From Bacteroidota bacterium (lineage in GTDB: Bacteria; Bacteroidota; Bacteroidia; Chitinophagales; Chitinophagaceae), in the NCBI GenBank assembly GCA_030706735.1, contig JAUZNZ010000003.1, forward strand, positions 150,651 through 214,650: 64,000 nt of DNA, given 5' to 3'. A model generated the notes under the pieces. The model saw nothing but the letters and a program-made list of their open reading frames with translations, was not told where the DNA came from and searched no databases. This document shows, one piece after another, positions 1 to 64,000 of this stretch. The stretch's first letter is position 1. The number at the start of each line of letters is the position of its first letter. The translations under genes and the position numbers were made by a program.

Positions 1-326
1 GCCAACGCTGCCCAGGTGGCAGATAACAGCGCAGCCATGGTTGCTGCCACCCCGGCGACGGTCGACATCAATTATCTGCTGGCGGAACGTTCCCGCGAAT
101 ATTACGGGGAAGGATACCGCTGGTATGACCTGATCCGTACGCAGCAGTGGGCAAGCCTGTCCACCACGTACCAGATCTGCGGCAGCGCTTATGGCAATCA
201 TACTCCCGCCACGTTTACGCGGACCATTACGCCAAATCTCTGGCTACGCCCTATTCCGCAGGCCAATTAGACGCCATGCAGGTAAGTTCAGCGGTTAAGG
301 CGGCATACCAGAATCCTGGATATTAG
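1..326 (+). pseudogene. SusD/RagB-family outer-membrane lipoprotein, C-terminal end, apparent frameshift
   Basis: The frame is open from the window edge, so the gene begins upstream. The visible residues contain the SusD C-terminal signature: LLAERSREYYGEGYRWYDLIR followed by LWLRPIPQ, which in this family lies just before the end of the protein. SusD proteins bind glycans at the cell surface and sit on a TonB-dependent SusC channel. The reading frame stops at 268-270, but the next frame continues from 264 as QLDAMQVSSAVKAAYQNPGY and stops at 324-326. That is the usual SusD tail (PIPQ-x-QLDA...QNPGY). One missing G near 261-263 would restore PQGQLD. Either the gene carries a real one-base deletion or there is a sequencing error. 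The loss affects only about 20 residues, so the protein could still fold. The family call is firm; whether it is a true pseudogene is uncertain. Confidence 0.85.
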
Positions 327-346
327 AATGGGAACAAGCATATCGA

Positions 347-380
347 AAAGAGCGGAATAAGAGTAATTGTTCCGCTCTTT
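347..380 (+). terminator. Rho-independent terminator after the SusD gene
   Basis: Two perfect 11-base arms, AAAGAGCGGAA (347-357) and TTCCGCTCTTT (370-380), enclose a 12-base loop and are followed by a T-rich stretch (381-393). It lies 20 bases after the restored SusD stop and should end that transcript. Confidence 0.8.
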
Positions 381-394
381 CTTTTCTATTTTTG
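367..394 (+). promoter_or_regulatory. Bacteroidota-type promoter of the GH10 gene
   Basis: TATTTTTG at 387-394 fits the -7 consensus TAnnTTTG, and a TTG at 367-369 lies 20 bases upstream, a suitable -33 distance. The predicted start of transcription, about 400, leaves a leader of roughly 25 bases before the ATG at 425. The -33 element sits inside the terminator hairpin of the preceding gene. Confidence 0.6.
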
Positions 395-424
395 ACAGAG
401 TTTACCATACAAATACTTTACTAT

Positions 425-2083
425 ATGAACAAGAATCTTATCCTGACGGGCGGTCTGATGTTCTTGGCCACTCTTGCTATCCTGCCTTCTTGTAAGAAGC
501 AAGGAGCACCCTCAACGAATAATAATAACAACAACCCGCCCGGTCCGGATACGACGATGGCGCTGAAGACCGCTGCCACGGGCACGGGGGCATTGTTTGG
601 GATCGAATCCGATTATCCCACGGTCGTTAACAGCCCGTTCTACCTGGGCATTATATCCTCTCAGGCCAGTATCACCACGTTCGGATACGAAATGAAACAT
701 GGCGCCATCGTGCAGGCCGACGGAAGCTTCAACTATTCCAACACGGATGCCCAATACAATGCCGTGAATGGTGCGGGTCTTTCGGTGTTCGGACATACGC
801 TGGTCTGGTATGCAAATAATAATGCGTCGTATCTGAATACGATCGTGGCCTCCGCCGGGAGCGGCGGGGGAGGAGGATCGCCGACCAACCTGATCACTAA
901 TGGGAGTTTTGAAAGCTGGAACGGCGGCCTCCCGACGGGCTGGTCCGTTTTTAACCAGGCGACCGGGACCTTCGTCCAAAGTATTACTGCTGCCGATGTG
1001 CAGGATGGCAGCTCTTCCCTGCAGGTCAATACGACCAGCGCAGTGCAGAATTACTCGATGCAGATCGTAAGCAACAGCTTTCCGACTGTCAGCGGCCATA
1101 CCTATACGGTCAGTTTTTATGTGAAGGACTCCCTTGCCGGCGGGGTATTCCAGGTTGAATATCCCTATGGGGTAAATTATTCCGGCAACCGGACCTGCCC
1201 CACCAGTTTCACCCAGGAAAGTTTTTCATTTACCGGTAACGGGTCCAACGCCACGATCGCGTTCGATATGGGAGGGGCCGTCGGGATCTATTTTATCGAC
1301 AATGTAAGCGTCACGGATGCCTCTGCCGGCGCGGGCAGCGTAAATCCTGCCATTGCCGCTGTCCGGGTGGACTCCGTTATGCATCGCTGGGTATCGGATA
1401 TTGCGGGTAGGTATGCGGGGAAGGTCAAGGGATGGGATGTAGTGAATGAACCCATGGCCGACGGGAGCAGCGGCGTGCGGACCAGTGCCAATACGAGCAT
1501 ACCATCGCCCGTACCGGGAGACTGGTTCTTCTGGGCGGACTATCTCGGGAGAGATTATGCGGTCAACGCGTTTAAATATGCCAGAGCCGCGGATCCCCAG
1601 GCGCTTCTTTTTATCAATGATTATAACCTGGAATTCAATACCGCCAAGCTCGATTCGCTGATCAATTACGTAAAGGAGATACAAGCGCTTGGCGCGCCTG
1701 TCGATGGTATCGGCACGGAAATGCATATTTCGTATAATACGTCTCATGCCGGTATCGACGCAATGTTCCAGGCGTTGGCAGCGACGGGTCTAAAGGTCAA
1801 GATATCCGAGCTGGACGTCCGGGTCAACCCGACCGATCAGTCAGGCTTCACGCCTGACGCGACGTCGTTGGCCGCCCAGGCGGATACTTACCATTATGTG
1901 ATCGCATCCTATCTGGCGCATGTACCCATGGCGCAACGGTTTTCGATCACGATCTGGGGGGTTGATGATCCGCAAAGCTGGCTCAATACGCCGAGCCATC
2001 CGGAATTCCCGTTGTTGTGGGATGCAAAATTTGCGAAAAAGCCCGCTTTTTCAGCCGTTGTGCAGGCATTGCAAGGCAAGTGA
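425..2083 (+). CDS. GH10 endo-1,4-beta-xylanase lipoprotein with internal carbohydrate-binding module
   Basis: A 552-residue secreted xylan-degrading enzyme. The start at 425 gives a lipoprotein signal with lipobox LPSC (Cys23), so surface or periplasmic anchoring is expected. The TTG-initiated upstream extension lies inside the promoter and is unlikely. The GH10 barrel begins around residue 50 and shows FGHTLVWY, then is interrupted after a glycine-rich linker (about 145-150) by a module starting NLITNGSFESW, which looks like a CBM4/CBM9-type beta-sandwich (about 155-300). The barrel resumes with WDVVNEP (acid/base Glu342), GTEMHIS and ISELDV (nucleophile Glu462), and ends with IWGVDDPQSW. 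Such insertions are known in Bacteroidota GH10 enzymes. Its place after a SusD gene and before uxuA suggests a glucuronoxylan utilisation locus. Confidence 0.93.
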   Translation: MNKNLILTGGLMFLATLAILPSCKKQGAPSTNNNNNNPPGPDTTMALKTAATGTGALFGIESDYPTVVNSPFYLGIISSQASITTFGYEMKHGAIVQADGSFNYSNTDAQYNAVNGAGLSVFGHTLVWYANNNASYLNTIVASAGSGGGGGSPTNLITNGSFESWNGGLPTGWSVFNQATGTFVQSITAADVQDGSSSLQVNTTSAVQNYSMQIVSNSFPTVSGHTYTVSFYVKDSLAGGVFQVEYPYGVNYSGNRTCPTSFTQESFSFTGNGSNATIAFDMGGAVGIYFIDNVSVTDASAGAGSVNPAIAAVRVDSVMHRWVSDIAGRYAGKVKGWDVVNEPMADGSSGVRTSANTSIPSPVPGDWFFWADYLGRDYAVNAFKYARAADPQALLFINDYNLEFNTAKLDSLINYVKEIQALGAPVDGIGTEMHISYNTSHAGIDAMFQALAATGLKVKISELDVRVNPTDQSGFTPDATSLAAQADTYHYVIASYLAHVPMAQRFSITIWGVDDPQSWLNTPSHPEFPLLWDAKFAKKPAFSAVVQALQGK

Positions 2084-2206
2084 GGGAGAACCGGTGACAT
2101 TCGTTTGCAGCCCGTATCTTTGACGCCGCGCGCCCGGACGAAGGCTATCGTGAAGGAGGCGGCGAGGCGTCTAAATAAAAGCAAGATGGAAAGAGCATCT
2201 TTTTTA

Positions 2207-3364
2207 ATGGAGCAGACAATGCGGTGGTTTGGCCCCAACGACCCGGTAAGTCTTTGGGACATCCGTCAGGCCGGTTGCACGGGGGTGGTCACCGCCCTGC
2301 ATCACATTCCCGTCGGTGAGGTATGGTCCATGGACGAGATCGAAAAGAGGAAGAGGGCGGTCGAGGCGGCGGGTATGACCTGGACCGTGATCGAATCCCT
2401 GCCCGTGCATGAGGATATCAAAAAAAGGTCAGGACATTTCGAACAATATATACGGAACTACCAGGAGAGCCTGCGTAATGTGGCCCGGGGCGGACTGAAA
2501 GTCGTTACCTACAACTTTATGCCGATCCTCGACTGGATGCGCACGGATATTTCCTACGAGATGCCGGACAAGAGCCGCGCCCTCCGATTCGAGCGGTCGG
2601 CCTTCATCGCCTTCGACCTATTCCTCTTGTCGAGGCCCGGCGCGGAAAAGGATTATACGCCGGAGGAGATCTCAGGGGCGCGCCAGCGGTTTGGGAACAT
2701 GACAGCCGCGGAGAAGGAGATGCTTTATCGCAATGCGCTGCTCGGCCTGCCCGGCAGCGAGGAGCGCTTCACCGAAGAGCAGATCCTGGCCGCCCTGAAG
2801 ACCTACGCGGGGATCGACGCCGCCAGGCTCAAAGAGAACCTTTTTTATTTCCTGCAGCAGGTCGTGCCGGTCGCGGAAGCCGAGGGGCTGAAGATGGCGA
2901 TCCATCCCGATGACCCGCCTTATCCTATACTAGGCTTGCCGCGTATCGTCAGTACCGAACAGGATGTGGTCGAATTGCTGCATGCCGCCCCTTCGCCGGC
3001 TAACGGTCTCTGCTATTGCACGGGCTCATTCGGCGTAAGAGCCGATAACGACCTGGCCGGCATGGTCCGCCGCCTGGGCGACCATATTCATTTCATCCAC
3101 CTGCGAAGTACCCGCCGGGATGCCGAGGGAAATTTCTTCGAAGCCGACCATCTGGCAGGGGATGTCGATATGTATGCCGTCATCAGGGAGCTGGTTATAT
3201 TAATGAGAAGGCGCAAGCAATCTCTTCCCATGCGCCCGGATCATGGCCATCAGATGCTGGATGACCTCTCCAAGAACACCTATCCGGGCTATAGCGCTAT
3301 CGGCCGCCTCCGTGGTCTCGCCGAATTGCGCGGCCTCGAATGGGGCATCAGCCGGGGTCTGTAA
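2207..3364 (+). CDS. uxuA: Mannonate dehydratase
   Basis: Dehydrates D-mannonate to 2-keto-3-deoxy-D-gluconate in the cytoplasm, a late step of glucuronate breakdown. The 385-residue product matches the usual UxuA length (about 390). The start at 2207 is chosen because the protein then begins [16 protein letters not shown], as in E. coli UxuA; an ATG at 2186 and a TTG at 2105 are less likely. Family motifs include [18 protein letters not shown] followed by the LGLPRIVST region, CTGSFG and RPDHGHQM near the end. A -7-like TATCTTTG at 2115-2122 could give it its own promoter, but no good -33 was seen, so cotranscription with the xylanase 123 bases upstream is equally possible. The partner isomerase uxaC is at 38.4 kb; uxuB is not in the window. 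Confidence 0.95.
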
Positions 3365-3544
3365 GCGCTAACTAAGTGTTATTTCCTCAATTTCTGGAAT
3401 GGTTTTCCCGTCCTGGGAACGAGCCGGCATGATGCCGAAGTCATTAACTATTGATTGTCAATTTGTTGCAATTCGGTACGCCGATTGATCTTTACTAGTC
3501 GTTCGCAACAAAAACGAAATTTAACCGTACCCAATCTCAGACTT

Positions 3545-4024
3545 ATGTTTACGACAACTACCGATTCGAAGGAGATACAAACAGGCATAGTGAATGACAA
3601 GATCATGGAACTCCAGAGTGCATTGTTCTTTACTGAAAGCGCGAGTTTGCTGAAGCTGCCGACGCACGTCATTTCAAATGTCGCCGGTATCGACAATGAT
3701 GGACAGATCTGGTTTGTCATCCCCAGGCCCGTTCAGCAGATCGAAGAGTTTGAAAAGGAGATCCCTGCTAAGTTGGATTTCTTCAAGAAGGGTGTCTCTT
3801 TCTACGTAAAGGTTAAAGGAAAGGCGATCCTGATGAATGATCATACCGAGATCGAAGGGGACGCTGCGATTGCCGAACAGCTCCGCGAAAGGGTAAAGAA
3901 TGACAAGTCGGTCATTGCCGTAAAGGTGAAGATCCAGGATACGGAGTATGTTGACAACACTCCGAAGGCCTCTCCGGGCTGGATGAGGGCTAGCCGGATG
4001 CAGTTGTCCAGCTGGTTTTTTTAA
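3545..4024 (+). CDS. Pyridoxamine 5'-phosphate oxidase-like (FMN-binding split barrel) protein
   Basis: A 159-residue cytoplasmic protein with no signal peptide. The first good ATG is at 3545 (MFTTTTDSKEIQ); the longer reading frame uses a non-ATG start in low-complexity sequence. The pattern of a helix, then ALFFTESASLLKLPTHVIS, then DGQIWFVIPRP, then FYVKVKGKAILMND resembles the general-stress PPOX-like proteins of Bacteroidota, which bind flavin but usually are not true PdxH enzymes. No catalytic residues can be assigned by eye. It stands alone between uxuA and the sensor kinase and is followed by a hairpin terminator. The family call is moderate; the function is unknown. Confidence 0.6.
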   Translation: MFTTTTDSKEIQTGIVNDKIMELQSALFFTESASLLKLPTHVISNVAGIDNDGQIWFVIPRPVQQIEEFEKEIPAKLDFFKKGVSFYVKVKGKAILMNDHTEIEGDAAIAEQLRERVKNDKSVIAVKVKIQDTEYVDNTPKASPGWMRASRMQLSSWFF

Positions 4025-4056
4025 GCAAGTGTTTACTGCGCGTGTTACATATAGGA

Positions 4057-4094
4057 AACTGAGTCCCGGCCTAACCGTCGGGATTTTCAGTTTT
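4057..4094 (+). terminator. Hairpin terminator after the PPOX-like gene
   Basis: An outer stem AAACTGA/TCAGTTT (4057-4063 and 4087-4093) and an inner stem TCCCG/CGGGA (4064-4068 and 4079-4083) form a composite hairpin 33 bases after the stop. It ends 19 bases before the kinase start, so it could also act in the kinase leader. Confidence 0.55.
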
Positions 4095-4112
4095 ATGGAG
4101 TAATTTTATTAT

Positions 4113-7100
4113 ATGAGCATCCTTCGGTTCCTGCGCTTGGGTCTGGTCTGTTCGCTGCCTGTTCTGCCGGCGGCCGGCCTTGCTCAATCGCTTACCGGCA
4201 ACCCGCCCGTTCACTTCGAACATTATACGATGGCGGAAGGTCTTTCCAGCATGCAGGTCAGGAAGATCGTCCAGGACAGGTATGGATTTATCTGGATCGG
4301 CACAACGGACGGACTCAATCGATTCGACGGAAGACAGTTCACCGTATACCGGCATCTGACAGAAGACAGCAATTCACTCTCCAATAATATCATCAATTCC
4401 CTTTCCGTGGATTCCGCGGGCCGGGTTTGGATCGCTACGAACAACGGGCTATGCTATTATGACCCGTCCGACGACCGGTTTCATTCTGTGGATATCAGCC
4501 GGAACAATGGCGAACCGTTCGACCGCTACCGTGTTCACCAGGTATTTTCCGGGACGAAGGGCCGGATCTGGTATTGCACGCGCACGGAACTGCACCTCCT
4601 GGAACCGGGCGGGAAGGTTCGGACCTTTGCCTTGCCTCCAGCCGTTCGTGCCGATGTCGTGGGCCTGTTCGTGGACCAACTTCATGAGGGCCGGATCTGG
4701 ATTGGAACCAATAAAAGCCAGCTTCTGCTATTCGATAGCCGGGATAGCAGCTTCACGGCAATCCCAATCCCATTCCATACGCCGAATAGTGTCCGCAAGA
4801 TCCCCGTGGCGGTCGGTCAGATCAGCCAGCTCAGTGAGGACAGCTTCCTGGTAGGCACCTGGTATGGAGGAATGCAGGAAGTGGTGGTTTCAGGCCATAA
4901 TGCCCGGGTCACCGGATGTCCCGATGAAGAAGAGATCGGTGACCGGAAATGGATCGTGCAGGGTATTTGCCCGTCCAGCACCCGGCAGCAGGTATGGGTG
5001 GCCACCTATGGAGATGGCCTGGCCTGGTTCGATCCCGTCCGGCGTCGATTTACAGGCCATGCACACCATGCTGACGCGGACCGGAAGAGTTTGTGCAGCG
5101 ACCTGGTCAATGTGATCTTCATGGACAAGGCAGGAACGCTATGGGTGGGAACGGACGAAGGACTGGATAAGTACGATACGCTGTCCAACCGATTTTCGGT
5201 ACTGAATCTGCCCTCGCAGCCCGGTCAGTATTTTTCGGGCCAGCACGTGGTGGACCTGATCGCGGATGGGAACGACAGCGCTCACAGAACCTTGTGGATT
5301 GCCGTTCAGGGCCGGGGATTGCTTTCCTATCGGGTCGATCAGGGATGGAAGGGCGCCTATCCGCGGGTACGTGCCGCCGACCCATTCTCCATCTCCAGCT
5401 CGATCAATTGCCTCTTCCAGGACAACACGGGCCTGCTATGGATCGGTGCAAGGGATGGCGTTTTCACCTTCGGAGGAGGCCGATCGCTGAATCAGATCAA
5501 GGGAGATAGCGGTCAGTATCCACGGTCCGTCAGCGCGATCGTCGAAGATTACGACAGGCGACTGGTCTGGGTCGCTACCTTCAATAGCGGACTTTATTGC
5601 TATGATTTGAATACAAAGCAATGGACGGCCTACCGGCACGATCCTGCCAATCCCTCTTCTCTTCCGGATGATCATGTATTTTGCCTGCTGCAGGATAGCA
5701 GGAAAAGGATCTGGGTGGGGACACAAAACCAGGGGCTTTGCCTGCTCGATCAGCATACAGGCCGGTGGAAAGCATTCCGGCAGGAGGAAAACAACAGAAC
5801 TGCCCTTCCGGATAATAATGTGTATGCCTTGCTGGAAGACAGACCGGGCAGGCTTTGGATCGCCACGGAGAACGGACTGGCCGTCATGAACCTTGCGGAC
5901 GAAAGGATCAGGACCTATACGACGGCTGATGGGCTATGCAATAACGATATTTTCTCGATGGCCCGCAGTCCGGAAGGCCATTTATGGCTCGCTACGAATA
6001 ATGGATTGAGCGATCTTGATCCGGTTTCGGGCACATTCCGGAATTATTATAGCAGCGACGGGTTGCCCGCGAATTCTCTGAACGAGGCCTTCCGCTGTCT
6101 CCCCGATGGAACGCTCATGCTCGGCATGGCCGGCGGGATCGTTTACTTCAAAACATCTTCCCTGAAAATGAACAAACGCATTCCGCCTGTCATTATCACT
6201 GCCTTTAAGATATTCGATAAGGAGGTGCCGGTCAGGCGCAGCGGAGAAGCGATCGAAGCCCTTAACCTGACCTATGCGCAGAATATGATCACCTTCAATT
6301 TTGCGGCCCTGAATTTTACGCATGCGGTGAATAACAGCTATGCCTACCGGCTGGAGGGCTTCGACAAGGACTGGATATACGCCGGCCAGCGGACTTCCGC
6401 CACCTACACCAACCTCGACGGGGGTGGCTATACCTTCCGCGTCAAGGCGGCCAATAACGACGGGATCTGGAATGAGAAGGGAGCCAGTATGCAATTGTAT
6501 ATCAGACCGCCTTTCCGGAAAACGGCCTGGTTCTATATATTGCTGGCAGTGTCCATGGGGGCGGCATTTTACACCCTCTATCGAATCCGTCTGATGCAGG
6601 TCTTGCAGTTGCAGAGGATACGCACCGATATCGCGCGCGATCTGCACGACGATATCGGCTCCACGCTTAGCAGCATTTCCATGATGAGCCGTATGGCCGC
6701 AGAGGATCGCTTAGCCTCAGGTGACAGACCGGCCGAAGTACTCGGAACGATCGCACGGGCTTCTCAACAGGCTATGGAACTGATGGGTGAGATCATCTGG
6801 TCGATCAACCCCGCCAACGATAAGATGGAAAATATCCTTATCCGGATGAGGGAATATGCCGGCGAGACGCTGGAAGCGGCAGACATTCGTCTGGTTTTCG
6901 AAGCCGGGGGAGTGGAGGATCACCTTCAATGGCCGCTGAAAAAAAGACGGCACTTCCTGCTCATCTTCAAAGAGGCTGTTAACAATCTCGCCAAATATTC
7001 CCATGCTACACGCGCGCTTATCCGGATCACGGGCAGGGAACATGCCTTGCACCTCCTTGTAGAGGACAACGGGGTCGGCCTTACTCCGAATCGAAGGGCC

Positions 7101-7220
7101 GGAGGCAATGGATTGAAGAATATGCGTGAACGGGCCGCGGCGCTCGGCGGAGAATTTTCAATCAGTGCGGGCCCGGAAGGTGGAACGGTAATAAGGGTCA
7201 GCATACCCTTTATCCCATAA
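4113..7220 (+). CDS. Two-component sensor histidine kinase with periplasmic beta-propeller (Reg_prop, Y_Y_Y, HisKA_3)
   Basis: A 1035-residue membrane sensor. Residues 1-25 form a signal peptide. About 30-700 carry repeated Reg_prop motifs of the type GLLWIGARDGVF, making two periplasmic propellers. About 710-790 is a Y_Y_Y domain (SYAYRLEGFDKDWIYAG). A transmembrane helix follows at about 806-825, then a HisKA_3 domain with DLHDDIGSTLSS (phospho-acceptor His845), an N-box around 950 and a C-terminal ATPase G-box (NGLKNMRERAAALGG). In Bacteroidota this architecture usually senses polysaccharides and lacks a fused regulator, as here. The partner regulator follows at 7273. Its neighbours on the right are DsrE-like and TsdA-like genes rather than glycan genes, so the signal sensed is open. 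It is probably cotranscribed with little upstream. Confidence 0.92.
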   Translation: MSILRFLRLGLVCSLPVLPAAGLAQSLTGNPPVHFEHYTMAEGLSSMQVRKIVQDRYGFIWIGTTDGLNRFDGRQFTVYRHLTEDSNSLSNNIINSLSVDSAGRVWIATNNGLCYYDPSDDRFHSVDISRNNGEPFDRYRVHQVFSGTKGRIWYCTRTELHLLEPGGKVRTFALPPAVRADVVGLFVDQLHEGRIWIGTNKSQLLLFDSRDSSFTAIPIPFHTPNSVRKIPVAVGQISQLSEDSFLVGTWYGGMQEVVVSGHNARVTGCPDEEEIGDRKWIVQGICPSSTRQQVWVATYGDGLAWFDPVRRRFTGHAHHADADRKSLCSDLVNVIFMDKAGTLWVGTDEGLDKYDTLSNRFSVLNLPSQPGQYFSGQHVVDLIADGNDSAHRTLWIAVQGRGLLSYRVDQGWKGAYPRVRAADPFSISSSINCLFQDNTGLLWIGARDGVFTFGGGRSLNQIKGDSGQYPRSVSAIVEDYDRRLVWVATFNSGLYCYDLNTKQWTAYRHDPANPSSLPDDHVFCLLQDSRKRIWVGTQNQGLCLLDQHTGRWKAFRQEENNRTALPDNNVYALLEDRPGRLWIATENGLAVMNLADERIRTYTTADGLCNNDIFSMARSPEGHLWLATNNGLSDLDPVSGTFRNYYSSDGLPANSLNEAFRCLPDGTLMLGMAGGIVYFKTSSLKMNKRIPPVIITAFKIFDKEVPVRRSGEAIEALNLTYAQNMITFNFAALNFTHAVNNSYAYRLEGFDKDWIYAGQRTSATYTNLDGGGYTFRVKAANNDGIWNEKGASMQLYIRPPFRKTAWFYILLAVSMGAAFYTLYRIRLMQVLQLQRIRTDIARDLHDDIGSTLSSISMMSRMAAEDRLASGDRPAEVLGTIARASQQAMELMGEIIWSINPANDKMENILIRMREYAGETLEAADIRLVFEAGGVEDHLQWPLKKRRHFLLIFKEAVNNLAKYSHATRALIRITGREHALHLLVEDNGVGLTPNRRAGGNGLKNMRERAAALGGEFSISAGPEGGTVIRVSIPFIP

Positions 7221-7258
7221 TGATGGGATTGCAGGGCACATGTCAAGGGTTAATTTTG
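7213..7258 (+). promoter_or_regulatory. Palindromic site and promoter of the response regulator gene
   Basis: The palindrome TCCCAT-N4-ATGGGA (7213-7228), extended to ATCCCAT/ATGGGAT, is followed directly by TTG at 7229-7231, a suitable -33, and by TAATTTTG at 7251-7258, a perfect -7 box. Transcription would start near 7264, a few bases before the ATG at 7273. The palindrome overlaps the end of the kinase gene. The same palindrome plus TTG recurs at 7916-7934, so it is a candidate binding site for the encoded regulator. Confidence 0.55.
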
Positions 7259-7272
7259 TATGAAACCGACCG

Positions 7273-7908
7273 ATGCCAGTTAAAGTCGTCATATACGAAG
7301 ATAATCTGTTCCTGAGGGACAGCCTGTCCGGTCTCATCCTGTCTTCACCCGACCTGGAGTGGAAAGGTGCATTCGAGGATTGCAATGCGGTCCTTCGGCA
7401 GATGGCCGAACTAAGACCGGACGTGGTCTTGATGGACATCGAGATGGAAGGCCTCAGCGGCCTGGATGCTGTCAGGCTCATCAAAGGGAAATATCCGGAG
7501 ATAGAGGTGATGATGCTGACAGTCTTCGACGATAACGACCGGATATTTCAGGCCATTTGCAATGGCGCCTCGGGTTACCTGTTGAAAAAAATGCCGCATG
7601 AAAAGATTGTCGAAGCCATCATCGACCTGCACCATGGCGGCGCACCGATGGGATCAGGGATCGCCCGGAAGATACTCAACTGTTTTTCCGGACAGCCTGC
7701 TCCCGCTGAGGAGATCGGAAAGCTCAGCGCCCGGGAATTGGAAGTCTTGCAGATGCTGGCCAAGGGCAACAGCTATAAGATGATCGCTGCCGAATGCAAT
7801 ATTACTATCGAAACGGTCCGGACATATATCAAACGGATTTACGAGAAACTGCAGGTACATTCCGCGCGCGAGGCGATCGCCAAGGCTTTTCCCTATCGCA
7901 AGCTATGA
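7273..7908 (+). CDS. NarL/FixJ-family response regulator (REC-LuxR HTH)
   Basis: A 211-residue cytoplasmic DNA-binding regulator, the likely partner of the upstream kinase. The REC domain (about 1-120) has the acidic pocket at E9/D10, the phospho-acceptor Asp55 in VVLMDIEMEG, and the conserved Lys in YLLKKMP. The C-terminal LuxR-type helix-turn-helix (about 145-205) contains LSARELEVLQMLAKGNSYK and ETVRTYIKRIYEKL. It has its own promoter and a palindrome that is repeated just after the gene, in front of the dsrE-like gene. It therefore probably regulates itself and the sulfur genes. Confidence 0.93.
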   Translation: MPVKVVIYEDNLFLRDSLSGLILSSPDLEWKGAFEDCNAVLRQMAELRPDVVLMDIEMEGLSGLDAVRLIKGKYPEIEVMMLTVFDDNDRIFQAICNGASGYLLKKMPHEKIVEAIIDLHHGGAPMGSGIARKILNCFSGQPAPAEEIGKLSARELEVLQMLAKGNSYKMIAAECNITIETVRTYIKRIYEKLQVHSAREAIAKAFPYRKL

Positions 7909-7915
7909 TCGGTCG

Positions 7916-7962
7916 TCCCATCATCATGGGATTGACCGGAGCCTTTTTTGTTGTCAATTTTG
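7916..7962 (+). promoter_or_regulatory. Second copy of the TCCCAT-N4-ATGGGA site, ahead of the dsrE-tsdA pair
   Basis: The palindrome TCCCAT-N4-ATGGGA at 7916-7931 is followed by TTG (7932-7934) and, 20 bases later, by CAATTTTG (7955-7962), one mismatch from the -7 consensus. The layout repeats that at 7213-7258: 39 versus 38 bases from palindrome start to -7 box. It lies 8 bases after the regulator stop, so a 3'-end hairpin is the alternative reading. Confidence 0.5.
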
Positions 7963-7984
7963 AGGCCAATCAAAATGGACAAAT

Positions 7985-8686
7985 ATGGAAAACAACCCTC
8001 TCAGGCATGCCGCGCATGGACGCCGTGGCTTTTTAGGCCGCCTGGTCACCGGGGCCGCCGCGCTGGGTGTGGCAGGTCTGGCAAGTCCCCTGGCACTCTC
8101 CGCAAAGAACGTGATCAGCCATGCACCGGAAGACGGCGACGACTGGTTCAACAAGATCAAGGGCAAGCACCGGATGATCTTCGATGCGACCGGCCCAAAA
8201 GACATTCTCCCCTTTGCATGGCCAAAAGTATTCCTGCTGACGAACGCCGGGACCGGAACGGCAGAGAAGGATTGCGGCGTGGTCGTCGTATTGCGCCATG
8301 ATGCGATCCCCTTCGCATTCGAAGACCGGCTCTGGGAGAAATACAAATTCGGCGAGGTCTTCAAGGTGCAAGATCCCCTGACGAAGGCGCCTGCGGTACG
8401 GAATCCTTTCTGGCGGCCGAAGGCGGGAGATTTTAAGGTGCCCGGGATCGGCGCGGTGGCGATCGGCATCAATGAATTGCAGGCTAGCGGCGTGCTCTTT
8501 TGCGCATGCGATGTCGCGATGACTGTTTATAGTGCCGTACTGGCGGGAGGGGCAAACCTCGATCCCCAGGAGGTGAAGAAGGAATGGTTGGGCGGCGTGC
8601 TGCCGGGCATCAAGGTTGTTCCTTCAGGGGTTTGGGCCGTGGGACGGGCACAGGAACATGGATGCGCGTATTGTTTTGCCGGATAA
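7985..8686 (+). CDS. Tat-exported DsrE-like protein
   Basis: A 233-residue protein with a twin-arginine signal (R13-R14-G-F-L in GRRGFLGRL) followed by a hydrophobic stretch to about residue 38, so it should be folded before export to the periplasm. The mature part resembles the DsrE/DsrF-like fold: CGVVVVLRHDAIPFAF, then a helix-rich middle, VLFCACDVAMTVY, and the end VVPSGVWAVGRAQEHGCAYC, a common tail in DsrE-like proteins. Cysteines are present at positions where family members carry reactive sulfur, but their roles here are inferred. The next gene is a TsdA-type cytochrome 10 bases downstream, so both likely act on sulfur compounds in the periplasm. Confidence 0.75.
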   Translation: MENNPLRHAAHGRRGFLGRLVTGAAALGVAGLASPLALSAKNVISHAPEDGDDWFNKIKGKHRMIFDATGPKDILPFAWPKVFLLTNAGTGTAEKDCGVVVVLRHDAIPFAFEDRLWEKYKFGEVFKVQDPLTKAPAVRNPFWRPKAGDFKVPGIGAVAIGINELQASGVLFCACDVAMTVYSAVLAGGANLDPQEVKKEWLGGVLPGIKVVPSGVWAVGRAQEHGCAYCFAG

Positions 8687-8696
8687 CGGATCCCCC

Positions 8697-9671
8697 ATGT
8701 CACGGATCGCCCTGACAGGCCTGCTCGTTTTCCTGGCTTCCTGGCTCATAGCCCATATCCCCTCTGTGCACCCGCTTCCGGAGAACCCCCTGGAAGAGCA
8801 ATGGGTTCCGCCGGATACGCAGACGATCGGGTTTTCACCCGAAGCCTCCCTGATCCGTTATGGCCGCGACCTGATCGCACATACCTCCAGGTATTTTGGG
8901 CCGAAGGGACGACTCGGGCACGACGCCAATGGCATGAACTGCCAGAATTGTCATCTCGACGCGGGCGCCAGGCCATGGGGGAATAATTTTTCTGCCGTTT
9001 TCTCAACGTATCCTCGTTATCGGGAGCGGCGGGGATCGGTGGAGACCATCTGCGAGCGGGTCAATGATTGTTTTCAACGAAGCCTTAACGGCCGGCCCTT
9101 AGACACGGCAGGCCCGGAAATGCAGGCCATGATCGCCTACATGAAATGGCTCGGCAACAAGGTTCCGAAGGGCAGTAAACCGCCGGGCAGCGGCATCGGC
9201 GCCCTGGCATTTATGAGCAGAGCGGCCGACCCGGCCAGAGGCCGATCGGTTTATGCGCGGAGATGTGTCAGCTGCCATGGGCCGGAAGGGGAGGGGCGGG
9301 TTACCGATTCAGCCGGCACAACCGCTGCGACGGGAACGTATCTTTATCCACCGCTTTGGGGCGCCCACAGTTATAACACGGCTGCCGGACTATATCGCCT
9401 CTCGCGGTTTGCCGGTTTCATAAGGGACAATATGCCTTTCGGATCGACACACCGGAGTCCCGGCCTGACCGAAGAAGAGGCCTGGGACGTCGCCGCATTC
9501 GTCAATTCCCAGCCGAGACCGGATACGCAATTCCCTATGGACTGGCCCGACATCCGGCTCAAGCCCATTGATCATCCGTTCGGGCCCTACAGCGATCCAT
9601 TTTCAGAGAACCTCCATAAATACGGTCCCTTCGATAGTATTCTAGCCGCCCGAGGGGCCCGTACAAAATGA
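8697..9671 (+). CDS. Diheme c-type cytochrome, TsdA-like (thiosulfate dehydrogenase family)
   Basis: A 324-residue exported cytochrome. The ATG at 8697 places a hydrophobic helix at residues 3-17 as an uncleaved anchor or signal; an ATG at 8658 overlapping the previous gene is possible. Two heme sites are visible, CQNCH (Cys82, Cys85, His86) and CVSCH (Cys190, Cys193, His194). Between them NDCFQRS places Cys125 where TsdA enzymes have the unusual axial Cys ligand of heme 1. GNNFSAVFSTYPRYRER, YPPLWGAHSYNT, RLSRFAGFI and DNMPFG are family features. TsdA interconverts thiosulfate and tetrathionate. The direction of reaction here cannot be read from sequence. Pairing with a DsrE-like gene supports a sulfur role. 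Confidence 0.87.
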   Translation: MSRIALTGLLVFLASWLIAHIPSVHPLPENPLEEQWVPPDTQTIGFSPEASLIRYGRDLIAHTSRYFGPKGRLGHDANGMNCQNCHLDAGARPWGNNFSAVFSTYPRYRERRGSVETICERVNDCFQRSLNGRPLDTAGPEMQAMIAYMKWLGNKVPKGSKPPGSGIGALAFMSRAADPARGRSVYARRCVSCHGPEGEGRVTDSAGTTAATGTYLYPPLWGAHSYNTAAGLYRLSRFAGFIRDNMPFGSTHRSPGLTEEEAWDVAAFVNSQPRPDTQFPMDWPDIRLKPIDHPFGPYSDPFSENLHKYGPFDSILAARGARTK

Positions 9672-9972
9672 CAATAAAAAAGGCCCGCTGTAGAAACAGC
9701 CGGCCTCTAACGATTGCTTGCCATATGAAAAATTCTTATTTGCTGGGACAAATATAAACCGTAACCCGGATCACCCGACAACAACTTAACGTTAATTCTA
9801 TTATCCCAAACCCCGGAAAATAAAGACTAAAGCCGCTCTGGCAGCCTGTTCCACGAAAATTTCACCATGAAGGCCAACGTCTTTTTGCCGCTCATCCAAA
9901 TTGTACTTCTATTAACAAAAAATTAGCCATTTTTGATATACGAAATAACACGTAGATCAAATTTTGGTGCTT
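9672..9972. other. Intergenic region between the cytochrome and the TonB-type receptor, with a hairpin at 9681-9706
   Basis: AGGCCCGCTGT and ACAGCCGGCCT (9681-9691, 9696-9706) pair at 10 of 11 positions around AGAA. There is an A-run before the hairpin but no T-run after it on the plus strand, so it would be a good terminator only for minus-strand reading; on the plus strand it may be a 3'-end stem. The rest is AT-rich and probably holds the receptor promoter, but no TAnnTTTG box was found. Confidence 0.45.
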
Positions 9973-12489
9973 ATGAGGAGATTACCTGCCTTCCTGCTTG
10001 CAGTGCTGACCACCTTCCTATCCGCAATTTCGCATGCGCAGCAGGGCGGCGCTGCTCCGGCGTCCGGGTCCGCAGAAGATAACAGATCCTGCTCTATAAC
10101 CGGCCTGGTCAAATATCCCGACAAACATACAGCCGATGGCGCGACGATCTTCCTCCTCCGTTTGCCGGACTCAACGCTGGTCAAGGTGGCGCTTAGCGAT
10201 AAGAACGGCGCCTACGAATTCGAAAAGCTCAGGAAGGGCAATTATGTGCTGAAGGTCGATGCGGTTGGATATCATCGTTTCGTCAGCCAGCCGGTCCAGC
10301 TCGCCGCGAACAATTCGGCCATACGGTTGCCGGAGATCCTTCTCGAGCACTTCATGACTGAATTGACGGATGTGACGGTGACGGGCAAACGCCCGTTGAT
10401 CGAGAATAAGATCGATAAGACCGTTGTGAACGTGGATGCGTCCCCAACCAATAGCGGCCTTTCTGCGCTGGAGGTCCTGGAAAAATCGCCCGGCGTAACG
10501 GTGGATAATGACGGAAATGTCAGCCTCAAGGGCAAACAAGGGGTGCTGATTCTGATCGACGGCAAGCCCACCTATCTGAACAGCAAGGATCTTGGTAACT
10601 ATCTTCGGAACCTGTCCGCCAACCAGCTCGACCAGATCGAGATCATGACCCAGCCTTCGGCAAAATACGATGCGACCGGCAATTCGGGGATCATCAATAT
10701 CACGACGAAGAAAAATAAGAACTACGGCTTGAATGGCTCGATCACTTCGAGCGCGATCCAGGCCATTTATTTTAAGAACACCAATAGTCTCAACATCAAC
10801 TGGCGTCAAGGCAAACTGAATTTCTTCGGCAATTTTGGATATTCCTACTGGAATGGCTTCAGTGACATCTGGAATAATACAAGCACCCGGAAGGACGCCA
10901 ATACCGCCTTTTCCCGGTACAACCAGCAATATACCTTCGGCCACTATGCGGATCGCGGCCAATCGTTCAAGACCGGCGTCGACTACTTCGTCGATAAGAA
11001 CACATCGATCGGCTTTGTCGTAAAGGGCAGCGTCGACCGCCAGAAATTCACGACAACGAACAGGACAGATATTTATGACAGCCTCCGGCAGTTCGTACAA
11101 TATAACGACGCGAATTCCCAGAATTATACACCACAGACAAACCTGGGATTCAATCTCAATTTTCAAAAAAAGCTGGATGGCCAGGGCAAAGCGATCTCTA
11201 TGGAAGCGGATTATGTCTACTATCATACCCCGGGGACGGGCTACTCCGATAATTATTTGTTCAATGCCGACAAAACGGCCTCATCCGATCCGTTTTTGCT
11301 GAATGGCCAGCTTCCTTCGATAATAAATATCTATAGCTATAAGGGCGATCTCACGCTCCCGCTGAAAGACAAATCGGTATTCGAAGCAGGCATCAAGACC
11401 AGCTGGGTAAGAACGGATAACAATGCGATCTATACCCTATATAACAACGGAGATCAAAAATGGGAACCGGACAGTTCGCTGAGCAATCGCTTCATATATA
11501 AGGAAAATATTAATGCCGCATACGTGAACCTGCGGAAGACGCTGGGGAAATGGTCGGTACAGGTGGGACTACGCGCCGAACAAACCGTTGCGGACGGCAA
11601 ACAGGCAGTCGGCAACCAGACCTTTCATAAGAACTATATTCAGCCCTTCCCGACGGCCTATTTCAGTTACCAACCAAAAGAAGACCATACTTTCGGGCTC
11701 TCCTATGGGCGAAGGATCGAGCGCCCGGGTTACGACAACCTGAACCCATTCCTTTTTCAATTGGATCGCTATTCCTACCAGCAGGGAAATCCGGAGCTCC
11801 AGCCTCAGTTCAGCCACAATATCGAACTCAGTTATAATTACAAAAGTGCACTTAACGTATCGCTCAATTACTCCGTCACCACGGATATCATTAACGATGT
11901 CCTGCTGACCAAGAAGGAACCGGGCGATTCCAATTATACGACATTTCAAACCACGCAGAATATTGCCTTCAATCGCAATACCGGATTGGCGGTCAATTAC
12001 TCTAAAAAACTTAAGTCCTGGTGGACCTTGAATCTCTTTGGCAACCTCAATGATAATTATTACACCGGCGTCATCGATAGTGAAAGCGTCAAAGTGAACT
12101 ACCTCGCCTTCTTTGGAAATTTCAGCAGTCAGTTCACCTTTAAAAAAGGATGGAGCGCAGAGATCAACGGGTTTTTCAGTTCGAAGAACTATGTCAGCAG
12201 CGCCATTTTAGCGAACAGTCGGGGCATGTTCTCATTGGGAGGATCCAAGCAGGTACTGGAGGGCAAAGGTACCGTTAAGCTCAGCCTTCGCGATCCTCTT
12301 TACCTGATGAGCTTCACGGGCAACTCGGATCTCAATAAGTTCGTCGCGCACACCCATTCCGTTTGGGACAATCGCCGGATCATTTTGACACTTACGTATC
12401 GTTTCGGCAGATCCGGGAACGGACAGATCCAACACAAGAGCAGCGCCGAAGACGAACAAAGCCGGGTAAAATCCGCCGGGCAGCAGTGA
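9973..12489 (+). CDS. TonB-dependent receptor-like outer-membrane beta-barrel protein with carboxypeptidase-regulatory-like domain
   Basis: The start at 9973 yields an 838-residue protein with signal peptide MRRLPAFLLAVLTTFLSAIS ending near HAQ. Residues about 40-115 form a CarboxypepD_reg-like domain (GLVKYPDKHTADGATIFLL, KGNYVLKVDAVGYH). The plug follows at about 135-245, with LEVLEKSPGVTVD and QIEIMTQPSAKYDATGNSG. The remainder is a 22-strand-like barrel of the OMP_b-brl_3 type, with YGRRIERPGYDNLNPF and a C-terminal amphipathic strand pattern before a short polar tail. Members import nutrients or export small molecules using TonB energy. No SusD partner follows, so it belongs to the stand-alone class. 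The substrate cannot be inferred. Confidence 0.9.
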   Translation: MRRLPAFLLAVLTTFLSAISHAQQGGAAPASGSAEDNRSCSITGLVKYPDKHTADGATIFLLRLPDSTLVKVALSDKNGAYEFEKLRKGNYVLKVDAVGYHRFVSQPVQLAANNSAIRLPEILLEHFMTELTDVTVTGKRPLIENKIDKTVVNVDASPTNSGLSALEVLEKSPGVTVDNDGNVSLKGKQGVLILIDGKPTYLNSKDLGNYLRNLSANQLDQIEIMTQPSAKYDATGNSGIINITTKKNKNYGLNGSITSSAIQAIYFKNTNSLNINWRQGKLNFFGNFGYSYWNGFSDIWNNTSTRKDANTAFSRYNQQYTFGHYADRGQSFKTGVDYFVDKNTSIGFVVKGSVDRQKFTTTNRTDIYDSLRQFVQYNDANSQNYTPQTNLGFNLNFQKKLDGQGKAISMEADYVYYHTPGTGYSDNYLFNADKTASSDPFLLNGQLPSIINIYSYKGDLTLPLKDKSVFEAGIKTSWVRTDNNAIYTLYNNGDQKWEPDSSLSNRFIYKENINAAYVNLRKTLGKWSVQVGLRAEQTVADGKQAVGNQTFHKNYIQPFPTAYFSYQPKEDHTFGLSYGRRIERPGYDNLNPFLFQLDRYSYQQGNPELQPQFSHNIELSYNYKSALNVSLNYSVTTDIINDVLLTKKEPGDSNYTTFQTTQNIAFNRNTGLAVNYSKKLKSWWTLNLFGNLNDNYYTGVIDSESVKVNYLAFFGNFSSQFTFKKGWSAEINGFFSSKNYVSSAILANSRGMFSLGGSKQVLEGKGTVKLSLRDPLYLMSFTGNSDLNKFVAHTHSVWDNRRIILTLTYRFGRSGNGQIQHKSSAEDEQSRVKSAGQQ

Positions 12490-12553
12490 TGCCCTCCTGA
12501 TTAAATTTTGATGAATTAACACGCGGTTGGTGACAACCGGGGCCTGCGGCTAC

Positions 12554-12561
12554 TATCTTTG
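12554..12561 (+). promoter_or_regulatory. -7 box ahead of the small ORF at 12583
   Basis: TATCTTTG fits TAnnTTTG. The predicted start of transcription near 12567 is 16 bases before the ATG at 12583. The nearest upstream TTG (12527-12529) is 27 bases away, longer than usual, so support is partial. Confidence 0.35.
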
Positions 12562-12582
12562 AGGGTCTAAGCCTGTCCCCGG

Positions 12583-12861
12583 ATGGTTAAGCAGACATTT
12601 AGCATCAGCTTCGAATTTCTCCTGGAAAGGTCGATCCTGATCCACCTGATGGCGGACGTGGAACTTTGCAATTCCGAACCATATTACCTCATCACTCATT
12701 TCCGAACGCAGGGCCCCCGGGGCGACACCATGCTTCCCACGCTGAAGATCAAGCGCAAAGAAGGCCGGTGGGTCCACCTGGACACCGAAAAAGAATCCCA
12801 TTTGAGCGAGGCGGTCGGCGCCGGCATAGATCGATACGAGTCGGATCACCCCATATTCTGA
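12583..12861 (+). CDS. Small protein of unknown function
   Basis: I do not recognise this 92-residue product. It has no signal peptide or membrane segment. The sequence is mixed and folded-looking (FSISFEFLLERSILIHLMADVELC, then polar, then LPTLKIKRKEGRWVHLDTEKES) with no low complexity. The plus frame is preferred over the overlapping minus frame because it has an ATG, a nearby -7 box and a normal amino-acid mix. It stands alone between the TonB-type receptor and arsR. A real gene is likely but not proven. Confidence 0.5.
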   Translation: MVKQTFSISFEFLLERSILIHLMADVELCNSEPYYLITHFRTQGPRGDTMLPTLKIKRKEGRWVHLDTEKESHLSEAVGAGIDRYESDHPIF

Positions 12862-12979
12862 CCCTCTCACTGCCTGCAGTCAATATTGCCGAAAACGAGA
12901 AGAATTATTCTGTCGAAGTGAATACGTGATTACCGGATAATAACGGGCGGCAAAAAATAAATGTCGCAAATAAATTTGC

Positions 12980-13021
12980 GCAACCGATCAGTTGCCTTTA
13001 TATTTGCAACCATTCAGTTGC
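12980..13021 (+). promoter_or_regulatory. ArsR promoter flanked by two operator-like palindromes
   Basis: GCAAC-CGATCA-GTTGC (12980-12995) and GCAAC-CATTCA-GTTGC (13006-13021) share the same 5-base inverted arms and are 26 bases apart. Between them lies TATATTTG (12999-13006), a perfect -7 box, with a TTG 23 bases upstream (12976-12978). The spacing fits repression by a dimeric winged-helix regulator bound at both sites, presumably the ArsR protein encoded next. Confidence 0.65.
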
Positions 13022-13039
13022 TAATATAATCTTACGTCG

Positions 13040-13360
13040 ATGCGCAGAGATGTTTTTCAGGCCATTGCCGACCCAACGCGCCGGGCGATCCTGAGCCTGT
13101 TGGCCCTTCAGGCCATGACCCCCAACGCGGTGACCACGCATTTCCGGAGTAGCCGGCAGGCCATATCCAAACACATAAAGATCCTCGCCGAATGCAAGCT
13201 GGTAACCCGGAAGCAGACCGGTAGGGAGATATACTATCAATTCAACCCGCAAAAAATGAAAGAGGTCGATACCTGGATGCAACCATTTCGTGCATTGTGG
13301 GAAAACCGCTATTCTCAATTGGACAACGTATTGAAAAATCTAAAAAGCAAAGAATCATGA
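13040..13360 (+). CDS. ArsR-family winged-helix transcriptional regulator
   Basis: A 106-residue repressor-type protein. It opens with [18 protein letters not shown] and carries the recognition helix [20 protein letters not shown], then the wing REIYYQF. No cysteine metal-binding motif of the classical ArsR sensor is present, so it belongs to the non-metal group often paired with AHSA1-type proteins. Its stop overlaps the start of that partner gene (ATGA at 13357-13360), which implies translational coupling. Two palindromes and a promoter just upstream suggest autoregulation. Confidence 0.93.
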
Positions 13361-14322
13361 CTAAGAATGAAACGGTCTTTTCCAAGGACCTGCCAAACAA
13401 CAAACTGACTGTTACCAGAGCGTTCGATGCTCCGCCGGACATTGTATGGAGGGCCTGGACGGAGAGCGAGATCCTGGACCAATGGTGGGCTCCTAAACCC
13501 TATCGGACGGAAACGAAGACCATGGATTTCAGAGAGGGTGGTTTTTGGCTTTATTGCATGGTGGGTCCTCAGGGCGATAGACATTGGTGCAGGATCGATT
13601 ATGTCCGGATCGAACAGGGCAAAAGCATGACTACTATAGACTCTTTTTGCGATGAAACGGGTAACAGGAACGCGAATATGCCCGCCATGAACTGGAAAAA
13701 GGAGTTCAGCCAGACGCAGGACGGCACCCTGGTGAAGGTCGAGATCGTCTTCAATTCAACGGCCGATATGGAGACGATCATCAAGATGGGCTTCCAGGAG
13801 GGCTTTACCATGGGCCTGGGCAACCTGGATCATTACCTCAGCACGCAATTTCGGATGCGGAAAGAAATGAAAACGACCAACAAGGCCAGGGTGACGAGTT
13901 ACCTGAATTTCCCCGGAAAAACAGAAGAGGCCTTTAACTTCTACAAGCAGGTGTTCAACGGTCAATTCACCGGCGTTGGGTTAAGGAGGTTCGGCGATGT
14001 GGAATTGCCGGCCGGTATTCCACCAATGAATGATGCCGACAAACGATTGATCATTCATGCGGAATTGACCATCATGGGCGGCTACGTGCTCATGGCGACC
14101 GACGCACCCGAGAGTATGGGCTTTACGCTCCAAACCGGTAATAACATGCATATAAACCTCGAGCCCGATTCCAGGGAAGAAACCAAAAGGTTATTCGATG
14201 CGCTTTCAGAAGGCGGTACGGTTACCATGCCGTTGGAGGATATGTTCTGGGGCGCATACTTCGGCTCATGCACGGACAAGTACGGCATCAATTGGATGTT
14301 GCATTATCAAACAGCGGGATAA
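13357..14322 (+). CDS. Fusion protein: AHSA1/SRPBCC domain plus PhnB-like VOC domain
   Basis: A 321-residue cytoplasmic protein starting at an ATG overlapping the arsR stop. Residues about 1-165 are an AHSA1-type START-like ligand-binding domain ([39 protein letters not shown]). Residues about 175-320 are a PhnB-like VOC domain ([30 protein letters not shown]). Both types are usually encoded by separate adjacent genes. At 13867 an internal ATG preceded by GGAAAGAA starts exactly at the VOC part ([15 protein letters not shown]), so the second gene's own start seems preserved inside the fusion. No enzymatic residues were assigned; both domains probably bind small molecules. Confidence 0.85.
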
Positions 14323-14461
14323 GGTCAAGCCGCCCCCGGACTATCCTGTAGTATAAGCCATCAACCTGTTGTAGTTGAAATCATTACATAGAAATTTTAG
14401 TGCCATTCCTCCTTCCGCTTTGCTACCTTGCGTGAAATGAATCCAACCTAAATTACGACCC

Positions 14462-14749
14462 ATGTCTAATTTCCTAACTGAAGTTGTCAAGAAAGCCTGC
14501 TCATTCGTGATCCGGATTGAAATGCCCACGCAAGCCGCAAAGGATATCCTTGAATTTATGGTACAGCGGAAAATAGGGCTCGACACCATGCAGATGCATG
14601 GTGCGGGGAATGGAGAAGCCATCCTGATCCTCTATTGCCAGGTGGAAAGAGATCGCGTAAGGCACATTCAAAATAGTCTCGAAAAGATCAATGGGATTCT
14701 GAGTGTCGAACTGTTGGAAGCCAAAACGGCCAATATGGTAAAACTCTAA
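14462..14749 (+). CDS. Small ACT-like protein of unknown function
   Basis: A 95-residue protein, ATG at 14462. Its alternating pattern, ACSFVIRIEMPTQAAKDILEF, then AILILYCQVERDRVRHI, then GILSVELLEA, suggests a beta-alpha-beta-beta-alpha-beta fold like an ACT regulatory domain, with ILILYCQVE and VELLEA as central strands. That is a shape-based guess only. It has no signal peptide. It lies tail to tail with the lysine-rich gene 5 bases downstream. Confidence 0.6.
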   Translation: MSNFLTEVVKKACSFVIRIEMPTQAAKDILEFMVQRKIGLDTMQMHGAGNGEAILILYCQVERDRVRHIQNSLEKINGILSVELLEAKTANMVKL

Positions 14750-14754
14750 CCGTC

Positions 14755-15132
14755 CTATCTTTTTTTCTTCCCCGGCGCGACGGATTTGCGAACCGCTTTT
14801 TTCGGCGACGCAGCTTTCTTTTTTGCGGCTGAGGCCTTCTTTTTCACCGGGACCCCTTTCTTCCTGACCGCGACCACTTTCTTCCTGACCGCGACCACTT
14901 TCTTTTTCACAGGAGCAGCCTTCTTCTTTGCCTTGCGGGCAGGGGCGGCCTTCTTATGGGTGATCTTCTTGATGGTTTTCTTGATCGCCGTGAACTTTTC
15001 GGAAGCGACTTCCATCATCTTATCTTTCCCTTCGACGATGTCTTCTCCCAGGACACTGAGCGCTTTACCGGCGAGACTCAAGAAGCCTTCCTGTTCGGGG
15101 GCAGACTTGCTTGGCGTATTTACCTTTTTCAT
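14755..15132 (-). CDS. Lysine/alanine-rich histone H1-like protein
   Basis: A 125-residue very basic protein. Residues 1-55 look ordered (FLSLAGKALSVLGEDIVEGK); residues about 56-125 are almost only Lys, Ala, Val, Pro and Arg in repeats such as KKKVVAVRK. This resembles the H1-like nucleoid proteins of bacteria and AlgP-type tails, so binding to DNA or RNA is likely. The repeat tract contains an exact 21-base tandem duplication, so length variation is expected. The gene converges with the ACT-like ORF. The composition is clear; the function is inferred. Confidence 0.75.
   Translation of the reverse strand: MKKVNTPSKSAPEQEGFLSLAGKALSVLGEDIVEGKDKMMEVASEKFTAIKKTIKKITHKKAAPARKAKKKAAPVKKKVVAVRKKVVAVRKKGVPVKKKASAAKKKAASPKKAVRKSVAPGKKKR
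14857..14898. repeat. Exact 21-base tandem duplication within the lysine-rich gene
   Basis: The unit beginning TTTCTTCCTGACC occupies 14857-14877 and 14878-14898 without a mismatch. On the coding strand it adds seven residues (one VVAVRKK unit). Being a multiple of three, it keeps the frame. Confidence 0.9.
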
Positions 15133-15231
15133 ATTTTTTTGTTTAGATGGTTAATGTGGCACTACATGCTTTGGAAAGGTAGGGAAGTCGCGGCCTTAAA
15201 TTGCATATTATATCCAATTAATCTATTTTAC

Positions 15232-16206
15232 ATGGCAATGAAAGCGGCCGTTCGTTCAAAATATGGATTACCCGGAGATTTAAGCATAAAAGAGCTTGAG
15301 ATCCCCACTCCCGGGGAGGGCGAATTGCTGATCAGGGTTCATGCCTGCACCGTAAATAGAAGCGATGTGCATGTCCTTTCCGGCCGACCGGGAATAATGA
15401 GGCTTTTTACCGGATTGCTTAAACCGCGGTCGTCCATCACCGGGTCGGACTTTGCTGGTGAAATTGTGGCAGCGGGCTCGGGCGTAAGATCCTTTAAAGC
15501 CGGTGATCGGATCATGGGCTTCGGAGGCGGTTTTGGTTGCGGATCCCATGCGCAATATTTCATCTTGCCTGAGGCAAGGGCAATTAAAGTAATGGTTTCC
15601 ATGCCCGCCAACATAACGTATGAGGAGGCAGCTGCTTGTTTGGAAGGGGCCTATTATGCCGCTTCCGTCATCATACCGCTAAAACCCGCTCCCGGACAAA
15701 AAGCATTGGTCTTTGGGGCAACCGGAGCGATCGGGTCATCCTATGTTCAATATCTGAAATACTATGGCGCCTCTATTACGGCAGTATGCGGGGGTGAGAA
15801 TGAGGAGTTGGTCAGATCATTGGGTGCCGACAGGATCATTGACTATCGGAAGGTTGATTTCACGAAGGACAATGAGCGGTTCGATATGGTTTTCGATGCG
15901 ATCGGCAAGAGCAGTTTTGCCAAATGCAGGAAGCTGTTGAAAAGGCGGGGTATCTACACTTCTTCAGGCGGGGCGATAAATATATTGTTGATCCTGATCA
16001 CGCCGCTTTTCAGAGGCAGAAAGGTGGTATTTCCGCCCCCCGTCAGAATTGATGTGGCGCTTAATTTTATCAAAGGACTGATTGAGGCTGGACGCTTCCG
16101 GCCGGTCATTGACAGAAAATATCCGTTGGATCGGATCGCTGAAGCATATAAATACGTCGCAACCGGTCAGAAGATTGGTAATGTTATTATAACATTGGAT
16201 GCATAG
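15232..16206 (+). CDS. MDR-family NAD(P)H-dependent oxidoreductase (zinc-free quinone oxidoreductase-like)
   Basis: A 324-residue cytosolic enzyme. The ATG at 15232 is chosen because MKAAVRSKYG is the usual start; the longer in-frame extension overlaps the opposite gene. The N-terminal GroES-like domain has TPGEGELLIRVHACTVNRSDV and ITGSDFAGEIVAAGSGV; the Rossmann part has VFGATGAIGSSYVQ. The cysteine pattern of structural zinc is missing. Probable reaction: NADPH-dependent reduction of a quinone or enone; the substrate is unknown. Its stop overlaps the alternative start of the following degenerate lipoprotein gene. Confidence 0.88.
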   Translation: MAMKAAVRSKYGLPGDLSIKELEIPTPGEGELLIRVHACTVNRSDVHVLSGRPGIMRLFTGLLKPRSSITGSDFAGEIVAAGSGVRSFKAGDRIMGFGGGFGCGSHAQYFILPEARAIKVMVSMPANITYEEAAACLEGAYYAASVIIPLKPAPGQKALVFGATGAIGSSYVQYLKYYGASITAVCGGENEELVRSLGADRIIDYRKVDFTKDNERFDMVFDAIGKSSFAKCRKLLKRRGIYTSSGGAINILLILITPLFRGRKVVFPPPVRIDVALNFIKGLIEAGRFRPVIDRKYPLDRIAEAYKYVATGQKIGNVIITLDA

Positions 16207-16225
16207 CAATCAATATTTGAATAAA

Positions 16226-16664
16226 ATGAATTTAATAAATCGGTTTTCTGTGTCGCGCTGCCCTGCTTTATACGCCCTTTTTATTGGCGCATTGGCCTCC
16301 TGTACGCACCATCATCGACCCTTTACCGAACAGGACCATGGCCTCGTTAAAGACAGCGTGATCCGGTTGGCCGAGGCCATTGCACGGGACGTTTCTTCCA
16401 AAGGGCCGATCGCCTGGCTGGACTATTTTGACGATTCCCCCGGCTTTTTTATGGCTAATGATGGCAATCTGGCCTTCCGCGATTATCAGGCAGCAAAGAA
16501 GTTCATCCAGGACACACTGGTAATCAGGGTCGGAGTTTCATGAGGTGTTAACGGCCACCGACGGGCGGCGTCTGATGACAGACGGCTATTTTACCGGAAC
16601 CGCCCGGTTGACCACTCGGGGCTGGAAGCTGATAAATCTTCATTGGTCGACGAAGAAGCCCTGA
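16226..16664 (+). pseudogene. Degenerate NTF2/SnoaL-like lipoprotein gene (internal deletion with frameshift)
   Basis: The intact part (16226-16543) encodes a lipoprotein signal with an ASC lipobox, then DSVIRLAEAIARDVSSKGPIAWLDYF and an NTF2-like start, and stops after DTLVIRVGVS. In another frame the sequence continues from about 16527 as SEFHEVLTATDG, DGYFTGTARLTTRGWKLINLHW and STKKP, stopping at 16662-16664. These two parts fit the beginning and end of one SnoaL-like lipoprotein, but roughly 25-30 residues between them are missing and the frame has shifted. The middle was therefore probably lost by an out-of-frame deletion. An ATG at 16199 overlapping the preceding gene is an alternative start. 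Confidence 0.7.
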
Positions 16665-16761
16665 TGACAACCTTCGAACCATTTGCATAAATGATTTGTT
16701 GTATATCAGGCGATTTATATGAAAAAAAACTGAAATATTAACCAAATTGCCCCATAAGTTC

Positions 16762-17607
16762 ATGCGTAGACCTTTATCGAGCAACCTGCTCCTGAGCCTA
16801 TTTCTGGTCTCCCTGTTTTCTTGCCGCGCCCTTAACTTTTATGGCGACGCGGACAAGCCAATCTATAATGCCGATTACGAAAAAGTACCGAACGCGGAGC
16901 CGTCTGACTCGCTGAATGTGGTAACATTCAACATCAAAAAAGCCATTAAAATAGAATTGGCGATTTCCGAAATGAAAGAGCTGGAAAAGAAAACGCCCGT
17001 CGACATTTATTTGTTACAGGAAATGAATGAACAAGGCGTAGACTCTATTGCAAAGGGCCTGGGCTTGAATTCCTTGTACATCCCCATTGCGTATGACAGG
17101 TCGGATAAGAAAGATATAGGCAACGCGATCCTGACGAAAGGTACCATAGTGCATCCCGAAAAATTGATCTTGCCTCATGCCAAATGGCAGAACCAGCAAA
17201 GGCGGAGCATTACGATTGGTGAAGTAGATATCCATCAGAAGAAAATTCTGGTGTTCAGCGTGCACACGGAGACCGTGGCAATGAGCCGGAAAATGCGGGC
17301 GGACCAGGTTGATTCCGTTATTCACTACGGTCAGCAGGAGTCAACACATTATAAATATGTATTGATAGGAGGGGACTTCAATACCGCCTTTCCGAAATAC
17401 GCCCGCTCGGTCGTGAGCAAGTTCAACAGCAGTGGATTTGATTGTCAGACATCGAAGGTGGGCAGCACCGCGAAGGCCATGATGGGATTGGTGTCGCCTG
17501 TAAACGATTATTTATTTTCAAAGGGATTTGCATTTATGAATGCCTACGCGATACGCGATTCAAAATCAAGCGACCATTACCCCGTATTTGCCACATTGCG
17601 ATTTTGA
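16762..17607 (+). CDS. Endonuclease/exonuclease/phosphatase-family lipoprotein
   Basis: A 281-residue protein with lipobox LFSC at the end of a hydrophobic signal, so outside the cytoplasm. Start ATG 16762 rather than the TTG at 16747. The EEP metal-hydrolase fold is shown by VVTFNIKK, LLQEMNE (metal-binding Glu), HTET, GGDFNTAF (Asp/Asn) and SSDHYPVFA (Asp-His pair), so the active site looks complete. Members cleave phosphoesters in nucleic acids, phosphoinositides or sphingomyelin; the substrate here is unknown. A palindrome follows the stop by 3 bases. Confidence 0.85.
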   Translation: MRRPLSSNLLLSLFLVSLFSCRALNFYGDADKPIYNADYEKVPNAEPSDSLNVVTFNIKKAIKIELAISEMKELEKKTPVDIYLLQEMNEQGVDSIAKGLGLNSLYIPIAYDRSDKKDIGNAILTKGTIVHPEKLILPHAKWQNQQRRSITIGEVDIHQKKILVFSVHTETVAMSRKMRADQVDSVIHYGQQESTHYKYVLIGGDFNTAFPKYARSVVSKFNSSGFDCQTSKVGSTAKAMMGLVSPVNDYLFSKGFAFMNAYAIRDSKSSDHYPVFATLRF

Positions 17608-17610
17608 AGA

Positions 17611-17643
17611 TCAAACCATAATGGTTTGATTTCATTAGTTTTG
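17611..17643 (+). promoter_or_regulatory. Perfect 19-base palindrome and -7 box before the AraC gene
   Basis: TCAAACCAT-A-ATGGTTTGA (17611-17629) is a perfect palindrome, followed by TAGTTTTG (17636-17643), a perfect -7 box that ends 4 bases before the ATG at 17648. As RNA, the palindrome plus the U-rich tail could also be the terminator of the preceding EEP gene. Either or both roles are possible. Confidence 0.5.
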
Positions 17644-17647
17644 TAGG

Positions 17648-18529
17648 ATGACCGTCAAAGTAGCATCTGAAATTCCAGGATTAGATATTGAAGACCTGAA
17701 ACTGCAAGGTTTTAAAGTCCACGAACTGCCTGCATCGGTAGAAATCCCGGTTTCCCGCGGCAGGCGTGATTTTTATAAAATGGGCCTGGTAACCGGCAAG
17801 ATGACCGTTTATTATGCCGATAAGATTTTGGAAATAAATGATACCGTTCTCTTTTTCGTCAATCCCAGTGTTCCTCATTCTGTCGTTCGTCGTTCTAAAA
17901 AGAGAACCGGGTATGCCTGTCTTTTTACTGAACCTTTTATCACGGGCAGGGGACGAACCGGGATATTAAAACACTCCCCGTTATTCCAGAGTGGCGACGC
18001 ACCCGTAATTCCACTCAACAGCGAGCAGGCCTCGTTTATGTCGGGCATTTTTCAAAAGATGTTGGCTGTATACCGCGGTGATTATCATTATAAGAGCGAA
18101 CTGATCAGGAATTGCATAGAACTGATCATTCACGAAGCGCTAAGGATACAGCCATCGCAAAACGTGTCGCCTTTCAAAAATGCAGCCACCAGGATCACCC
18201 ATTTATTTATGGATCTGCTGGAGAGGCAATTCCCCGTAGATCGTATGGGCGAACCCCTGGGGCTACGAACCGCGCAGGACTTTGCGGTCGGCCTTTCTGT
18301 TCATGTAAACTACCTTAACCGGTCCGTAAAGGCAGTTACCGGCAAGCCTACATCCGTGCACATCGCAGAGCGCATAACCGCCGAAGCAAAAGCCCTTTTG
18401 CATCACACAGACTGGAGCGTGGCAGACATTGCCTATGCCCTCGGCTTCGAATATCCCACCTACTTCAACAACTATTTCAAGCGTGTGACCGGTACTACCC
18501 CAAAAGCACTTAGAAAAGAAAAGGTTTGA
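17648..18529 (+). CDS. AraC-family transcriptional regulator
   Basis: A 293-residue regulator. The N-terminal part (about 20-180) is a cupin-like sensing domain (MGLVTGKMTVYYADKILEI, NPSVPHSVVRR); the C-terminal AraC helix-turn-helix pair (about 190-290) has LSVHVNYLNRSVKAVTGKP and DIAYALGFEYPTYFNNYFK. The ligand is unknown. The -7 box ends only 4 bases before the start codon, so the transcript may have no leader. The next gene downstream, an epimerase-like enzyme 85 bases on, is a possible target. Confidence 0.92.
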   Translation: MTVKVASEIPGLDIEDLKLQGFKVHELPASVEIPVSRGRRDFYKMGLVTGKMTVYYADKILEINDTVLFFVNPSVPHSVVRRSKKRTGYACLFTEPFITGRGRTGILKHSPLFQSGDAPVIPLNSEQASFMSGIFQKMLAVYRGDYHYKSELIRNCIELIIHEALRIQPSQNVSPFKNAATRITHLFMDLLERQFPVDRMGEPLGLRTAQDFAVGLSVHVNYLNRSVKAVTGKPTSVHIAERITAEAKALLHHTDWSVADIAYALGFEYPTYFNNYFKRVTGTTPKALRKEKV

Positions 18530-18614
18530 AAATCATACTTATTAGTTTGATTATCGTTAGCAGCTTGCACCGGCTTAATCGAGCTTTGCATCATACATAT
18601 TAAATAATAACAGC

Positions 18615-19475
18615 TTGAAGATCTTAGTCACAGGAGCTACAGGAAAGATTGGTAGCAGATATGTTCCACGCATTTTAGCAAAGGGCTATGACGTTCGTAT
18701 CCTTGTCCGTGATGCTGCGAAAGCATCGGCATTGGTTCAACTCGGCGCCGGGGTAGTTGTCGGGGATTTATATGGCAAGGATTCTTTGCCGCCTGCAGTA
18801 GAAGGCATAGATGTGGTGATACACCTGGCTGCATTGTTCCGGACCTTTACTGATAATGAAGGTATCATAAAAACAAATCATGCAGGAACTGTAGCGCTCG
18901 CAAATGCATCCATTGCAGCAGGTGTAAAAAGATTTATTTTCGTGAGCACCGGCAATGTATATGGATCAGGGTACCGGCGCCCTTCGAAGGAAGATGATCT
19001 GGTTAATATTAATGACCCCAGACCATATTCATCCAGCAAGATTGCGGCGGAGCAAGAACTGATTTCACTTTATAAAAGCATAGGCTTTGATGTACGCATA
19101 CTACGTTCAGGTTTTGTGTATGGGGATAGAGATCCTCATATAGAAGAGATAATACCTTTTCTGAAGAAAATGAAACGTCACTCCGGGTCGAGAATGCACA
19201 TGGTTCATCATCTGGATGTTGCCCAGGCTTTGAATTTACTGCTTCATACCGATGGCTTAAATGGAGAGATATTCAATGTCGCAGATGATTCGCCTATTAG
19301 TTTGTATGAACTTGCTGATCTTTTTGGTCTGGTAACTGATACATTTGATCCGGCCGAAGGAGCGCTGATTAATCCATTCGAAGGTATAATGGACATTTCA
19401 AAACTTAGGAAGAAGACTGGCTTCAGGCCACTTGTGCCAAGTTATTATCTGGCGCGTGAATTGGACATTTTATAA
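18615..19475 (+). CDS. NAD(P)-dependent epimerase/dehydratase (extended SDR)
   Basis: A 286-residue enzyme starting at TTG (18615). That start is needed because the dinucleotide-binding motif [13 protein letters not shown] begins there and no upstream ATG exists. It has the catalytic pattern FVSTGNVYG and YSSSKIAAE (Tyr and Lys present), and [19 protein letters not shown] in the C-terminal part. It probably acts on a nucleotide sugar or other small carbonyl compound. The sequence is visibly more AT-rich than the flanking core genes, hinting at different ancestry. Confidence 0.88.
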
Positions 19476-19501
19476 TAAAATATCTACCTGGGGATTCTCA
19501 T

Positions 19502-20128
19502 TCAGAATAATCTTTCATTCGGTGGCTTGACGCCCACCAGGCGGATATAGATCGTGGTTTGACCGCGGTGGTGGGTCTGGTGCTCGAATGCCTTGAGCAG
19601 CCACGCATAGCGGGTGTCCGTGATATTGCGCATACCGGTAGCCTCGCCATATTTGCTTGGATCCAGTCTCTTTATATACTGAAGGGCAATATCGTAGCTT
19701 TTACTTACATAGTAGACGACGGAATCTTTGTTCTGCGCGGTAGGACTGTTTTCGACGTAGCCGTTGGGCCAATCGATATTTTCGCCGTCATGCCACTTGA
19801 ACTTTTGGCCGGGTACCCAATCTATCCTTTTACCCGTGGCAACCATGTTTAAAAAGACATTGTCCCAGGCGAGGTGCAGCATCTGCTCGGCGAAGCTGCG
19901 GATACTGTCGACCGCCCTGAAGGAATATTTGTCGGCGGGCATAGCGTTGAGATAGTCCAGTGTATAGGCTTTGGCCCGTTGCCAATCCTTTATGAATTGT
20001 GACTTGATCTGATCACCTGTGATAGGCTGGGCGGATGCACTATAGGTCAAACTGGTGAAGGTGACGAGGGCGAAATAAGCGGGTAATTTCTTTATAAAAG
20101 GGTGACTCATTGCAGGAATGTTTGACAT
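19502..20128 (-). CDS. Exported DinB-family protein
   Basis: A 208-residue protein with a signal peptide (HPFIKKLPAYFALVTFTSLT, cleavage near SASA). An internal ATG at 20110 gives a more typical signal start. The mature part is a DinB four-helix bundle with metal-ligand histidines in MLHLAWDN and EHQTHHRGQ. DinB proteins are often thiol transferases or stress proteins; an exported version is not rare in Bacteroidota but its role is unknown. It is single and converges with the epimerase gene. Confidence 0.82.
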   Translation of the reverse strand: MSNIPAMSHPFIKKLPAYFALVTFTSLTYSASAQPITGDQIKSQFIKDWQRAKAYTLDYLNAMPADKYSFRAVDSIRSFAEQMLHLAWDNVFLNMVATGKRIDWVPGQKFKWHDGENIDWPNGYVENSPTAQNKDSVVYYVSKSYDIALQYIKRLDPSKYGEATGMRNITDTRYAWLLKAFEHQTHHRGQTTIYIRLVGVKPPNERLF

Positions 20129-20231
20129 GAATTTACCCTAATTTCCTATAGAGGCCAAAACCGAGCCACCGGTTCAGAGCGGCGCCACGGAGGCCTGGTA
20201 AAGGGCCTTGCAGATCGATAAGGGAAATAAT

Positions 20232-20272
20232 ATAGACAGACTTGTCTGTATGAATATTTTTACTTATTTTTG
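20232..20272 (+). promoter_or_regulatory. TetR operator 1 and promoter of the tetR gene
   Basis: ATAGACAGA-CTTG-TCTGTA (20232-20250) contains the inverted arms ACAGA/TCTGT. TTG inside it (20242-20244) and TATTTTTG (20265-20272) form -33/-7 boxes separated by 23 bases. Bound repressor would cover the -33 element. The start of transcription, about 20278, also rules out the GTG at 20272 as a start codon. Confidence 0.75.
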
Positions 20273-20289
20273 TGTTCAATAAACGACAG

Positions 20290-20820
20290 ATGAGTCCCAG
20301 AGACAGAATAATGGAAACTGCATCCAGGCTGTTTTATACCCAGGGATATAACAATACGGGTATCAACCAGCTGATTAAGGAGGCTAAGGTCGCTAAGGCA
20401 AGCTTTTACGAATATTTCCCATCAAAGGAGGATCTTTTGGTCGAATATTTAAAGGCAGCGGCAGAACAAACAAATAGGTTGTTAAAGACCGCTGTCGAAA
20501 AAGCGGCTACTCCCAGGGAAAAGGTGCTTGCGGTATTTGATCACCTGATGCAGCGATCCAGGCAGACACAATATAACGGCTGCAATTTTCTCAACATTCT
20601 TGCAGAGATCCCGCTGAACAATAAGGAAGTCAAGACCCTGGTCCGGTCCCAAAAAGATCATATCCGGAGCTTGTTCAGCCAAATACTTGGCCGGGGTAAA
20701 AAGGACCGGCTTGCGGATGAATTGTATCTGCTCTTCGATGCCGCCCTCTCCACGAGCAAAGTATACGAAGATAGTTGGCCAATCGAAGCATCAAAGCGAT
20801 TGGCTGCACAACTGATGTAA
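20290..20820 (+). CDS. TetR/AcrR-family transcriptional repressor
   Basis: A 176-residue repressor. The ATG at 20290 begins MSPRDRIMETASRLFYTQGY; the in-frame GTG at 20272 lies inside the -7 box. The HTH (about 20-45) reads GINQLIKEAKVAKASFYEYF with PSKEDLL. The C-terminal ligand domain is of the TetR_C type (YNGCNFLNILAEIP). Matching operators lie before its own promoter and before the alpha/beta hydrolase gene, so it likely represses both and responds to a ligand related to the hydrolase substrate. Confidence 0.92.
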   Translation: MSPRDRIMETASRLFYTQGYNNTGINQLIKEAKVAKASFYEYFPSKEDLLVEYLKAAAEQTNRLLKTAVEKAATPREKVLAVFDHLMQRSRQTQYNGCNFLNILAEIPLNNKEVKTLVRSQKDHIRSLFSQILGRGKKDRLADELYLLFDAALSTSKVYEDSWPIEASKRLAAQLM

Positions 20821-20837
20821 TTTTTTTTTAACCTGAC

Positions 20838-20856
20838 ATAGACAGAACGGTCTGTA
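20838..20856 (+). promoter_or_regulatory. TetR operator 2, ahead of the alpha/beta hydrolase gene
   Basis: ATAGACAGA-ACGG-TCTGTA matches operator 1 at all 15 positions outside the four-base spacer. It lies 17 bases before the hydrolase ATG. Confidence 0.75.
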
Positions 20857-20873
20857 CAATTAAATTAAGAGAT

Positions 20874-21803
20874 ATGAAAAAGACAACACTATCCCTGTTT
20901 TTCCTGATCGCTGTACTTTACTCAGCCGGCGTTGTAGCGCAAACGGACGTAAGACCCCCCACCCAATACCGGACGGTGAAGGTGGATGGATTGGATATCT
21001 TCTACCGGGAGGCAGGCGACAAGGACAAACCCTTGATCGTCCTATTGCATGGATTTCCTTCCTCATCCCAGATGTATCGGGATCTGATGTCTGATTTGGC
21101 TAATGACTTTCACCTGATTGCGCCAGATTATCCCGGGTTCGGCAATAGTAGTGCTCCCTCAGTTCAGGATTTTGATTACACGTTCGATCATCTGGCCACC
21201 ATCGTAGCGCATTTTATCGAGGCACTGGGGCTGACGAAATATAGCTTATATATGCAGGATTATGGCGGACCGATCGGGTTCCGGATCGCTACGCAAAGGC
21301 CGCAGGCTATTCAGGCCCTGATCGTTCAAAATGCAAACGCGTATATGGAGGGGATTGGCGAAGCCATCGGGCCCTTGTTGAATTACTCGAAAAATCCGAA
21401 CCCGCAAACGGAATCGGCGGCGAGGAGTATTTTGACGCTTGAATCCACCAAATGGCAATACCTCGACGGGGCGGAAGAACCTGCCAGGATCGATCCCGAC
21501 AGTTATGCAATAGATCAATTCTACCTTGATAGGAAAGGAAACGACGCAATTCAATTGTCCCTGTTTAGAGATTATAAGAACAATTTGACGTTGTATGATA
21601 AGTGGCATAGCTATCTTAGGAAGTACCAGCCTCCCGTCCTTATTATATCCGGCAAAAATGACAAGATATTTGTTTCGGCAGGCGCGGCACCCTTTAAGAA
21701 GGATGTGCCCACTGCCCGGATCCAATTGCTGAACGGCGGTCATTTTGTTCTTGCAGAGAAGCACAGAGAGGCTGCACAACTTATCAGGGATTTCCTCCGC
21801 TAA
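20874..21803 (+). CDS. Exported alpha/beta hydrolase (haloalkane dehalogenase/epoxide hydrolase-like)
   Basis: A 309-residue hydrolase with signal peptide (MKKTTLSLFFLIAVLYSAGV, cleavage near VAQ). The oxyanion motif is LLHGFPSSS. The nucleophile elbow MQDYGGPIG has Asp rather than Ser, as in dehalogenases and epoxide hydrolases. The acid is in SGKNDKIF and the base His in GGHFVLAE, so the triad looks complete. It acts in the periplasm or outside. A TetR operator sits 17 bases upstream, so it is presumably induced by its substrate or a related toxic compound. The exact substrate cannot be told. Confidence 0.88.
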   Translation: MKKTTLSLFFLIAVLYSAGVVAQTDVRPPTQYRTVKVDGLDIFYREAGDKDKPLIVLLHGFPSSSQMYRDLMSDLANDFHLIAPDYPGFGNSSAPSVQDFDYTFDHLATIVAHFIEALGLTKYSLYMQDYGGPIGFRIATQRPQAIQALIVQNANAYMEGIGEAIGPLLNYSKNPNPQTESAARSILTLESTKWQYLDGAEEPARIDPDSYAIDQFYLDRKGNDAIQLSLFRDYKNNLTLYDKWHSYLRKYQPPVLIISGKNDKIFVSAGAAPFKKDVPTARIQLLNGGHFVLAEKHREAAQLIRDFLR

Positions 21804-21847
21804 CAGGCATTTTAATTTCGCTATTTAACACTTGCACTTTCTTGTCA

Positions 21848-21855
21848 TAACTTTG
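21848..21855 (+). promoter_or_regulatory. -7 box placed 4 bases before the AraC/GyrI gene start
   Basis: TAACTTTG fits TAnnTTTG; a TTG at 21832-21834 is 16 bases upstream. The box ends at 21855 and the GTG start is at 21860, so the transcript would start at or near the start codon. Confidence 0.5.
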
Positions 21856-21859
21856 CCTT

Positions 21860-22690
21860 GTGGAAGTCATTGACAACATATTGCATTACATACAGAGCCA
21901 TTTTGACCAGGATTTGCCCTTGGAAACGTTGGCGGAGCAGGCGCATTATTCTCCCTATCATTTTCACCGCCTGTTCAAGCAACAGGTCGGGGAAGCGCCC
22001 AAGCAGTATTTATTGCGACTGCGCCTCGAAAGAGCTCTCAAGGAACTGATCTTTTATCCCCAAAAATCCGTTTATGCTATTGCCGTAGACAGTGGTTTCA
22101 ACTCCCAATCAGCCTTTGCCAGGGCGTTTAAAAATAAGTACGGGATCCCTGCAGAACAATACCGGGAGCGAGCGGTGAAAACGATCCGGGAAAGAACGGA
22201 TACCATTACGCCGGATGTACAGCAGTTTCCAATCTCTGTGAGTCGTCTGGAGCGTTTTTATATTGCCAGTGAGTTAACCTTCCTGACGCAAGAAGAGGAG
22301 ATCATGCGAAAATTCAAGGAGCTGCATACATGGGCCTCTGTCCGGGAACTGACAGGCAAGGAACCCGAATTTTACGGGGTCTTCATCGATTCTCCGTTGT
22401 CGACTCCCTTGCCAAAATGCCGTTATCTGGCAGGGATCCGTATTCGCGAGTCGGTTTCCGGCAAAGGCTGCCAAACACTGGGCGGGTTCACCGTTGCGCA
22501 GATACCCGTAATGGGAAATTCTGAAGTATCGACAAGCTATGCCCTGTATGTGAAGCAACGCTGGATGAACGACAGCGGATATGAGATCATACAGGGCATT
22601 TCCGGGTTTGAACGCTTTGTACAGATGGACTATTCAAGATCGTATTCCCAACAGCATCGTACGATTTATATAGGGATTCAGCCCAAATAG
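21860..22690 (+). CDS. AraC-family regulator with C-terminal GyrI-like effector domain
   Basis: A 276-residue regulator using a GTG start; no better start exists before the first helix MEVIDNILHYIQSHFDQDL. The AraC HTH pair (about 1-105) shows LETLAEQAHYSPYHFHRLFK and DSGFNSQSAFARAFKNKYG. The C-terminal part (about 120-276) is GyrI/SOUL-like (VSRLERFYIASELTF, GFTVAQIPV, YSRSYSQQHRTIYIGIQ). These proteins bind small lipophilic compounds and often control detoxification genes. The probably short or absent leader is notable. Confidence 0.9.
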   Translation: MEVIDNILHYIQSHFDQDLPLETLAEQAHYSPYHFHRLFKQQVGEAPKQYLLRLRLERALKELIFYPQKSVYAIAVDSGFNSQSAFARAFKNKYGIPAEQYRERAVKTIRERTDTITPDVQQFPISVSRLERFYIASELTFLTQEEEIMRKFKELHTWASVRELTGKEPEFYGVFIDSPLSTPLPKCRYLAGIRIRESVSGKGCQTLGGFTVAQIPVMGNSEVSTSYALYVKQRWMNDSGYEIIQGISGFERFVQMDYSRSYSQQHRTIYIGIQPK

Positions 22691-22745
22691 CAAGAAATGC
22701 AAAATGATTCGCAAAATCTGGCAAATTACCCGCTGCCGGCATAGC

Positions 22746-22753
22746 TAGCTTTG
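22746..22753 (+). promoter_or_regulatory. -7 box ahead of the SDR gene
   Basis: TAGCTTTG fits TAnnTTTG and would give a leader of about 28 bases. No TTG at the usual -33 distance was found. Confidence 0.35.
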
Positions 22754-22787
22754 ACATGTTAATATCATTTCAAACGGAATTAAAAGC

Positions 22788-23498
22788 ATGTCAAAAATGA
22801 AGGTAGTTATTGCAGGCGGCACTTCGGGTATCGGACTGGCGACGGCAAAGATCCTTGCCAATAGTGGAGCGGAAATAATTATAACGGGACGCAATCCCCA
22901 AAAATTGGAGCAGGCCATGGCTTCACTACCGAAAGGGGTGCGGGGACAATGTGTAAATGCGGCCAACCTGGCGGAACAGAAAGCATTTCTGGCTGCCACA
23001 GGTCATATCGATCATCTGGTACTTTCGCTGGGTGGAAACAAAGGATTGGGCTTATTTAGGGATCTGGACTTGGTGCAGTTACGACAAGGATTTGAAGAAA
23101 AATTTTTCCTTCATCTGCAAATTCTGCAGGATGCACTACCTTATCTGTCGGAGCATGCCAGTGTCACCCTTATAACGGCAGTGAGCGGTCATGCACATTT
23201 TCCCGGCATCGCAGGCATCGGCGCCATTAACGGCGCGCTTGAGGTCACTGTCCCTATACTTGCCAAAGAATTGCAGCCGGTGCGGGTGAATGCCGTATCT
23301 CCCGGGGCAATTGATACGCCCTGGTGGAGTTTTGTGCCGGAAAGCACTCGTGGTGAAACCTTTCAACAATATGCGCAGATGACCCCCGTGCGCAGGATAG
23401 GGCAGCCTGAAGACATCGCCGGCATGGTTAAGGAAGTAATCTTCAACTCTTTTATTACCGGCCAGGTGATCACGGTGGATGGTGGGTTAGGATTATGA
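22788..23498 (+). CDS. Divergent short-chain dehydrogenase/reductase
   Basis: A 236-residue SDR. The nucleotide site IAGGTSGIGLATAKIL is intact, as are LSLGGN (in place of NNAG), VRVNAVSPGAIDTPWW and GQVITVDGGLG. The catalytic YxxxK is not: the aligned segment reads GIAGIGAINGALE, so both Tyr and Lys are replaced. SDRs of this kind are known in several lineages and may work differently or bind NAD(P) without the classical reaction. It is single and converges with the doxX-like gene. Confidence 0.85.
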   Translation: MSKMKVVIAGGTSGIGLATAKILANSGAEIIITGRNPQKLEQAMASLPKGVRGQCVNAANLAEQKAFLAATGHIDHLVLSLGGNKGLGLFRDLDLVQLRQGFEEKFFLHLQILQDALPYLSEHASVTLITAVSGHAHFPGIAGIGAINGALEVTVPILAKELQPVRVNAVSPGAIDTPWWSFVPESTRGETFQQYAQMTPVRRIGQPEDIAGMVKEVIFNSFITGQVITVDGGLGL

Positions 23499-23529
23499 CC
23501 CTGAGCCATCAGGCCTGAGCCGGCTTGGA

Positions 23530-23937
23530 CTAATGTGTGTTGGAAAGCACGCGTTGTTCCCCGGGCTGATGTACAATACGAAAAAGAGCGTATATAAGCA
23601 TGATGAAAATTAGCGCTATGCTGGCTTTCACATAGTCCGCGACGCTGTTGATTTGAAGGCCTGAAATGAACGCAAAAATGACATCGAAAGTGAAACCTGC
23701 AAAGACCCATTCTTTCAATCTGTTGAAATAGGGCAACCATAATGCGATGACTCCGATGATCTTTGCAAAGCCTAGCGTGGTTATAAAATAAGGAGGATAA
23801 CCCATGCTCAGTGTTTTGGGGTACGTTGCGGGGTTTTTCGTGACCTCGAGGAAGCCGCTGATTAAAAATAAGATCCCAATGATCCCAATGCCGAAATAAT
23901 ATAAATAATTGACTTTCTTGTTTGTCTTATTTTTCAT
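23530..23937 (-). CDS. DoxX-like small membrane protein
   Basis: A 135-residue protein with four predicted membrane helices (YFGIGIIGILFLISGFLEV, YFITTLGFAKIIGVIALWLP, FAGFTFDVIFAFISGLQ, ASIALIFIMLIYALF). The arrangement and the YPKTLSMGYPPYF loop match DoxX-like proteins. No role can be given from sequence. It lies 63 bases downstream of the Crp-type gene on the same strand and could be cotranscribed with it. Confidence 0.8.
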   Translation of the reverse strand: MKNKTNKKVNYLYYFGIGIIGILFLISGFLEVTKNPATYPKTLSMGYPPYFITTLGFAKIIGVIALWLPYFNRLKEWVFAGFTFDVIFAFISGLQINSVADYVKASIALIFIMLIYALFRIVHQPGEQRVLSNTH

Positions 23938-24000
23938 GACCTTTTTGCTGGCAAATTTCGCGAAAGGGATCGACTGATTTATTGATAAATGATAAAAACC

Positions 24001-24612
24001 TCATTGGGCCGCGTTTATTCTGCTTAGGGATTCCTGAGTTATTCCCAGGTAAGATGCCACCGTTTTATTTGGCAGCTGTCTGATGATGCGAGGGTTCTGT
24101 TGCAGGAGGTTTTTGTATCGTTCTGTTGCGTTCAGGGTAAGAAGGTTCTGCACCCGTTCCGTGTACATTATACATAGATTTTCCAAAACAGTGGCATAGC
24201 TATTTCTGAACCAGAGGCTCTTTTGACATAATTTTAAAAATGAGGCATGATCAATCACCAAAAGTTCACTTTCGGTAAGCGATTCAATATTCTCCGTGGC
24301 GGGCGTTTGTTTTAAAAAACTGGGTATGGACCAACAGAAGGACTTTTCCAGAGCAATACAGCGCGTAAATTCTTCGCCTTTGTCAGTAGTATAGTAAGTG
24401 TGCAGGCATCCTTTGACAACAAAGTATAGGCATCTGCATACCTGACCTTTTGCAAGCAACTGTTCTTTTTTGGCTGTCTTCTTTATGACAAAATGCTCCT
24501 TTAGCCATTCTATTTCGGAGTTGTCCGGCAATCCTCCGACATCCAGACTTTGTATCATCTTTTCGATATGGACATTTTCGGTATTTGTGTCAAATGATTG
24601 TTGCATGTGCAT
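24001..24612 (-). CDS. Crp/Fnr-family transcriptional regulator
   Basis: A 203-residue regulator. The start at 24612 (MHMQQSF) is preferred to a TTG at 24666 because a minus-strand -7 box lies between them. The cyclic-nucleotide-binding-like domain (about 20-145) contains LAKGQVCRCLYFVVKGCLHTY. The C-terminal region has LPNKTVASYLGITQESLSRI, a short Crp-type recognition helix; the protein ends directly after it, as is common in Bacteroidota Crp proteins. The true cAMP-binding Arg motif is not evident. The downstream doxX-like gene is the natural target. Confidence 0.88.
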   Translation of the reverse strand: MHMQQSFDTNTENVHIEKMIQSLDVGGLPDNSEIEWLKEHFVIKKTAKKEQLLAKGQVCRCLYFVVKGCLHTYYTTDKGEEFTRCIALEKSFCWSIPSFLKQTPATENIESLTESELLVIDHASFLKLCQKSLWFRNSYATVLENLCIMYTERVQNLLTLNATERYKNLLQQNPRIIRQLPNKTVASYLGITQESLSRINAAQ

Positions 24613-24621
24613 GGGTTGGTC

Positions 24622-24629
24622 CAAATGTA
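24622..24629 (-). promoter_or_regulatory. -7 box of the Crp-type gene
   Basis: On the minus strand 24629-24622 reads TACATTTG (TAnnTTTG). It ends 9 bases before the ATG at 24612, giving a leader of only a few bases. Confidence 0.45.
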
Positions 24630-24869
24630 ATGAGGCTGCTTCAACCAGAATTACCGGACTTTGCAATTTATGTTTCTCCTAAAAGCTCAAGACGATCAGC
24701 CAAAGATGAACGTCACCTTGGACGCGGTTTATCTTCAATTAGTTGGTTCGGACTGGGTAAACGAGGCACCGAATCTTCCACTGAATTATTTGGTGACGAA
24801 TGATGTCAAAAGTATCCAATTAGGCTGAGCCTAAGAGTGAAAGTTCTGCATATTGGGAACTCATTTCCG

Positions 24870-25187
24870 TTATGCGTGTGCCGTTTGCCGGGTTTTTGGT
24901 AGCTTAAAATGCCGGATTGTAGAACGCTTGACTTTCCTTTCAGCATGCCAAAGTTCATAATTCATTTGTAAGTTGGTCCAAAACGTGGGGCTGTTACCAA
25001 AGGCGGCGGAAAGCTTGACTGCCATTTCCGGGCTGATCCCGGCCCTGCCATTGACAACTGCAGACACATTGGCCCTGGTCATCCCAAGGCCCTTTGCGAG
25101 ATCTGTAATGGTCAGGTTGCGCTCATACATGAACAACTCCCGCAAAACAGTCCCTGGATGTGCGGGGGGTAAGACTCTTTTCAACAT
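24870..25187 (-). CDS. higA: HigA-family antitoxin (XRE helix-turn-helix)
   Basis: A 105-residue antitoxin. It begins with the HigA hallmark PAHPGTVLRELFM, then carries the XRE HTH TITDLAKGLGMTRANVSAVV followed by NGRAGISPEMAVKLSAAFG and FWTNLQMNYELWHAE. It neutralises the toxin encoded just upstream (15-base gap) and represses the pair. A palindrome at the promoter of the toxin gene is a likely binding site. Toxin-first order is typical of higBA. Confidence 0.93.
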   Translation of the reverse strand: MLKRVLPPAHPGTVLRELFMYERNLTITDLAKGLGMTRANVSAVVNGRAGISPEMAVKLSAAFGNSPTFWTNLQMNYELWHAERKVKRSTIRHFKLPKTRQTAHA

Positions 25188-25202
25188 GGTATTTCCTCCT
25201 AT

Positions 25203-25481
25203 TTAATGATAATCAACATAGTCGACATCGAATACCTCGCCTTTGCTATATCGGAAGACAATTCGGTAATTTGGACTAACCTTAATTGACCAGAAGCCGA
25301 CGTAGCTTCCTGTCAGCGGGTGAATTCCGCCTCCGAGGGCTTTAATGTCGTTTTCCGAAGCCAAAGCATCGAGGGCATCCAGGATCAATGCAATCTTCGC
25401 CAAATACTCCGCAGGAAGCTTGGAACCATTGCCTTTTTCAAAAAAGAGGCGCAATCCTTTATGAGTAATTGACCGTATCAT
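25203..25481 (-). CDS. higB: HigB-type RelE/ParE-superfamily toxin
   Basis: A 92-residue toxin, first gene of the pair. It shows the HigB pattern MIRSITHKGLRLFFEKG, LKALGG-like IKALGGGIHPLTGSYVGFW, and the end SPNYRIVFRYSKGEVFDVDY with the conserved Arg. Members are ribosome-dependent mRNA endonucleases; that activity is inferred from family. Full length, with no visible inactivating change. Confidence 0.92.
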   Translation of the reverse strand: MIRSITHKGLRLFFEKGNGSKLPAEYLAKIALILDALDALASENDIKALGGGIHPLTGSYVGFWSIKVSPNYRIVFRYSKGEVFDVDYVDYH

Positions 25482-25507
25482 TTCAGAGGCAAGGTTTTTA
25501 TTGTACT

Positions 25508-25538
25508 GCGTATCGATACGCTTGACATTGCAAAAATA
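25508..25538 (-). promoter_or_regulatory. higBA promoter with palindromic operator
   Basis: On the minus strand 25538-25531 is TATTTTTG (a perfect -7 box). The perfect 14-base palindrome GCGTATCGATACGC (25508-25521) begins 9 bases beyond it and covers the likely start of transcription. This fits autorepression by HigA. Confidence 0.65.
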
Positions 25539-25589
25539 TGAAAATTGTCTAAAGTATGGAATTTTTTTGGCTGCGCCTACGCCTCATGA

Positions 25590-25955
25590 TCATGCAAGTT
25601 TTTTTCCGCACCAAGGGCAATATTTGATCATAATAAATGAGCTGCCTCCGTCATGTATCGGAATGCCAAAGGTGTTACCTTTTTTGTAATAAGTTATTAC
25701 ACAGTCGTAATTGACATTTTCGGATCTTTTCGATTTAATGTCTTCGATAAGGTGATAAGCCATGTCTAAACAGCAGTAATTTTTGTAATTGATTCCGGCT
25801 TTTTTGATTCGCTGCTTGAGGTCCCAGGTCTTGCACTCTTCATTATTGTGAAAGGCGTCCATGAATGCATCGTGTTCTGGGGTGCCCCATACTTCTCTTG
25901 GAAGTGGCAAAATGGAATATTTCTTATGCAATTTTTTGTAAGTCGTCAGATTCAT
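25590..25955 (-). CDS. DUF6980-like small protein with a C-terminal CxxC
   Basis: A 121-residue cytoplasmic protein. The ATG at 25955 is used; the frame also opens at a TTG 6 bases earlier. Near the middle is YCCLDMAYHLIE and the end is IKYCPWCGKKL, a pattern I associate with DUF6980 proteins, where the CPWCG probably binds metal. The function is unknown. It lies alone between higBA and the tRNA-Ser, in an AT-rich stretch. Confidence 0.6.
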   Translation of the reverse strand: MNLTTYKKLHKKYSILPLPREVWGTPEHDAFMDAFHNNEECKTWDLKQRIKKAGINYKNYCCLDMAYHLIEDIKSKRSENVNYDCVITYYKKGNTFGIPIHDGGSSFIMIKYCPWCGKKLA

Positions 25956-26069
25956 AGGCAAAAATCTTTAGCTCGGGAAACTATTGCGTTTGGCTTTGAG
26001 AAATACGAAAGAGCCCGGAAGATTCGTATTCTTTCGAGCCCTTTTGAATGTATTTGATGCGATTTATCA

Positions 26070-26085
26070 GCGGAGAGGGGGGATT
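26070..26085. repeat. Partial copy of the tRNA-Ser 3' end
   Basis: GCGGAGAGGGGGGATT differs from the tRNA 3' end (26267-26282, plus strand) only by one G fewer in the run. Direct copies of tRNA ends are typical of tyrosine-integrase attachment sites, but the two copies are less than 200 bases apart and no integrase is in the window. Confidence 0.5.
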
Positions 26086-26215
26086 ACCTCCGCTCCACTG
26101 CGTTCCGCTCCGGTGATCGGAGGGGGTGCTCAGCACAAGAGCAACACTACCGCACTGTGTGCGGATTTTTTGTCCCCTTCCGCTATCGCGGGCAAGCTCG
26201 CGCCGCTCCCTGGAA

Positions 26216-26248
26216 CAAAAAGATTACCCTCGCCATTTGGCGAGGGTA
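26216..26248 (-). terminator. Terminator of tRNA-Ser
   Basis: The 10-base arms TACCCTCGCC (26225-26234) and GGCGAGGGTA (26239-26248) enclose ATTT. On the minus strand the hairpin is followed by a T-run (26221-26217). It begins 16 bases past the tRNA 3' end. Confidence 0.85.
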
Positions 26249-26263
26249 GGGTTGCTCTTGTGT

Positions 26264-26351
26264 TGGCGGAGAGGGGGGGATTCGAACCCCCGGAGGTGTT
26301 ACCCTCAACAGTTTTCGAGACTGCCACAATCAACCGCTCTGCCACCTCTCC
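26264..26351 (-). tRNA. tRNA-Ser (anticodon CGA), CCA encoded
   Basis: The minus strand begins GGAGAGG and ends CCTCTCC-G-CCA, so the acceptor stem pairs fully, the discriminator is G as expected for serine, and CCA is encoded. The anticodon stem-loop CAGT-CTCGAAA-ACTG gives anticodon CGA, which reads UCG. There is a long variable arm, as in class II tRNAs, and GGTTCGAATCC in the T arm. Total length 88 bases. The 3' end points toward the accessory block at lower coordinates. Confidence 0.97.
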
Positions 26352-26473
26352 GGTTGTCCGCAATAAAGGCCCGCGACAAATACAAAGCCACGCTGCGGGG
26401 GCAGCAAATTTACATATTTCAGCGATGGGAAGTGCAAATTTCTGAAAATGGGGCTTCATCCCGCCAAATTCAA

Positions 26474-26481
26474 TAGTTTTG
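26474..26481 (+). promoter_or_regulatory. -7 box of the sigma-54-type regulator gene
   Basis: TAGTTTTG fits TAnnTTTG and predicts a leader of about 12 bases to the ATG at 26500. No TTG at the usual -33 distance was seen. Confidence 0.4.
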
Positions 26482-26499
26482 ACATCCAATCTGAATGGT

Positions 26500-27855
26500 A
26501 TGCCCACCGGGATCGTCTTAATAGTCGATGATGAAGAAAAACTGCGGACGCTCCTCGCGAGGATCATCCGCCTGGAAGGATTTGTCGTTTTCGAGGCGGA
26601 AAACCTGAAGACCGCCGGACGCTTGCTGGAAAAGGAGGAGGTCGACGTGATCCTTTGCGACGTTAAGCTCCCCGATGGTAATGGCGTCGATTTCGTCGCC
26701 GAATTGCGAACCCGCCATCCCGCTGTCGAGTCCATCCTCCTGACCGCCTATGGGAATATTGCCGACGGCGTCAAAGCAATGAAGAACGGGGCATTCGACT
26801 ACATCATCAAAGGAGATGATAACGATAAGATCATTCCGCTCCTGTCCCGCGCCTTCGAAAAGGTACAGCTGCAAAAGCGCATCACCCAGCTCGAGCGGCA
26901 GGTAGGTCAACGTTACACGTTTGCCAATATACTCGGGCAGACGCCCCAGATCACCGAAGCCATCGCCCTGGCCAAAAAAGTGGCTCCCACCGACGCCAAC
27001 GTGCTCCTCCTGGGAGAAACGGGTACAGGCAAGGAGGTCTTCGCTCAGGCCATTCACCATGGCAGCAAGAGGGCCGCCAAACCTTTTATGGCCCTGAATT
27101 GCAGCGCCTTCGGAAAAGAGCTCCTCGAGAGCGAACTGTTTGGCCACAAGGCCGGCGCTTTTACCGGCGCCAATAAGGATAAACGCGGGCTGATCGAGGA
27201 GGCCGATCTCGGCACCCTGTTCCTCGACGAGATCGGTGAAATGCACGTCGATCTCCAGGCCAAATTGCTGCGCGTGCTGGAAGGCAATGAGTTCATCAAG
27301 GTCGGGGATACCCGGCCTACCAGGGTCAACGTGCGCGTCATCGCCGCCACCAACCGGGATCTCCAGCAGGAGGTCGACCTGGGAAAGTTCAGGGAAGACC
27401 TCTTCTATCGCCTCAATGTCTTCACCATCTCGCTGCCACCATTGCGCAACCGGAAGAAGGATATTCCCGTCATAGCGGCCTACTATCTGCCATTCTTTGC
27501 GGTAAAGAGTAATAAGCGCGTAGAAGGCATGACCCCCGGCTTCCTGGAGCAGCTCCAGTTGCATGAGTGGAAAGGGAATATCCGCGAACTGAAAAATATC
27601 ATCGAACGCGCCGTCATACTGGCCGAAGGCCCGGAACTGACCGTCGAAAATCTCCCCGCCGAATTCCAGGCCAGCAGCTTCCGCACGTCCGGCCCTCTAT
27701 CCGCCTTCGACATGGCCAGCATGGAAAAACTCCATATCCAACGGGTGCTTAATCATACAAAGGGCAATAAGACCGAAGCCGCCCGCCTTCTCAACATCGG
27801 TCTCACGACGCTTTATCGTAAGATAGAAGAATACCGCCTCGTGCCTGAGACATAA
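26500..27855 (+). CDS. Sigma-54-dependent (NtrC-type) response regulator, likely controlling kdp
   Basis: A 451-residue regulator. The ATG at 26500 starts MPTGIVLIVDDEEKL. The REC domain (about 1-115) has the Asp in VILCDVKLPDGNG. The AAA+ domain (about 140-375) has Walker A GETGTGKE, the sigma-54 contact loop GAFTGA, Walker B LGTLFLDEIGEM and RVNVRVIAATNRDL. A Fis-type HTH ends the protein (NKTEAARLLNIGLTTLYRKI). It replaces the OmpR-type KdpE of other bacteria: it lies directly before kdpFABC and the split sensor. Phosphorylation by the kinase at 33996 is the simplest model. A near-consensus sigma-54 promoter and two palindromes follow it. Confidence 0.93.
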   Translation: MPTGIVLIVDDEEKLRTLLARIIRLEGFVVFEAENLKTAGRLLEKEEVDVILCDVKLPDGNGVDFVAELRTRHPAVESILLTAYGNIADGVKAMKNGAFDYIIKGDDNDKIIPLLSRAFEKVQLQKRITQLERQVGQRYTFANILGQTPQITEAIALAKKVAPTDANVLLLGETGTGKEVFAQAIHHGSKRAAKPFMALNCSAFGKELLESELFGHKAGAFTGANKDKRGLIEEADLGTLFLDEIGEMHVDLQAKLLRVLEGNEFIKVGDTRPTRVNVRVIAATNRDLQQEVDLGKFREDLFYRLNVFTISLPPLRNRKKDIPVIAAYYLPFFAVKSNKRVEGMTPGFLEQLQLHEWKGNIRELKNIIERAVILAEGPELTVENLPAEFQASSFRTSGPLSAFDMASMEKLHIQRVLNHTKGNKTEAARLLNIGLTTLYRKIEEYRLVPET

Positions 27856-27913
27856 TGTCTCAGGGCTTCCATTCCGACAGGGTGCCTTCCATTTTGAAAG
27901 GGTATTTTTCATC

Positions 27914-27945
27914 GCTTCGCGAAGCCCGCAGCCCGGATATATCCG
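27914..27945 (+). promoter_or_regulatory. Two 12-base palindromes upstream of the kdp genes
   Basis: GCTTCGCGAAGC (27914-27925) and CGGATATATCCG (27934-27945) are perfect palindromes 20 bases apart, about 60-100 bases upstream of the sigma-54-like promoter. That is the usual place for enhancer sites of NtrC-type regulators. The two differ in sequence, so at most one may be the true site. A further perfect inverted repeat with 10-base arms lies over the regulator's stop codon (27844-27864). Confidence 0.4.
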
Positions 27946-28001
27946 TATAAATCAAGGCCCACGGGGCATCCGGCCGGTCAGCCCGCCTTCGCATCCCCTT
28001 T

Positions 28002-28017
28002 AGGCACCTCTTTTGTC
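28002..28017 (+). promoter_or_regulatory. Sigma-54-like promoter of the kdp operon
   Basis: AGGCAC-N5-TTGTC resembles the consensus TGGCAC-N5-TTGCA. The essential -24 GG is at 28003-28004, and 10 bases later the -12 pair is GT instead of GC. It lies between an NtrC-type regulator gene and the operon, which supports the call despite the mismatch. Confidence 0.5.
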
Positions 28018-28114
28018 CACTTCACCGCATATCAGGAACCTGCATGACGCAGATCATTCAGCAAGGCCCTCCGGGTCATGTCAATGGTCTGACAGGCAGG
28101 GTAAATTCGTCAAG

Positions 28115-28234
28115 ATGAGTCGTGGGCACAATCCCATAAAATTAAAGGACTTGCTGGTGATCGTCATCGCCTGGCTTTTTGCCTTGCTGCTCGCCTATGC
28201 CGTATTCCTGAAATACAAACTGCTTGCGCATTGA
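28115..28234 (+). CDS. Small single-helix membrane protein upstream of kdpF
   Basis: A 39-residue ORF, MSRGHNPIKLKDLL followed by a strong hydrophobic helix VIVIAWLFALLLAYAVFL and a basic tail KYKLLAH. The longer in-frame extension begins within the putative promoter and is rejected. It lies 41 bases before the next micro-ORF. I do not recognise it; position suggests a Kdp-linked micro-protein. Confidence 0.45.
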   Translation: MSRGHNPIKLKDLLVIVIAWLFALLLAYAVFLKYKLLAH

Positions 28235-28275
28235 CAGGCAGCTTGCAACAAGAAATAATCATAAAATCTACCTAT

Positions 28276-28359
28276 ATGCTGACAACACTCCTGGTGCTGG
28301 CCGGACTGGCCTGCTTCGCCCTTTTCTTTAAATCGATTGATTTCTTTGAAAAAATATAA
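28276..28359 (+). CDS. Second small membrane protein upstream of kdpF
   Basis: A 27-residue ORF, MLTTLLVLAGLACFALFF then KSIDFFEKI. It has one hydrophobic helix and a short charged tail, like KdpF in size, and ends 4 bases before kdpF. It could be a KdpF-like subunit or a regulatory peptide. No family assignment can be made by eye. Confidence 0.5.
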   Translation: MLTTLLVLAGLACFALFFKSIDFFEKI

Positions 28360-28363
28360 AGCC

Positions 28364-28444
28364 ATGATGACCGCCCTCTTTATTCTTTCGATCCTCATTT
28401 TCGCATACTTATTATACGTATTGCTGAAACCGGAGAAATTCTAA
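28364..28444 (+). CDS. kdpF: K(+)-transporting ATPase subunit F
   Basis: A 26-residue single-helix peptide (or 25 from the second ATG), TALFILSILIFAYLLYVLL then KPEKF, matching the size and shape of KdpF (helix followed by a short tail with Glu-x-Phe). KdpF stabilises the KdpABC complex in the inner membrane. It ends 17 bases before kdpA. Confidence 0.85.
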   Translation: MMTALFILSILIFAYLLYVLLKPEKF

Positions 28445-28461
28445 ACCTCAATATCTTCAAC

Positions 28462-30177
28462 ATGAACACAGATCTCTTAGGGGTCATCGTCACGTTCGCG
28501 ATAACGGTCTTACTGTCCTATCCCCTGGGCCGGTATATCGCCCGGGTCTTCAAAGGAGAAAAAACCTGGCTGGACTTCATGGCGCCCCTCGAAAGGCTCA
28601 TTTTTCGCCTTTGCGGGATCGACCCGAAAAAAGGCATGAATTGGAAGGAGTTCCTCAAGGCCATGCTGACCATCAACCTGCTCTGGTTCGTCTATGGATT
28701 TTTCCTCCTGATGCACCAGGACAAACTGCCGCTCAACCCCGACGGCAATCCCGGCCAGACGCCGGACCTGGCATTCAATTCGATCGTCAGCTTTGTGACC
28801 AATACCAACCTGCAGGATTATTCCGGCGAGAGTGGAGCGACCTACCTGACCCAACTCCTCGTATTTACCTTCCTTCAGTTTACCAGCGCGGCCACTGGCA
28901 TCGCCTGCCTGATCGCCCTATTCAACGGACTGAGGGAAAAGACGACCAATAACCTGGGCAATTTCTGGAGCATCTTCGTTAAGAGCATCACCCGGCTCCT
29001 CCTGCCCTTGTCCATCGTCGTGTCTGTCATTCTCGTCTTTAACGGGACGCCTTCCAGCTTCAAAGGCAAGGATACGATCATTACGATGCAAGGCGATACC
29101 GTGCAGGTCTCCAGGGGTCCCGCTGCGGCCATGATCGCCATCAAACAACTCGGTACCAACGGCGGCGGTTACTTTGGCGCGAATTCCGCCCATCCCTTCG
29201 AGAATCCCACCTACCTGACGAATATGGTCGAGCTCATTAGTATCGTATTGATCTCGATGGCATTGGTATTCGCCCTGGGCTTCTATATCCGGAAAAAGAA
29301 ATTCGCCTATATCATTTTCGGCGTCATGTCCCTTTTCTTCGTCCTGTTCTGCATCAACAATATTTACTTCGAGTCAAAAGGCAACCCGGCCATTGCCAGG
29401 CTGGGCATTGCCCAGCATACCGGTAGCATGGAGGGAAAGGAGGTTCGATTCGGTGCCGCGTCGACGGCATACTGGAGCGTGATCACGACCTCCACGTCGA
29501 ACGGTTCCGTGAACGGCATGCACGATAGCCTCATGCCCCTTTCGGGAGGTATTGTCATCCTGGATATGATGATCAATGCACTCTACGGCGGGGTGGGGGT
29601 CGGCTTGCTGAATTATTATATCTACATCATCATCGCTGTCTTCATCGCCGGACTGATGGTTGGTCGAACGCCGGAGTTCATGGGGCATAAGGTGGAGGCC
29701 CGGGAGGTGAAGATCGCCGCCCTCGTCACCCTGTTATGCGCCTTCCTCATCAAGGGCGGCACGGCGCTCGCCTCCTATATTTTTGTGCACCACCCCAACG
29801 CCGATTGGGCGGTCAAGCCCTCCGGCTGGCTCAATAACCCGGGTTTTCATGGGTTCTCGGAGATGCTCTATCAATACACGTCCTCCACGGCCAACAACGG
29901 CAGCGGGTTCGAAGGGCTGGCTGATAATAATGTGTTTTGGAATGTCACTGCCGGCGTCGTCATGATCCTGGCGAGGTTCATTCCCATTATCGGTCCGGTG
30001 GCCATCGGCGGACTTCTCGCGAATAAAAAGTTCATCCCGGAATCTGCCGGCACCCTGCAAACGGACTCGGTAACCTTCGGCGTAATGACGATCGCGGTGA
30101 TCGTGATCATTACCGCCCTTTCTTACTTCCCGCCTCTGGCCCTCGGGCCGGTGGCCGAATATCTTAACATGCGTTAA
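28462..30177 (+). CDS. kdpA: Potassium-transporting ATPase subunit A (channel-like)
   Basis: A 571-residue inner-membrane protein that binds and conducts K+ in the high-affinity Kdp pump. Ten or so hydrophobic segments are visible. Selectivity-filter regions are recognisable, including NSIVSFVTNTNLQDYSGE and QLGTNGGGYFGANSAHPFEN. Length is close to E. coli KdpA (557). It is second to kdpF in a tight operon, 9 bases before kdpB. Confidence 0.97.
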   Translation: MNTDLLGVIVTFAITVLLSYPLGRYIARVFKGEKTWLDFMAPLERLIFRLCGIDPKKGMNWKEFLKAMLTINLLWFVYGFFLLMHQDKLPLNPDGNPGQTPDLAFNSIVSFVTNTNLQDYSGESGATYLTQLLVFTFLQFTSAATGIACLIALFNGLREKTTNNLGNFWSIFVKSITRLLLPLSIVVSVILVFNGTPSSFKGKDTIITMQGDTVQVSRGPAAAMIAIKQLGTNGGGYFGANSAHPFENPTYLTNMVELISIVLISMALVFALGFYIRKKKFAYIIFGVMSLFFVLFCINNIYFESKGNPAIARLGIAQHTGSMEGKEVRFGAASTAYWSVITTSTSNGSVNGMHDSLMPLSGGIVILDMMINALYGGVGVGLLNYYIYIIIAVFIAGLMVGRTPEFMGHKVEAREVKIAALVTLLCAFLIKGGTALASYIFVHHPNADWAVKPSGWLNNPGFHGFSEMLYQYTSSTANNGSGFEGLADNNVFWNVTAGVVMILARFIPIIGPVAIGGLLANKKFIPESAGTLQTDSVTFGVMTIAVIVIITALSYFPPLALGPVAEYLNMR

Positions 30178-30186
30178 ACGAATTAT

Positions 30187-32244
30187 ATGCGACGTAAAAG
30201 ACAATCATCCCTATTTCCGCGTGACCTGGTCGCCGAAGCCTTCAAACAATCGTTTGTGAAGCTTAAACCCGGCGTCATGCTTAAGAACCCGGTCATGTTC
30301 ACGGTATATATCGGAACCATCATCATGCTGGGTGTCTGCATCTGGATCGCTGCCGGCGAGCTCTCCCAGGGGCGCCTGGCGTATAACATCGCCATTTTCA
30401 CCGTACTGCTGATCACCCTCTTGTTCGCGAATTTCGCGGAGGCCATCGCCGAAGCCAGGGGCAAGGCGCAGGCAGATAGTCTGCGCAAGACAAGGGAAGA
30501 CACCCCGGCAAAAAAGGTCTTCCCCGTGGGAGAGATCTACGTGGACGAAGTGAAGATCGTCCCCTCCTCCCAGCTGAGAAAAGGCGATATGTTCCTCTGC
30601 GAGGCCGGGGACATCATCCCGATGGACGGAGAGATCATCGAAGGCCTGGCGACGATCGACGAGAGCGCCATCACCGGCGAGTCCGCACCCGTCATTCGTG
30701 AGGCGGGCGGCGATAAATCCTCTGTCACCGGGGGAACCAAGGTCTTAAGCGATAAGATCAAGGTGAAGGTGACCACCGATCCGGGAGAAAGCTTCCTCGA
30801 CAAAATGATCGCACTCGTCGAAGGGGCCTCACGCCAAAAAACACCCAATGAGATCGCGCTGACCATCCTCCTGGCTAGTTTTACCATCATATTCCTGATC
30901 GTCTGCGTGACGCTCAAACCCTTTGCCGACTATGCCAACACGCCCATTACCATTGCGGCCTTCGTCTCCCTGTACGTTTGCCTGATCCCGACTACGATCG
31001 GCGGCCTGCTGAGCGCGATCGGCATCGCCGGCATGGACAGGGCCCTTCGCGCAAACGTCATCACCAAGAGCGGAAAAGCAGTGGAAACCGCCGGCGACCT
31101 GGATACGCTGCTGCTGGACAAGACGGGCACCATCACCATCGGCAACCGCAAGGCCACGCATTTCTGGCCTGCCGCGGATATAGACAGTAATGTGTTCATG
31201 GAGGCTTGCGTGCTCGCCTCCCTGGCTGATGAAACACCGGAAGGAAAGTCTATCGTGGAATTGGCCGGCGAGAACGGCGTCAAGGCGGCAGCCCTCCAGT
31301 CCGGCAAGTCGATGAAGTTCATTCCCTTTACCGCCGAGACCCGGAGCAGCGGGATCGATATGCCCGACGGCCCGAGGATCCGCAAAGGAGCGGCCGACGC
31401 CATCAGGCATTTTGTTCAGCGATCCGGGAATACCATTCCGGCAGACACGGATGCCAGGGTCCGTGAGATCGCCGGTAACGGCGGCACCCCCCTGGTGGTC
31501 AGCCGAAATGACATGGTCATGGGCGTGATCGAATTGCAGGATATCATCAAGCCCGGAATTCATGAACGCTTCGATCGTCTCCGCAAAATGGGCGTCAAAA
31601 CCGTTATGGTGACCGGCGATAATCCCCTTACCGCAAAGTACATCGCGGGTAAGGCGGGCGTGGACGATTTCATCGCCGAGGCCAGACCCGAGGACAAGAT
31701 GAATTATATCAGGAAGGAACAACAGGGCGGCAAACTGGTCGCCATGATGGGAGACGGCACGAACGATGCGCCCGCACTGGCCCAGGCTGACGTCGGCGTC
31801 GCCATGAACAGCGGTACACAGGCGGCCAAAGAGGCCGGCAACATGGTGGACCTGGACAACGATCCCACCAAGCTGATCGAGATCGTGGAGATCGGCAAAC
31901 AATTGCTGATGACGCGCGGCACACTCACCACTTTTTCCATTGCCAATGACGTCGCGAAGTATTTCGCCATCGTTCCGGCGCTGTTCATCACGTCGATCCC
32001 GTCCCTGCAGACATTGAATATCATGAATCTGAAAAGCCCGCAGAGTGCGATCCTTTCGGCCGTCATCTTCAATGCGATCATCATACCCATCCTGATCCCA
32101 CTGGCCTTGCGCGGGGTGACTTACAAGCCAATCGGCGCAAGCGCCTTGCTCCGGAGGAACCTGATGATCTATGGACTGGGTGGCATCATCGTACCCTTCA
32201 TTGGTATTAAGGCGATCGATCTCCTGCTCGCCCTATTTATGTAA
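30187..32244 (+). CDS. kdpB: Potassium-transporting ATPase subunit B (P-type ATPase)
   Basis: A 685-residue catalytic subunit that hydrolyses ATP to power K+ uptake. It has the P-type signatures [12 protein letters not shown] (actuator loop), LDKTGTIT with the phosphorylated Asp, [10 protein letters not shown] and [18 protein letters not shown]. Membrane helices at the N-terminus ([18 protein letters not shown]) and around 210-270 and the C-terminus fit the family. No changes in key residues. Confidence 0.98.
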
Positions 32245-32264
32245 AAGCGATTAAATTCAAGGTT

Positions 32265-32843
32265 ATGAAGAAATATATTTTGCCCTCGCTGAAAATGACC
32301 CTGCTGTTGATGCTGGTCTGTTCTCTGCTTTATCCGCTGCTGATCGCGGGGATTGGCAGGCTGGCCCCCGGAGGGGGAGACGGACAAACAGTAACCGTCA
32401 ACGGAAGAGTGGTCGGCTACGCCCTGGTCGGGCAGAAGTTCGACCAGGATAAATATTTCTGGAGCCGTCCCTCGGCGGCAGGATTCAACGCCGCCGGTAG
32501 TTCGGGCAGCAATAAAGGTCCTTCCAATCCGGACTACCTGAAGGATGTGCAAGCGCATATCGATACCTTCCTTGCTCATAATCCCGGAATTGGCAAGCAG
32601 GATATTCCGGCGGAATTGGTAACTTATTCGGGCAGCGGCCTCGACCCGGACCTCTCACCCGAAGCCGCGAAGATCCAGGTGAAACGCGTGGCCCGGAAAA
32701 GAGGCCTGCCGGAGGATAGCTTGTACCGTCTCGTGGATGAGCAAACGAGCAAGCCCCTTCTCGGTTTTCTGGGGCCTTCGACGGTGAATGTACTCAAACT
32801 GAACGTCGCCCTGGATAAACTCAACACGGATAAAATGAAATAA
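32265..32843 (+). CDS. kdpC: Potassium-transporting ATPase subunit C
   Basis: A 192-residue subunit with one N-terminal membrane helix (MTLLLMLVCSLLYPLLIAGI) and a periplasmic domain. Diagnostic stretches are YFWSRPSAAGFNAAGSSGSN, LVTYSGSGLDPDLSPEAA, and LPEDSLYRLVDEQT. It has the usual length for KdpC (about 190) and completes the pump. It ends 5 bases before kdpD. Confidence 0.97.
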   Translation: MKKYILPSLKMTLLLMLVCSLLYPLLIAGIGRLAPGGGDGQTVTVNGRVVGYALVGQKFDQDKYFWSRPSAAGFNAAGSSGSNKGPSNPDYLKDVQAHIDTFLAHNPGIGKQDIPAELVTYSGSGLDPDLSPEAAKIQVKRVARKRGLPEDSLYRLVDEQTSKPLLGFLGPSTVNVLKLNVALDKLNTDKMK

Positions 32844-32848
32844 ACCGC

Positions 32849-33994
32849 ATGAAAGAGTTCCCTGACGAGACGACCGGCAAAGATGAAAATGTGCAGCATT
32901 TTCTCGAACTGATCCGTAAATCCAGACGGGGAAAGTTCAAGGTCTATATCGGCATGAGCGCCGGTGTCGGAAAGACCTACCGGATGCTGCAGGAGGCGCG
33001 CACCTTGCTACGCAACGGCATCGACGTCAAAATAGGATATATCGAGACCCATGGGAGGCAGGAGACGCACGATCTCCTGGAAGGCCTTCCGGTCATGCCA
33101 AGACGCAAATTGTTCTACAAAGGCAAGGAACTGGAGGAGATGGACGTGCAGGCCATCATCAACCTGCACCCGGAAGTGGTCGTCGTCGATGAACTGGCGC
33201 ACACGAACATCGAAGGCAGCCAGAATGAAAAACGCTGGCAGGATGTGATGGATATCCTGAATGCCGGCATCAACGTGATCAGCGCGGTGAATATCCAACA
33301 TATCGAAAGCCTGAACGAGCAGGTAAAGAGCATTACGGGCGTGGAAGTGGCCGAACGAATCCCCGACCGGGTGTTGAAGGAGGCCGACGAGGTCGTCAAT
33401 ATCGACCTGACGGCGGACGAACTGGTCACGAGGCTGCAGGAGGGCAAGATTTATACCCGCGATAAGATCGCCATCGCGCTTAAGAACTTCTTCCAGCCGG
33501 ATAAGATCCTTCAGCTGCGCGAACTGGCCCTCAAGGAGGTGGCCTCCCAGGTGGAACGGAAGATCGAGTCCGAATTGCCCAAGGGCGCCCACCTGAGGAC
33601 GGAACGTTTCCTGGCCTGCATCAGCAGCAACCATGAGACGGCGAAAAAGGTCATCCGGAAAACAGCCAGGCTGGCGACCTGGTATCACTCGAAATGGTTC
33701 GTACTCTATGTTCAGACGCCCAGGGAGGATGGGGACAAGATCGGCCTGGCTGCCCAACGCCATCTCATCAATAACTTCAAGCTCGCCACCGAACTGGGCG
33801 CCGAAGTGATCAGGATAAAGGAGCGGCAGATCGCCAAAGGCATTATGGAAGTGGCCGATCAGCAGGCCATTACCACGATCTGCATCGGCAAGCCGCACCT
33901 TAATTTATACAACGTAATTTTGAGCACGGCGGTGTTCAACCAGCTCCTGAATAAGCTGGCCGCCCTGGATATCGATATCGTAATACTTTCATGA
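32849..33994 (+). CDS. kdpD: KdpD N-terminal sensor protein (KdpD and USP domains, no kinase)
   Basis: A 381-residue protein equal to only the cytoplasmic N-terminal half of classical KdpD (about 890 residues). The KdpD domain (about 20-230) has the Walker-A-like GMSAGVGKTYRML, DVKIGYIETHGR and VVVDELAHTN; a universal-stress-like domain follows (about 250-381). The four membrane helices, GAF and kinase core of E. coli KdpD are absent. The kinase is encoded by the next gene, 1 base later. This split form is seen in other Bacteroidota. Confidence 0.93.
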   Translation: MKEFPDETTGKDENVQHFLELIRKSRRGKFKVYIGMSAGVGKTYRMLQEARTLLRNGIDVKIGYIETHGRQETHDLLEGLPVMPRRKLFYKGKELEEMDVQAIINLHPEVVVVDELAHTNIEGSQNEKRWQDVMDILNAGINVISAVNIQHIESLNEQVKSITGVEVAERIPDRVLKEADEVVNIDLTADELVTRLQEGKIYTRDKIAIALKNFFQPDKILQLRELALKEVASQVERKIESELPKGAHLRTERFLACISSNHETAKKVIRKTARLATWYHSKWFVLYVQTPREDGDKIGLAAQRHLINNFKLATELGAEVIRIKERQIAKGIMEVADQQAITTICIGKPHLNLYNVILSTAVFNQLLNKLAALDIDIVILS

Positions 33995-33995
33995 C

Positions 33996-35696
33996 ATGAG
34001 CGTGCGGTTAAAAACAAAATTGTCCCTGGGACTGATCTTTCTTTTTGTCGTGATCCTGCTTTTTGGGATCCTGGGGCTCTTCTATATCAACCGCCTCAGC
34101 ACCGAAGGGAGGCTTGTTCTCCAGAACAACCGCGAATCCCTGGTCTATGGCAATAATATGCTGCAGGCGCTCGAAGATGTGCATACCAACAAGGATGCGA
34201 TCGAACAGTTCCGGGAAAACCTGAAAAGGCAACAGGGGAATATTACGGAGGTCGGGGAAAAAGAGGCGACGGATGATTTGACCCGGCTGTTCTCCGAATG
34301 GATCGCCGACCCTTCCGATTCCGCGGCATTTCCGCACATCCGGCGCGCCATCTACAAGATATTGGAACTGAACGAAAATGCCATCCTGCGAAAGAGCGAG
34401 GGCGCCCAGCACACGGCGGAGAGCGCAAAGAATATATTGACGATCATTTTCACCGTCCTGACCCTGGTCGCATTTACCTTCATCTTTAACCTGCCCGGCA
34501 TCATTTCCGATCCCATACGCAACCTGTCCGAAGGCATCCTCGAGATCGCGAGAAAGAATTATAAGAAAAGGATCTATCTCAAGCAGGACGACGAGTTCGG
34601 CGATCTCGCCAACGCATTTAATATCATGGCAGGCAAGCTCGATGAGTATGAAAGCAGCAACCTGGCCAAGATCAAATTCGAAAAAAGCCGCATCGAGACC
34701 ATCATCAATCAGATGCGCGATGGGATCATCGGCCTGGATGAGAAAAGGAATATCCTCTTCCTGAACGCGGTCGCGGAAAAATTGCTGGGCCTCCGCGAAG
34801 CGGATATTTCGGGCAGCTACGCCCCGGACATCGCCCTGAGAAACGATCTGGTACGCACCCTGCTGCAGGACGATTCGTCCAGGAAGGACCTCAAGATCTA
34901 TGCGGACGGCAAGGAAAGCTATTTTAGCAAGGACGTGCTGAACGTGACAAACAATGAGTCGGTGATCGGCCAGGTCATCGTGCTCCGGAATATCACACCC
35001 TTTCATGAATTGAATGAGGCGAAGACCAATTTCATTGCCACGGTCTCCCATGAACTGAAAACCCCTCTCTCTTCCATCAAGATGAGCGCGAAGCTGCTGA
35101 CGGACCTGCGGGTGGGCGGGCTGAACGACGAACAGAAGGAACTGATCCGCAGCATAACCGATGATGCCGACAGGCTCCTGAAGATCACCGGCGAACTCCT
35201 GAATATGTCTCAGTTGGAGACGGGGAATATTCAGTTGAAGATGCAAGCCGCCAGCCCCGGCGATATCGTCGAACAGTCGATCCGCGCAGTACTCTTCCAG
35301 GCCCAGCAAAGACAGATCCAGATCCGGACACACGTGGACGAAGGACTGCCGCCCATTCAGGCCGATGTGGAAAAGACATCCTGGGTACTGATCAATTTCC
35401 TGACTAATGCCATAAAATATTCGCCCGAAGGCGCCGAGGTCGAAGTGGACGCATCCCGAAAGAACGGAAAGGTCGAGTTCACCGTGCGGGACCAGGGGAA
35501 GGGCATCGAGGAAAAATACCTGCCCCGCATTTTCGAGCGATACTTCAAAGTACCGGGCACCCATGACCGAAATGGCACCGGCCTGGGTTTGTCGATCTCC
35601 AAGGAATTCATCGAGGCCCAGGGCGGACAGATCTGGGTCGATAGCCGGATCGGGGAGGGGAGCCGCTTCGGATTCTCTTTTGCCGCGGGTGGGTAA
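33996..35696 (+). CDS. HAMP-PAS sensor histidine kinase of the Kdp system
   Basis: A 566-residue membrane kinase. TM1 is at about 9-30 (LGLIFLFVVILLFGILGLFY) and TM2 at about 147-167, with a periplasmic loop between; HAMP follows (ISDPIRNLSEGILEI), then PAS (about 230-335), HisKA with FIATVSHELKTPLSSIKMS, and HATPase with VLINFLTNAIKYSPEG and GTGLGLSISKEFIEAQGG. It starts one base after the kdpD stop, so it is translationally linked and most likely forms the output half of the split KdpD. Its regulator is presumably the sigma-54 type protein at 26500. Confidence 0.93.
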   Translation: MSVRLKTKLSLGLIFLFVVILLFGILGLFYINRLSTEGRLVLQNNRESLVYGNNMLQALEDVHTNKDAIEQFRENLKRQQGNITEVGEKEATDDLTRLFSEWIADPSDSAAFPHIRRAIYKILELNENAILRKSEGAQHTAESAKNILTIIFTVLTLVAFTFIFNLPGIISDPIRNLSEGILEIARKNYKKRIYLKQDDEFGDLANAFNIMAGKLDEYESSNLAKIKFEKSRIETIINQMRDGIIGLDEKRNILFLNAVAEKLLGLREADISGSYAPDIALRNDLVRTLLQDDSSRKDLKIYADGKESYFSKDVLNVTNNESVIGQVIVLRNITPFHELNEAKTNFIATVSHELKTPLSSIKMSAKLLTDLRVGGLNDEQKELIRSITDDADRLLKITGELLNMSQLETGNIQLKMQAASPGDIVEQSIRAVLFQAQQRQIQIRTHVDEGLPPIQADVEKTSWVLINFLTNAIKYSPEGAEVEVDASRKNGKVEFTVRDQGKGIEEKYLPRIFERYFKVPGTHDRNGTGLGLSISKEFIEAQGGQIWVDSRIGEGSRFGFSFAAGG

Positions 35697-36090
35697 ACGC
35701 CGCTTCGTTCATTTTTTTTCTAATATTTAGCTAAGGGTTAGTAAGTAGAAATTGATAATTTAATGGTTTGCAAAAGGTTTTTTGCATATGAATTCAAAAA
35801 GAAGTAAATTCATAGTCTAATAGGATAAGGTTTAATGGTTATGGTATTTGATTAGAGCGTCCCCGCCTCCGGCGGGGATTTTTTTATTGACTTTTATTTA
35901 CTTTTCAGGGTAAAAAGCCGTATATTTATATGCGAAACATTCTTTGTTTGTTACGTCCTGCTCACCAGGACCTTAGATGCGGATAGGCATCAACACCGAA
36001 TATTTCTGGTCGAGGCCGGCTGATTAGTTGCCAGTAGATTGTTGTAAGTGTAACAATGGGTACTGCTCCTTATCATCAAATGAACGCCTG
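35697..36090. other. Intergenic region after the Kdp operon, possible small RNA at about 35740-35886
   Basis: AT-rich, with no ORF. Two stem-loops, TGCAAAA/TTTTGCA (35769-35775, 35780-35786) and TATGAATT/AATTCATA (35787-35794, 35807-35814), precede a strong terminator. They could be a long 3' UTR of the kdp transcript or an independent small RNA. The segment 35890-36090 probably holds the promoter of the next gene; no TAnnTTTG box was found in it. Confidence 0.4.
35861..35886 (+). terminator. Strong Rho-independent terminator
   Basis: CCCCGCC-TCC-GGCGGGG (35861-35877) is followed by AT and a run of seven Ts. It lies 165 bases after the kinase stop, at the end of the Kdp region. Confidence 0.9.
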
Positions 36091-37926
36091 ATGCAGAAGA
36101 CAAACAATGGGCTGAACATCCTTACTGTCGAAGACAATCCCGCCGATCTTTTCTTCATTGAGCAACTGCTGCAAGGTTCCCGCCTGGAACTGGGCAAGCG
36201 TTGGTCTGCCGATCGCATCCGCATGGCCATAGACCTGCTCGAAAATGAAGAGGTTCATCTGGTGCTGCTGGATCTCAGCCTGCCGGATAGCTTCGGGATC
36301 AATACGTTCCTGCTCCTCAAACCCTTCGTCCAGCGGGTTCCCGTCATCATACTGACCGGCATGCCCGACATGAACCTCGCCCTGGAGGCCATAAAAGAAG
36401 GCGCGCAGGACTACCTGGTCAAAGGGGAATTCAATGAAAAGCTGCTCGCCAAATCCATCCAGTATAGTCTGGAGCGTAAACGTAATGTGGAAAGGCTCAG
36501 GGAAAGCAACGAACGGTTCAACACCGTCGTCAAGGCGACCAATGATGCCATTTGGGACTGGGACCTCCGGACCAACGAGGTATTCCTCGTGGGGGACTCT
36601 TATAAACGCCTGTTCGGCTACGATATCGTTAACGCCATCACGCCGCAGGATCTCTGGGAGAACTCCCTGCATCCTGACGATAAATGCCGGGTGATCGGGA
36701 AATTGCAAAGCACGATACAGGAAGGGGTCAAGACGCTCTGGGAAGATGAATACCGTCTCCGGAAGAGCAACGGTGAATACGCCTATGTGCATGACCGGGG
36801 GTATATTATTTATTCGAATGAACAACAGCCGATCCGCGTGATCGGCGCTATCCAGGACATTACTGCCAGAAAGCGTTCCGAACAGACCATCCTGGCGTCG
36901 GAAGAGAAATACAAGCAGATCTTTTACAATAGCCCTTATCCAACCTGGGTCTATGACCTTGTCACCCTCCAGATCATCGAGGTCAATGACGCCGCCCTCG
37001 CAAAATACGGGTTCAGCAAACAGGAGTTCCTGCGACTTACCATGAAGGACCTTCAGCCGCCGGGGGATGGCGTCGAATTCCTCGAAACACTCAGGAACCC
37101 CGGCCTGATCCGCGTCATCGAAGGCAAATTATGGCACCATACCAATAAAAGGGGCGATGTCATGATCGTCCAGATCACTTCGCACCTGATCGACTATTTC
37201 GGCAGGACCTGTATGCAGGTGATCGTCAATGATGTGACCGAAAAGATCAGGCTCGAACGGGAACTTGCCCAGCAACAGAAACTGAAACAACAGCAGATCA
37301 CCGAAGTCGTATTGGACGCGCAGGAACGGGAACGGTTCGAATTGGGACAGGAGTTGCATGACAATATTAACCAGATCCTGGCCACTTCGAAGTTGTACCT
37401 GGACGTAGCGATCGAAGAAAGCGAACCCAGGATCGAGTTGCTTTCAAAAAGCCGCAAGAATATCTCCATGGCGATCGAGGAAATTAGAAAGCTTTCCAAA
37501 GAGCTGATCGCACCCACCCTCAATGATCTCGGCCTCAACCAATCGATCCGGGAACTGATCCGCAGCATTCAGATGGTCAAGAAAATGAAGATCCAGCTCC
37601 ACATGTCGGGACTGGATGAAGATTCCCTGCTGCCGGAACGCAAAATAACCATCTACCGCATCATTCAGGAACAACTCAACAATATACTCAAACACGCCCA
37701 GGCCACGACGGTCCTCATCAAAGTGGCCATGATGAACGATCAGATCTATTTACTGGTAAAGGACGATGGTCGCGGCTTCGATCCCCGGACCCGCCGCAAA
37801 GGAGTGGGAATATCTAACATCATCAGCCGGGCCGAGTTGTACAATGGCAGAGTCGAGATCGATTCGGCCCCCGGTAAGGGATGCCGCCTGGAAGTGATCC
37901 TCAATTCAAAGGCCCTGCCCGAATAG
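36091..37926 (+). CDS. REC-PAS-PAS-HisKA_3 histidine kinase
   Basis: A 611-residue soluble hybrid kinase. The start at 36091 begins just before NILTVEDNPADLFFIEQLL; the upstream in-frame part starts with TTG and is unlikely. An N-terminal REC domain (Asp in LVLLDLSLPDSFG), two PAS domains (VKATNDAIWDWDLRTNEVF and IFYNSPYPTWVYDLV), a coiled-coil-like stretch, then HisKA_3 with RFELGQELHDNINQILA and HATPase ending GVGISNIISRAELYNGRVEI. It has no membrane segments. No partner regulator is adjacent, so the target is unknown. Confidence 0.92.
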   Translation: MQKTNNGLNILTVEDNPADLFFIEQLLQGSRLELGKRWSADRIRMAIDLLENEEVHLVLLDLSLPDSFGINTFLLLKPFVQRVPVIILTGMPDMNLALEAIKEGAQDYLVKGEFNEKLLAKSIQYSLERKRNVERLRESNERFNTVVKATNDAIWDWDLRTNEVFLVGDSYKRLFGYDIVNAITPQDLWENSLHPDDKCRVIGKLQSTIQEGVKTLWEDEYRLRKSNGEYAYVHDRGYIIYSNEQQPIRVIGAIQDITARKRSEQTILASEEKYKQIFYNSPYPTWVYDLVTLQIIEVNDAALAKYGFSKQEFLRLTMKDLQPPGDGVEFLETLRNPGLIRVIEGKLWHHTNKRGDVMIVQITSHLIDYFGRTCMQVIVNDVTEKIRLERELAQQQKLKQQQITEVVLDAQERERFELGQELHDNINQILATSKLYLDVAIEESEPRIELLSKSRKNISMAIEEIRKLSKELIAPTLNDLGLNQSIRELIRSIQMVKKMKIQLHMSGLDEDSLLPERKITIYRIIQEQLNNILKHAQATTVLIKVAMMNDQIYLLVKDDGRGFDPRTRRKGVGISNIISRAELYNGRVEIDSAPGKGCRLEVILNSKALPE

Positions 37927-37934
37927 CGGCCGTC

Positions 37935-38147
37935 TCAAAGCAACTTATTGTTCTTTTCCCGATGCAGGATGCAGAACGGGTATTGTCTCGCCATGGCATT
38001 CAAACGCATCAGCGTTTCTTCATCCGGAGGAGGCGGAGGCAACAATGTTTTTGCTTTTTTGGCTGAATGATGCCGGGTAATGCGGGCAGTCGAGAAACTC
38101 ACCAACCGGGCGTTGGCAGACGCAGTGGTAACTGTTTTGGGTTTCAT
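37935..38147 (-). CDS. Possible small protein with a polyproline stretch
   Basis: A 70-residue frame, starting MKPKTVTTASANARL, with KTLLPPPPPDEETLMRLNAMA and ending HREKNNKLL. It looks more protein-like than random frames but I do not recognise it, and no promoter was found. It lies alone between the kinase and uxaC and is opposite to both. Weak call. Confidence 0.3.
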   Translation of the reverse strand: MKPKTVTTASANARLVSFSTARITRHHSAKKAKTLLPPPPPDEETLMRLNAMARQYPFCILHREKNNKLL

Positions 38148-38353
38148 CTGATGAAGACTTTTGAGGTGACAGTGAAAGTAACCCATCCAATTCACATGCA
38201 AGTCGGTTTCAAGGGGAGAGGATAAATTCCAGGTGGTCGATCAGGCATAATGAAGTTAATAAAAAAAAATAGATAAATACCCAATAGATTTGCTTATTTT
38301 TTTTTCGATCGGAGCGATCCGTTTTTCGGATTTGCGTAAAATAAACACTAACC
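38148..38353. other. Upstream region of uxaC with a short palindrome
   Basis: AT-rich, no ORF. GATCG-GAG-CGATC (38307-38319) is a small inverted repeat 34 bases before uxaC and could be an operator. It does not match the palindrome before the LacI gene. Confidence 0.3.
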
Positions 38354-39754
38354 ATGCAAAGGTTCCTGGATGAACATTTTCTGCTAACCGGAAAAACGGC
38401 GCAGCGGCTTTATCACGAGTTTGCCGCCGGCATGCCGGTGATCGATTACCATTGTCACCTGCCCCCTGAAGAGATCGCGGAAGACCGGGTTTTTGAAAAC
38501 ATTACGCAGGCCTGGCTCTACGGCGATCACTATAAGTGGCGCGCGATGCGCGCCAACGGAATTCCGGAAGTATTTTGTACCGGCAACGCCAGCGACGCCG
38601 ATAAGTTCAAAAAATGGGCGGAGACCGTTCCCTACACCCTCCGTAACCCCCTCTACCATTGGACACACCTGGAACTGCAACGTTATTTCGATTGCAGCGA
38701 CCTGCTTGCCCCGGACACGGCAGCGCACATCTATGATCATTGCAACGAACGGCTCCGCAGTCCCGGGTATTCGGTACGCCAATTACTGCAACGGATGAAG
38801 GTGGAAGTCGTTTGCACGACGGATGATCCCGTGGATTCCCTCGGGTGGCACCGGCAACTCCGTGCGACGAATGACGGCCTGCGCGTATTTCCCGCATTCC
38901 GCCCGGATAAGGCCATGAATGCGGAAGACGCCGTATCGTTCAATGTCTATGCCGGCCGGCTGGAGGAGGCCGCGAATACCTCCATTGGCAATTTCGACCA
39001 ATACCTGCAGGCGCTGCGGAGCAGGCACGATTATTTTGCCTCCGTGGGCTGCACGGTCTCCGACCATGGACTCGATCAACTGGTTGCCGATAGCTATTCC
39101 CAGGCGGAGCTGGAGACGATCTTCGCCAAATTGCGCGCAGGGAAGGACCCGGATAAGGGAGAATGCCGCAAGTTCAGGTCGGCTCTCCTGTACGAACTGG
39201 CGCTATGGGATTGGGAGGCAGGCTGGGTCCAGCAATTTCACCTGGGCGCCTTGCGAAATACCAACTCGCGAGCGTTACGTACCCTGGGAGGCGATACCGG
39301 CTGGGATTCTATCGGCGACCTGCCCCAGGCAAATGCCCTGGCCGCTTTCCTCGACCGGCTCGACTCGACCGACCGCCTCGCCAAAACGATCATATACAAT
39401 CTCAACCCGGCTGATAACGAACTCATGGCCGCCCTGATCGGCAGCTTCAACGACGGCGCTTCGCCGGGCAAGATCCAATATGGCTCGGCCTGGTGGTTTC
39501 TCGACCAAAAGGACGGCATGACCAGGCAACTGAATGCCCTTTCCAATCTGGGATTACTGAGCCGTTTCGTGGGCATGCTCACGGATTCCAGGAGCTTTTT
39601 GTCCTATCCCCGCCATGAGTATTTCCGCCGCATCCTCTGCAATCTCTTCGGCGAAGAGATCGACCGCGGCGAGTTGCCCGGAGATATTCCCTGGATCGGC
39701 CAGATCATCAGCGACATATGCTATACGAATGCGAAGAATTATTTTGGATGGTAA
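38354..39754 (+). CDS. uxaC: Uronate isomerase
   Basis: A 466-residue cytosolic enzyme that converts D-glucuronate to D-fructuronate and D-galacturonate to D-tagaturonate. The amidohydrolase-like N-terminus carries MPVIDYHCHLPPEEIAEDR (His-x-His metal site). Other family motifs are CTTDDPVDSLGWH, FRPDKAMN, and SFLSYPRHEYFRRILCN. Length matches E. coli UxaC (470). With uxuA at 2.2 kb it covers two steps of glucuronate degradation. The LacI regulator 71 bases downstream is the likely controller. Confidence 0.97.
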   Translation: MQRFLDEHFLLTGKTAQRLYHEFAAGMPVIDYHCHLPPEEIAEDRVFENITQAWLYGDHYKWRAMRANGIPEVFCTGNASDADKFKKWAETVPYTLRNPLYHWTHLELQRYFDCSDLLAPDTAAHIYDHCNERLRSPGYSVRQLLQRMKVEVVCTTDDPVDSLGWHRQLRATNDGLRVFPAFRPDKAMNAEDAVSFNVYAGRLEEAANTSIGNFDQYLQALRSRHDYFASVGCTVSDHGLDQLVADSYSQAELETIFAKLRAGKDPDKGECRKFRSALLYELALWDWEAGWVQQFHLGALRNTNSRALRTLGGDTGWDSIGDLPQANALAAFLDRLDSTDRLAKTIIYNLNPADNELMAALIGSFNDGASPGKIQYGSAWWFLDQKDGMTRQLNALSNLGLLSRFVGMLTDSRSFLSYPRHEYFRRILCNLFGEEIDRGELPGDIPWIGQIISDICYTNAKNYFGW

Positions 39755-39772
39755 GCAGGAAAAATAGATAGG

Positions 39773-39786
39773 CTAAATCGATTTAG
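39773..39786 (+). promoter_or_regulatory. LacI-type operator palindrome
   Basis: CTAAATCGATTTAG is a perfect 14-base palindrome with a central CG, a form typical of LacI/GalR operators. It lies 40 bases before the LacI gene, suggesting autoregulation, and 18 bases after uxaC. Confidence 0.55.
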
Positions 39787-39825
39787 TTTGTATATTTATG
39801 CTACTTAATCCACAATATCTTCAGC

Positions 39826-40854
39826 ATGAAAAAGGTCTCCATTAGCGATATCGCACGCAAGGCGGGCGTCTCCGTCTCCACCGTTTCCTTCGTCATGAAT
39901 GATAAAGCGGTGAAAATGCGGATCAGCCAGGAAGTGATCCGCCGGGTCGAAAATATCGCAAAGGAGATGGGATACCGCCCCAACCAACTGGCCAGGGGGT
40001 TGCGTACCGGCAAGACCCGGACGATCGGCCTGATCGTGGAGAATATCTCGAACGCATTTTACGCCTCCCTGGCCAAGACCATCGAAGATGAAGCCAAGAA
40101 ATACGATTATAAGGTGGTCTATTGCAGCACGGACAACGATGAGGAGAAGGCTCGCGAACTGATCAATATGCTCTCCCAACGCCAGGTCGACGGTTATATC
40201 ATCACACCCACGCTTAACCTGCTCGACGATATCAGAAGACTGCAGGCAGAAAACAAGCCCGTTGTCCTCGTAGACCGATATTTTCCCCCGCATGATGATA
40301 TCCCCTACGTCTTAGTCGACAATTATCAGGGGGTAACGGACGGAATGGACTACCTGATCGGAAAGGGATATCGTAAGATCGCGCTCATCACCATCGAAGT
40401 GACCATGGCCCATATGAAGGACCGTCTCGACGCCTATTATGACGCACTGAGACGCAACCGGATCAACCTAAACGAAGAATTGGTGAAATTGATCCCCTAC
40501 GGATGCGTGCGCGAGACGGCACTGCAGGAGATAAAGGAGTTATTGGCCGGTAAACGCGCGGATATAGACGCGGTTTTCTTTTTAACAAATTACCTGGGCG
40601 TGCTGGGCATCGAAGCCTTCAAGGCACTCAGGATCAGGATCCCCGACGATATGGCCGTTCTTTGCTTCGATGATAACGACATTTTCCGGCTGTATACGCC
40701 CACCATCTCCGTGATTCGCCAGCCTATTGCCGAGATCGGCCAGCGCGCCATGCTCGCGCTGATTGAAAGACTGCAGCACGCAGGCGCCGAATCAGGCCCC
40801 GGCAACCGGAATATTAAAGTACCCGCCGAACTGGTCCCCCGGGAATCGATCTGA
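39826..40854 (+). CDS. LacI/GalR-family transcriptional regulator
   Basis: A 342-residue regulator. The N-terminal HTH is VSISDIARKAGVSVSTVSFV, followed by the hinge YRPNQLARGLRTGKTRTIGL. The periplasmic-binding-like domain (about 60-340) contains DGYIITPTLNLLDDI and PDDMAVLCFDDNDIFRLYTP. Ligand unknown; its place right after uxaC suggests a uronate or its product. A palindrome stands before the gene. It ends 31 bases before sucC, which runs in the opposite direction. Confidence 0.93.
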   Translation: MKKVSISDIARKAGVSVSTVSFVMNDKAVKMRISQEVIRRVENIAKEMGYRPNQLARGLRTGKTRTIGLIVENISNAFYASLAKTIEDEAKKYDYKVVYCSTDNDEEKARELINMLSQRQVDGYIITPTLNLLDDIRRLQAENKPVVLVDRYFPPHDDIPYVLVDNYQGVTDGMDYLIGKGYRKIALITIEVTMAHMKDRLDAYYDALRRNRINLNEELVKLIPYGCVRETALQEIKELLAGKRADIDAVFFLTNYLGVLGIEAFKALRIRIPDDMAVLCFDDNDIFRLYTPTISVIRQPIAEIGQRAMLALIERLQHAGAESGPGNRNIKVPAELVPRESI

Positions 40855-40885
40855 GCCGCTCTTTTCCGCCGCCCGACACGCCGGC

Positions 40886-42097
40886 CTAGGACACCGCCTT
40901 ATTGACCAGGGCTGCCGCTTCACTGAGCAGGATCGCCGATTGCACCTTCAGCCCGCTCTCCGTGATCAGTTTCTTGGCCTCCTCCGCATTGGTGCCCTGA
41001 AGACGCACAATGATCGGCACCTTGATATCGCCGATGGAGTTATAGGCATCGATCACTCCTTGCGCCACACGATCGCAACGGACGATGCCGCCGAAAATAT
41101 TAATAAGGATCGCTTTTACCTTTGGGTCCTTCAATATGATGCGAAATCCCGCTTCCACCGTTTGCGCATTGGCCGTTCCCCCCACATCCAGGAAGTTCGC
41201 CGGCTCCCCGCCGCTCAACTTGATCATATCCATCGAGGCCATCGCCAGCCCCGCGCCATTCACCATACAGCCCACATTGCCATCCAGTTTTACGAAGTTC
41301 AGATTGTACTTCCCGGCCTCCACTTCGGTCGGGTCCTCCTCACTGATATCCCGCATGGCCTCCAGGTCCGGATGACGCATCAGAGAGTTATCGTCCAGGT
41401 TCATCTTGCAATCCACCGCGATGATCTTCTCATCGCTGGTCTTGAAGAGCGGATTGATCTCCAGCATGCTGCAGTCCAGCCCGATATAGGCATTGTAGAG
41501 ATTGGTCACAAATCGTACGCAGCTTTTGAAGGCTTCCCCGCTTAACCCCAGGTTGAAGGCGATCTTCCGGGCCTGGAACGGCTGAAGCCCCCCACCCGGG
41601 TAAACCCATTCCTTGAAGATCTTGTCCGGCGTCTTATGAGCCACCTCCTCGATATCGACTCCGCCCTCCGTGCTGTACATGACGACATTCTGCCCCTTCG
41701 CCCGATCGAGAAGGACCGAGAGATAGAATTCCTTGACCGGGTTGGGGCCCGGATAATAAACGTCCTGCGCCACAAGTACCTTATTCACTTTCTTTCCGGC
41801 CGGTCCCGTCTGTATGGTCACGAGGACCCCGCCCAATATATTGGAGGCGATCTGCTTGACCTCCTCGGAACTCTTTCCAACGGCTACGCCCCGCTGCTCC
41901 GTGCCCTGGATCTTGCCCTTCCCGCGGCCTCCCGCATGGATCTGCGCCTTCACGACGGCAAAGGCATTGCCATAATGGACCTTCAGGTTCTTATAGGCTT
42001 CTTCGGCGGCCCCTGCACTGTCCACCGGAATTCCCTCCTGAACGGGCACATTGTACTTCTTCAATAATTCCTTGGCTTGATATTCATGCAGGTTCAT
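40886..42097 (-). CDS. sucC: Succinyl-CoA ligase (ADP-forming) subunit beta
   Basis: A 403-residue TCA-cycle subunit forming succinate and ATP from succinyl-CoA. It starts MNLHEYQAKELLKKYNVPV, has the ATP-grasp motif VVKAQIHAGGRGKGK, ALEINPL-like SMLEINPLFKTSD, and the C-terminal ligase domain with GVRCDR-like GGIVRCDRVAQGVI. sucD is not adjacent; the alpha subunit must be elsewhere. A housekeeping gene with no odd features. Confidence 0.97.
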   Translation of the reverse strand: MNLHEYQAKELLKKYNVPVQEGIPVDSAGAAEEAYKNLKVHYGNAFAVVKAQIHAGGRGKGKIQGTEQRGVAVGKSSEEVKQIASNILGGVLVTIQTGPAGKKVNKVLVAQDVYYPGPNPVKEFYLSVLLDRAKGQNVVMYSTEGGVDIEEVAHKTPDKIFKEWVYPGGGLQPFQARKIAFNLGLSGEAFKSCVRFVTNLYNAYIGLDCSMLEINPLFKTSDEKIIAVDCKMNLDDNSLMRHPDLEAMRDISEEDPTEVEAGKYNLNFVKLDGNVGCMVNGAGLAMASMDMIKLSGGEPANFLDVGGTANAQTVEAGFRIILKDPKVKAILINIFGGIVRCDRVAQGVIDAYNSIGDIKVPIIVRLQGTNAEEAKKLITESGLKVQSAILLSEAAALVNKAVS

Positions 42098-42127
42098 GTA
42101 GTCTGATTTTGATGCGAAAATAGGAAT

Positions 42128-44917
42128 TTATCGGAGAATAGTCACCGATCCATTGATCGGCGCCCTTCCATGCTTCGGATTGATGATATAGTAGTACGTG
42201 GCGACGGGCAACGGCTGCCCTTTGTACGTACCATCCCAGGGAGTGGTATACCCGATGGAATGATAAACCGGCTGGCCATAGCGGTTGAATACCTGGACAT
42301 CCGCTCCGGGATATTGCTCGAGATACCGGATCACCCACTTGTCGTTAATTCCATCCCCATTTGGCGAAAATGCATTGGGCACCACCGGCACTTTCAAAAC
42401 CGTGACCTGAACGCTCGCGCTGTCGGTGCATCCTTTTGCCGACGTCACCGTCAATGTATAGATGATGTCGTCGGACGGCGATACCCTCGGCGTGGCGATA
42501 TGCGGATTGTCCATCGCACTGTCAGGTGTCCATAAAAAACGAATTTGATCGCCACTACCGCTGCCCTGCAGGATCAGCGAGGAACCCTGCAGTACGTATT
42601 GCTGCGGATCGACGAATACTTTCGGCTGCGGATAAACGACGATGGTTTGCGAATCCCTGGCCGAACAACCGTTGCTGGCCGTAAAGGTATAGTAGAGCGT
42701 ATCGGTGCCGGGACCGGCTGCACGCGGATCAAAGAGACCCGCCGTCGTGACGGCCCTTCCGCTGAACCGGCCGGCGCCTGAAAACCCATCCACTTCCCGC
42801 GCCTGCGTGATCGAATAGGCAGGGATCTCTTCGCATACCGGAGACAGGGCATCGAACTGCACCTGCGGACTGGCCCTGACCGAGATCGTCTGCATCGATT
42901 GATTTACGCAATTGATCCCCGACCAAACCACGTATTGCACCGCATAGTCCTGGGTGGCCGGGCTGCTGAAAGGAGGATAGGCATGCATATACCGTCTCCC
43001 CGGCGCCGGCGCGCTGTCCACGGTCTTCTGCGTCGGGTCGCGCAGATAGTCCCAATAGATCTCCACCTTGATGATGTTCCCCGGCGTCACCGAGGAGCCG
43101 TCGATAAGCTGTACCGGCTGGTTGCTGCACAACGCGCCGGCATTTTCGACGGCAAAACCAGCCATGGGAAAAGAACCATTGACGGTAAACGTCTTTGTCG
43201 TATCATGCGCACAGCCATTCCCGGAAGTAACCTTCAGATTGACCTGATAGGGTCCGGCAGCCTGGTATTTATGGTTTGGGTTCTGTTGACTGGAACCGTT
43301 CGGATAGGTTGCATTTGCATTGGGGTCCCCGAAGTCCCACTGCCAGGTGAATTGCGCCTGGCTGCCGTCAGCGATCGAAGACGAGTCATAAAAAAAGGCA
43401 AATGGGTCCGCCAGGCAGATCTCCGGCAGGCTGAAATCCGGATGAGGCAGGTCATGGACGGTCACGGTTTGTGTATAGGCTGCGCTCTGACAACCCTTGT
43501 CGGTAGCAACCTGCAAGGTGACGGAGTAGGGTCCGGGAGCAGCATAGGTATGCGACGGCGATTCCGCGGTTACCGAATAGGCATCCCCGAGATCCCAGTA
43601 CCAATTCGTTAAGGTCTGACCCGGTGCGGCGGTCGATTGATCGGAAAAGCTCATCGGCGTCCCCTCGCAGGTCGGATAGGAAGGACTGAAAAGGGCTGCC
43701 GGCGCAGGATAGACCATTACGATCGTGGAATCCGTACGCACGCAGCCGGCGGGGTTGGTCACCGTTACATAATATTTCCCCGCTTGCACGGGCAGTATCG
43801 GTCCGATAGGCAAGACAGGGCCGCTTCCGGTAAACGCATTGGGGCCGGCCCAGGAATAGCCGATGCCATTCCCGGCCGATAAGGTGACCGTGTCTCCCTC
43901 GCAACGGGGACCATTGTTCCCTGCGGCCGGTACAGGCTTCGCATTGACGCGTACCGACAAGACGTTCGAAGAGACACGGCAGGTGGTCAGCGCGATATTG
44001 CTGCCTTCTCCCACGGCCAGCCGGTAAGCGTATAGCCCGGGGGACGTCGGCTGCCTGCTGTAGCTCGTGCCAAGCGCGCCCGAAATGTCGGCCCAACTGG
44101 CTCCGGAGTCGGTGCTGAGCTGCCACTGGAAGGCCGGCGCATTGTAGCCCGCGGATAGGCTGGCGTTGAATGCAAGAACGGTAGGGTCGTCTTCGCAAAG
44201 GTTTATCGTGCCGGTTCCGTTGCTGCCCGTGACGGAAGCGCTCACCATCGGTCCGCAGGGACGGAAGGTAATATCGTCGAGGCCCAGGTCGTTGCCGCAA
44301 CCCCCTGGCGCATTGTTGGTCATCCGCAGCACGACATCGGAGATGCCCGGCGGCGTGACGAAGAAAAAGCCGTACTGCACCCAGGTCGAAGCAGCGGTCT
44401 CGGGGATATCTCCGGTGGCATACGTTTGCAATACCATGCCGGTCGTGGTTTCGATCTGAAACGTGATCTTGGGAAATATATCCTTTCCCCCGCAATTCGG
44501 GGCATTGGGCACCATCATATTCAATATCCAGGCGGCAAATTCATAGGTCGTATTGCCGCATAGATTATGTACGGTGTCGAGATAAAAATCGGCTGGCTGA
44601 TAGGAGGAATTCACCAACATGAAATAACCTTTCGGATTCCCGGTATGATCCGAACTGACACTGTGCCAGCTGGGAGAAAAACAACCCGAGCTGCTGCTCG
44701 TCAGCGTGTACGAGCCATCTTGTGGACAGGAGGAACTCGTATACGTATAGGCGGTCGTCGCCGCTTTAAGCGATGGCCCCGGATTATTGCCGGCGCCGAA
44801 CGTAATATTGACAACGGGATCCCCAAGGCTGCCCGTGCATAACTGGGCTTGCGCCGGACAGATCGCCCCGATGAGCAGGGTCAGGGTGGCGGACAGGAAG
44901 GTAAGGGCCTTTTGCAT
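42128..44917 (-). CDS. Large secreted PKD-repeat protein with type B T9SS C-terminal domain
   Basis: A 929-residue exported protein. A signal peptide lies at 1-24 (FLSATLTLLIGAICPAQA), followed by a lectin-like region with cysteines (about 30-230), Ig-like parts, and PKD-type repeats (NWYWDLGDAYSV, WQWDFGDPNA). The end VVPNAFSPNGDGINDKW followed by VFNRYGQPVYHSIGYTTPWDG is the gliding-motility-associated (CHU_C/type B) sorting domain recognised by the type IX secretion system. It is probably displayed on or released from the cell surface as an adhesin-like protein. It stands alone and diverges from the purine nucleoside phosphorylase gene. Confidence 0.88.
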   Translation of the reverse strand: MQKALTFLSATLTLLIGAICPAQAQLCTGSLGDPVVNITFGAGNNPGPSLKAATTAYTYTSSSCPQDGSYTLTSSSSGCFSPSWHSVSSDHTGNPKGYFMLVNSSYQPADFYLDTVHNLCGNTTYEFAAWILNMMVPNAPNCGGKDIFPKITFQIETTTGMVLQTYATGDIPETAASTWVQYGFFFVTPPGISDVVLRMTNNAPGGCGNDLGLDDITFRPCGPMVSASVTGSNGTGTINLCEDDPTVLAFNASLSAGYNAPAFQWQLSTDSGASWADISGALGTSYSRQPTSPGLYAYRLAVGEGSNIALTTCRVSSNVLSVRVNAKPVPAAGNNGPRCEGDTVTLSAGNGIGYSWAGPNAFTGSGPVLPIGPILPVQAGKYYVTVTNPAGCVRTDSTIVMVYPAPAALFSPSYPTCEGTPMSFSDQSTAAPGQTLTNWYWDLGDAYSVTAESPSHTYAAPGPYSVTLQVATDKGCQSAAYTQTVTVHDLPHPDFSLPEICLADPFAFFYDSSSIADGSQAQFTWQWDFGDPNANATYPNGSSQQNPNHKYQAAGPYQVNLKVTSGNGCAHDTTKTFTVNGSFPMAGFAVENAGALCSNQPVQLIDGSSVTPGNIIKVEIYWDYLRDPTQKTVDSAPAPGRRYMHAYPPFSSPATQDYAVQYVVWSGINCVNQSMQTISVRASPQVQFDALSPVCEEIPAYSITQAREVDGFSGAGRFSGRAVTTAGLFDPRAAGPGTDTLYYTFTASNGCSARDSQTIVVYPQPKVFVDPQQYVLQGSSLILQGSGSGDQIRFLWTPDSAMDNPHIATPRVSPSDDIIYTLTVTSAKGCTDSASVQVTVLKVPVVPNAFSPNGDGINDKWVIRYLEQYPGADVQVFNRYGQPVYHSIGYTTPWDGTYKGQPLPVATYYYIINPKHGRAPINGSVTILR

Positions 44918-45009
44918 GCTGGCGGGGCGGAGCGTTTAAAATACCGCTAATTTAGCGATTCGTCCCCACATTGTCTAGTGGGAAGCGGTGTCTATTCAGC
45001 ATTTTGTCA

Positions 45010-45017
45010 TAGGTTTG
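45010..45017 (+). promoter_or_regulatory. -7 box ahead of the purine nucleoside phosphorylase gene
   Basis: TAGGTTTG fits TAnnTTTG and predicts a leader of about 27 bases to the ATG at 45051. No -33 TTG was seen at the usual distance. Confidence 0.35.
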
Positions 45018-45050
45018 CAACCGCTTATCAGACAGCATATCCGACAGCTT

Positions 45051-45878
45051 ATGGCCCAAACTATGATCGAAGCAATGCAGGAGACGGTGGCCTTCATTCG
45101 CACTCGCTATGCCGGCGCCCCCCGGATCGGGATCGTCCTCGGCAGCGGCCTGGGCAATCTTAGCAACGAGATCGAAGTGGAAGCGGAGATACCTTATAAG
45201 GAGATCCCTCATTTCCCCGTTTCGACAGTAGAAGGACACTCCGGCAAGCTGATATTCGGAAAGCTGGTCGGCAAACAGGTCGTCGTCCTGTCGGGCCGGT
45301 TCCATTATTACGAAGGATACTCAGCGGCTCAGGTGGTCTATCCGATCCGCGTGATGAAGTTCCTGGGCGTACGAACGCTCCTGCTGTCCAATGCGGCGGG
45401 CGGCATGAATCCGGCATTCAGGGTCGGGGACCTCATGCTGATCACCGATCATATCAGCCTGTTCATCGTCAATCCCCTCCTGGGCAGGAATGAAGAGGCA
45501 TTGGGCCCCCGCTTCCCGGACATGAGCGAACCCTATGACCGCACGCTGATCGAAAAGGCGAAGGGCATTGCCGCCGCCATGAAGATAAGATTGCACCAGG
45601 GCGTGTATGCCGGAGTGACCGGGCCAACCTTCGAGACACGCGCGGAATATAAACTGCTGCATCATGCGGGCGGCGATGCCGTAGGCATGAGCACCGTGCA
45701 GGAAGTGATCGCGGCGCGGCATGCGGGACTGGCCGTATTTGCGATGAGCGTGATCACGGACCTCGGCATCCGCGATGAGGATAATATCATCACCCACCAG
45801 GAGGTGCTGCAAGCGGCGAGCCATGCAGAACCCAAGCTGACAGCGATATTCAGGGAATTGATCGCCGGCCTGGAGTAG
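45051..45878 (+). CDS. Purine nucleoside phosphorylase (trimeric type)
   Basis: A 275-residue enzyme that splits purine nucleosides with phosphate in salvage. The start is taken at 45051; 45063 (MIEAMQ) is also plausible, and the GTG at 44988 is upstream of the -7 box. Motifs are GIVLGSGLG, VEGHSGKLIFG, LSGRFHYYEGY (phosphate site), LLSNAAGGMN, GPTFETRAE (base-binding Glu) and VGMSTVQEVIAARHAGL. This is the class I trimeric family (PunA-like) with all key residues present. Confidence 0.94.
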   Translation: MAQTMIEAMQETVAFIRTRYAGAPRIGIVLGSGLGNLSNEIEVEAEIPYKEIPHFPVSTVEGHSGKLIFGKLVGKQVVVLSGRFHYYEGYSAAQVVYPIRVMKFLGVRTLLLSNAAGGMNPAFRVGDLMLITDHISLFIVNPLLGRNEEALGPRFPDMSEPYDRTLIEKAKGIAAAMKIRLHQGVYAGVTGPTFETRAEYKLLHHAGGDAVGMSTVQEVIAARHAGLAVFAMSVITDLGIRDEDNIITHQEVLQAASHAEPKLTAIFRELIAGLE

Positions 45879-45929
45879 ATCCCGTGCAGAGTAAAGATTA
45901 ACGTTCCTATAACCGCCGATGGCCACTTA

Positions 45930-48041
45930 ATGAGTAACTTGTCCGGAATTTTCTTAGCAGTGAAGGGTTGCCGAATCATAGCGCTTATGCTGTTGTCAGG
46001 CCTGTTCGGCGCCGGCCTCGCCGGACACGCGCAGGACCCGACCCAGCGATTCAGGAACCTGGGTAACCGCGGAGGCGGAGGCAAGGCCGGCGCCGGAGAC
46101 ACTCTCGAGCACCGCAAACCCGATACGCTGACCATGAATTTCCGCTACCTCGATTCCAGCCGGCTGCAACATGTCGATTCGTCCATTATCGATTATTCAA
46201 AAAAGGTCCCGCAGCCCGGCGAGTATATCAATCTCGGTAATATCGGCACGCCCGCGCGCAACCTCATCTTTTCCCCGGATATGCGGCCGGGTTGGGATCC
46301 CGGCTGGCATGCCTACGACCTGTATGCCTTCAAGACCGGGGAGACGCGCTTCTATAAGACGACGAAACCCTATAGCGAACTCGCCTATATGCTGGGTAGC
46401 AATGGAATTCAGTTCATCGAAATATTCCACACGCAGAATATACGCCCAAACTGGAATTTTTCCTTCGATTACCGGTTGATCAATTCTCCGGGCACCTTCC
46501 GAAATCAGAACACCAATCATAATAATTATCGCGTCAGCTCCTGGTATGAAGCCAGAAATAAGCGCTACCAGAATTTCCTGAGCTTCGTCGGCAACAAGCT
46601 CGTGGCCTCGGACAATGGCGGCCTGCGCGATGTCCACGAGATGGATTCCCTGTTCGGTCAGGACAGGACGGGCATCGACGTGCAATTGGGCAATAATTTG
46701 GCGGCGGCGCAGTCCAACCCCTTTACTCCCTCGGTCTCTACCGGCACCAGGTACACGACCAACACGCTCTTGTTCCGACAGCAGTATGACCTGGGACAGA
46801 AGGATTCGATCGTGACGGACAGCACCGTCATCCCGCTGTTCTATCCTCGTTTCCGGATGGAACACACGATATCCTATAGCACCTATCACTACCGGTTCTT
46901 CGACCAGCCCCAGCCGGGCAATTCGGTTGCCTATGGGCTGGATTCCACCTACTATGCCGATAAGTATGGCCTTACTTATATTGCTCCTTCCGACACCTTC
47001 TTCCGGGAAGCCAGGTGGACGGACCTGACCAATGATTTCTCCCTTTACCAGTTCCCGGAGTCCAAAAATCCGCAGCAATTCATCAAGCTGGGGATATCCC
47101 TGCAGCTGCTCTCCGGGTCCTACGACACGAGTAGCCTCCTGTCGGGGCATGAGATCGACGTGTACAAGCGGATGAATGAACACAATGTTTTTGCCCATGG
47201 GGAATACCGCAATAAGACCCGAAACAGGAAATGGGATATCGAAGCGTTCGGAAGACTCTATCTGAACGGGCTGAATGCGGGGGATTATAGCGCCTATATC
47301 AGTTTGCAGCGTTTCATAAGCAACAAGCTGGGATATTTTCAGGCAGGCTTTCAGAACGTGAACCGCACCCCGACCCTGGCCTTCGACGCGGCCAGCCCAT
47401 TCTATTACGACACGCTGAAAAGCAGCTTCTCCAAGGAGAATACGACCAATATCTTCGCATCCCTGGACCAGCCCAAATATCATTTGAAACTGACGGGAGC
47501 CTACTACCTCGTCAGCAATTATGCGTATATCGCAAATTATGTCAGGGAACGGCAGCAGGCTGCCCTGTTCAATCTGCTCCAGATCAGTGTGCAAAAGACA
47601 TTCACGCTGCACGGGCCCTGGAAATGGCGCACGTCGACCGTCTTCCAGCAGGTGGCCGGCTCCTCCCCGGTGCATGTCCCGCTGATCGTCAGCAACAACC
47701 AGATCGGCTACGAAGGTCAATTGGGTTTTAAATACCTCAACGTCGCTTTCGGCCTGGACGTCCGCTATATTTCCGGCTATAAGGCCGACGGTTATTCCCC
47801 CCTGACCGGACAGTTCTATTCCCAAAGCGATACGACGATCCGCCAGCATCTGCCGGATATCACGCCATACGTGCACATGCGCATCCGCACCTTTACCGCC
47901 TATGTACGCCTCGAGAACCTGAACACGGTCCGGTTTAGCCAGTACGGATTCGGATTCACAGGCAACAATTTTGTTGCTCCCAACTATCCTTCCCCCGGAC
48001 TGCTGCTCCGGATCGGCATCTTTTGGGGGTTTATCAATTGA
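45930..48041 (+). CDS. Putative porin (Porin_10-type outer-membrane beta-barrel)
   Basis: A 703-residue outer-membrane protein with signal peptide (IIALMLLSGLFGAGLAGHAQ). A Gly-rich linker is followed by repeated amphipathic strands with aromatic edges, such as NWNFSFDYRLI and IGYEGQLGFKYLNVAF, ending LLLRIGIFWGFIN, a terminal strand. The size and the N-terminal half (ARNLIFSPDMRPGWDPGWHAY) fit the Bacteroidota 'putative porin' family. Cargo unknown. The downstream thioredoxin-like gene starts 32 bases later. Confidence 0.85.
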   Translation: MSNLSGIFLAVKGCRIIALMLLSGLFGAGLAGHAQDPTQRFRNLGNRGGGGKAGAGDTLEHRKPDTLTMNFRYLDSSRLQHVDSSIIDYSKKVPQPGEYINLGNIGTPARNLIFSPDMRPGWDPGWHAYDLYAFKTGETRFYKTTKPYSELAYMLGSNGIQFIEIFHTQNIRPNWNFSFDYRLINSPGTFRNQNTNHNNYRVSSWYEARNKRYQNFLSFVGNKLVASDNGGLRDVHEMDSLFGQDRTGIDVQLGNNLAAAQSNPFTPSVSTGTRYTTNTLLFRQQYDLGQKDSIVTDSTVIPLFYPRFRMEHTISYSTYHYRFFDQPQPGNSVAYGLDSTYYADKYGLTYIAPSDTFFREARWTDLTNDFSLYQFPESKNPQQFIKLGISLQLLSGSYDTSSLLSGHEIDVYKRMNEHNVFAHGEYRNKTRNRKWDIEAFGRLYLNGLNAGDYSAYISLQRFISNKLGYFQAGFQNVNRTPTLAFDAASPFYYDTLKSSFSKENTTNIFASLDQPKYHLKLTGAYYLVSNYAYIANYVRERQQAALFNLLQISVQKTFTLHGPWKWRTSTVFQQVAGSSPVHVPLIVSNNQIGYEGQLGFKYLNVAFGLDVRYISGYKADGYSPLTGQFYSQSDTTIRQHLPDITPYVHMRIRTFTAYVRLENLNTVRFSQYGFGFTGNNFVAPNYPSPGLLLRIGIFWGFIN

Positions 48042-48073
48042 CCATCCGGCCTATTTTATTTACATTTAGGTCT

Positions 48074-48553
48074 ATGAAGCAGACATTCTTATTGTTCCTT
48101 TTCCTGGCCGCGACCCTCATCGGTTCCGCGCAGATCAGGGTCGGACAACCTGCGCCCGACCTGACCCTTCCCGATGTGAACGGTCACCCCGTAAAACTAT
48201 CTTCATGGAAGGGTTCGCTGGTGCTCATCGATTTCTGGGCCAGTTGGTGCGGGCCTTGCCGGCATAATAATCCTCACCTGGTAAAATTGTATCATAAGTA
48301 CCATCCCAAGGGATTCCAGATACTCGGCGTCTCGGTGGACGAGAACCCGGACGCCTGGAGAGCAGCCATTCAACAGGACCGGTTGCCCTGGATGCAAGTG
48401 AACGACAATAAAGGATGGAATGCCGCATCCGCGGCCGCCTATGGCGTGAATGAGATACCGGCCAGCTTCCTGGTGGATAAGGATGGCATCATCCAGGGAA
48501 TAAATCTGGTAGGATGGAGCTTAGAGAGCAGGATCAAAACGCTTCTGAAATAA
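48074..48553 (+). CDS. TlpA-like periplasmic thioredoxin
   Basis: A 159-residue protein. The ATG at 48074 gives a signal peptide (MKQTFLLFLFLAATLIGSAQ); the longer frame overlaps the porin. The active site is DFWASWCGPCR; the fold shows APDLTLPDVNGHPVKLSS and the cis-Pro loop EIPASFLVDKDG. It is a thiol-disulfide oxidoreductase of the AhpC/TSA-TlpA type, probably reducing or exchanging disulfides in the envelope. Confidence 0.93.
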   Translation: MKQTFLLFLFLAATLIGSAQIRVGQPAPDLTLPDVNGHPVKLSSWKGSLVLIDFWASWCGPCRHNNPHLVKLYHKYHPKGFQILGVSVDENPDAWRAAIQQDRLPWMQVNDNKGWNAASAAAYGVNEIPASFLVDKDGIIQGINLVGWSLESRIKTLLK

Positions 48554-48600
48554 CGGCCCGCGCCGCACGCCCGCCGCGCGTCCGCGGCCTCCCGCCGCTG

Positions 48601-49539
48601 CTAACAGTCGGATTCCTGGCAGGGCGCATTCTCCGTCTCGATCTCCAGCGTGGCATGCTGGATCTTCTGATGTAGCAATTCGTGCTTGACCTTACTCTTC
48701 AATTTTTCAATCGTGGCCAGATCGCTGTTGGGTTCCACCACCAGGTGCGCGGTCAGCGCATTTTCTGAGGTGCTGATCGCCCAGACATGGATATGGTGAA
48801 AATCAACCACGCCCTTGATGGCGCCGATCGCACCCTTGATGCGCGCAAGATGTATCCCTTCGGGAACGCCGTCGAGCGACAGCCTGAGGCTGTCCTTGAG
48901 CAGTTGCCAGGTGCTGAACAGGATGACGACGGCGATGATCAGGCTCAGTGCGGGGTCGATCCAGGTGATATGGGTATACACGATGATCAATCCTCCGACG
49001 ACCAGCCCGGCGGAAACGATCGCATCCGACATCAGGTGCAGAAAGGCGCCCCGTACATTCATGTCGTTCTCCTTATTGCGGAAGAATAGGAGGGCGGTGA
49101 TCGCATTGACCAGGATGCCGATGCCCGCGACAATGGAGATCGTCTTTCCCGGCACCGATTCAGGTTGGGCGAAACGATGCAAGGCTTCATAGCCGATGGC
49201 CCCCAGGGACACCAACAGCACCGCTGCATTGAACAGCGCCACGAGGATCGTGGTCTTCTTATAACCGTAGGTGAATCTTTCCGTCGGCCTTACCTTCAAC
49301 AAACGGATCGCGATCAGGGCCATCGCCAGACTGGCCACATCCGCCAGGTTATGTCCGGCGTCCGACAAGAGGGATAAGGAATGGATATGCAATCCGGTGA
49401 CCACCTCGACGACCACAAAGGCAAAGTTCATGATAATGCCGATCACGAATGCCCGGCTCACCTCTTTCAGGTTGACCGGATGATGATGATGGCCGAACCC
49501 ATGGTGGTGATCGTGATCGTGCTCGTGTATGTGTTCCAT
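48601..49539 (-). CDS. Cation diffusion facilitator family transporter (probably zinc)
   Basis: A 312-residue inner-membrane exporter. The N-terminus is His-rich (HEHDHDHHHGFGHHHH), a metal-binding tail. Six helices are visible. The metal sites HNLAD in TM2 and HLMSD in TM5 give two HxxxD pairs, the HD-HD arrangement of zinc exporters such as ZitB. The cytosolic C-terminal domain has FHHIHVWAIS and ENALTAHLVV. It is 48 bases from the stop of the convergent thioredoxin gene; that gap is very GC-rich. Confidence 0.92.
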   Translation of the reverse strand: MEHIHEHDHDHHHGFGHHHHPVNLKEVSRAFVIGIIMNFAFVVVEVVTGLHIHSLSLLSDAGHNLADVASLAMALIAIRLLKVRPTERFTYGYKKTTILVALFNAAVLLVSLGAIGYEALHRFAQPESVPGKTISIVAGIGILVNAITALLFFRNKENDMNVRGAFLHLMSDAIVSAGLVVGGLIIVYTHITWIDPALSLIIAVVILFSTWQLLKDSLRLSLDGVPEGIHLARIKGAIGAIKGVVDFHHIHVWAISTSENALTAHLVVEPNSDLATIEKLKSKVKHELLHQKIQHATLEIETENAPCQESDC

Positions 49540-49563
49540 TCTGTGCGAAGCTACGGCTTTTTG

Positions 49564-49878
49564 CTAACGGTAATCATCTCTTGCGGGCGCAAAAAAATCG
49601 ATCACCCGGACATCAGTTCTGGCCAGGGCGGAGTGCGGCACATTTGACGGAATGACATGTACCATCCCGGGAGTGAGGAGATAGGATTCGCCGCCGATCA
49701 CCATCTCCAGTTCGCCTTCCACGAGATAGGTGGTCTGCTCCTGGACGTGCCGGTGCTCGATCAATACACTGCCCTTCCTGATCTCCCAGAAAGAGACCGT
49801 GCCGCTGTCGCCGTGTACCATCTTCCCAAAAAATCCGGGCCGGATCTCCCGGGCCGGTATTTCATCGAGGTGCTGCAT
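49564..49878 (-). CDS. Single-domain cupin protein
   Basis: A 104-residue small beta-barrel. The cupin metal-binding motif is visible as IEHRHVQEQTTYLVEGELEM, with the second motif PGMVHVIPSNVPH. Probably binds a metal and a small ligand. It lies 24 bases upstream of the CDF gene on the same strand, so both may share a transcript. Confidence 0.85.
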   Translation of the reverse strand: MQHLDEIPAREIRPGFFGKMVHGDSGTVSFWEIRKGSVLIEHRHVQEQTTYLVEGELEMVIGGESYLLTPGMVHVIPSNVPHSALARTDVRVIDFFAPARDDYR

Positions 49879-49986
49879 GGGATTCTTTTTTTCGAATGTA
49901 CGGAAATTGCCATCGCTGTGGAAAAGTGGATAAGCTCTTATCGCCTGATTGCGAGGGATTGTCTAGCATTGCGCAAAACCCCCCGC

Positions 49987-50574
49987 ATGAAAAGCGCGCT
50001 GCTCCTTTCCTTCGTCACCACGGCCTTTCTTTCTTCAAGAGCCCAGACCGGACAAGCCCCATTCAGATCCGCCGCTGTACCCGGCCTGCCGGGCGTCATT
50101 GAGGCCGTACTGCATGATTTTCCGGAAAACCTCAGGCACCTCACCGGCGAATTGCTGACGGCTCAGGGCGGGTCGGAGAATTATTCCTCGACGGTCATGC
50201 CGCCGGGCGCAGAGAGCTGCACCATTACCCGCTTCCTTTCAACCGGCGATACGACGGCTGCCTGGCAGGCCAGGATGTACAGCAGTGAAGATTTCGAAAA
50301 GGCATCGACGGCCTATCGCGACTTGTACAGACAGCTGCAATCCTGCTATCTGCTGCTGCCCGACAGCAGCATGATCCCGCTGAAAGGGCGTTGGGAGCCG
50401 GCCCGTCAGGACATGTCCTTTACCACCAGTACGCTACGCCTCAATACCGGCGATGAGCGTTACAGGGAGGTCGCGATCGATCTGGAACTCTTATCGCAGG
50501 TTACCGGGTGGGTGGTGAATATCAATATCGTAAGTAAGCGTCCGGACGACGAGATAGGCATCCGGGCTCAATAA
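49987..50574 (+). CDS. Exported protein of unknown function
   Basis: I do not recognise this 195-residue protein. It has a signal peptide (MKSALLLSFVTTAFLSSRAQ) and no membrane segments. The body is mixed alpha/beta, with CTITRFLSTGDTTAAWQARM, FEKASTAYRDLYRQLQSCYL and TSTLRLNTGDERYREVAIDLEL. The start is the first ATG with a signal peptide; the frame itself extends upstream on the other side of the cupin gene. Its stop overlaps the end of the convergent SDR gene by 7 bases. Confidence 0.7.
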   Translation: MKSALLLSFVTTAFLSSRAQTGQAPFRSAAVPGLPGVIEAVLHDFPENLRHLTGELLTAQGGSENYSSTVMPPGAESCTITRFLSTGDTTAAWQARMYSSEDFEKASTAYRDLYRQLQSCYLLLPDSSMIPLKGRWEPARQDMSFTTSTLRLNTGDERYREVAIDLELLSQVTGWVVNINIVSKRPDDEIGIRAQ

Positions 50575-51356
50575 GGCGCCTGAATCGCTCCGCCATCGAC
50601 CTGTATGGTCGTGCCAGTAATATAACCCGCGAGAGGAGAGGAGAGAAAAGCGACCAGCGCCCCCAACTCCCCAGGCTCACCGATCCTTCGCAAGGGAATG
50701 GTCTTTGCCCTCGCTGCAAGCAATTCCTGAAGGTTTTCGCCGGCCGCGATCTGCGGCGCGACGGTGTCCTTGATCCGGTCGGTCAGGAGGAGCCCCGGCG
50801 CAACATTATTCACCGTAATGCGGAAAGGTCCCAGCTCATTGGAGAGGATCTTGGCCATACCGACCACGCCCATGCGCATACTCGTGGATAATACCGAATT
50901 CTCCAGGGAGGTCTTTACCGACAGGCTCACGATATTGATGATCCGCCCGCTGCCGGCCTTCTTCATATGCGGGATCACCAGGCGGCTGCACCGCACTACA
51001 CTCAGAAGGTTCAGGTCGAAGGCCGCCTGCCAGGCCTGGTCATCGAAGGAATCGAAAGGGCCGAACGGGGGACCTCCGGCATTATTGACCAGGATGTCGA
51101 TTCGCCCATATCCTTGCAGGGCAGCGGCTACGATCCGTTCCATACCGGCCGGATCATTGACGTCCATCGGGACTGCGATGACGCGGCCACCACCCAAAGA
51201 TCGGATTTCAGCGGCCGCTTCTTCCAGGGTCTTCGGGTCGCGCGCGCCGATCACTACATCCGCGCCCTCCGCTGCCAGCGCCCGGGCGCTGGCTTTTCCG
51301 AGTCCCTTGCTGGCTGCCAGCACGATCGCCGTTTTTCCGCGCAACTGAAGATCCAT
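50568..51356 (-). CDS. SDR-family oxidoreductase with divergent active site (BKR-like)
   Basis: A 262-residue SDR. The cofactor motif is IVLAASKGLGKASARAL, slightly unlike TGxxxGIG; NNAGGPP and GYITGTTIQVDGGAIQ fit. The position of YxxxK reads VLSTSMRMGVVGMAK, so the catalytic Tyr and Lys are absent. A known SDR subgroup (BKR_like_SDR_like) also lacks the perfect tetrad. It is the last gene of the minus-strand run, 11 bases after the ATP-grasp-like gene, so it may act in that pathway. Confidence 0.88.
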   Translation of the reverse strand: MDLQLRGKTAIVLAASKGLGKASARALAAEGADVVIGARDPKTLEEAAAEIRSLGGGRVIAVPMDVNDPAGMERIVAAALQGYGRIDILVNNAGGPPFGPFDSFDDQAWQAAFDLNLLSVVRCSRLVIPHMKKAGSGRIINIVSLSVKTSLENSVLSTSMRMGVVGMAKILSNELGPFRITVNNVAPGLLLTDRIKDTVAPQIAAGENLQELLAARAKTIPLRRIGEPGELGALVAFLSSPLAGYITGTTIQVDGGAIQAPY

Positions 51357-51367
51357 GAGCGATTGTT

Positions 51368-52579
51368 TTACGATTTTTCAAAATAGCATACGCTGCCGCC
51401 CACCCATTCCCGGTCCTTGTTATAGCGAACGCCGATCATCTTGCCCTTACTGAGACGGGCCAGGTTGATGGCCAGCCGGGGCCTGGGATCCTCATCCTTC
51501 CATAGGTACATCATGCGGATCTCCACCTTGGCCGGAATATCCGGTGTGGGAATAAGTTCAGCATAGCGCACCTTCCGCTGCAGGATCCAATTGGCGGGGT
51601 CCCCCACCTTTTCCAGGTCCGAAGGGGTCACGTCGATCACTACGCCCTGACCGGCAAAAGAGAACAGCGGCTTCAACACGTAGTTTTCAAGATCTTCGGG
51701 GGGTTGCTTGATCTCATTCAAAAAGAAGGTTTGCGGCACGTACGGATGGCGGATGAACGGCAGCGTGTATTTACTGATCCGGTAGAACCAGTTGGGGTGG
51801 GGGACCCATTCCACATCCAACGCATGCCGGATATCGACGGATCCGCGAGCGCCTCCGGCGTCTCTCCCCGAGGCATGCAGTTCATCGAAGATCACTCTGT
51901 TGTAGATCCGCCTGATCTCCGTGCGCTTGCCGGTTCCGGCATGGATATAGTAAAGTTTTTTTCCTTCCTGGATGAGCTCGGTCAGGCATACCGGCTGGAT
52001 GCCCAGGTAATCCTGCGTGCAATAAAAATCGATGCGCGTCTTTTGCTCATTCGGCTTCAATTCAAGCAGGATCACATTTTCCGGAGGCAGGCCCCCCAGG
52101 ATCACCTGCCTGAATTCGGCCAGGTAACTTTCACGGTCAAAGCCACCGAGATATTGGCTGAAATTTTCCGGGATCGTAAAATGCCGGCGCAGCAGATCGG
52201 GATAGTAGACCTGAAAGCCATATAGGCTGGGGAACCCCTGCATTTCGATCAACTGGGGCTCCAGACCGCCTGCCGCGTTCCTGCATACGCCGAAGTCGAA
52301 AACCAGGAGTTGCGGATGCCCTTCTTTCCCGGCTACCCGGTCCGCTGCGGGAATAGAGCGCTCGGTCCACGTTGAAAAATCCGGTTCGAGGATGAGGTCG
52401 ATCATGCGTTCGCAGGTATCGCTCAGCATCAACGCGAATTCCTTCGGCACGAAGACGGGCGTTTCCGCGATCCGGAATTCTATGGCGCCTGGATGAAGGC
52501 TGTGCAGGTCTCTTAAGAATGCCTCGTACCGATCCGTGGAGAAGGCCTCATTGAACGCTTTCCGTAAAGCAGGTACCAT
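51368..52579 (-). CDS. ATP-grasp-like enzyme of unknown function
   Basis: A 403-residue protein, start chosen at 52579 (MVPALRKAFNEAF) because the region before it looks non-conserved; an ATG at 52663 would overlap the amidotransferase by 23 bases. The stretches VFDFGVCRNAAGGLEPQLIE, IQPVCLTELIQEGKKLYYI, NYVLKPLFSFAGQGVVIDV and WILQRKVRYAELIPT resemble the ATP-binding lysines and strands of circularly permuted ATP-grasp ligases such as glutathionylspermidine synthase-like enzymes. This is pattern-based, not certain. Being next to a class I amidotransferase suggests amide or peptide formation. Confidence 0.55.
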   Translation of the reverse strand: MVPALRKAFNEAFSTDRYEAFLRDLHSLHPGAIEFRIAETPVFVPKEFALMLSDTCERMIDLILEPDFSTWTERSIPAADRVAGKEGHPQLLVFDFGVCRNAAGGLEPQLIEMQGFPSLYGFQVYYPDLLRRHFTIPENFSQYLGGFDRESYLAEFRQVILGGLPPENVILLELKPNEQKTRIDFYCTQDYLGIQPVCLTELIQEGKKLYYIHAGTGKRTEIRRIYNRVIFDELHASGRDAGGARGSVDIRHALDVEWVPHPNWFYRISKYTLPFIRHPYVPQTFFLNEIKQPPEDLENYVLKPLFSFAGQGVVIDVTPSDLEKVGDPANWILQRKVRYAELIPTPDIPAKVEIRMMYLWKDEDPRPRLAINLARLSKGKMIGVRYNKDREWVGGSVCYFEKS

Positions 52580-52640
52580 TCCATTCCATGTTTGAGGGAA
52601 GTTACCGATTTTTTGGGTTCGACCGCTGACGTACGCGCAT

Positions 52641-53483
52641 TCAACTGACTGACGTGCGCGCATGCCCGCTCACAACCGGAGCCAGTGCAGCGTCGAGAAA
52701 ATTCGGTATGACATGGGAATAGGTCCACCGGATCTTTTCCGGGTCATCCAGCTGCTCGATCATACTCCGCCATTTCTCTTCCCCGAATTCCGCGACAACC
52801 GTCCTCTTCCTTTCCTCGTTTTGAAGATGGATGCTCATCCCCACCGCATCCGCTTCCGGATGAAATTGGGTCCCGATCATGTTGTCGGAGAACCGGATGG
52901 CCATGACGGCCCTTTCAAGCGGGACGTGCGGCCGCTCCTTCTCGATGGCCAGTACCTGTGCCCCAAGTTGCCGGAGCCGTTCCGCGTCGGGACGAATGAC
53001 CTGGTAATCGCGGCTGTCGACGGCAAAGAACGGATCCCGAAGACCGGAAAATACCGGTTCATTCATGCCCTCCTGCTCGAGATGGATGGGGAATACGCCG
53101 AATGCGGTGGATTTTCTGCGGGTAATGTCCGCCAACTCAAAATAGCGGCAAGCCAGCTGAAAGGAATGGCAGATGAAAAGGACCTGCCTTTTCTCACGCT
53201 CCGCGCCCCGTAACCAGGCGAAATAGGCCGCCTCCCAGGCGCTCGTTTCCGATGCCAGGGGACTGCCGGGGCCTCCGCTGGAAATATATACGTCATAAGA
53301 GAGGTCGGGCACCCTGTGCTCGACGCGGACCTCGTACTCGTCCGTCTCCATCTCCATCTCGTGAATGTCTGCGTATTGCTGCAGGATCTCGCGCAGGCAG
53401 CGCATGCCCTGATTGGGGTGGCCTGCATACAGGTCGAGGATCGCCACCCGAATTGCCCGATGCCGGAGTAGTTGGTTAGTCAT
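52641..53483 (-). CDS. Class I glutamine amidotransferase
   Basis: A 280-residue protein; the ATG at 53483 (MTNQLLRHRAIRVAILDLY) is chosen over an earlier frame overlapping the regulator. The triglutamyl-type GATase domain has the nucleophile in FICHSFQLAC (Cys105) and the HPE motif GTQFHPEADA (His208, Glu210), so glutaminase activity is plausible. The oxyanion region SSGGPGSPLA is also present. It likely hydrolyses glutamine to give ammonia to a partner ligase; the ATP-grasp-like gene 61 bases downstream is the best candidate. Stand-alone GATases of this type can also be hydrolases of other gamma-glutamyl compounds. Confidence 0.9.
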   Translation of the reverse strand: MTNQLLRHRAIRVAILDLYAGHPNQGMRCLREILQQYADIHEMEMETDEYEVRVEHRVPDLSYDVYISSGGPGSPLASETSAWEAAYFAWLRGAEREKRQVLFICHSFQLACRYFELADITRRKSTAFGVFPIHLEQEGMNEPVFSGLRDPFFAVDSRDYQVIRPDAERLRQLGAQVLAIEKERPHVPLERAVMAIRFSDNMIGTQFHPEADAVGMSIHLQNEERKRTVVAEFGEEKWRSMIEQLDDPEKIRWTYSHVIPNFLDAALAPVVSGHARTSVS

Positions 53484-53494
53484 AGGGCACAAAG

Positions 53495-54238
53495 TTACGA
53501 ATTCCATTCAATGATCTGGTAGAAGTCGTCCTTGAAACTGTCCCCGATGGGAATGATCTTTTTCCCGATATAGATCTCGTTTCGGGCGATGGAGTCGATA
53601 TGAGTGAGGGAGACGATGTACGAGCGGTGCACCCGGATAAATTCGTCAGGCGGCAATTTGTGCGAAAAGGACTTCAGGTTGTTCAACGTCAGAATGGGAT
53701 CGGACTTGCCCTTTACATACACCTGGGTATAATCCTTCATCCCCTCGCAGAAGAGAATGTCTTCGAATTTGACCTTGATGATCTTGTACTCCGACTTGAT
53801 AAAGACAAATCGGTTATTGCGGGCATGGTGAATGTAGATGGTCGTAGACAAATGGTCCTTGATCTTATTGATCGTCTCCAGCCAGCGCTCGAAAGATAAT
53901 GGCCGGCTCAAATAACTGAAGACGTCCATTTCGGTCTCTTTTTTTTCCTGATCCTGCTTCCCGGTAATGCAAATGACGATCGGGTAGTACCCCGATTCCT
54001 TCAGGCGGACCAAGATCCGGTTGTCCAGCAGCCGGCTGTCCCAGAAAATGATATCGGCCCGGTACTGGATGACCAGGGGCATGAGATCCGCAGCGGATTC
54101 ACATTTTCCGACAAAATTGAGTGCAGGCGTCTTGGCGATATAGTCCCGGAGCAGGGCGCTCTGCTTGTTATCGTCTTCGGCGACGATGCAGTTCAACAAA
54201 CCGATTGCCGGAAAGCCTTTGCGATGGTGATTGGACAC
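53495..54238 (-). CDS. LytTR-type response regulator
   Basis: A 247-residue regulator. The REC domain (about 15-130) has acidic residues AEDD at 20-23 and Asp67 in DIIFWDSRLL, but the conserved Lys is replaced by Arg in YLSRPLSFERW. The LytTR DNA-binding domain (about 150-245) includes KVKFEDILFCEGMKDYTQVY and FIRVHRSYIVSL. There is no LytS-type kinase next to it. It ends 11 bases before the amidotransferase, so it is probably cotranscribed with it and with the outer-membrane genes upstream. Confidence 0.9.
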   Translation of the reverse strand: MSNHHRKGFPAIGLLNCIVAEDDNKQSALLRDYIAKTPALNFVGKCESAADLMPLVIQYRADIIFWDSRLLDNRILVRLKESGYYPIVICITGKQDQEKKETEMDVFSYLSRPLSFERWLETINKIKDHLSTTIYIHHARNNRFVFIKSEYKIIKVKFEDILFCEGMKDYTQVYVKGKSDPILTLNNLKSFSHKLPPDEFIRVHRSYIVSLTHIDSIARNEIYIGKKIIPIGDSFKDDFYQIIEWNS

Positions 54239-54297
54239 GAATGGAGAATTATGCTGGCACGAATGTAGGGGAAATCGGCCAATTCATCCCGGACAGC

Positions 54298-55590
54298 CTA
54301 GTCGTACTTACGGCCCTTGGTGTACAGGATATTGCCAAAATTGATCGCGAAAGTAATATTGACATATCGTTCCTGTACCAGGTTGACCGCCTGCGTGCCC
54401 CGTTCCCCATATTGCAACACGATGCTGTAGGCCAGCGGGCTCTTGAGCGAATTAACCCCGAAACCGGCAGTAACGCCCATGTCCCGGATAGGCTGGCCAT
54501 AAACCTGCAGGTAAGAAGTGCCATAGTATACCCCGGCCTGGAGATAGCTCAATTCCACCTTGGTATTAAAGACCACTTTCTTTTTGGAGACCTCGAAGCC
54601 GGCTGAAGCCCGCTGGCTGTTAACGAGGGCATAGCCCTTATTTACATAATTGAGTGAGCCCCAATCCTGGTATTTGTAGTCGGCAAGGAAGGTATATTTC
54701 TGATCCTTGGTAAGTGCCACCCCAAACCCATAGGCGAGGGGCATGGGCTGATAACTTCTGGATAGCGTTTCATCAGCAAGGGTGATCGAATCAGGTCCCA
54801 GCACGGTGCGCCGGGTCTCGGCAAAGAGATCCGTGCGCGGCGAGAAAGTGCCCCCCAGCGAATACTGCCATTTTTTCCCCAGGTTCCCGTATAACTGCAG
54901 ACCATAGGTCATATACAGGTTGCTGAGGTTGATATTATTGGTCGTCGAAACCAGGGTCGCCCCGGCAATGCTATTTTGCAGGATCTCCTTCTGGTTAAGC
55001 TGTCCGAATAAATAGCCCGCGTCAACGCCAAGAGAGAGGTGATGGAAGAATTCATAGGCATTCGCCCAATAAACCTTGTTTACGCTCCCATGCCCCTGAT
55101 AAAAGCCATTGGCGATCTGCGTGGTAGTGGCCGTCAGGATGGTAGGCACATTGAATTCATAGTTCTGCGTGCTGAACGGGACCAGCCCGATACTGGTGCC
55201 CCAATGCCTGGCGGCCTTGATGCCTATTGACAGCCTCCTGAATGTGATGTCGCCGGACTGGGTGCTGGACGGATCCACGGGCTGGCCGTAATAGTTGATG
55301 ATGCTGCCCCGGATGCCTAACTCCATGACCAGGTATTGATCGGTCAATGCGCTGAACGAAGCCGGATTATTGTTGATCAGGAATCGGTTGCTGCGATAGG
55401 CCTGTCCCGTATTCGCCAATCCGGTCGTACGGTTGTAATAGCCGTCGTCCAGGTCCCCGACGCCCAGTTGGGAATAGGGTGAAAAATTTCCCTGCGCCAT
55501 AGTCCTTACCGAGGAAAGCACCAGGATGCCGGCCATGATGATCAGCACGTGGATCCGGGGAAAGTCGATATGATGGTTTGGTCGGCTCAT
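54298..55590 (-). CDS. Outer-membrane beta-barrel protein, FadL/OmpP1-like in form
   Basis: A 430-residue protein with signal peptide (RIHVLIIMAGILVLSSVRT, cleavage near MAQ). The early segment SPYSQLGVGDLDDGYYNRTTGLANTG and NNNPASFSAL is like the start of OmpP1/FadL-type proteins, and strands such as YTFLADYKYQDWGSL and YVNITFAINFG end the barrel. In Bacteroidota such genes often sit beside a DUF4270 gene, as here (26-base gap). Substrate unknown. An internal ATG before MAGILVLSS is an alternative start. Confidence 0.8.
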   Translation of the reverse strand: MSRPNHHIDFPRIHVLIIMAGILVLSSVRTMAQGNFSPYSQLGVGDLDDGYYNRTTGLANTGQAYRSNRFLINNNPASFSALTDQYLVMELGIRGSIINYYGQPVDPSSTQSGDITFRRLSIGIKAARHWGTSIGLVPFSTQNYEFNVPTILTATTTQIANGFYQGHGSVNKVYWANAYEFFHHLSLGVDAGYLFGQLNQKEILQNSIAGATLVSTTNNINLSNLYMTYGLQLYGNLGKKWQYSLGGTFSPRTDLFAETRRTVLGPDSITLADETLSRSYQPMPLAYGFGVALTKDQKYTFLADYKYQDWGSLNYVNKGYALVNSQRASAGFEVSKKKVVFNTKVELSYLQAGVYYGTSYLQVYGQPIRDMGVTAGFGVNSLKSPLAYSIVLQYGERGTQAVNLVQERYVNITFAINFGNILYTKGRKYD

Positions 55591-55616
55591 GATACGTACC
55601 GGTTGCTCGTATTTAT

Positions 55617-57005
55617 TTATTGATGAGGGTACAGGGATATATAATACACGATCAGCGTAACCCGCTGCGACACCGGATAGGTGGCGTCGGCCAGCACCGC
55701 CCTGTTAAAGGTCGTTTCGCCGTCCGGGGGAGGCATGCTCAGCACCAGCCCGTTCTGACTGGCAGTCTGGGAACTGTTGACGATCTGGGCCTTCACGAAA
55801 CTGGTGATATCGTAACTATAGACGGTATTCTGCGGATTCAAATAATCGACGACAAGGTTGCCGTTCTGAATGCCTCCCGTGGTGCTGGAGGGCAACGGAG
55901 TGACGATCGAATTATAGAGGTCCGTGACATACAGGTTCAGGTTTGGCGGCAGTCTCCAGGTGGTCGAAAAGCTCCCGGGAACCGGTCTTACGATCAGTTG
56001 GGCCCTCAGAACCCCTATGTAATCGGGCCGTTGTGCAATGGCGTTCAGATTGGGAAAGGTGATCTTAACGTTGCTGCCCGTAATGCTTTGCACGTAGGCA
56101 TTGTTATTCGTCAGCGCAGACGGGGTGGTCGGCGGCGTTTGCAGGTATTGGGTGGGCAGGATCAGGTTCTTCATGGGGCTATTGCTCCGGTCGACCTTGA
56201 TATTATTGAATTGCATCGACTTATTGGTAATGTTGAAGTCGATGAATTTCTGTGACGTATAAGCGGACGCTTCATTATAGTAGATCCGCATGGTCGCGCT
56301 GTCCTTGAATCCATAGATCGCGCCGGTGCTGCCCGGCGCCGGCGAAATGCACAGACCATGGAACCAATTCAGCCAGTTGGTAGGCTTGATGATCGAATCG
56401 GAATTATCCTGGATCATCCGGTAGAGCAATTTGCCCAGGCTATCCGGCATCCTGATCTTGATGGAATCTCCGATGCCCTGGCTGGTATAGGGGATACTTG
56501 GATAAATGAGGGCGCTGCTGCTGCCCCAGGACGTCGGGCTTATCGGAAAGCTCGAATTGCTGAAGACCCCGCGCTGAAAGCTGGATAACTGATAAAGAGA
56601 ACTCACCTGGTTGATCATGAAGGATTGGCGCAGGGTGGTATCTCCATAATAGGGACTGCCTTTCTTATATTGAAGGATCAGCACGATCGAATCGTAAGAG
56701 TCGGAAGGCTGAAGTGCAGGGGGCTGCGGCGGCGGGAGTACCTGCAGGAATGCCCTGGAATTGATATTGCCAAAATAGCTGTCCGTGTAATTCCCCACGA
56801 GCAGATAGCCCGTGCCGGCAGTGGCCGTGGAGTCCAGATAAAGCGTGGACAGGCTTACCAGGCTGGTGTCCACCGCAACGATCGTGGCCCCATTATTATC
56901 GGGGAGGAAATTAGGCCCGAAGTTGAGGATGGGCTGTTTTTGGCAGCTCGCCAGGCCCAGACCGGCCAGTACAATGAAGAAAAACGGGTATATATATTTA
57001 GTCAT
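55617..57005 (-). CDS. DUF4270 lipoprotein
   Basis: A 462-residue protein with lipobox ASC (LAGLGLASCQKQ) after the signal. The start ATG 57005 is used; an extension to 57053 begins with weak sequence. NFGPNFLPDNNGATIVAVDT, GYLLVGNYTDSYFG and SYDSIVLILQYKKG belong to the DUF4270 type, found as surface-exposed or outer-membrane lipoproteins in Bacteroidota. First gene of the minus-strand run leading to the outer-membrane barrel and the regulator. Function unknown; linked to the Kelch/DUF4907 genes across the divergent gap. Confidence 0.85.
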   Translation of the reverse strand: MTKYIYPFFFIVLAGLGLASCQKQPILNFGPNFLPDNNGATIVAVDTSLVSLSTLYLDSTATAGTGYLLVGNYTDSYFGNINSRAFLQVLPPPQPPALQPSDSYDSIVLILQYKKGSPYYGDTTLRQSFMINQVSSLYQLSSFQRGVFSNSSFPISPTSWGSSSALIYPSIPYTSQGIGDSIKIRMPDSLGKLLYRMIQDNSDSIIKPTNWLNWFHGLCISPAPGSTGAIYGFKDSATMRIYYNEASAYTSQKFIDFNITNKSMQFNNIKVDRSNSPMKNLILPTQYLQTPPTTPSALTNNNAYVQSITGSNVKITFPNLNAIAQRPDYIGVLRAQLIVRPVPGSFSTTWRLPPNLNLYVTDLYNSIVTPLPSSTTGGIQNGNLVVDYLNPQNTVYSYDITSFVKAQIVNSSQTASQNGLVLSMPPPDGETTFNRAVLADATYPVSQRVTLIVYYISLYPHQ

Positions 57006-57384
57006 CTCGCAGATAGTCCAATTTAGCCAGTCTTTTTTCAAGAATTTGTGCAATAATAAGGGGCCTAACTGTTACTATTTTGTTAGTATGTATTAGTGAC
57101 AACAATAAAACGACCAACAGACGCTTTTTATATACTAATGGAGGACTGGGGGAGCCTTTGGACAACCCGTTCTCCGGGTGGGTAAAAAAGGGCTTTCTCG
57201 TTCTTTTTCAGGCAAATGTACGGATCGGAAAGTGCGCGGACCGGAGAGAATAGCGAAAAAACGAAGCGCTTGCTTTATTTGTCTATGAAAAAAGCCGGGT
57301 TGTCTATTAATAACCCGTGGAAATACATTTTAACGATTTTGCTAAGGTGACTTCAAATACATTAGCGAAAAATTTCAATAAAAT
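57006..57384. other. Divergent intergenic region between DUF4270 and Kelch genes
   Basis: Holds no ORF. Two small stems are seen, ACCCG/CGGGT near 57165-57180 and CGGGTT/AACCCG near 57297-57318. On the minus strand a TAnnTTTG match (57220-57213) could be the DUF4270 promoter, with a leader of about 200 bases. The plus-strand promoter was not recognised. Confidence 0.35.
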
Positions 57385-58494
57385 ATGAAGCGGATTAATA
57401 CTGCGTTGCTCTTACTGTTGTCGCTGGGAGTCCTATTTTCTTGTTCCAAAGCTAGCCTGGATTACACACAAAACGGAAACTGGGTTTCCCGCGCCATTTT
57501 TAAAGGGGTACCCATGGCCTATGGGGCTTCCTTCGTAGTAGACAATATCGCCTATGTCGGCACGGGGTATAATCCCACCACGCCAAACACACGTTTGGCG
57601 TCCATGTTCAAATACACACCCTCCCCGATCAATACCTCGGCTCCCACAGGATACGATAGCGCCTATGGCGGATGGAGCCAGGTGGCCGATTTTGCAGGAG
57701 GCGGTAGAAGCAATGCCGTAGGTTTTTCAATTGGCGCCCTTGGCTATCTCGGATCCGGAACGCCGGACGGATTTACGCCGCTGAGCGACTTTTATTCCTA
57801 TAATCCCACGGCCAACCAGTGGACGAAGATCGACAACATGGGCACCGGAGGGCAGGTATTTCCCCGCGTGGACGCCGTTTCATTCAGCTTTGACACGACG
57901 GGATATGTGCTTACCGGGACCGACTATAATTATTACTTCGGCGATGTCTGGAAATATAGCCCGGCAACCGGCCATTGGAGCCAGGAGACGGACATGCCCG
58001 GTTCCAAAAGATCCCAGGCCGCGACCTGGATGTACAAGGGCAATGGCTATCTGCTGACCGGCTTCACGCCCGGATCGCAGTGGACGGCCGGTGGAAATGC
58101 CTGTTACGATTTCTGGAAATTCAATCCGGCTACCCACATCTGGACCCGGCTTCGCGATATCTATAATACCAACGCCTCCCAGACCTACGATGACGGATAC
58201 ACGAATATCGTACGCTATCATGCCGCTGCCTTTACGATCCTCGGCACGGCCAGTGGGGACAAAGGGTATATCACGACCGGCGCCAACGGCGTCCCCTATA
58301 ATTATACCTGGGAGTATGATTTCGCTACGGACCTGTGGACGCAAAAAACACCCTACGAGGGATCCGCAAGACAAGGCGCGGTCGGCTTCACCGTCTTGAA
58401 CCGGGGGTTCGTCACCACGGGCATCAGCGGCTCCACGGCCAATGACGACACCCGGGAATTCTTCCCCAACCAGATCTATAATCAGTATGACTAA
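57385..58494 (+). CDS. Kelch-repeat lipoprotein
   Basis: A 369-residue protein with lipobox LFSC (LLLLLSLGVLFSCSK). The rest is Kelch repeats, each with the form YSYNPTANQWTKIDNM, KYSPATGHWSQETDMPG and GYLLTGFT, making a beta-propeller of about 5-6 blades. It is anchored outside the cytoplasm. In Bacteroidota such Kelch lipoproteins are commonly linked to DUF4270 and DUF4907 genes. It overlaps the next gene by 8 bases, so the two are coupled. Confidence 0.88.
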   Translation: MKRINTALLLLLSLGVLFSCSKASLDYTQNGNWVSRAIFKGVPMAYGASFVVDNIAYVGTGYNPTTPNTRLASMFKYTPSPINTSAPTGYDSAYGGWSQVADFAGGGRSNAVGFSIGALGYLGSGTPDGFTPLSDFYSYNPTANQWTKIDNMGTGGQVFPRVDAVSFSFDTTGYVLTGTDYNYYFGDVWKYSPATGHWSQETDMPGSKRSQAATWMYKGNGYLLTGFTPGSQWTAGGNACYDFWKFNPATHIWTRLRDIYNTNASQTYDDGYTNIVRYHAAAFTILGTASGDKGYITTGANGVPYNYTWEYDFATDLWTQKTPYEGSARQGAVGFTVLNRGFVTTGISGSTANDDTREFFPNQIYNQYD

Positions 58495-58873
58495 CGGGAG
58501 ATCCCGCGTCCCAAACCAATGGATCTATACGACACTCATCCTGCTGGCGGCAGCGGCACTGGTCTATGTCAATTTGCACCGTAAGGCCGCGGCGGCTAAG
58601 GACCAGGTACATCTGGAACTCAAACCCATTCAGGTGAATGAAGGATGGGGTTACCTGATCCTCCAGGACGATCACGTGTTCATCCGTCAAACGATCATTC
58701 CGGCCATTCAGGGTGCACATCCCTTCCGGACCCGTGAGGATGCCATGGCCGTCGGTCAAAAAGTCTTTGACCGGTTGTCCGCGGGACAAATGCCCATAGT
58801 GACCGTTGCAGAACTGAAAGCCATGGGCATACGGCCCGATTCGTCACGGCATGATTCCGTTCAAAGAAAATAA
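58487..58873 (+). CDS. DUF4907 membrane-anchored protein
   Basis: A 128-residue protein; the ATG at 58487 overlaps the Kelch stop. One N-terminal membrane helix (WIYTTLILLAAAALVYVNL) is followed by the DUF4907 pattern GWGYLILQDDHVFIRQTIIP, AIQGAHPF, REDAMAVGQKVFDRL and PIVTVAELKAMGI. DUF4907 proteins have no known function but are constant partners of the Kelch lipoproteins. A strong terminator follows 35 bases after the stop. Confidence 0.85.
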   Translation: MTNGRSRVPNQWIYTTLILLAAAALVYVNLHRKAAAAKDQVHLELKPIQVNEGWGYLILQDDHVFIRQTIIPAIQGAHPFRTREDAMAVGQKVFDRLSAGQMPIVTVAELKAMGIRPDSSRHDSVQRK

Positions 58874-58908
58874 ATTTCCTATACCGATACAGCTGACTAT
58901 TTTTACCG

Positions 58909-58929
58909 ACCCCCGGACGTTCCGGGGGT
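58909..58929 (+). terminator. Terminator after the Kelch-DUF4907 pair
   Basis: Arms ACCCCCGGA and TCCGGGGGT enclose CGT and are followed by a T-rich tail (TTATT...). It separates the pair from the M1 peptidase gene 25 bases later. Confidence 0.85.
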
Positions 58930-58953
58930 TTATTAATCATTCATTTTTGAACC

Positions 58954-61554
58954 ATGAGCAAGATCTCAGTCATCCTCCTGTTATTCATCGCGCCGGCAAT
59001 CCAGGGCCTCGCTCAATCGACCGAAGCCGCTCATTTCGACCAGCACGCGGCATTCAACCCTTTTTTCTATCCATCCAACGGCACGGTTTACCGGAGCGCT
59101 GGAGGAGCGCCGGGCGCGAAATACTGGAATAATAAGGCGGATTACCGGATTAACGCTACCCTGGATACGGCCGCGCACGCACTGAGCGGGTCGGTCACGA
59201 TCAGCTATACCAATAACAGCCCCGATGACCTTCCCTTTCTCTGGCTGCAGCTCGATCAGAATATTTATCGCAAAGAGTCGCGCGGCGAATTGACCAGCCC
59301 GGTGACCGGCGGACGCTGGTCCAACAAAACCTTCACCGAAGGAGACGTGCTCCGGTCCGTGACCCTGATCCAAAACGGCCAGTCGGTCCGCGCGGATTAT
59401 CTGGTTAGCGACACGCGCATGCAGATCAGGCTGCCGGAAGCGCTGAAGGCCGGCGGAGGCGCTCTGCAGATAAGGATCGATTATTCGTTCGATATCCCTG
59501 AATATGGTACCGACCGCATGGGACGTCAACTGACCGGCAACGGGTGGATCTATGAAATGGCGCAGTGGTATCCCAGGATGGAAGTGTATGACGATGTGTA
59601 TGGCTGGAACCTGCTTCCCTACCTCGGGGCGGGCGAGTTCTACCTGGAATACGGAAATATCGACTATACGATCACCGCGCCGTCGAATCTCGTGGTGGTC
59701 GGCTCGGGGGAATTGCTGAATCCCTCGGAAGTGCTGACGGCGACGCAGCTATCCCGGTTGGCGAAGGCCAGGACGAGCGATAAGACCGTGTTCATCCGTA
59801 CGCAGGATGAGGTGACGGATCCGGCATCCCATCTGCCGCGCAAGAGCCTGACCTGGCATTTTCACTGCAATCAGACCAGGGATGTGGCCTGGGCGGCATC
59901 CAGGGCCTTTATCTGGGATGCGGCAAGGATCAACCTCCCGAGCGGAAAGAAGGCGCTTGCGCAGTCCGTTTATCCTGTCGAAAGCGCCGGGCGCGCTGCC
60001 TGGGGCCGTTCCACAGAGTTTGTGAAGGGATGTATCGAGCTCTACTCGAAAGAATGGTACGAATACACCTACCCGGTGGCGACCGATGTGGCCGGCAACG
60101 TGAACGGCATGGAATACCCCGGGATCGTGTTCTGTGGCGGAAATAGTCGCGAGGGTCAACTATGGGACGTAGCGAACCACGAGTTCGGACACAACTGGTT
60201 CCCCATGATCGTAGGCTCCAATGAAAGGAAATACGCCTGGATGGATGAAGGTTTCAATACGTTCATCAACGGCGTCGATACCCGGGTCTTTAATAACGGG
60301 GAGTTCGACCAGAAACAGGACCAGCAAAGGCAGGCGAAGTTCCTGTTCAACCCCGGTTCCGAACCGATCCTGACGCAGCCTGACGTCCTGACCGCAAATA
60401 ACCTGGGAACGGCAGCCTATGCCAAACCGGCGCTCGCCCTCGACTTGCTCAGAAAATATGTATTGGGAGAAAAACGGTTCGACTACGCATTCCGGACCTA
60501 CATCAAGCGATGGGCGTTCAAACATCCGACGCCATGGGATTTCTTCCGCACAATGGAAAATGCATCAGGTGAAGACCTCGGCTGGTTCTGGCGCGGCTGG
60601 ATCCTCAATAACTGGAAACTGGATCAAAGTGTCAAAGGCGTCAGGTACGCGAATGGCGATACCGCCAGCGGCGCATTCATCACCCTGGAGAACCTGCAGG
60701 AGATGGCCATGCCCGTCGCACTCGCCATCCAACAGCAAAATGGCCATACGGACACCGTTATCCTCCCGGCCGAAGTTTGGGAGAAAGGATCGCCCTATAC
60801 CTTCCATTTTGCGTCCACCTCCGCCATCAGGTCCGTCGTGATCGATCCGGAGCACGATTTTCCGGACATCGACCCGTCAAATAATACCTGGACCGGCGTA
60901 TCCCCCGTCAAGCCCGTCCCTGCCGGCGTGTCGGCGACCGGGGTCATCGACAATTACCTGAAGGTGATCGGCGGCCGGCCGGCTCTCGAAGCGGTAAAGG
61001 ACATGACGATCGTTTCCGGCGGCGAGGTGCAGGGCCAGCGCGTCGTACAAACGCAGAAATTTGCAAGCCCTGGGACATTCGTCATGGAACTGGCTGCACC
61101 CGATATCAACGTAACGGCGATCAAGCTGCTCGTGAACGGGGACAGCGTAAAGGTCGTGCAGATGGGGCAAACCCCTCCGCTGGACGAGGATACCCGCAAT
61201 GAACTGCGGGACGGCGCCCGGATGTTCCCCGAACTGGCATTTTCCGGAAGCGGTTATAAACTGGATCTGACCAGCATCAGAAATCTTGATGGAAAGGACG
61301 CCTACGAGGTCAAAGTGACGCACGGCGGCACTACCGTCCTGTATTATTACGACATCCACACCGGCTACCGGATCAGAACGGTCCGTACAAACAAGGAGGG
61401 CGCTGCAAATGCTACGGATTATGACGACTACCGCGACGTCAATGGCATCAAAATACCCTATAAGGTTTCCGCAGATGAAGGACAATTCATCCTCTCCCTG
61501 ACGGTACAAAGTGTCAAGCTCAATGGAGGATTGACGGACGCAGACTTCAAATGA
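58954..61554 (+). CDS. M1-family metallopeptidase (exported)
   Basis: An 866-residue secreted peptidase with signal peptide ([20 protein letters not shown]). It has the aminopeptidase-N-like N-terminal domain ([20 protein letters not shown]), the zinc site [20 protein letters not shown] followed by the second Glu in WMDEGFNTF, and a C-terminal part with a further unrecognised domain (about 660-866). The GAMEN-type motif is replaced by NGMEYPG, which is common in this subgroup. Expected activity: aminopeptidase in the periplasm or surface. It ends at a 10-base tandem repeat and converges with the ligase gene. Confidence 0.92.
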
Positions 61555-61572
61555 CTTCAAATGACTTCAAAT
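61543..61572. repeat. Three tandem copies of a 10-base unit between convergent genes
   Basis: GACTTCAAAT is repeated at 61543-61552, 61553-61562 and 61563-61572. The first copy encodes the end of the peptidase (its TGA is at 61552-61554); the ligase stop (complement at 61567-61569) lies in the last. Only 12 bases separate the two genes. Confidence 0.9.
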
Positions 61573-62682
61573 GACGCCGTGGAGGAACTGATCGTGGATA
61601 TAATCCACTACGCTGGTCAGGCTGCCTGATTGCTCATAAACTTTCAGCTGGCGATCCGCCCCGGTGCCCTTTTCCAGGATGCTGGCGACATGACCGGTGG
61701 CATGACGGCTCCCCAGGGGATCGACCACGTCATCGACGAAGTCAAGCAGCTCGTAGATCAGCACGCGGGTATTCACTTCTTCTTCCTTTCCGAAGTCGAT
61801 CAGCCTCCCGTCGATGCCATAGCGGCTGGCCCGCCACTTATTCTCATTGATCAGCGCGCGGGAATATTGGATGTAGTTCATATTCCGCAAACGCAGTTTA
61901 TAGATCTTCACGCAGATGGCCTGAAAAAGGGCCGCGATGCACATCGTCTCCTCTACCGTCATCGGCACATCGCAGATGCGGAACTCCACCGTATTGAAGA
62001 ACGGATGTACCCGGAGATCCCACCAGATCTTCTTCGCATTATCGATGCAATTGGTCTTTACCAGCAGCTTGACGAAATTGTCATAGGCTTCGATGCTCTC
62101 GAAATATTCGGGAATACCGGTCCGCGGGAATTTGTCGAAGACCTTGGTACGAAACGACTTATACCCGGTCACACGGCCCTCCCAAAAAGGAGAGTTGGTG
62201 CTGAGCGCATAGATATGCGGCAGGAAATAACGGGTCGAGTTGGCAATATGATTGGCCATCTCCCGGCTTTCCATGCCGACATGAACGTGCAGGCCGAAGA
62301 TCAGATTGCTGCGCGCGGCCTCCTGCAACTCGTTCACGATCTCGCTGTACCTGGCATGATCGGTGATGAGCTGGCTTTCCCAATGGCTGAAAGGATGCGT
62401 GCCTGATGCGCCGACCCAAAGGCCCAGGTCTCCGGCAATCTTCGATATGGTCTTGCGCAGGGTAGATACATCCTTATGAGCCTCCTCGATGTTGCGGCAA
62501 ATGTCCGTTCCGACCTCCACTACGGCCTGGTGCATTTCCGCCTTGACCTTATCGCGGATGATCTTCTGGCCCTCCGTGACGATCTTTTGTTCATGGCTCT
62601 TTAATTCCCTGCTGGCGGGATCCACGACCATGTATTCTTCTTCCACCCCGAGGGTAAAATTGTTGTAATTGATATCGGCCAT
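61567..62682 (-). CDS. Carboxylate-amine ligase, YbdK/GCS2 type
   Basis: A 371-residue enzyme of the glutamate-cysteine ligase 2 fold. Signatures are FTLGVEEEYMVVDPASREL (catalytic acidic loop), WVGASGTHPFSHW, HVHVGMESREMANHIANSTR, HIYALSTNSPFWEGRVTG, and WWDLRVHPFFNTVEFRICD. In other bacteria YbdK has weak gamma-glutamylcysteine ligase activity; many relatives make other gamma-amides. It is last in a minus-strand trio, 14 bases after an ATP-grasp gene, so it probably contributes one amide bond to a small product. Confidence 0.92.
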   Translation of the reverse strand: MADINYNNFTLGVEEEYMVVDPASRELKSHEQKIVTEGQKIIRDKVKAEMHQAVVEVGTDICRNIEEAHKDVSTLRKTISKIAGDLGLWVGASGTHPFSHWESQLITDHARYSEIVNELQEAARSNLIFGLHVHVGMESREMANHIANSTRYFLPHIYALSTNSPFWEGRVTGYKSFRTKVFDKFPRTGIPEYFESIEAYDNFVKLLVKTNCIDNAKKIWWDLRVHPFFNTVEFRICDVPMTVEETMCIAALFQAICVKIYKLRLRNMNYIQYSRALINENKWRASRYGIDGRLIDFGKEEEVNTRVLIYELLDFVDDVVDPLGSRHATGHVASILEKGTGADRQLKVYEQSGSLTSVVDYIHDQFLHGVI

Positions 62683-62696
62683 GCTGGTTCTTTTTT

Positions 62697-63650
62697 TTAT
62701 GCGAATAGGAACTTGCCCGCCCCGCTCCGTACATACTCTCCCCAGGTCAGGTTGTCCTCTCCCTCCCGGTTGGACAGCGCACGCTCGATCGCATATTCGG
62801 CCGCCGTGTCGACGACCCAGTTGAAATTATCTTCCCCTACGCTGCTGCACTCGGCATCCGGAGCGGGATTGCAGAAGTCGATCGCATAAGGGACCCCGTC
62901 GCGCACGGCCAGTTCCACCGTATTGAAATCGTAGCCCAGCAACCGGTTTATGCTGATCACGATCTCCTCCATCTGTCGCAGCCGTTCGTCCGAAGGGGCG
63001 AAATCGGCTGAATAACGCAGGTGATGCGGATTGCGCGGCTCGTAGGACATGATGCGCACATATTTGCCGCCGATGCAATAGCATCGGTAGTATTCGGAAA
63101 ACACGATCTCCTCCTGCAGCAGCATGACCAACTGTCCCGTCTCGCTGTGCTTCCGGAAGAAATCTTCCTTATCGTGCAGCTTATATACATGCTTCCATCC
63201 CCCGCCCGCGAACGGCTTCATATAGGCCGGAAAACCGGTGTATCCGAAGATCCCGTCCCAGTCGAGGGGATAGGTCAGGTTCGAAAAGGACTGATCGCTC
63301 GTGTCGGCGGGCAGATCATGGGAAGGCAGGATGACCGTCTTGGGGACCGGCACGCCGCTGCGCACCGCCAGGCAATTGTTGAAGAACTTCTCGTCCGCAC
63401 TCCACCAGAACGGATTATTGATCACCGCGGTACCGCAAAGGGCCGCGTTCTTCAGGTAGGCCCGATAGAACGGAACGTCCTGTGAGATACGGTCGATGAT
63501 CACATCATACCCGCTGGGAACCCCCTGCATCACTTTGTCGATGCGTACCGGGGAGGCGACCACGTTGCCGTTGCTCTTGCGGTTGACGGCTTCGATAAAG
63601 GCCATGGGAAAGCTCCGCTCCTGTCCGAAAAGAATCCCTATTTTTTTCAT
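62697..63650 (-). CDS. RimK-like ATP-grasp ligase
   Basis: A 317-residue ATP-grasp enzyme, MKKIGILFGQERSFPMAF at the start. The ATP-grasp core includes DGIFGYTGFPAYMKPFAGGG (phosphate loop and ATP-binding Lys), LLQEEIVFSEYYRCY, and YDFNTVELAVRDGVPYAIDF followed by CNPAPD (metal-binding Glu/Asn-like positions). Such enzymes join a carboxylate to an amine using ATP. It is flanked by an esterase and a GCS2-type ligase on the same strand with 12- and 14-base gaps, so an operon and a shared product are likely. Confidence 0.88.
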   Translation of the reverse strand: MKKIGILFGQERSFPMAFIEAVNRKSNGNVVASPVRIDKVMQGVPSGYDVIIDRISQDVPFYRAYLKNAALCGTAVINNPFWWSADEKFFNNCLAVRSGVPVPKTVILPSHDLPADTSDQSFSNLTYPLDWDGIFGYTGFPAYMKPFAGGGWKHVYKLHDKEDFFRKHSETGQLVMLLQEEIVFSEYYRCYCIGGKYVRIMSYEPRNPHHLRYSADFAPSDERLRQMEEIVISINRLLGYDFNTVELAVRDGVPYAIDFCNPAPDAECSSVGEDNFNWVVDTAAEYAIERALSNREGEDNLTWGEYVRSGAGKFLFA

Positions 63651-63662
63651 GATCCATGATTT

Positions 63663-64000
63663 TCAATTCAGGGGCAATAACGACAAATAATGCGGGAACA
63701 TCTCCTTCCATACCGGCCAGTCATGCGTCCGGTCCGGACGTATATCCAGCCAGTGGCTGATATGTTTCCTGGTCAAAATGCCGCTCAGCAATTCGTTCTG
63801 CGGCTTGCAGCTGTCTGCATCGGCCGTGCCCAATACGATGCCCATCTTCCAGAGGTCGGGATCATGAGCGTCCGGTAGGTAGTCCACGGGATTATTGTAA
63901 TAGACGGCGTCATCGTAGTAACCATCGACGAAGGAACGGATGTCGAATACGCCGCTCATGGAAAAGCAATAGGCGGTTAGCGCAGGGTGCCGGAAGGCGA
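63663..64000 (-). CDS. Esterase-like alpha/beta hydrolase, C-terminal part (gene continues beyond the window)
   Basis: The frame is open to the window edge; the visible C-terminal 112 or so residues include RHPALTAYCFSMSGVFDIR and VYYNNPVDYLP, typical of the putative esterase family (PF00756) just after its nucleophile. DSCKPQNELLSGIL and the final RTHDWPVWKEMFP probably carry the acid and the His of the triad. Only 12 bases separate it from the ATP-grasp gene. Esterase-ATP-grasp-GCS2 trios occur elsewhere in Bacteroidota. Substrate unknown. Confidence 0.8.
   Translation of the reverse strand, partial: AFRHPALTAYCFSMSGVFDIRSFVDGYYDDAVYYNNPVDYLPDAHDPDLWKMGIVLGTADADSCKPQNELLSGILTRKHISHWLDIRPDRTHDWPVWKEMFPHYLSLLPLN

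Follow-up and report, generated by a model that had tools for sequence, protein, structure and literature searches.

Three predicted ligases encoded near a contig end in a Chitinophagaceae genome co-occur across Bacteroidota and may build a capped small peptide

The window (the whole stretch of 64,000 nucleotides that was analysed) ends in a minus-strand operon, consisting of a GCS2/YbdK-type carboxylate-amine ligase of 371 amino acids (GCS; 61567..62682), an ATP-grasp ligase of 317 amino acids with a RimK fold according to its model (AGR; 62697..63650), and the 3′-end of an esterase (alpha/beta hydrolase) gene, which supplies the C-terminal 111 residues of that protein (E1; 63663..64000). The sequence-only reading had described an operon of esterase, RimK-like ATP-grasp and YbdK-type ligase genes with gaps of 12 and 14 bases, and the sequence confirms this, E1 being the end of a gene only. 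The end of the window is also the end of the contig, inside E1. A search of the same genome (G000) located the start of E1, together with a second esterase gene (E2), at the end of contig C46. Contigs C24 and C46 have 141 identical bases in common at these ends, within E1, so that the interruption is most simply an assembly break, and the two contigs are very likely neighbours. E2 is oriented divergently to E1, and the layout E2<- ->E1-AGR-GCS agrees with that of relative L031.

Two further genes of interest are situated approximately 8 kb from GCS, on the same strand. GAT (52641..53507) encodes a class-I glutamine amidotransferase-like protein that matches PF00117 at 34.1 bits (cut-off 22.8). 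C6 (51368..52579) encodes a third ligase, an ATP-grasp protein of 403 amino acids with a modelled glutathione-synthetase/YgiC fold; its start was set at a conserved MVP, while the listed open reading frame extends to 52663. The start of GAT overlaps by 13 bases with the gene of a LytTR response regulator (53495..54238, minus strand), a possible regulator. GCS and GAT are separated (54298-61554) by a number of genes, one of them for an M1-peptidase-like protein (PF01433), and the nearest relatives show the same arrangement. Scanning of positions 51000-64000 returned 17 promoter-like sites against 9.3 (sd 2.6) in shuffled sequence, and 16 terminator-like sites against 11.3 (sd 3.5); no Rfam match was found at gathering scores in 50000-64000.

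GCS exceeds the cut-offs of three models of YbdK-type (GCS2) proteins, namely PF04107 (199.8 vs 21), PRK13515 (524.3 vs 371) and TIGR02050 (299.3 vs 176.4), and matches the YbdK structure 1r8g with an E value of 2e-48. It scores below the cut-offs of the YbdK equivalog PRK13516 (242.5 vs 425) and of the cyanobacterial gshA equivalog (58.6 vs 249.05). The model of AGR indicates a RimK-like ATP-grasp fold, its nearest folds being RimK, LysX and ArgX, with the RpsF and LysW complexes among the matches. Identity to the RimK/LysX/ArgX family is 14-18%, and the score against the NCBIfam RimK model TIGR00768 is 29.1 bits, far under its cut-off of 143.4. Membership in the R2K clade of ATP-grasp proteins was rejected; a close AGR relative in L031 scored 14.0 bits against R2K_2 (cut-off 26.2) and 12.8 against R2K_3 (cut-off 26.3) of Pfam. 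The proposal that two different amide-forming enzymes share one operon is upheld.

No sequence-level family model was matched above its cut-off by C6 (a relative in L031 scored 11.7 against PF03738, cut-off 29.3), and comparison of its sequence with solved structures gave nothing significant, the best being YgiC at E 0.18. The fold modelled for the whole chain is that of YgiC and glutathionylspermidine synthase. Pederick et al. in 2023 reportedly found YgiC and YjfC to be peptide-spermidine ligases of E. coli; C6 is 13-14% identical to these two, a likeness that reaches no family cut-off. We know of no association of the E. coli YgiC and YjfC genes with GCS and AGR, such as C6 displays.

Alignment revealed invariant residues in AGR (K145, E246, D258, N261), which we take to be those of the ATP-grasp site, and in GAT (C102, H205 and E207, in 13 of 13 rows), where they presumably form a Cys-His-Glu triad. 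The nucleophile Ser of E1 is kept in 14 of 15 rows, a count from which one row longer than 300 amino acids was dropped and which omits E1 genes missed by the gene caller. These residues are consistent with AGR, GAT and E1 being working enzymes. At locus L154, neither the nucleophile Ser nor the His of E1 is retained, and some E1 proteins may therefore be relatives without enzymatic function.

Gene order was examined in 80 close loci, the top 80 of no fewer than 589 by GCS similarity, which by record title derive mostly from Chitinophagaceae genera or Bacteroidetes. In all 80, AGR and GCS share a strand with AGR upstream, the matches being more than 300 bases apart in 12. The Niastella and Flavihumibacter loci L038 and L052 contain GAT as well as all three ligases. 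As regards the esterase, the sequence-only reading has to be amended: E1 is a variable component and occurs in 7 of the 80, whereas the divergent E2 is present in 76 (in the other four, AGR starts less than 140 bases from the start of the locus). GAT and C6 emerged from clustering of the neighbours around GCS loci, in 34 and 31 of the 80, respectively, all among the 64 loci that extend 9 kb or more beyond GCS on its downstream side; both genes are inverted in L100 and L102. The LytTR regulator was found in five of the 80, one of these being a match of 28% at another place in the locus. Beyond the family, GAT follows GCS in three genomes from other families of the order. Locus L025 holds E1, AGR, GCS, GAT and C6 all together, L026 has E1-AGR-GCS-GAT, and at L024 no AGR is found within 1.5 kb upstream of GCS. 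A second set of 40 loci from other families, picked by AGR, includes 17 with E1 upstream of AGR and five (L146-L150) with the contiguous order E1-AGR-GCS-GAT-C6.

The phylum survey covered 395 Bacteroidota genomes from 171 genera, and its counts carry shared ancestry, which inflates the statistics also after collapse to genera: AGR was present in 133 genomes, GCS in 128, C6 in 113 and GAT in 85. AGR is shared with GCS in 113 genomes and with C6 in 109, and C6 with GCS in 108; all three ligases occur in 104 of the 395 (69 genera), genomes with scattered genes included, and 63 also possess GAT. Of the 85 genomes with GAT, 83 have AGR too. Fisher's p per genome is below 1e-59 for each of the three ligase pairs. 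At the level of the 171 genera, AGR and C6 are shared by 73, with 16 having AGR only and none C6 only (p 6e-33); the corresponding values are 69 shared for C6-GCS (p 2e-32), 73 for AGR-GCS (p 5e-26) and 57 for AGR-GAT (p 5e-21).

Scattering of the genes in relatives, which the sequence-only reading had named as a finding that would count against it, occurs in part. AGR and GCS lie within 6 kb of each other in 70 of the 113 genomes having both, and in 43 the distance exceeds 6 kb or the two genes sit on separate contigs, at least one of these cases (G289) being a contig break. Both genes are nonetheless kept where they are scattered, which argues for one pathway and not against it; in families f38, f40 and f44, for example, the genes are apart in the surveyed genomes and the set is retained.

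Exceptions are of several kinds. C6 is found without AGR in 4 of 113 genomes (G182, G192, G258, G356) and without GCS in 5 of 113. In G192 the order is GCS-GAT-C6, with neither AGR nor E1 in the 20 kb read of a 21.6 kb contig and no genome-wide AGR match at E 1e-10; G431 has GAT only, and four genomes of family f17 have AGR, GAT and C6 and no GCS. GCS occurs without AGR in 15 genomes, of which 11 score E 1e-102 or weaker and may represent another subfamily. AGR lacks GCS in 20 of 133 genomes and C6 in 24 of 133; of these 24, eight lack GAT as well.

The other 16 genomes, which belong to nine families, carry AGR and GAT without C6. A circularly permuted ATP-grasp-like gene follows AGR in all nine loci sampled from them, one per family, compared with none of the 31 other sampled loci. 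In eight loci it lies between AGR and GAT; the ninth (L178) has its GAT on a separate contig. In these nine families the replacement ligase takes the place of GCS and C6 behind AGR, and some of their genomes have an unlinked GCS elsewhere (e.g., f37, f58). Against PF14403/PF04174, two full-length replacement proteins had best scores of 29.1 (cut-off 32) and 20.8 (cut-off 23.1), slightly under the cut-offs, and a trimmed one reached 21 (cut-off 23.1). When the profiles of C6 and the replacement ligase were compared, the probability was 6%, so that homology between the two is not shown.

The GAT position is likewise subject to replacement. A relative of M29 peptidases (PF02073, 63.5 vs a cut-off of 27 in the one member tested) occupies it at four loci in four families (L156, L164, L170, L174), and a genome search found no GAT in these four genomes. 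GCS adjoins C6 in G039, where no GAT was found, and at L154, where GAT is on another contig of the genome (G069). The notion that GAT supplies ammonia to C6 was ranked lower, because no GAT was found alongside C6 either in the genomes of the four sampled families with M29 or in G039.

We consider it highly probable that GCS, AGR and C6 belong to one pathway. On the reading that we favour, its product would be an amine-capped small peptide made by a non-ribosomal route, to which we assign a probability of about 0.5, as we do to the three ligases acting in turn, such that a gamma-glutamyl-type unit would receive further amino acids and lastly an amine cap; this reading draws upon the genes, their order, their co-occurrence, the invariant residues and the modelled folds of AGR and C6. 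GCS would start by activating a carboxylate and forming the first amide, likely giving a gamma-glutamyl-type unit. AGR would extend this by the next residue, as RimK, LysX and ArgX do. The analogy with the peptide-spermidine ligases YgiC and YjfC suggests that C6 would attach an amine, which might be a polyamine. Editing or turnover would fall to the other enzymes: E1 and E2 would trim or release the product, and GAT, or the M29 peptidase in its stead, would cut or recycle product or intermediates. Amine capping is one guess among several, since the C6 fold is also used in the synthesis of glutathione and of E-64; the combination of a polyamine as the amine and a gamma-glutamyl unit as the start is proposed only tentatively. 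The small-peptide pathway suggested by the sequence-only reading is plausible, but its set of genes was incomplete, with the third ligase and GAT also lying in the window.

Other explanations deserve consideration. AGR might extend the carboxylate of a protein, as a RimK-like enzyme, with C6 terminating the chain. The nearest folds of AGR, namely LysX, ArgX and RimK (whose target is ribosomal protein S6), do act on proteins or carrier proteins, but no recurrent gene for a target or carrier protein appeared in the clustered neighbourhoods, and the scattered occurrence of the genes fits a diffusible product; we regard such tagging as unlikely. Protein-peptide ligase roles are predicted for another ATP-grasp clade in one survey (PMC4431377), whereas the characterised relatives with the C6 fold use small molecules or peptides (PMC12568646).

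A glutathione-like low-molecular-weight thiol, for which GCS would make gamma-glutamylcysteine, is suggested by the name of the GCS2 family (glutamate-cysteine ligase family 2) and by the glutathione-synthetase fold modelled for C6. Against it, GCS exceeds the cut-offs of PRK13515 and of the YbdK subfamily model and falls short of that of the cyanobacterial gshA equivalog, and bshC is present in the genome of the window. BshC was found in 39 of the 40 sampled genomes that carry the trio and in all 40 of those that do not (79 of 80 altogether), from which it follows that the trio is no substitute for bacillithiol, and this role was rejected; a second thiol would still be compatible with these counts, yet we hold the thiol explanation to be improbable. 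The BshC match is in two pieces in G139, G230 and G332, with internal stop codons in the last. Gamma-glutamyl transpeptidase shows no association with the trio, being present in 28 of 40 trio genomes vs 23 of 40 lacking the trio (p 0.35).

It is equally improbable, in our estimation, that the genes are mere neighbours of separate function, co-inherited from common ancestors. The phyletic counts are not independent, and AGR is found without the others in some genomes; however, co-occurrence persists where the genes are unlinked, functional replacements occupy the same operon slot, and among the genomes listed for family f20 seven have GCS, GAT and C6 (six of these also AGR) as opposed to 12 with none. 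Least credible of all is a graspetide-like ribosomal peptide, in which AGR would cyclise a genetically encoded precursor. Among 1332 small open reading frames around AGR in 80 loci, the eight most shared clusters resembled, by eye, tails or antisense frames of larger neighbours, leaving no conserved short frame of its own near AGR, and in many genomes the genes are scattered; a graspetide or other RiPP was therefore rejected.

The proposed three-ligase route has a recognisable counterpart in glutathionylspermidine and trypanothione synthesis, which uses GshA, GshB and Gss. As in that system, a GCS and a second peptide ligase would be followed by a ligase of the GSS/Gss fold ending on an amine. 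The differences are that a GCS2-type enzyme stands for GshA and a RimK fold for GshB, and that the hosts possess bshC. The amidoligase gene neighbourhoods that Iyer et al. reportedly described in 2009 have in common with this set the broad concept of linkage between GCS2 and ATP-grasp ligases; if the set was mentioned before, it would most likely be there. The link to C6 and GAT, the phyletic counts and the slot replacements are from the present analysis. No characterised product was known to the sequence-only reading; among the papers listed by searches of open-licence PubMed Central, none describes, judged by its title and the beginning of its abstract, a product for the set or the gene set itself. 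In the E-64 pathway, as given in PMC12568646, the ligase Cp1B (9cjn) is fungal and begins with epoxysuccinate, and the second ligase is an ANL-family enzyme, whereas the set described here combines ATP-grasp and GCS2 enzymes.

The co-occurrence of the three predicted ligases in so many genera points to a small molecule conserved within a large phylum, the enzymes for finding it being known. Conceivably, though we suggest it with considerable reserve, about a quarter of Bacteroidota species make, beside bacillithiol, a gamma-glutamyl peptide with an amine cap, a cofactor akin to trypanothione or glutathionylspermidine, by means of GCS2, RimK-fold and YgiC-fold peptide-amine ligases, with turnover by a dedicated amidohydrolase or M29 peptidase. 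Gene families that now mostly go under names such as "carboxylate-amine ligase," "ATP-grasp enzyme" or "hypothetical protein" would acquire roles, and what YbdK-like and YgiC-like enzymes do physiologically becomes directly testable.

Additional genes were observed within the neighbourhoods. Eleven of the 80 close loci (e.g., L047:9315-9935) have an open reading frame of one and the same cluster between AGR and GCS, the one member tested being Uma2-like (PF05685). In several relatives the stretch from GCS to GAT contains an amidase (PF01425) and an amidohydrolase (PF07969) (e.g., L040:11230-14547); the respective clusters (c14 and c9), of which one member each was tested, comprise 9 and 12 loci.
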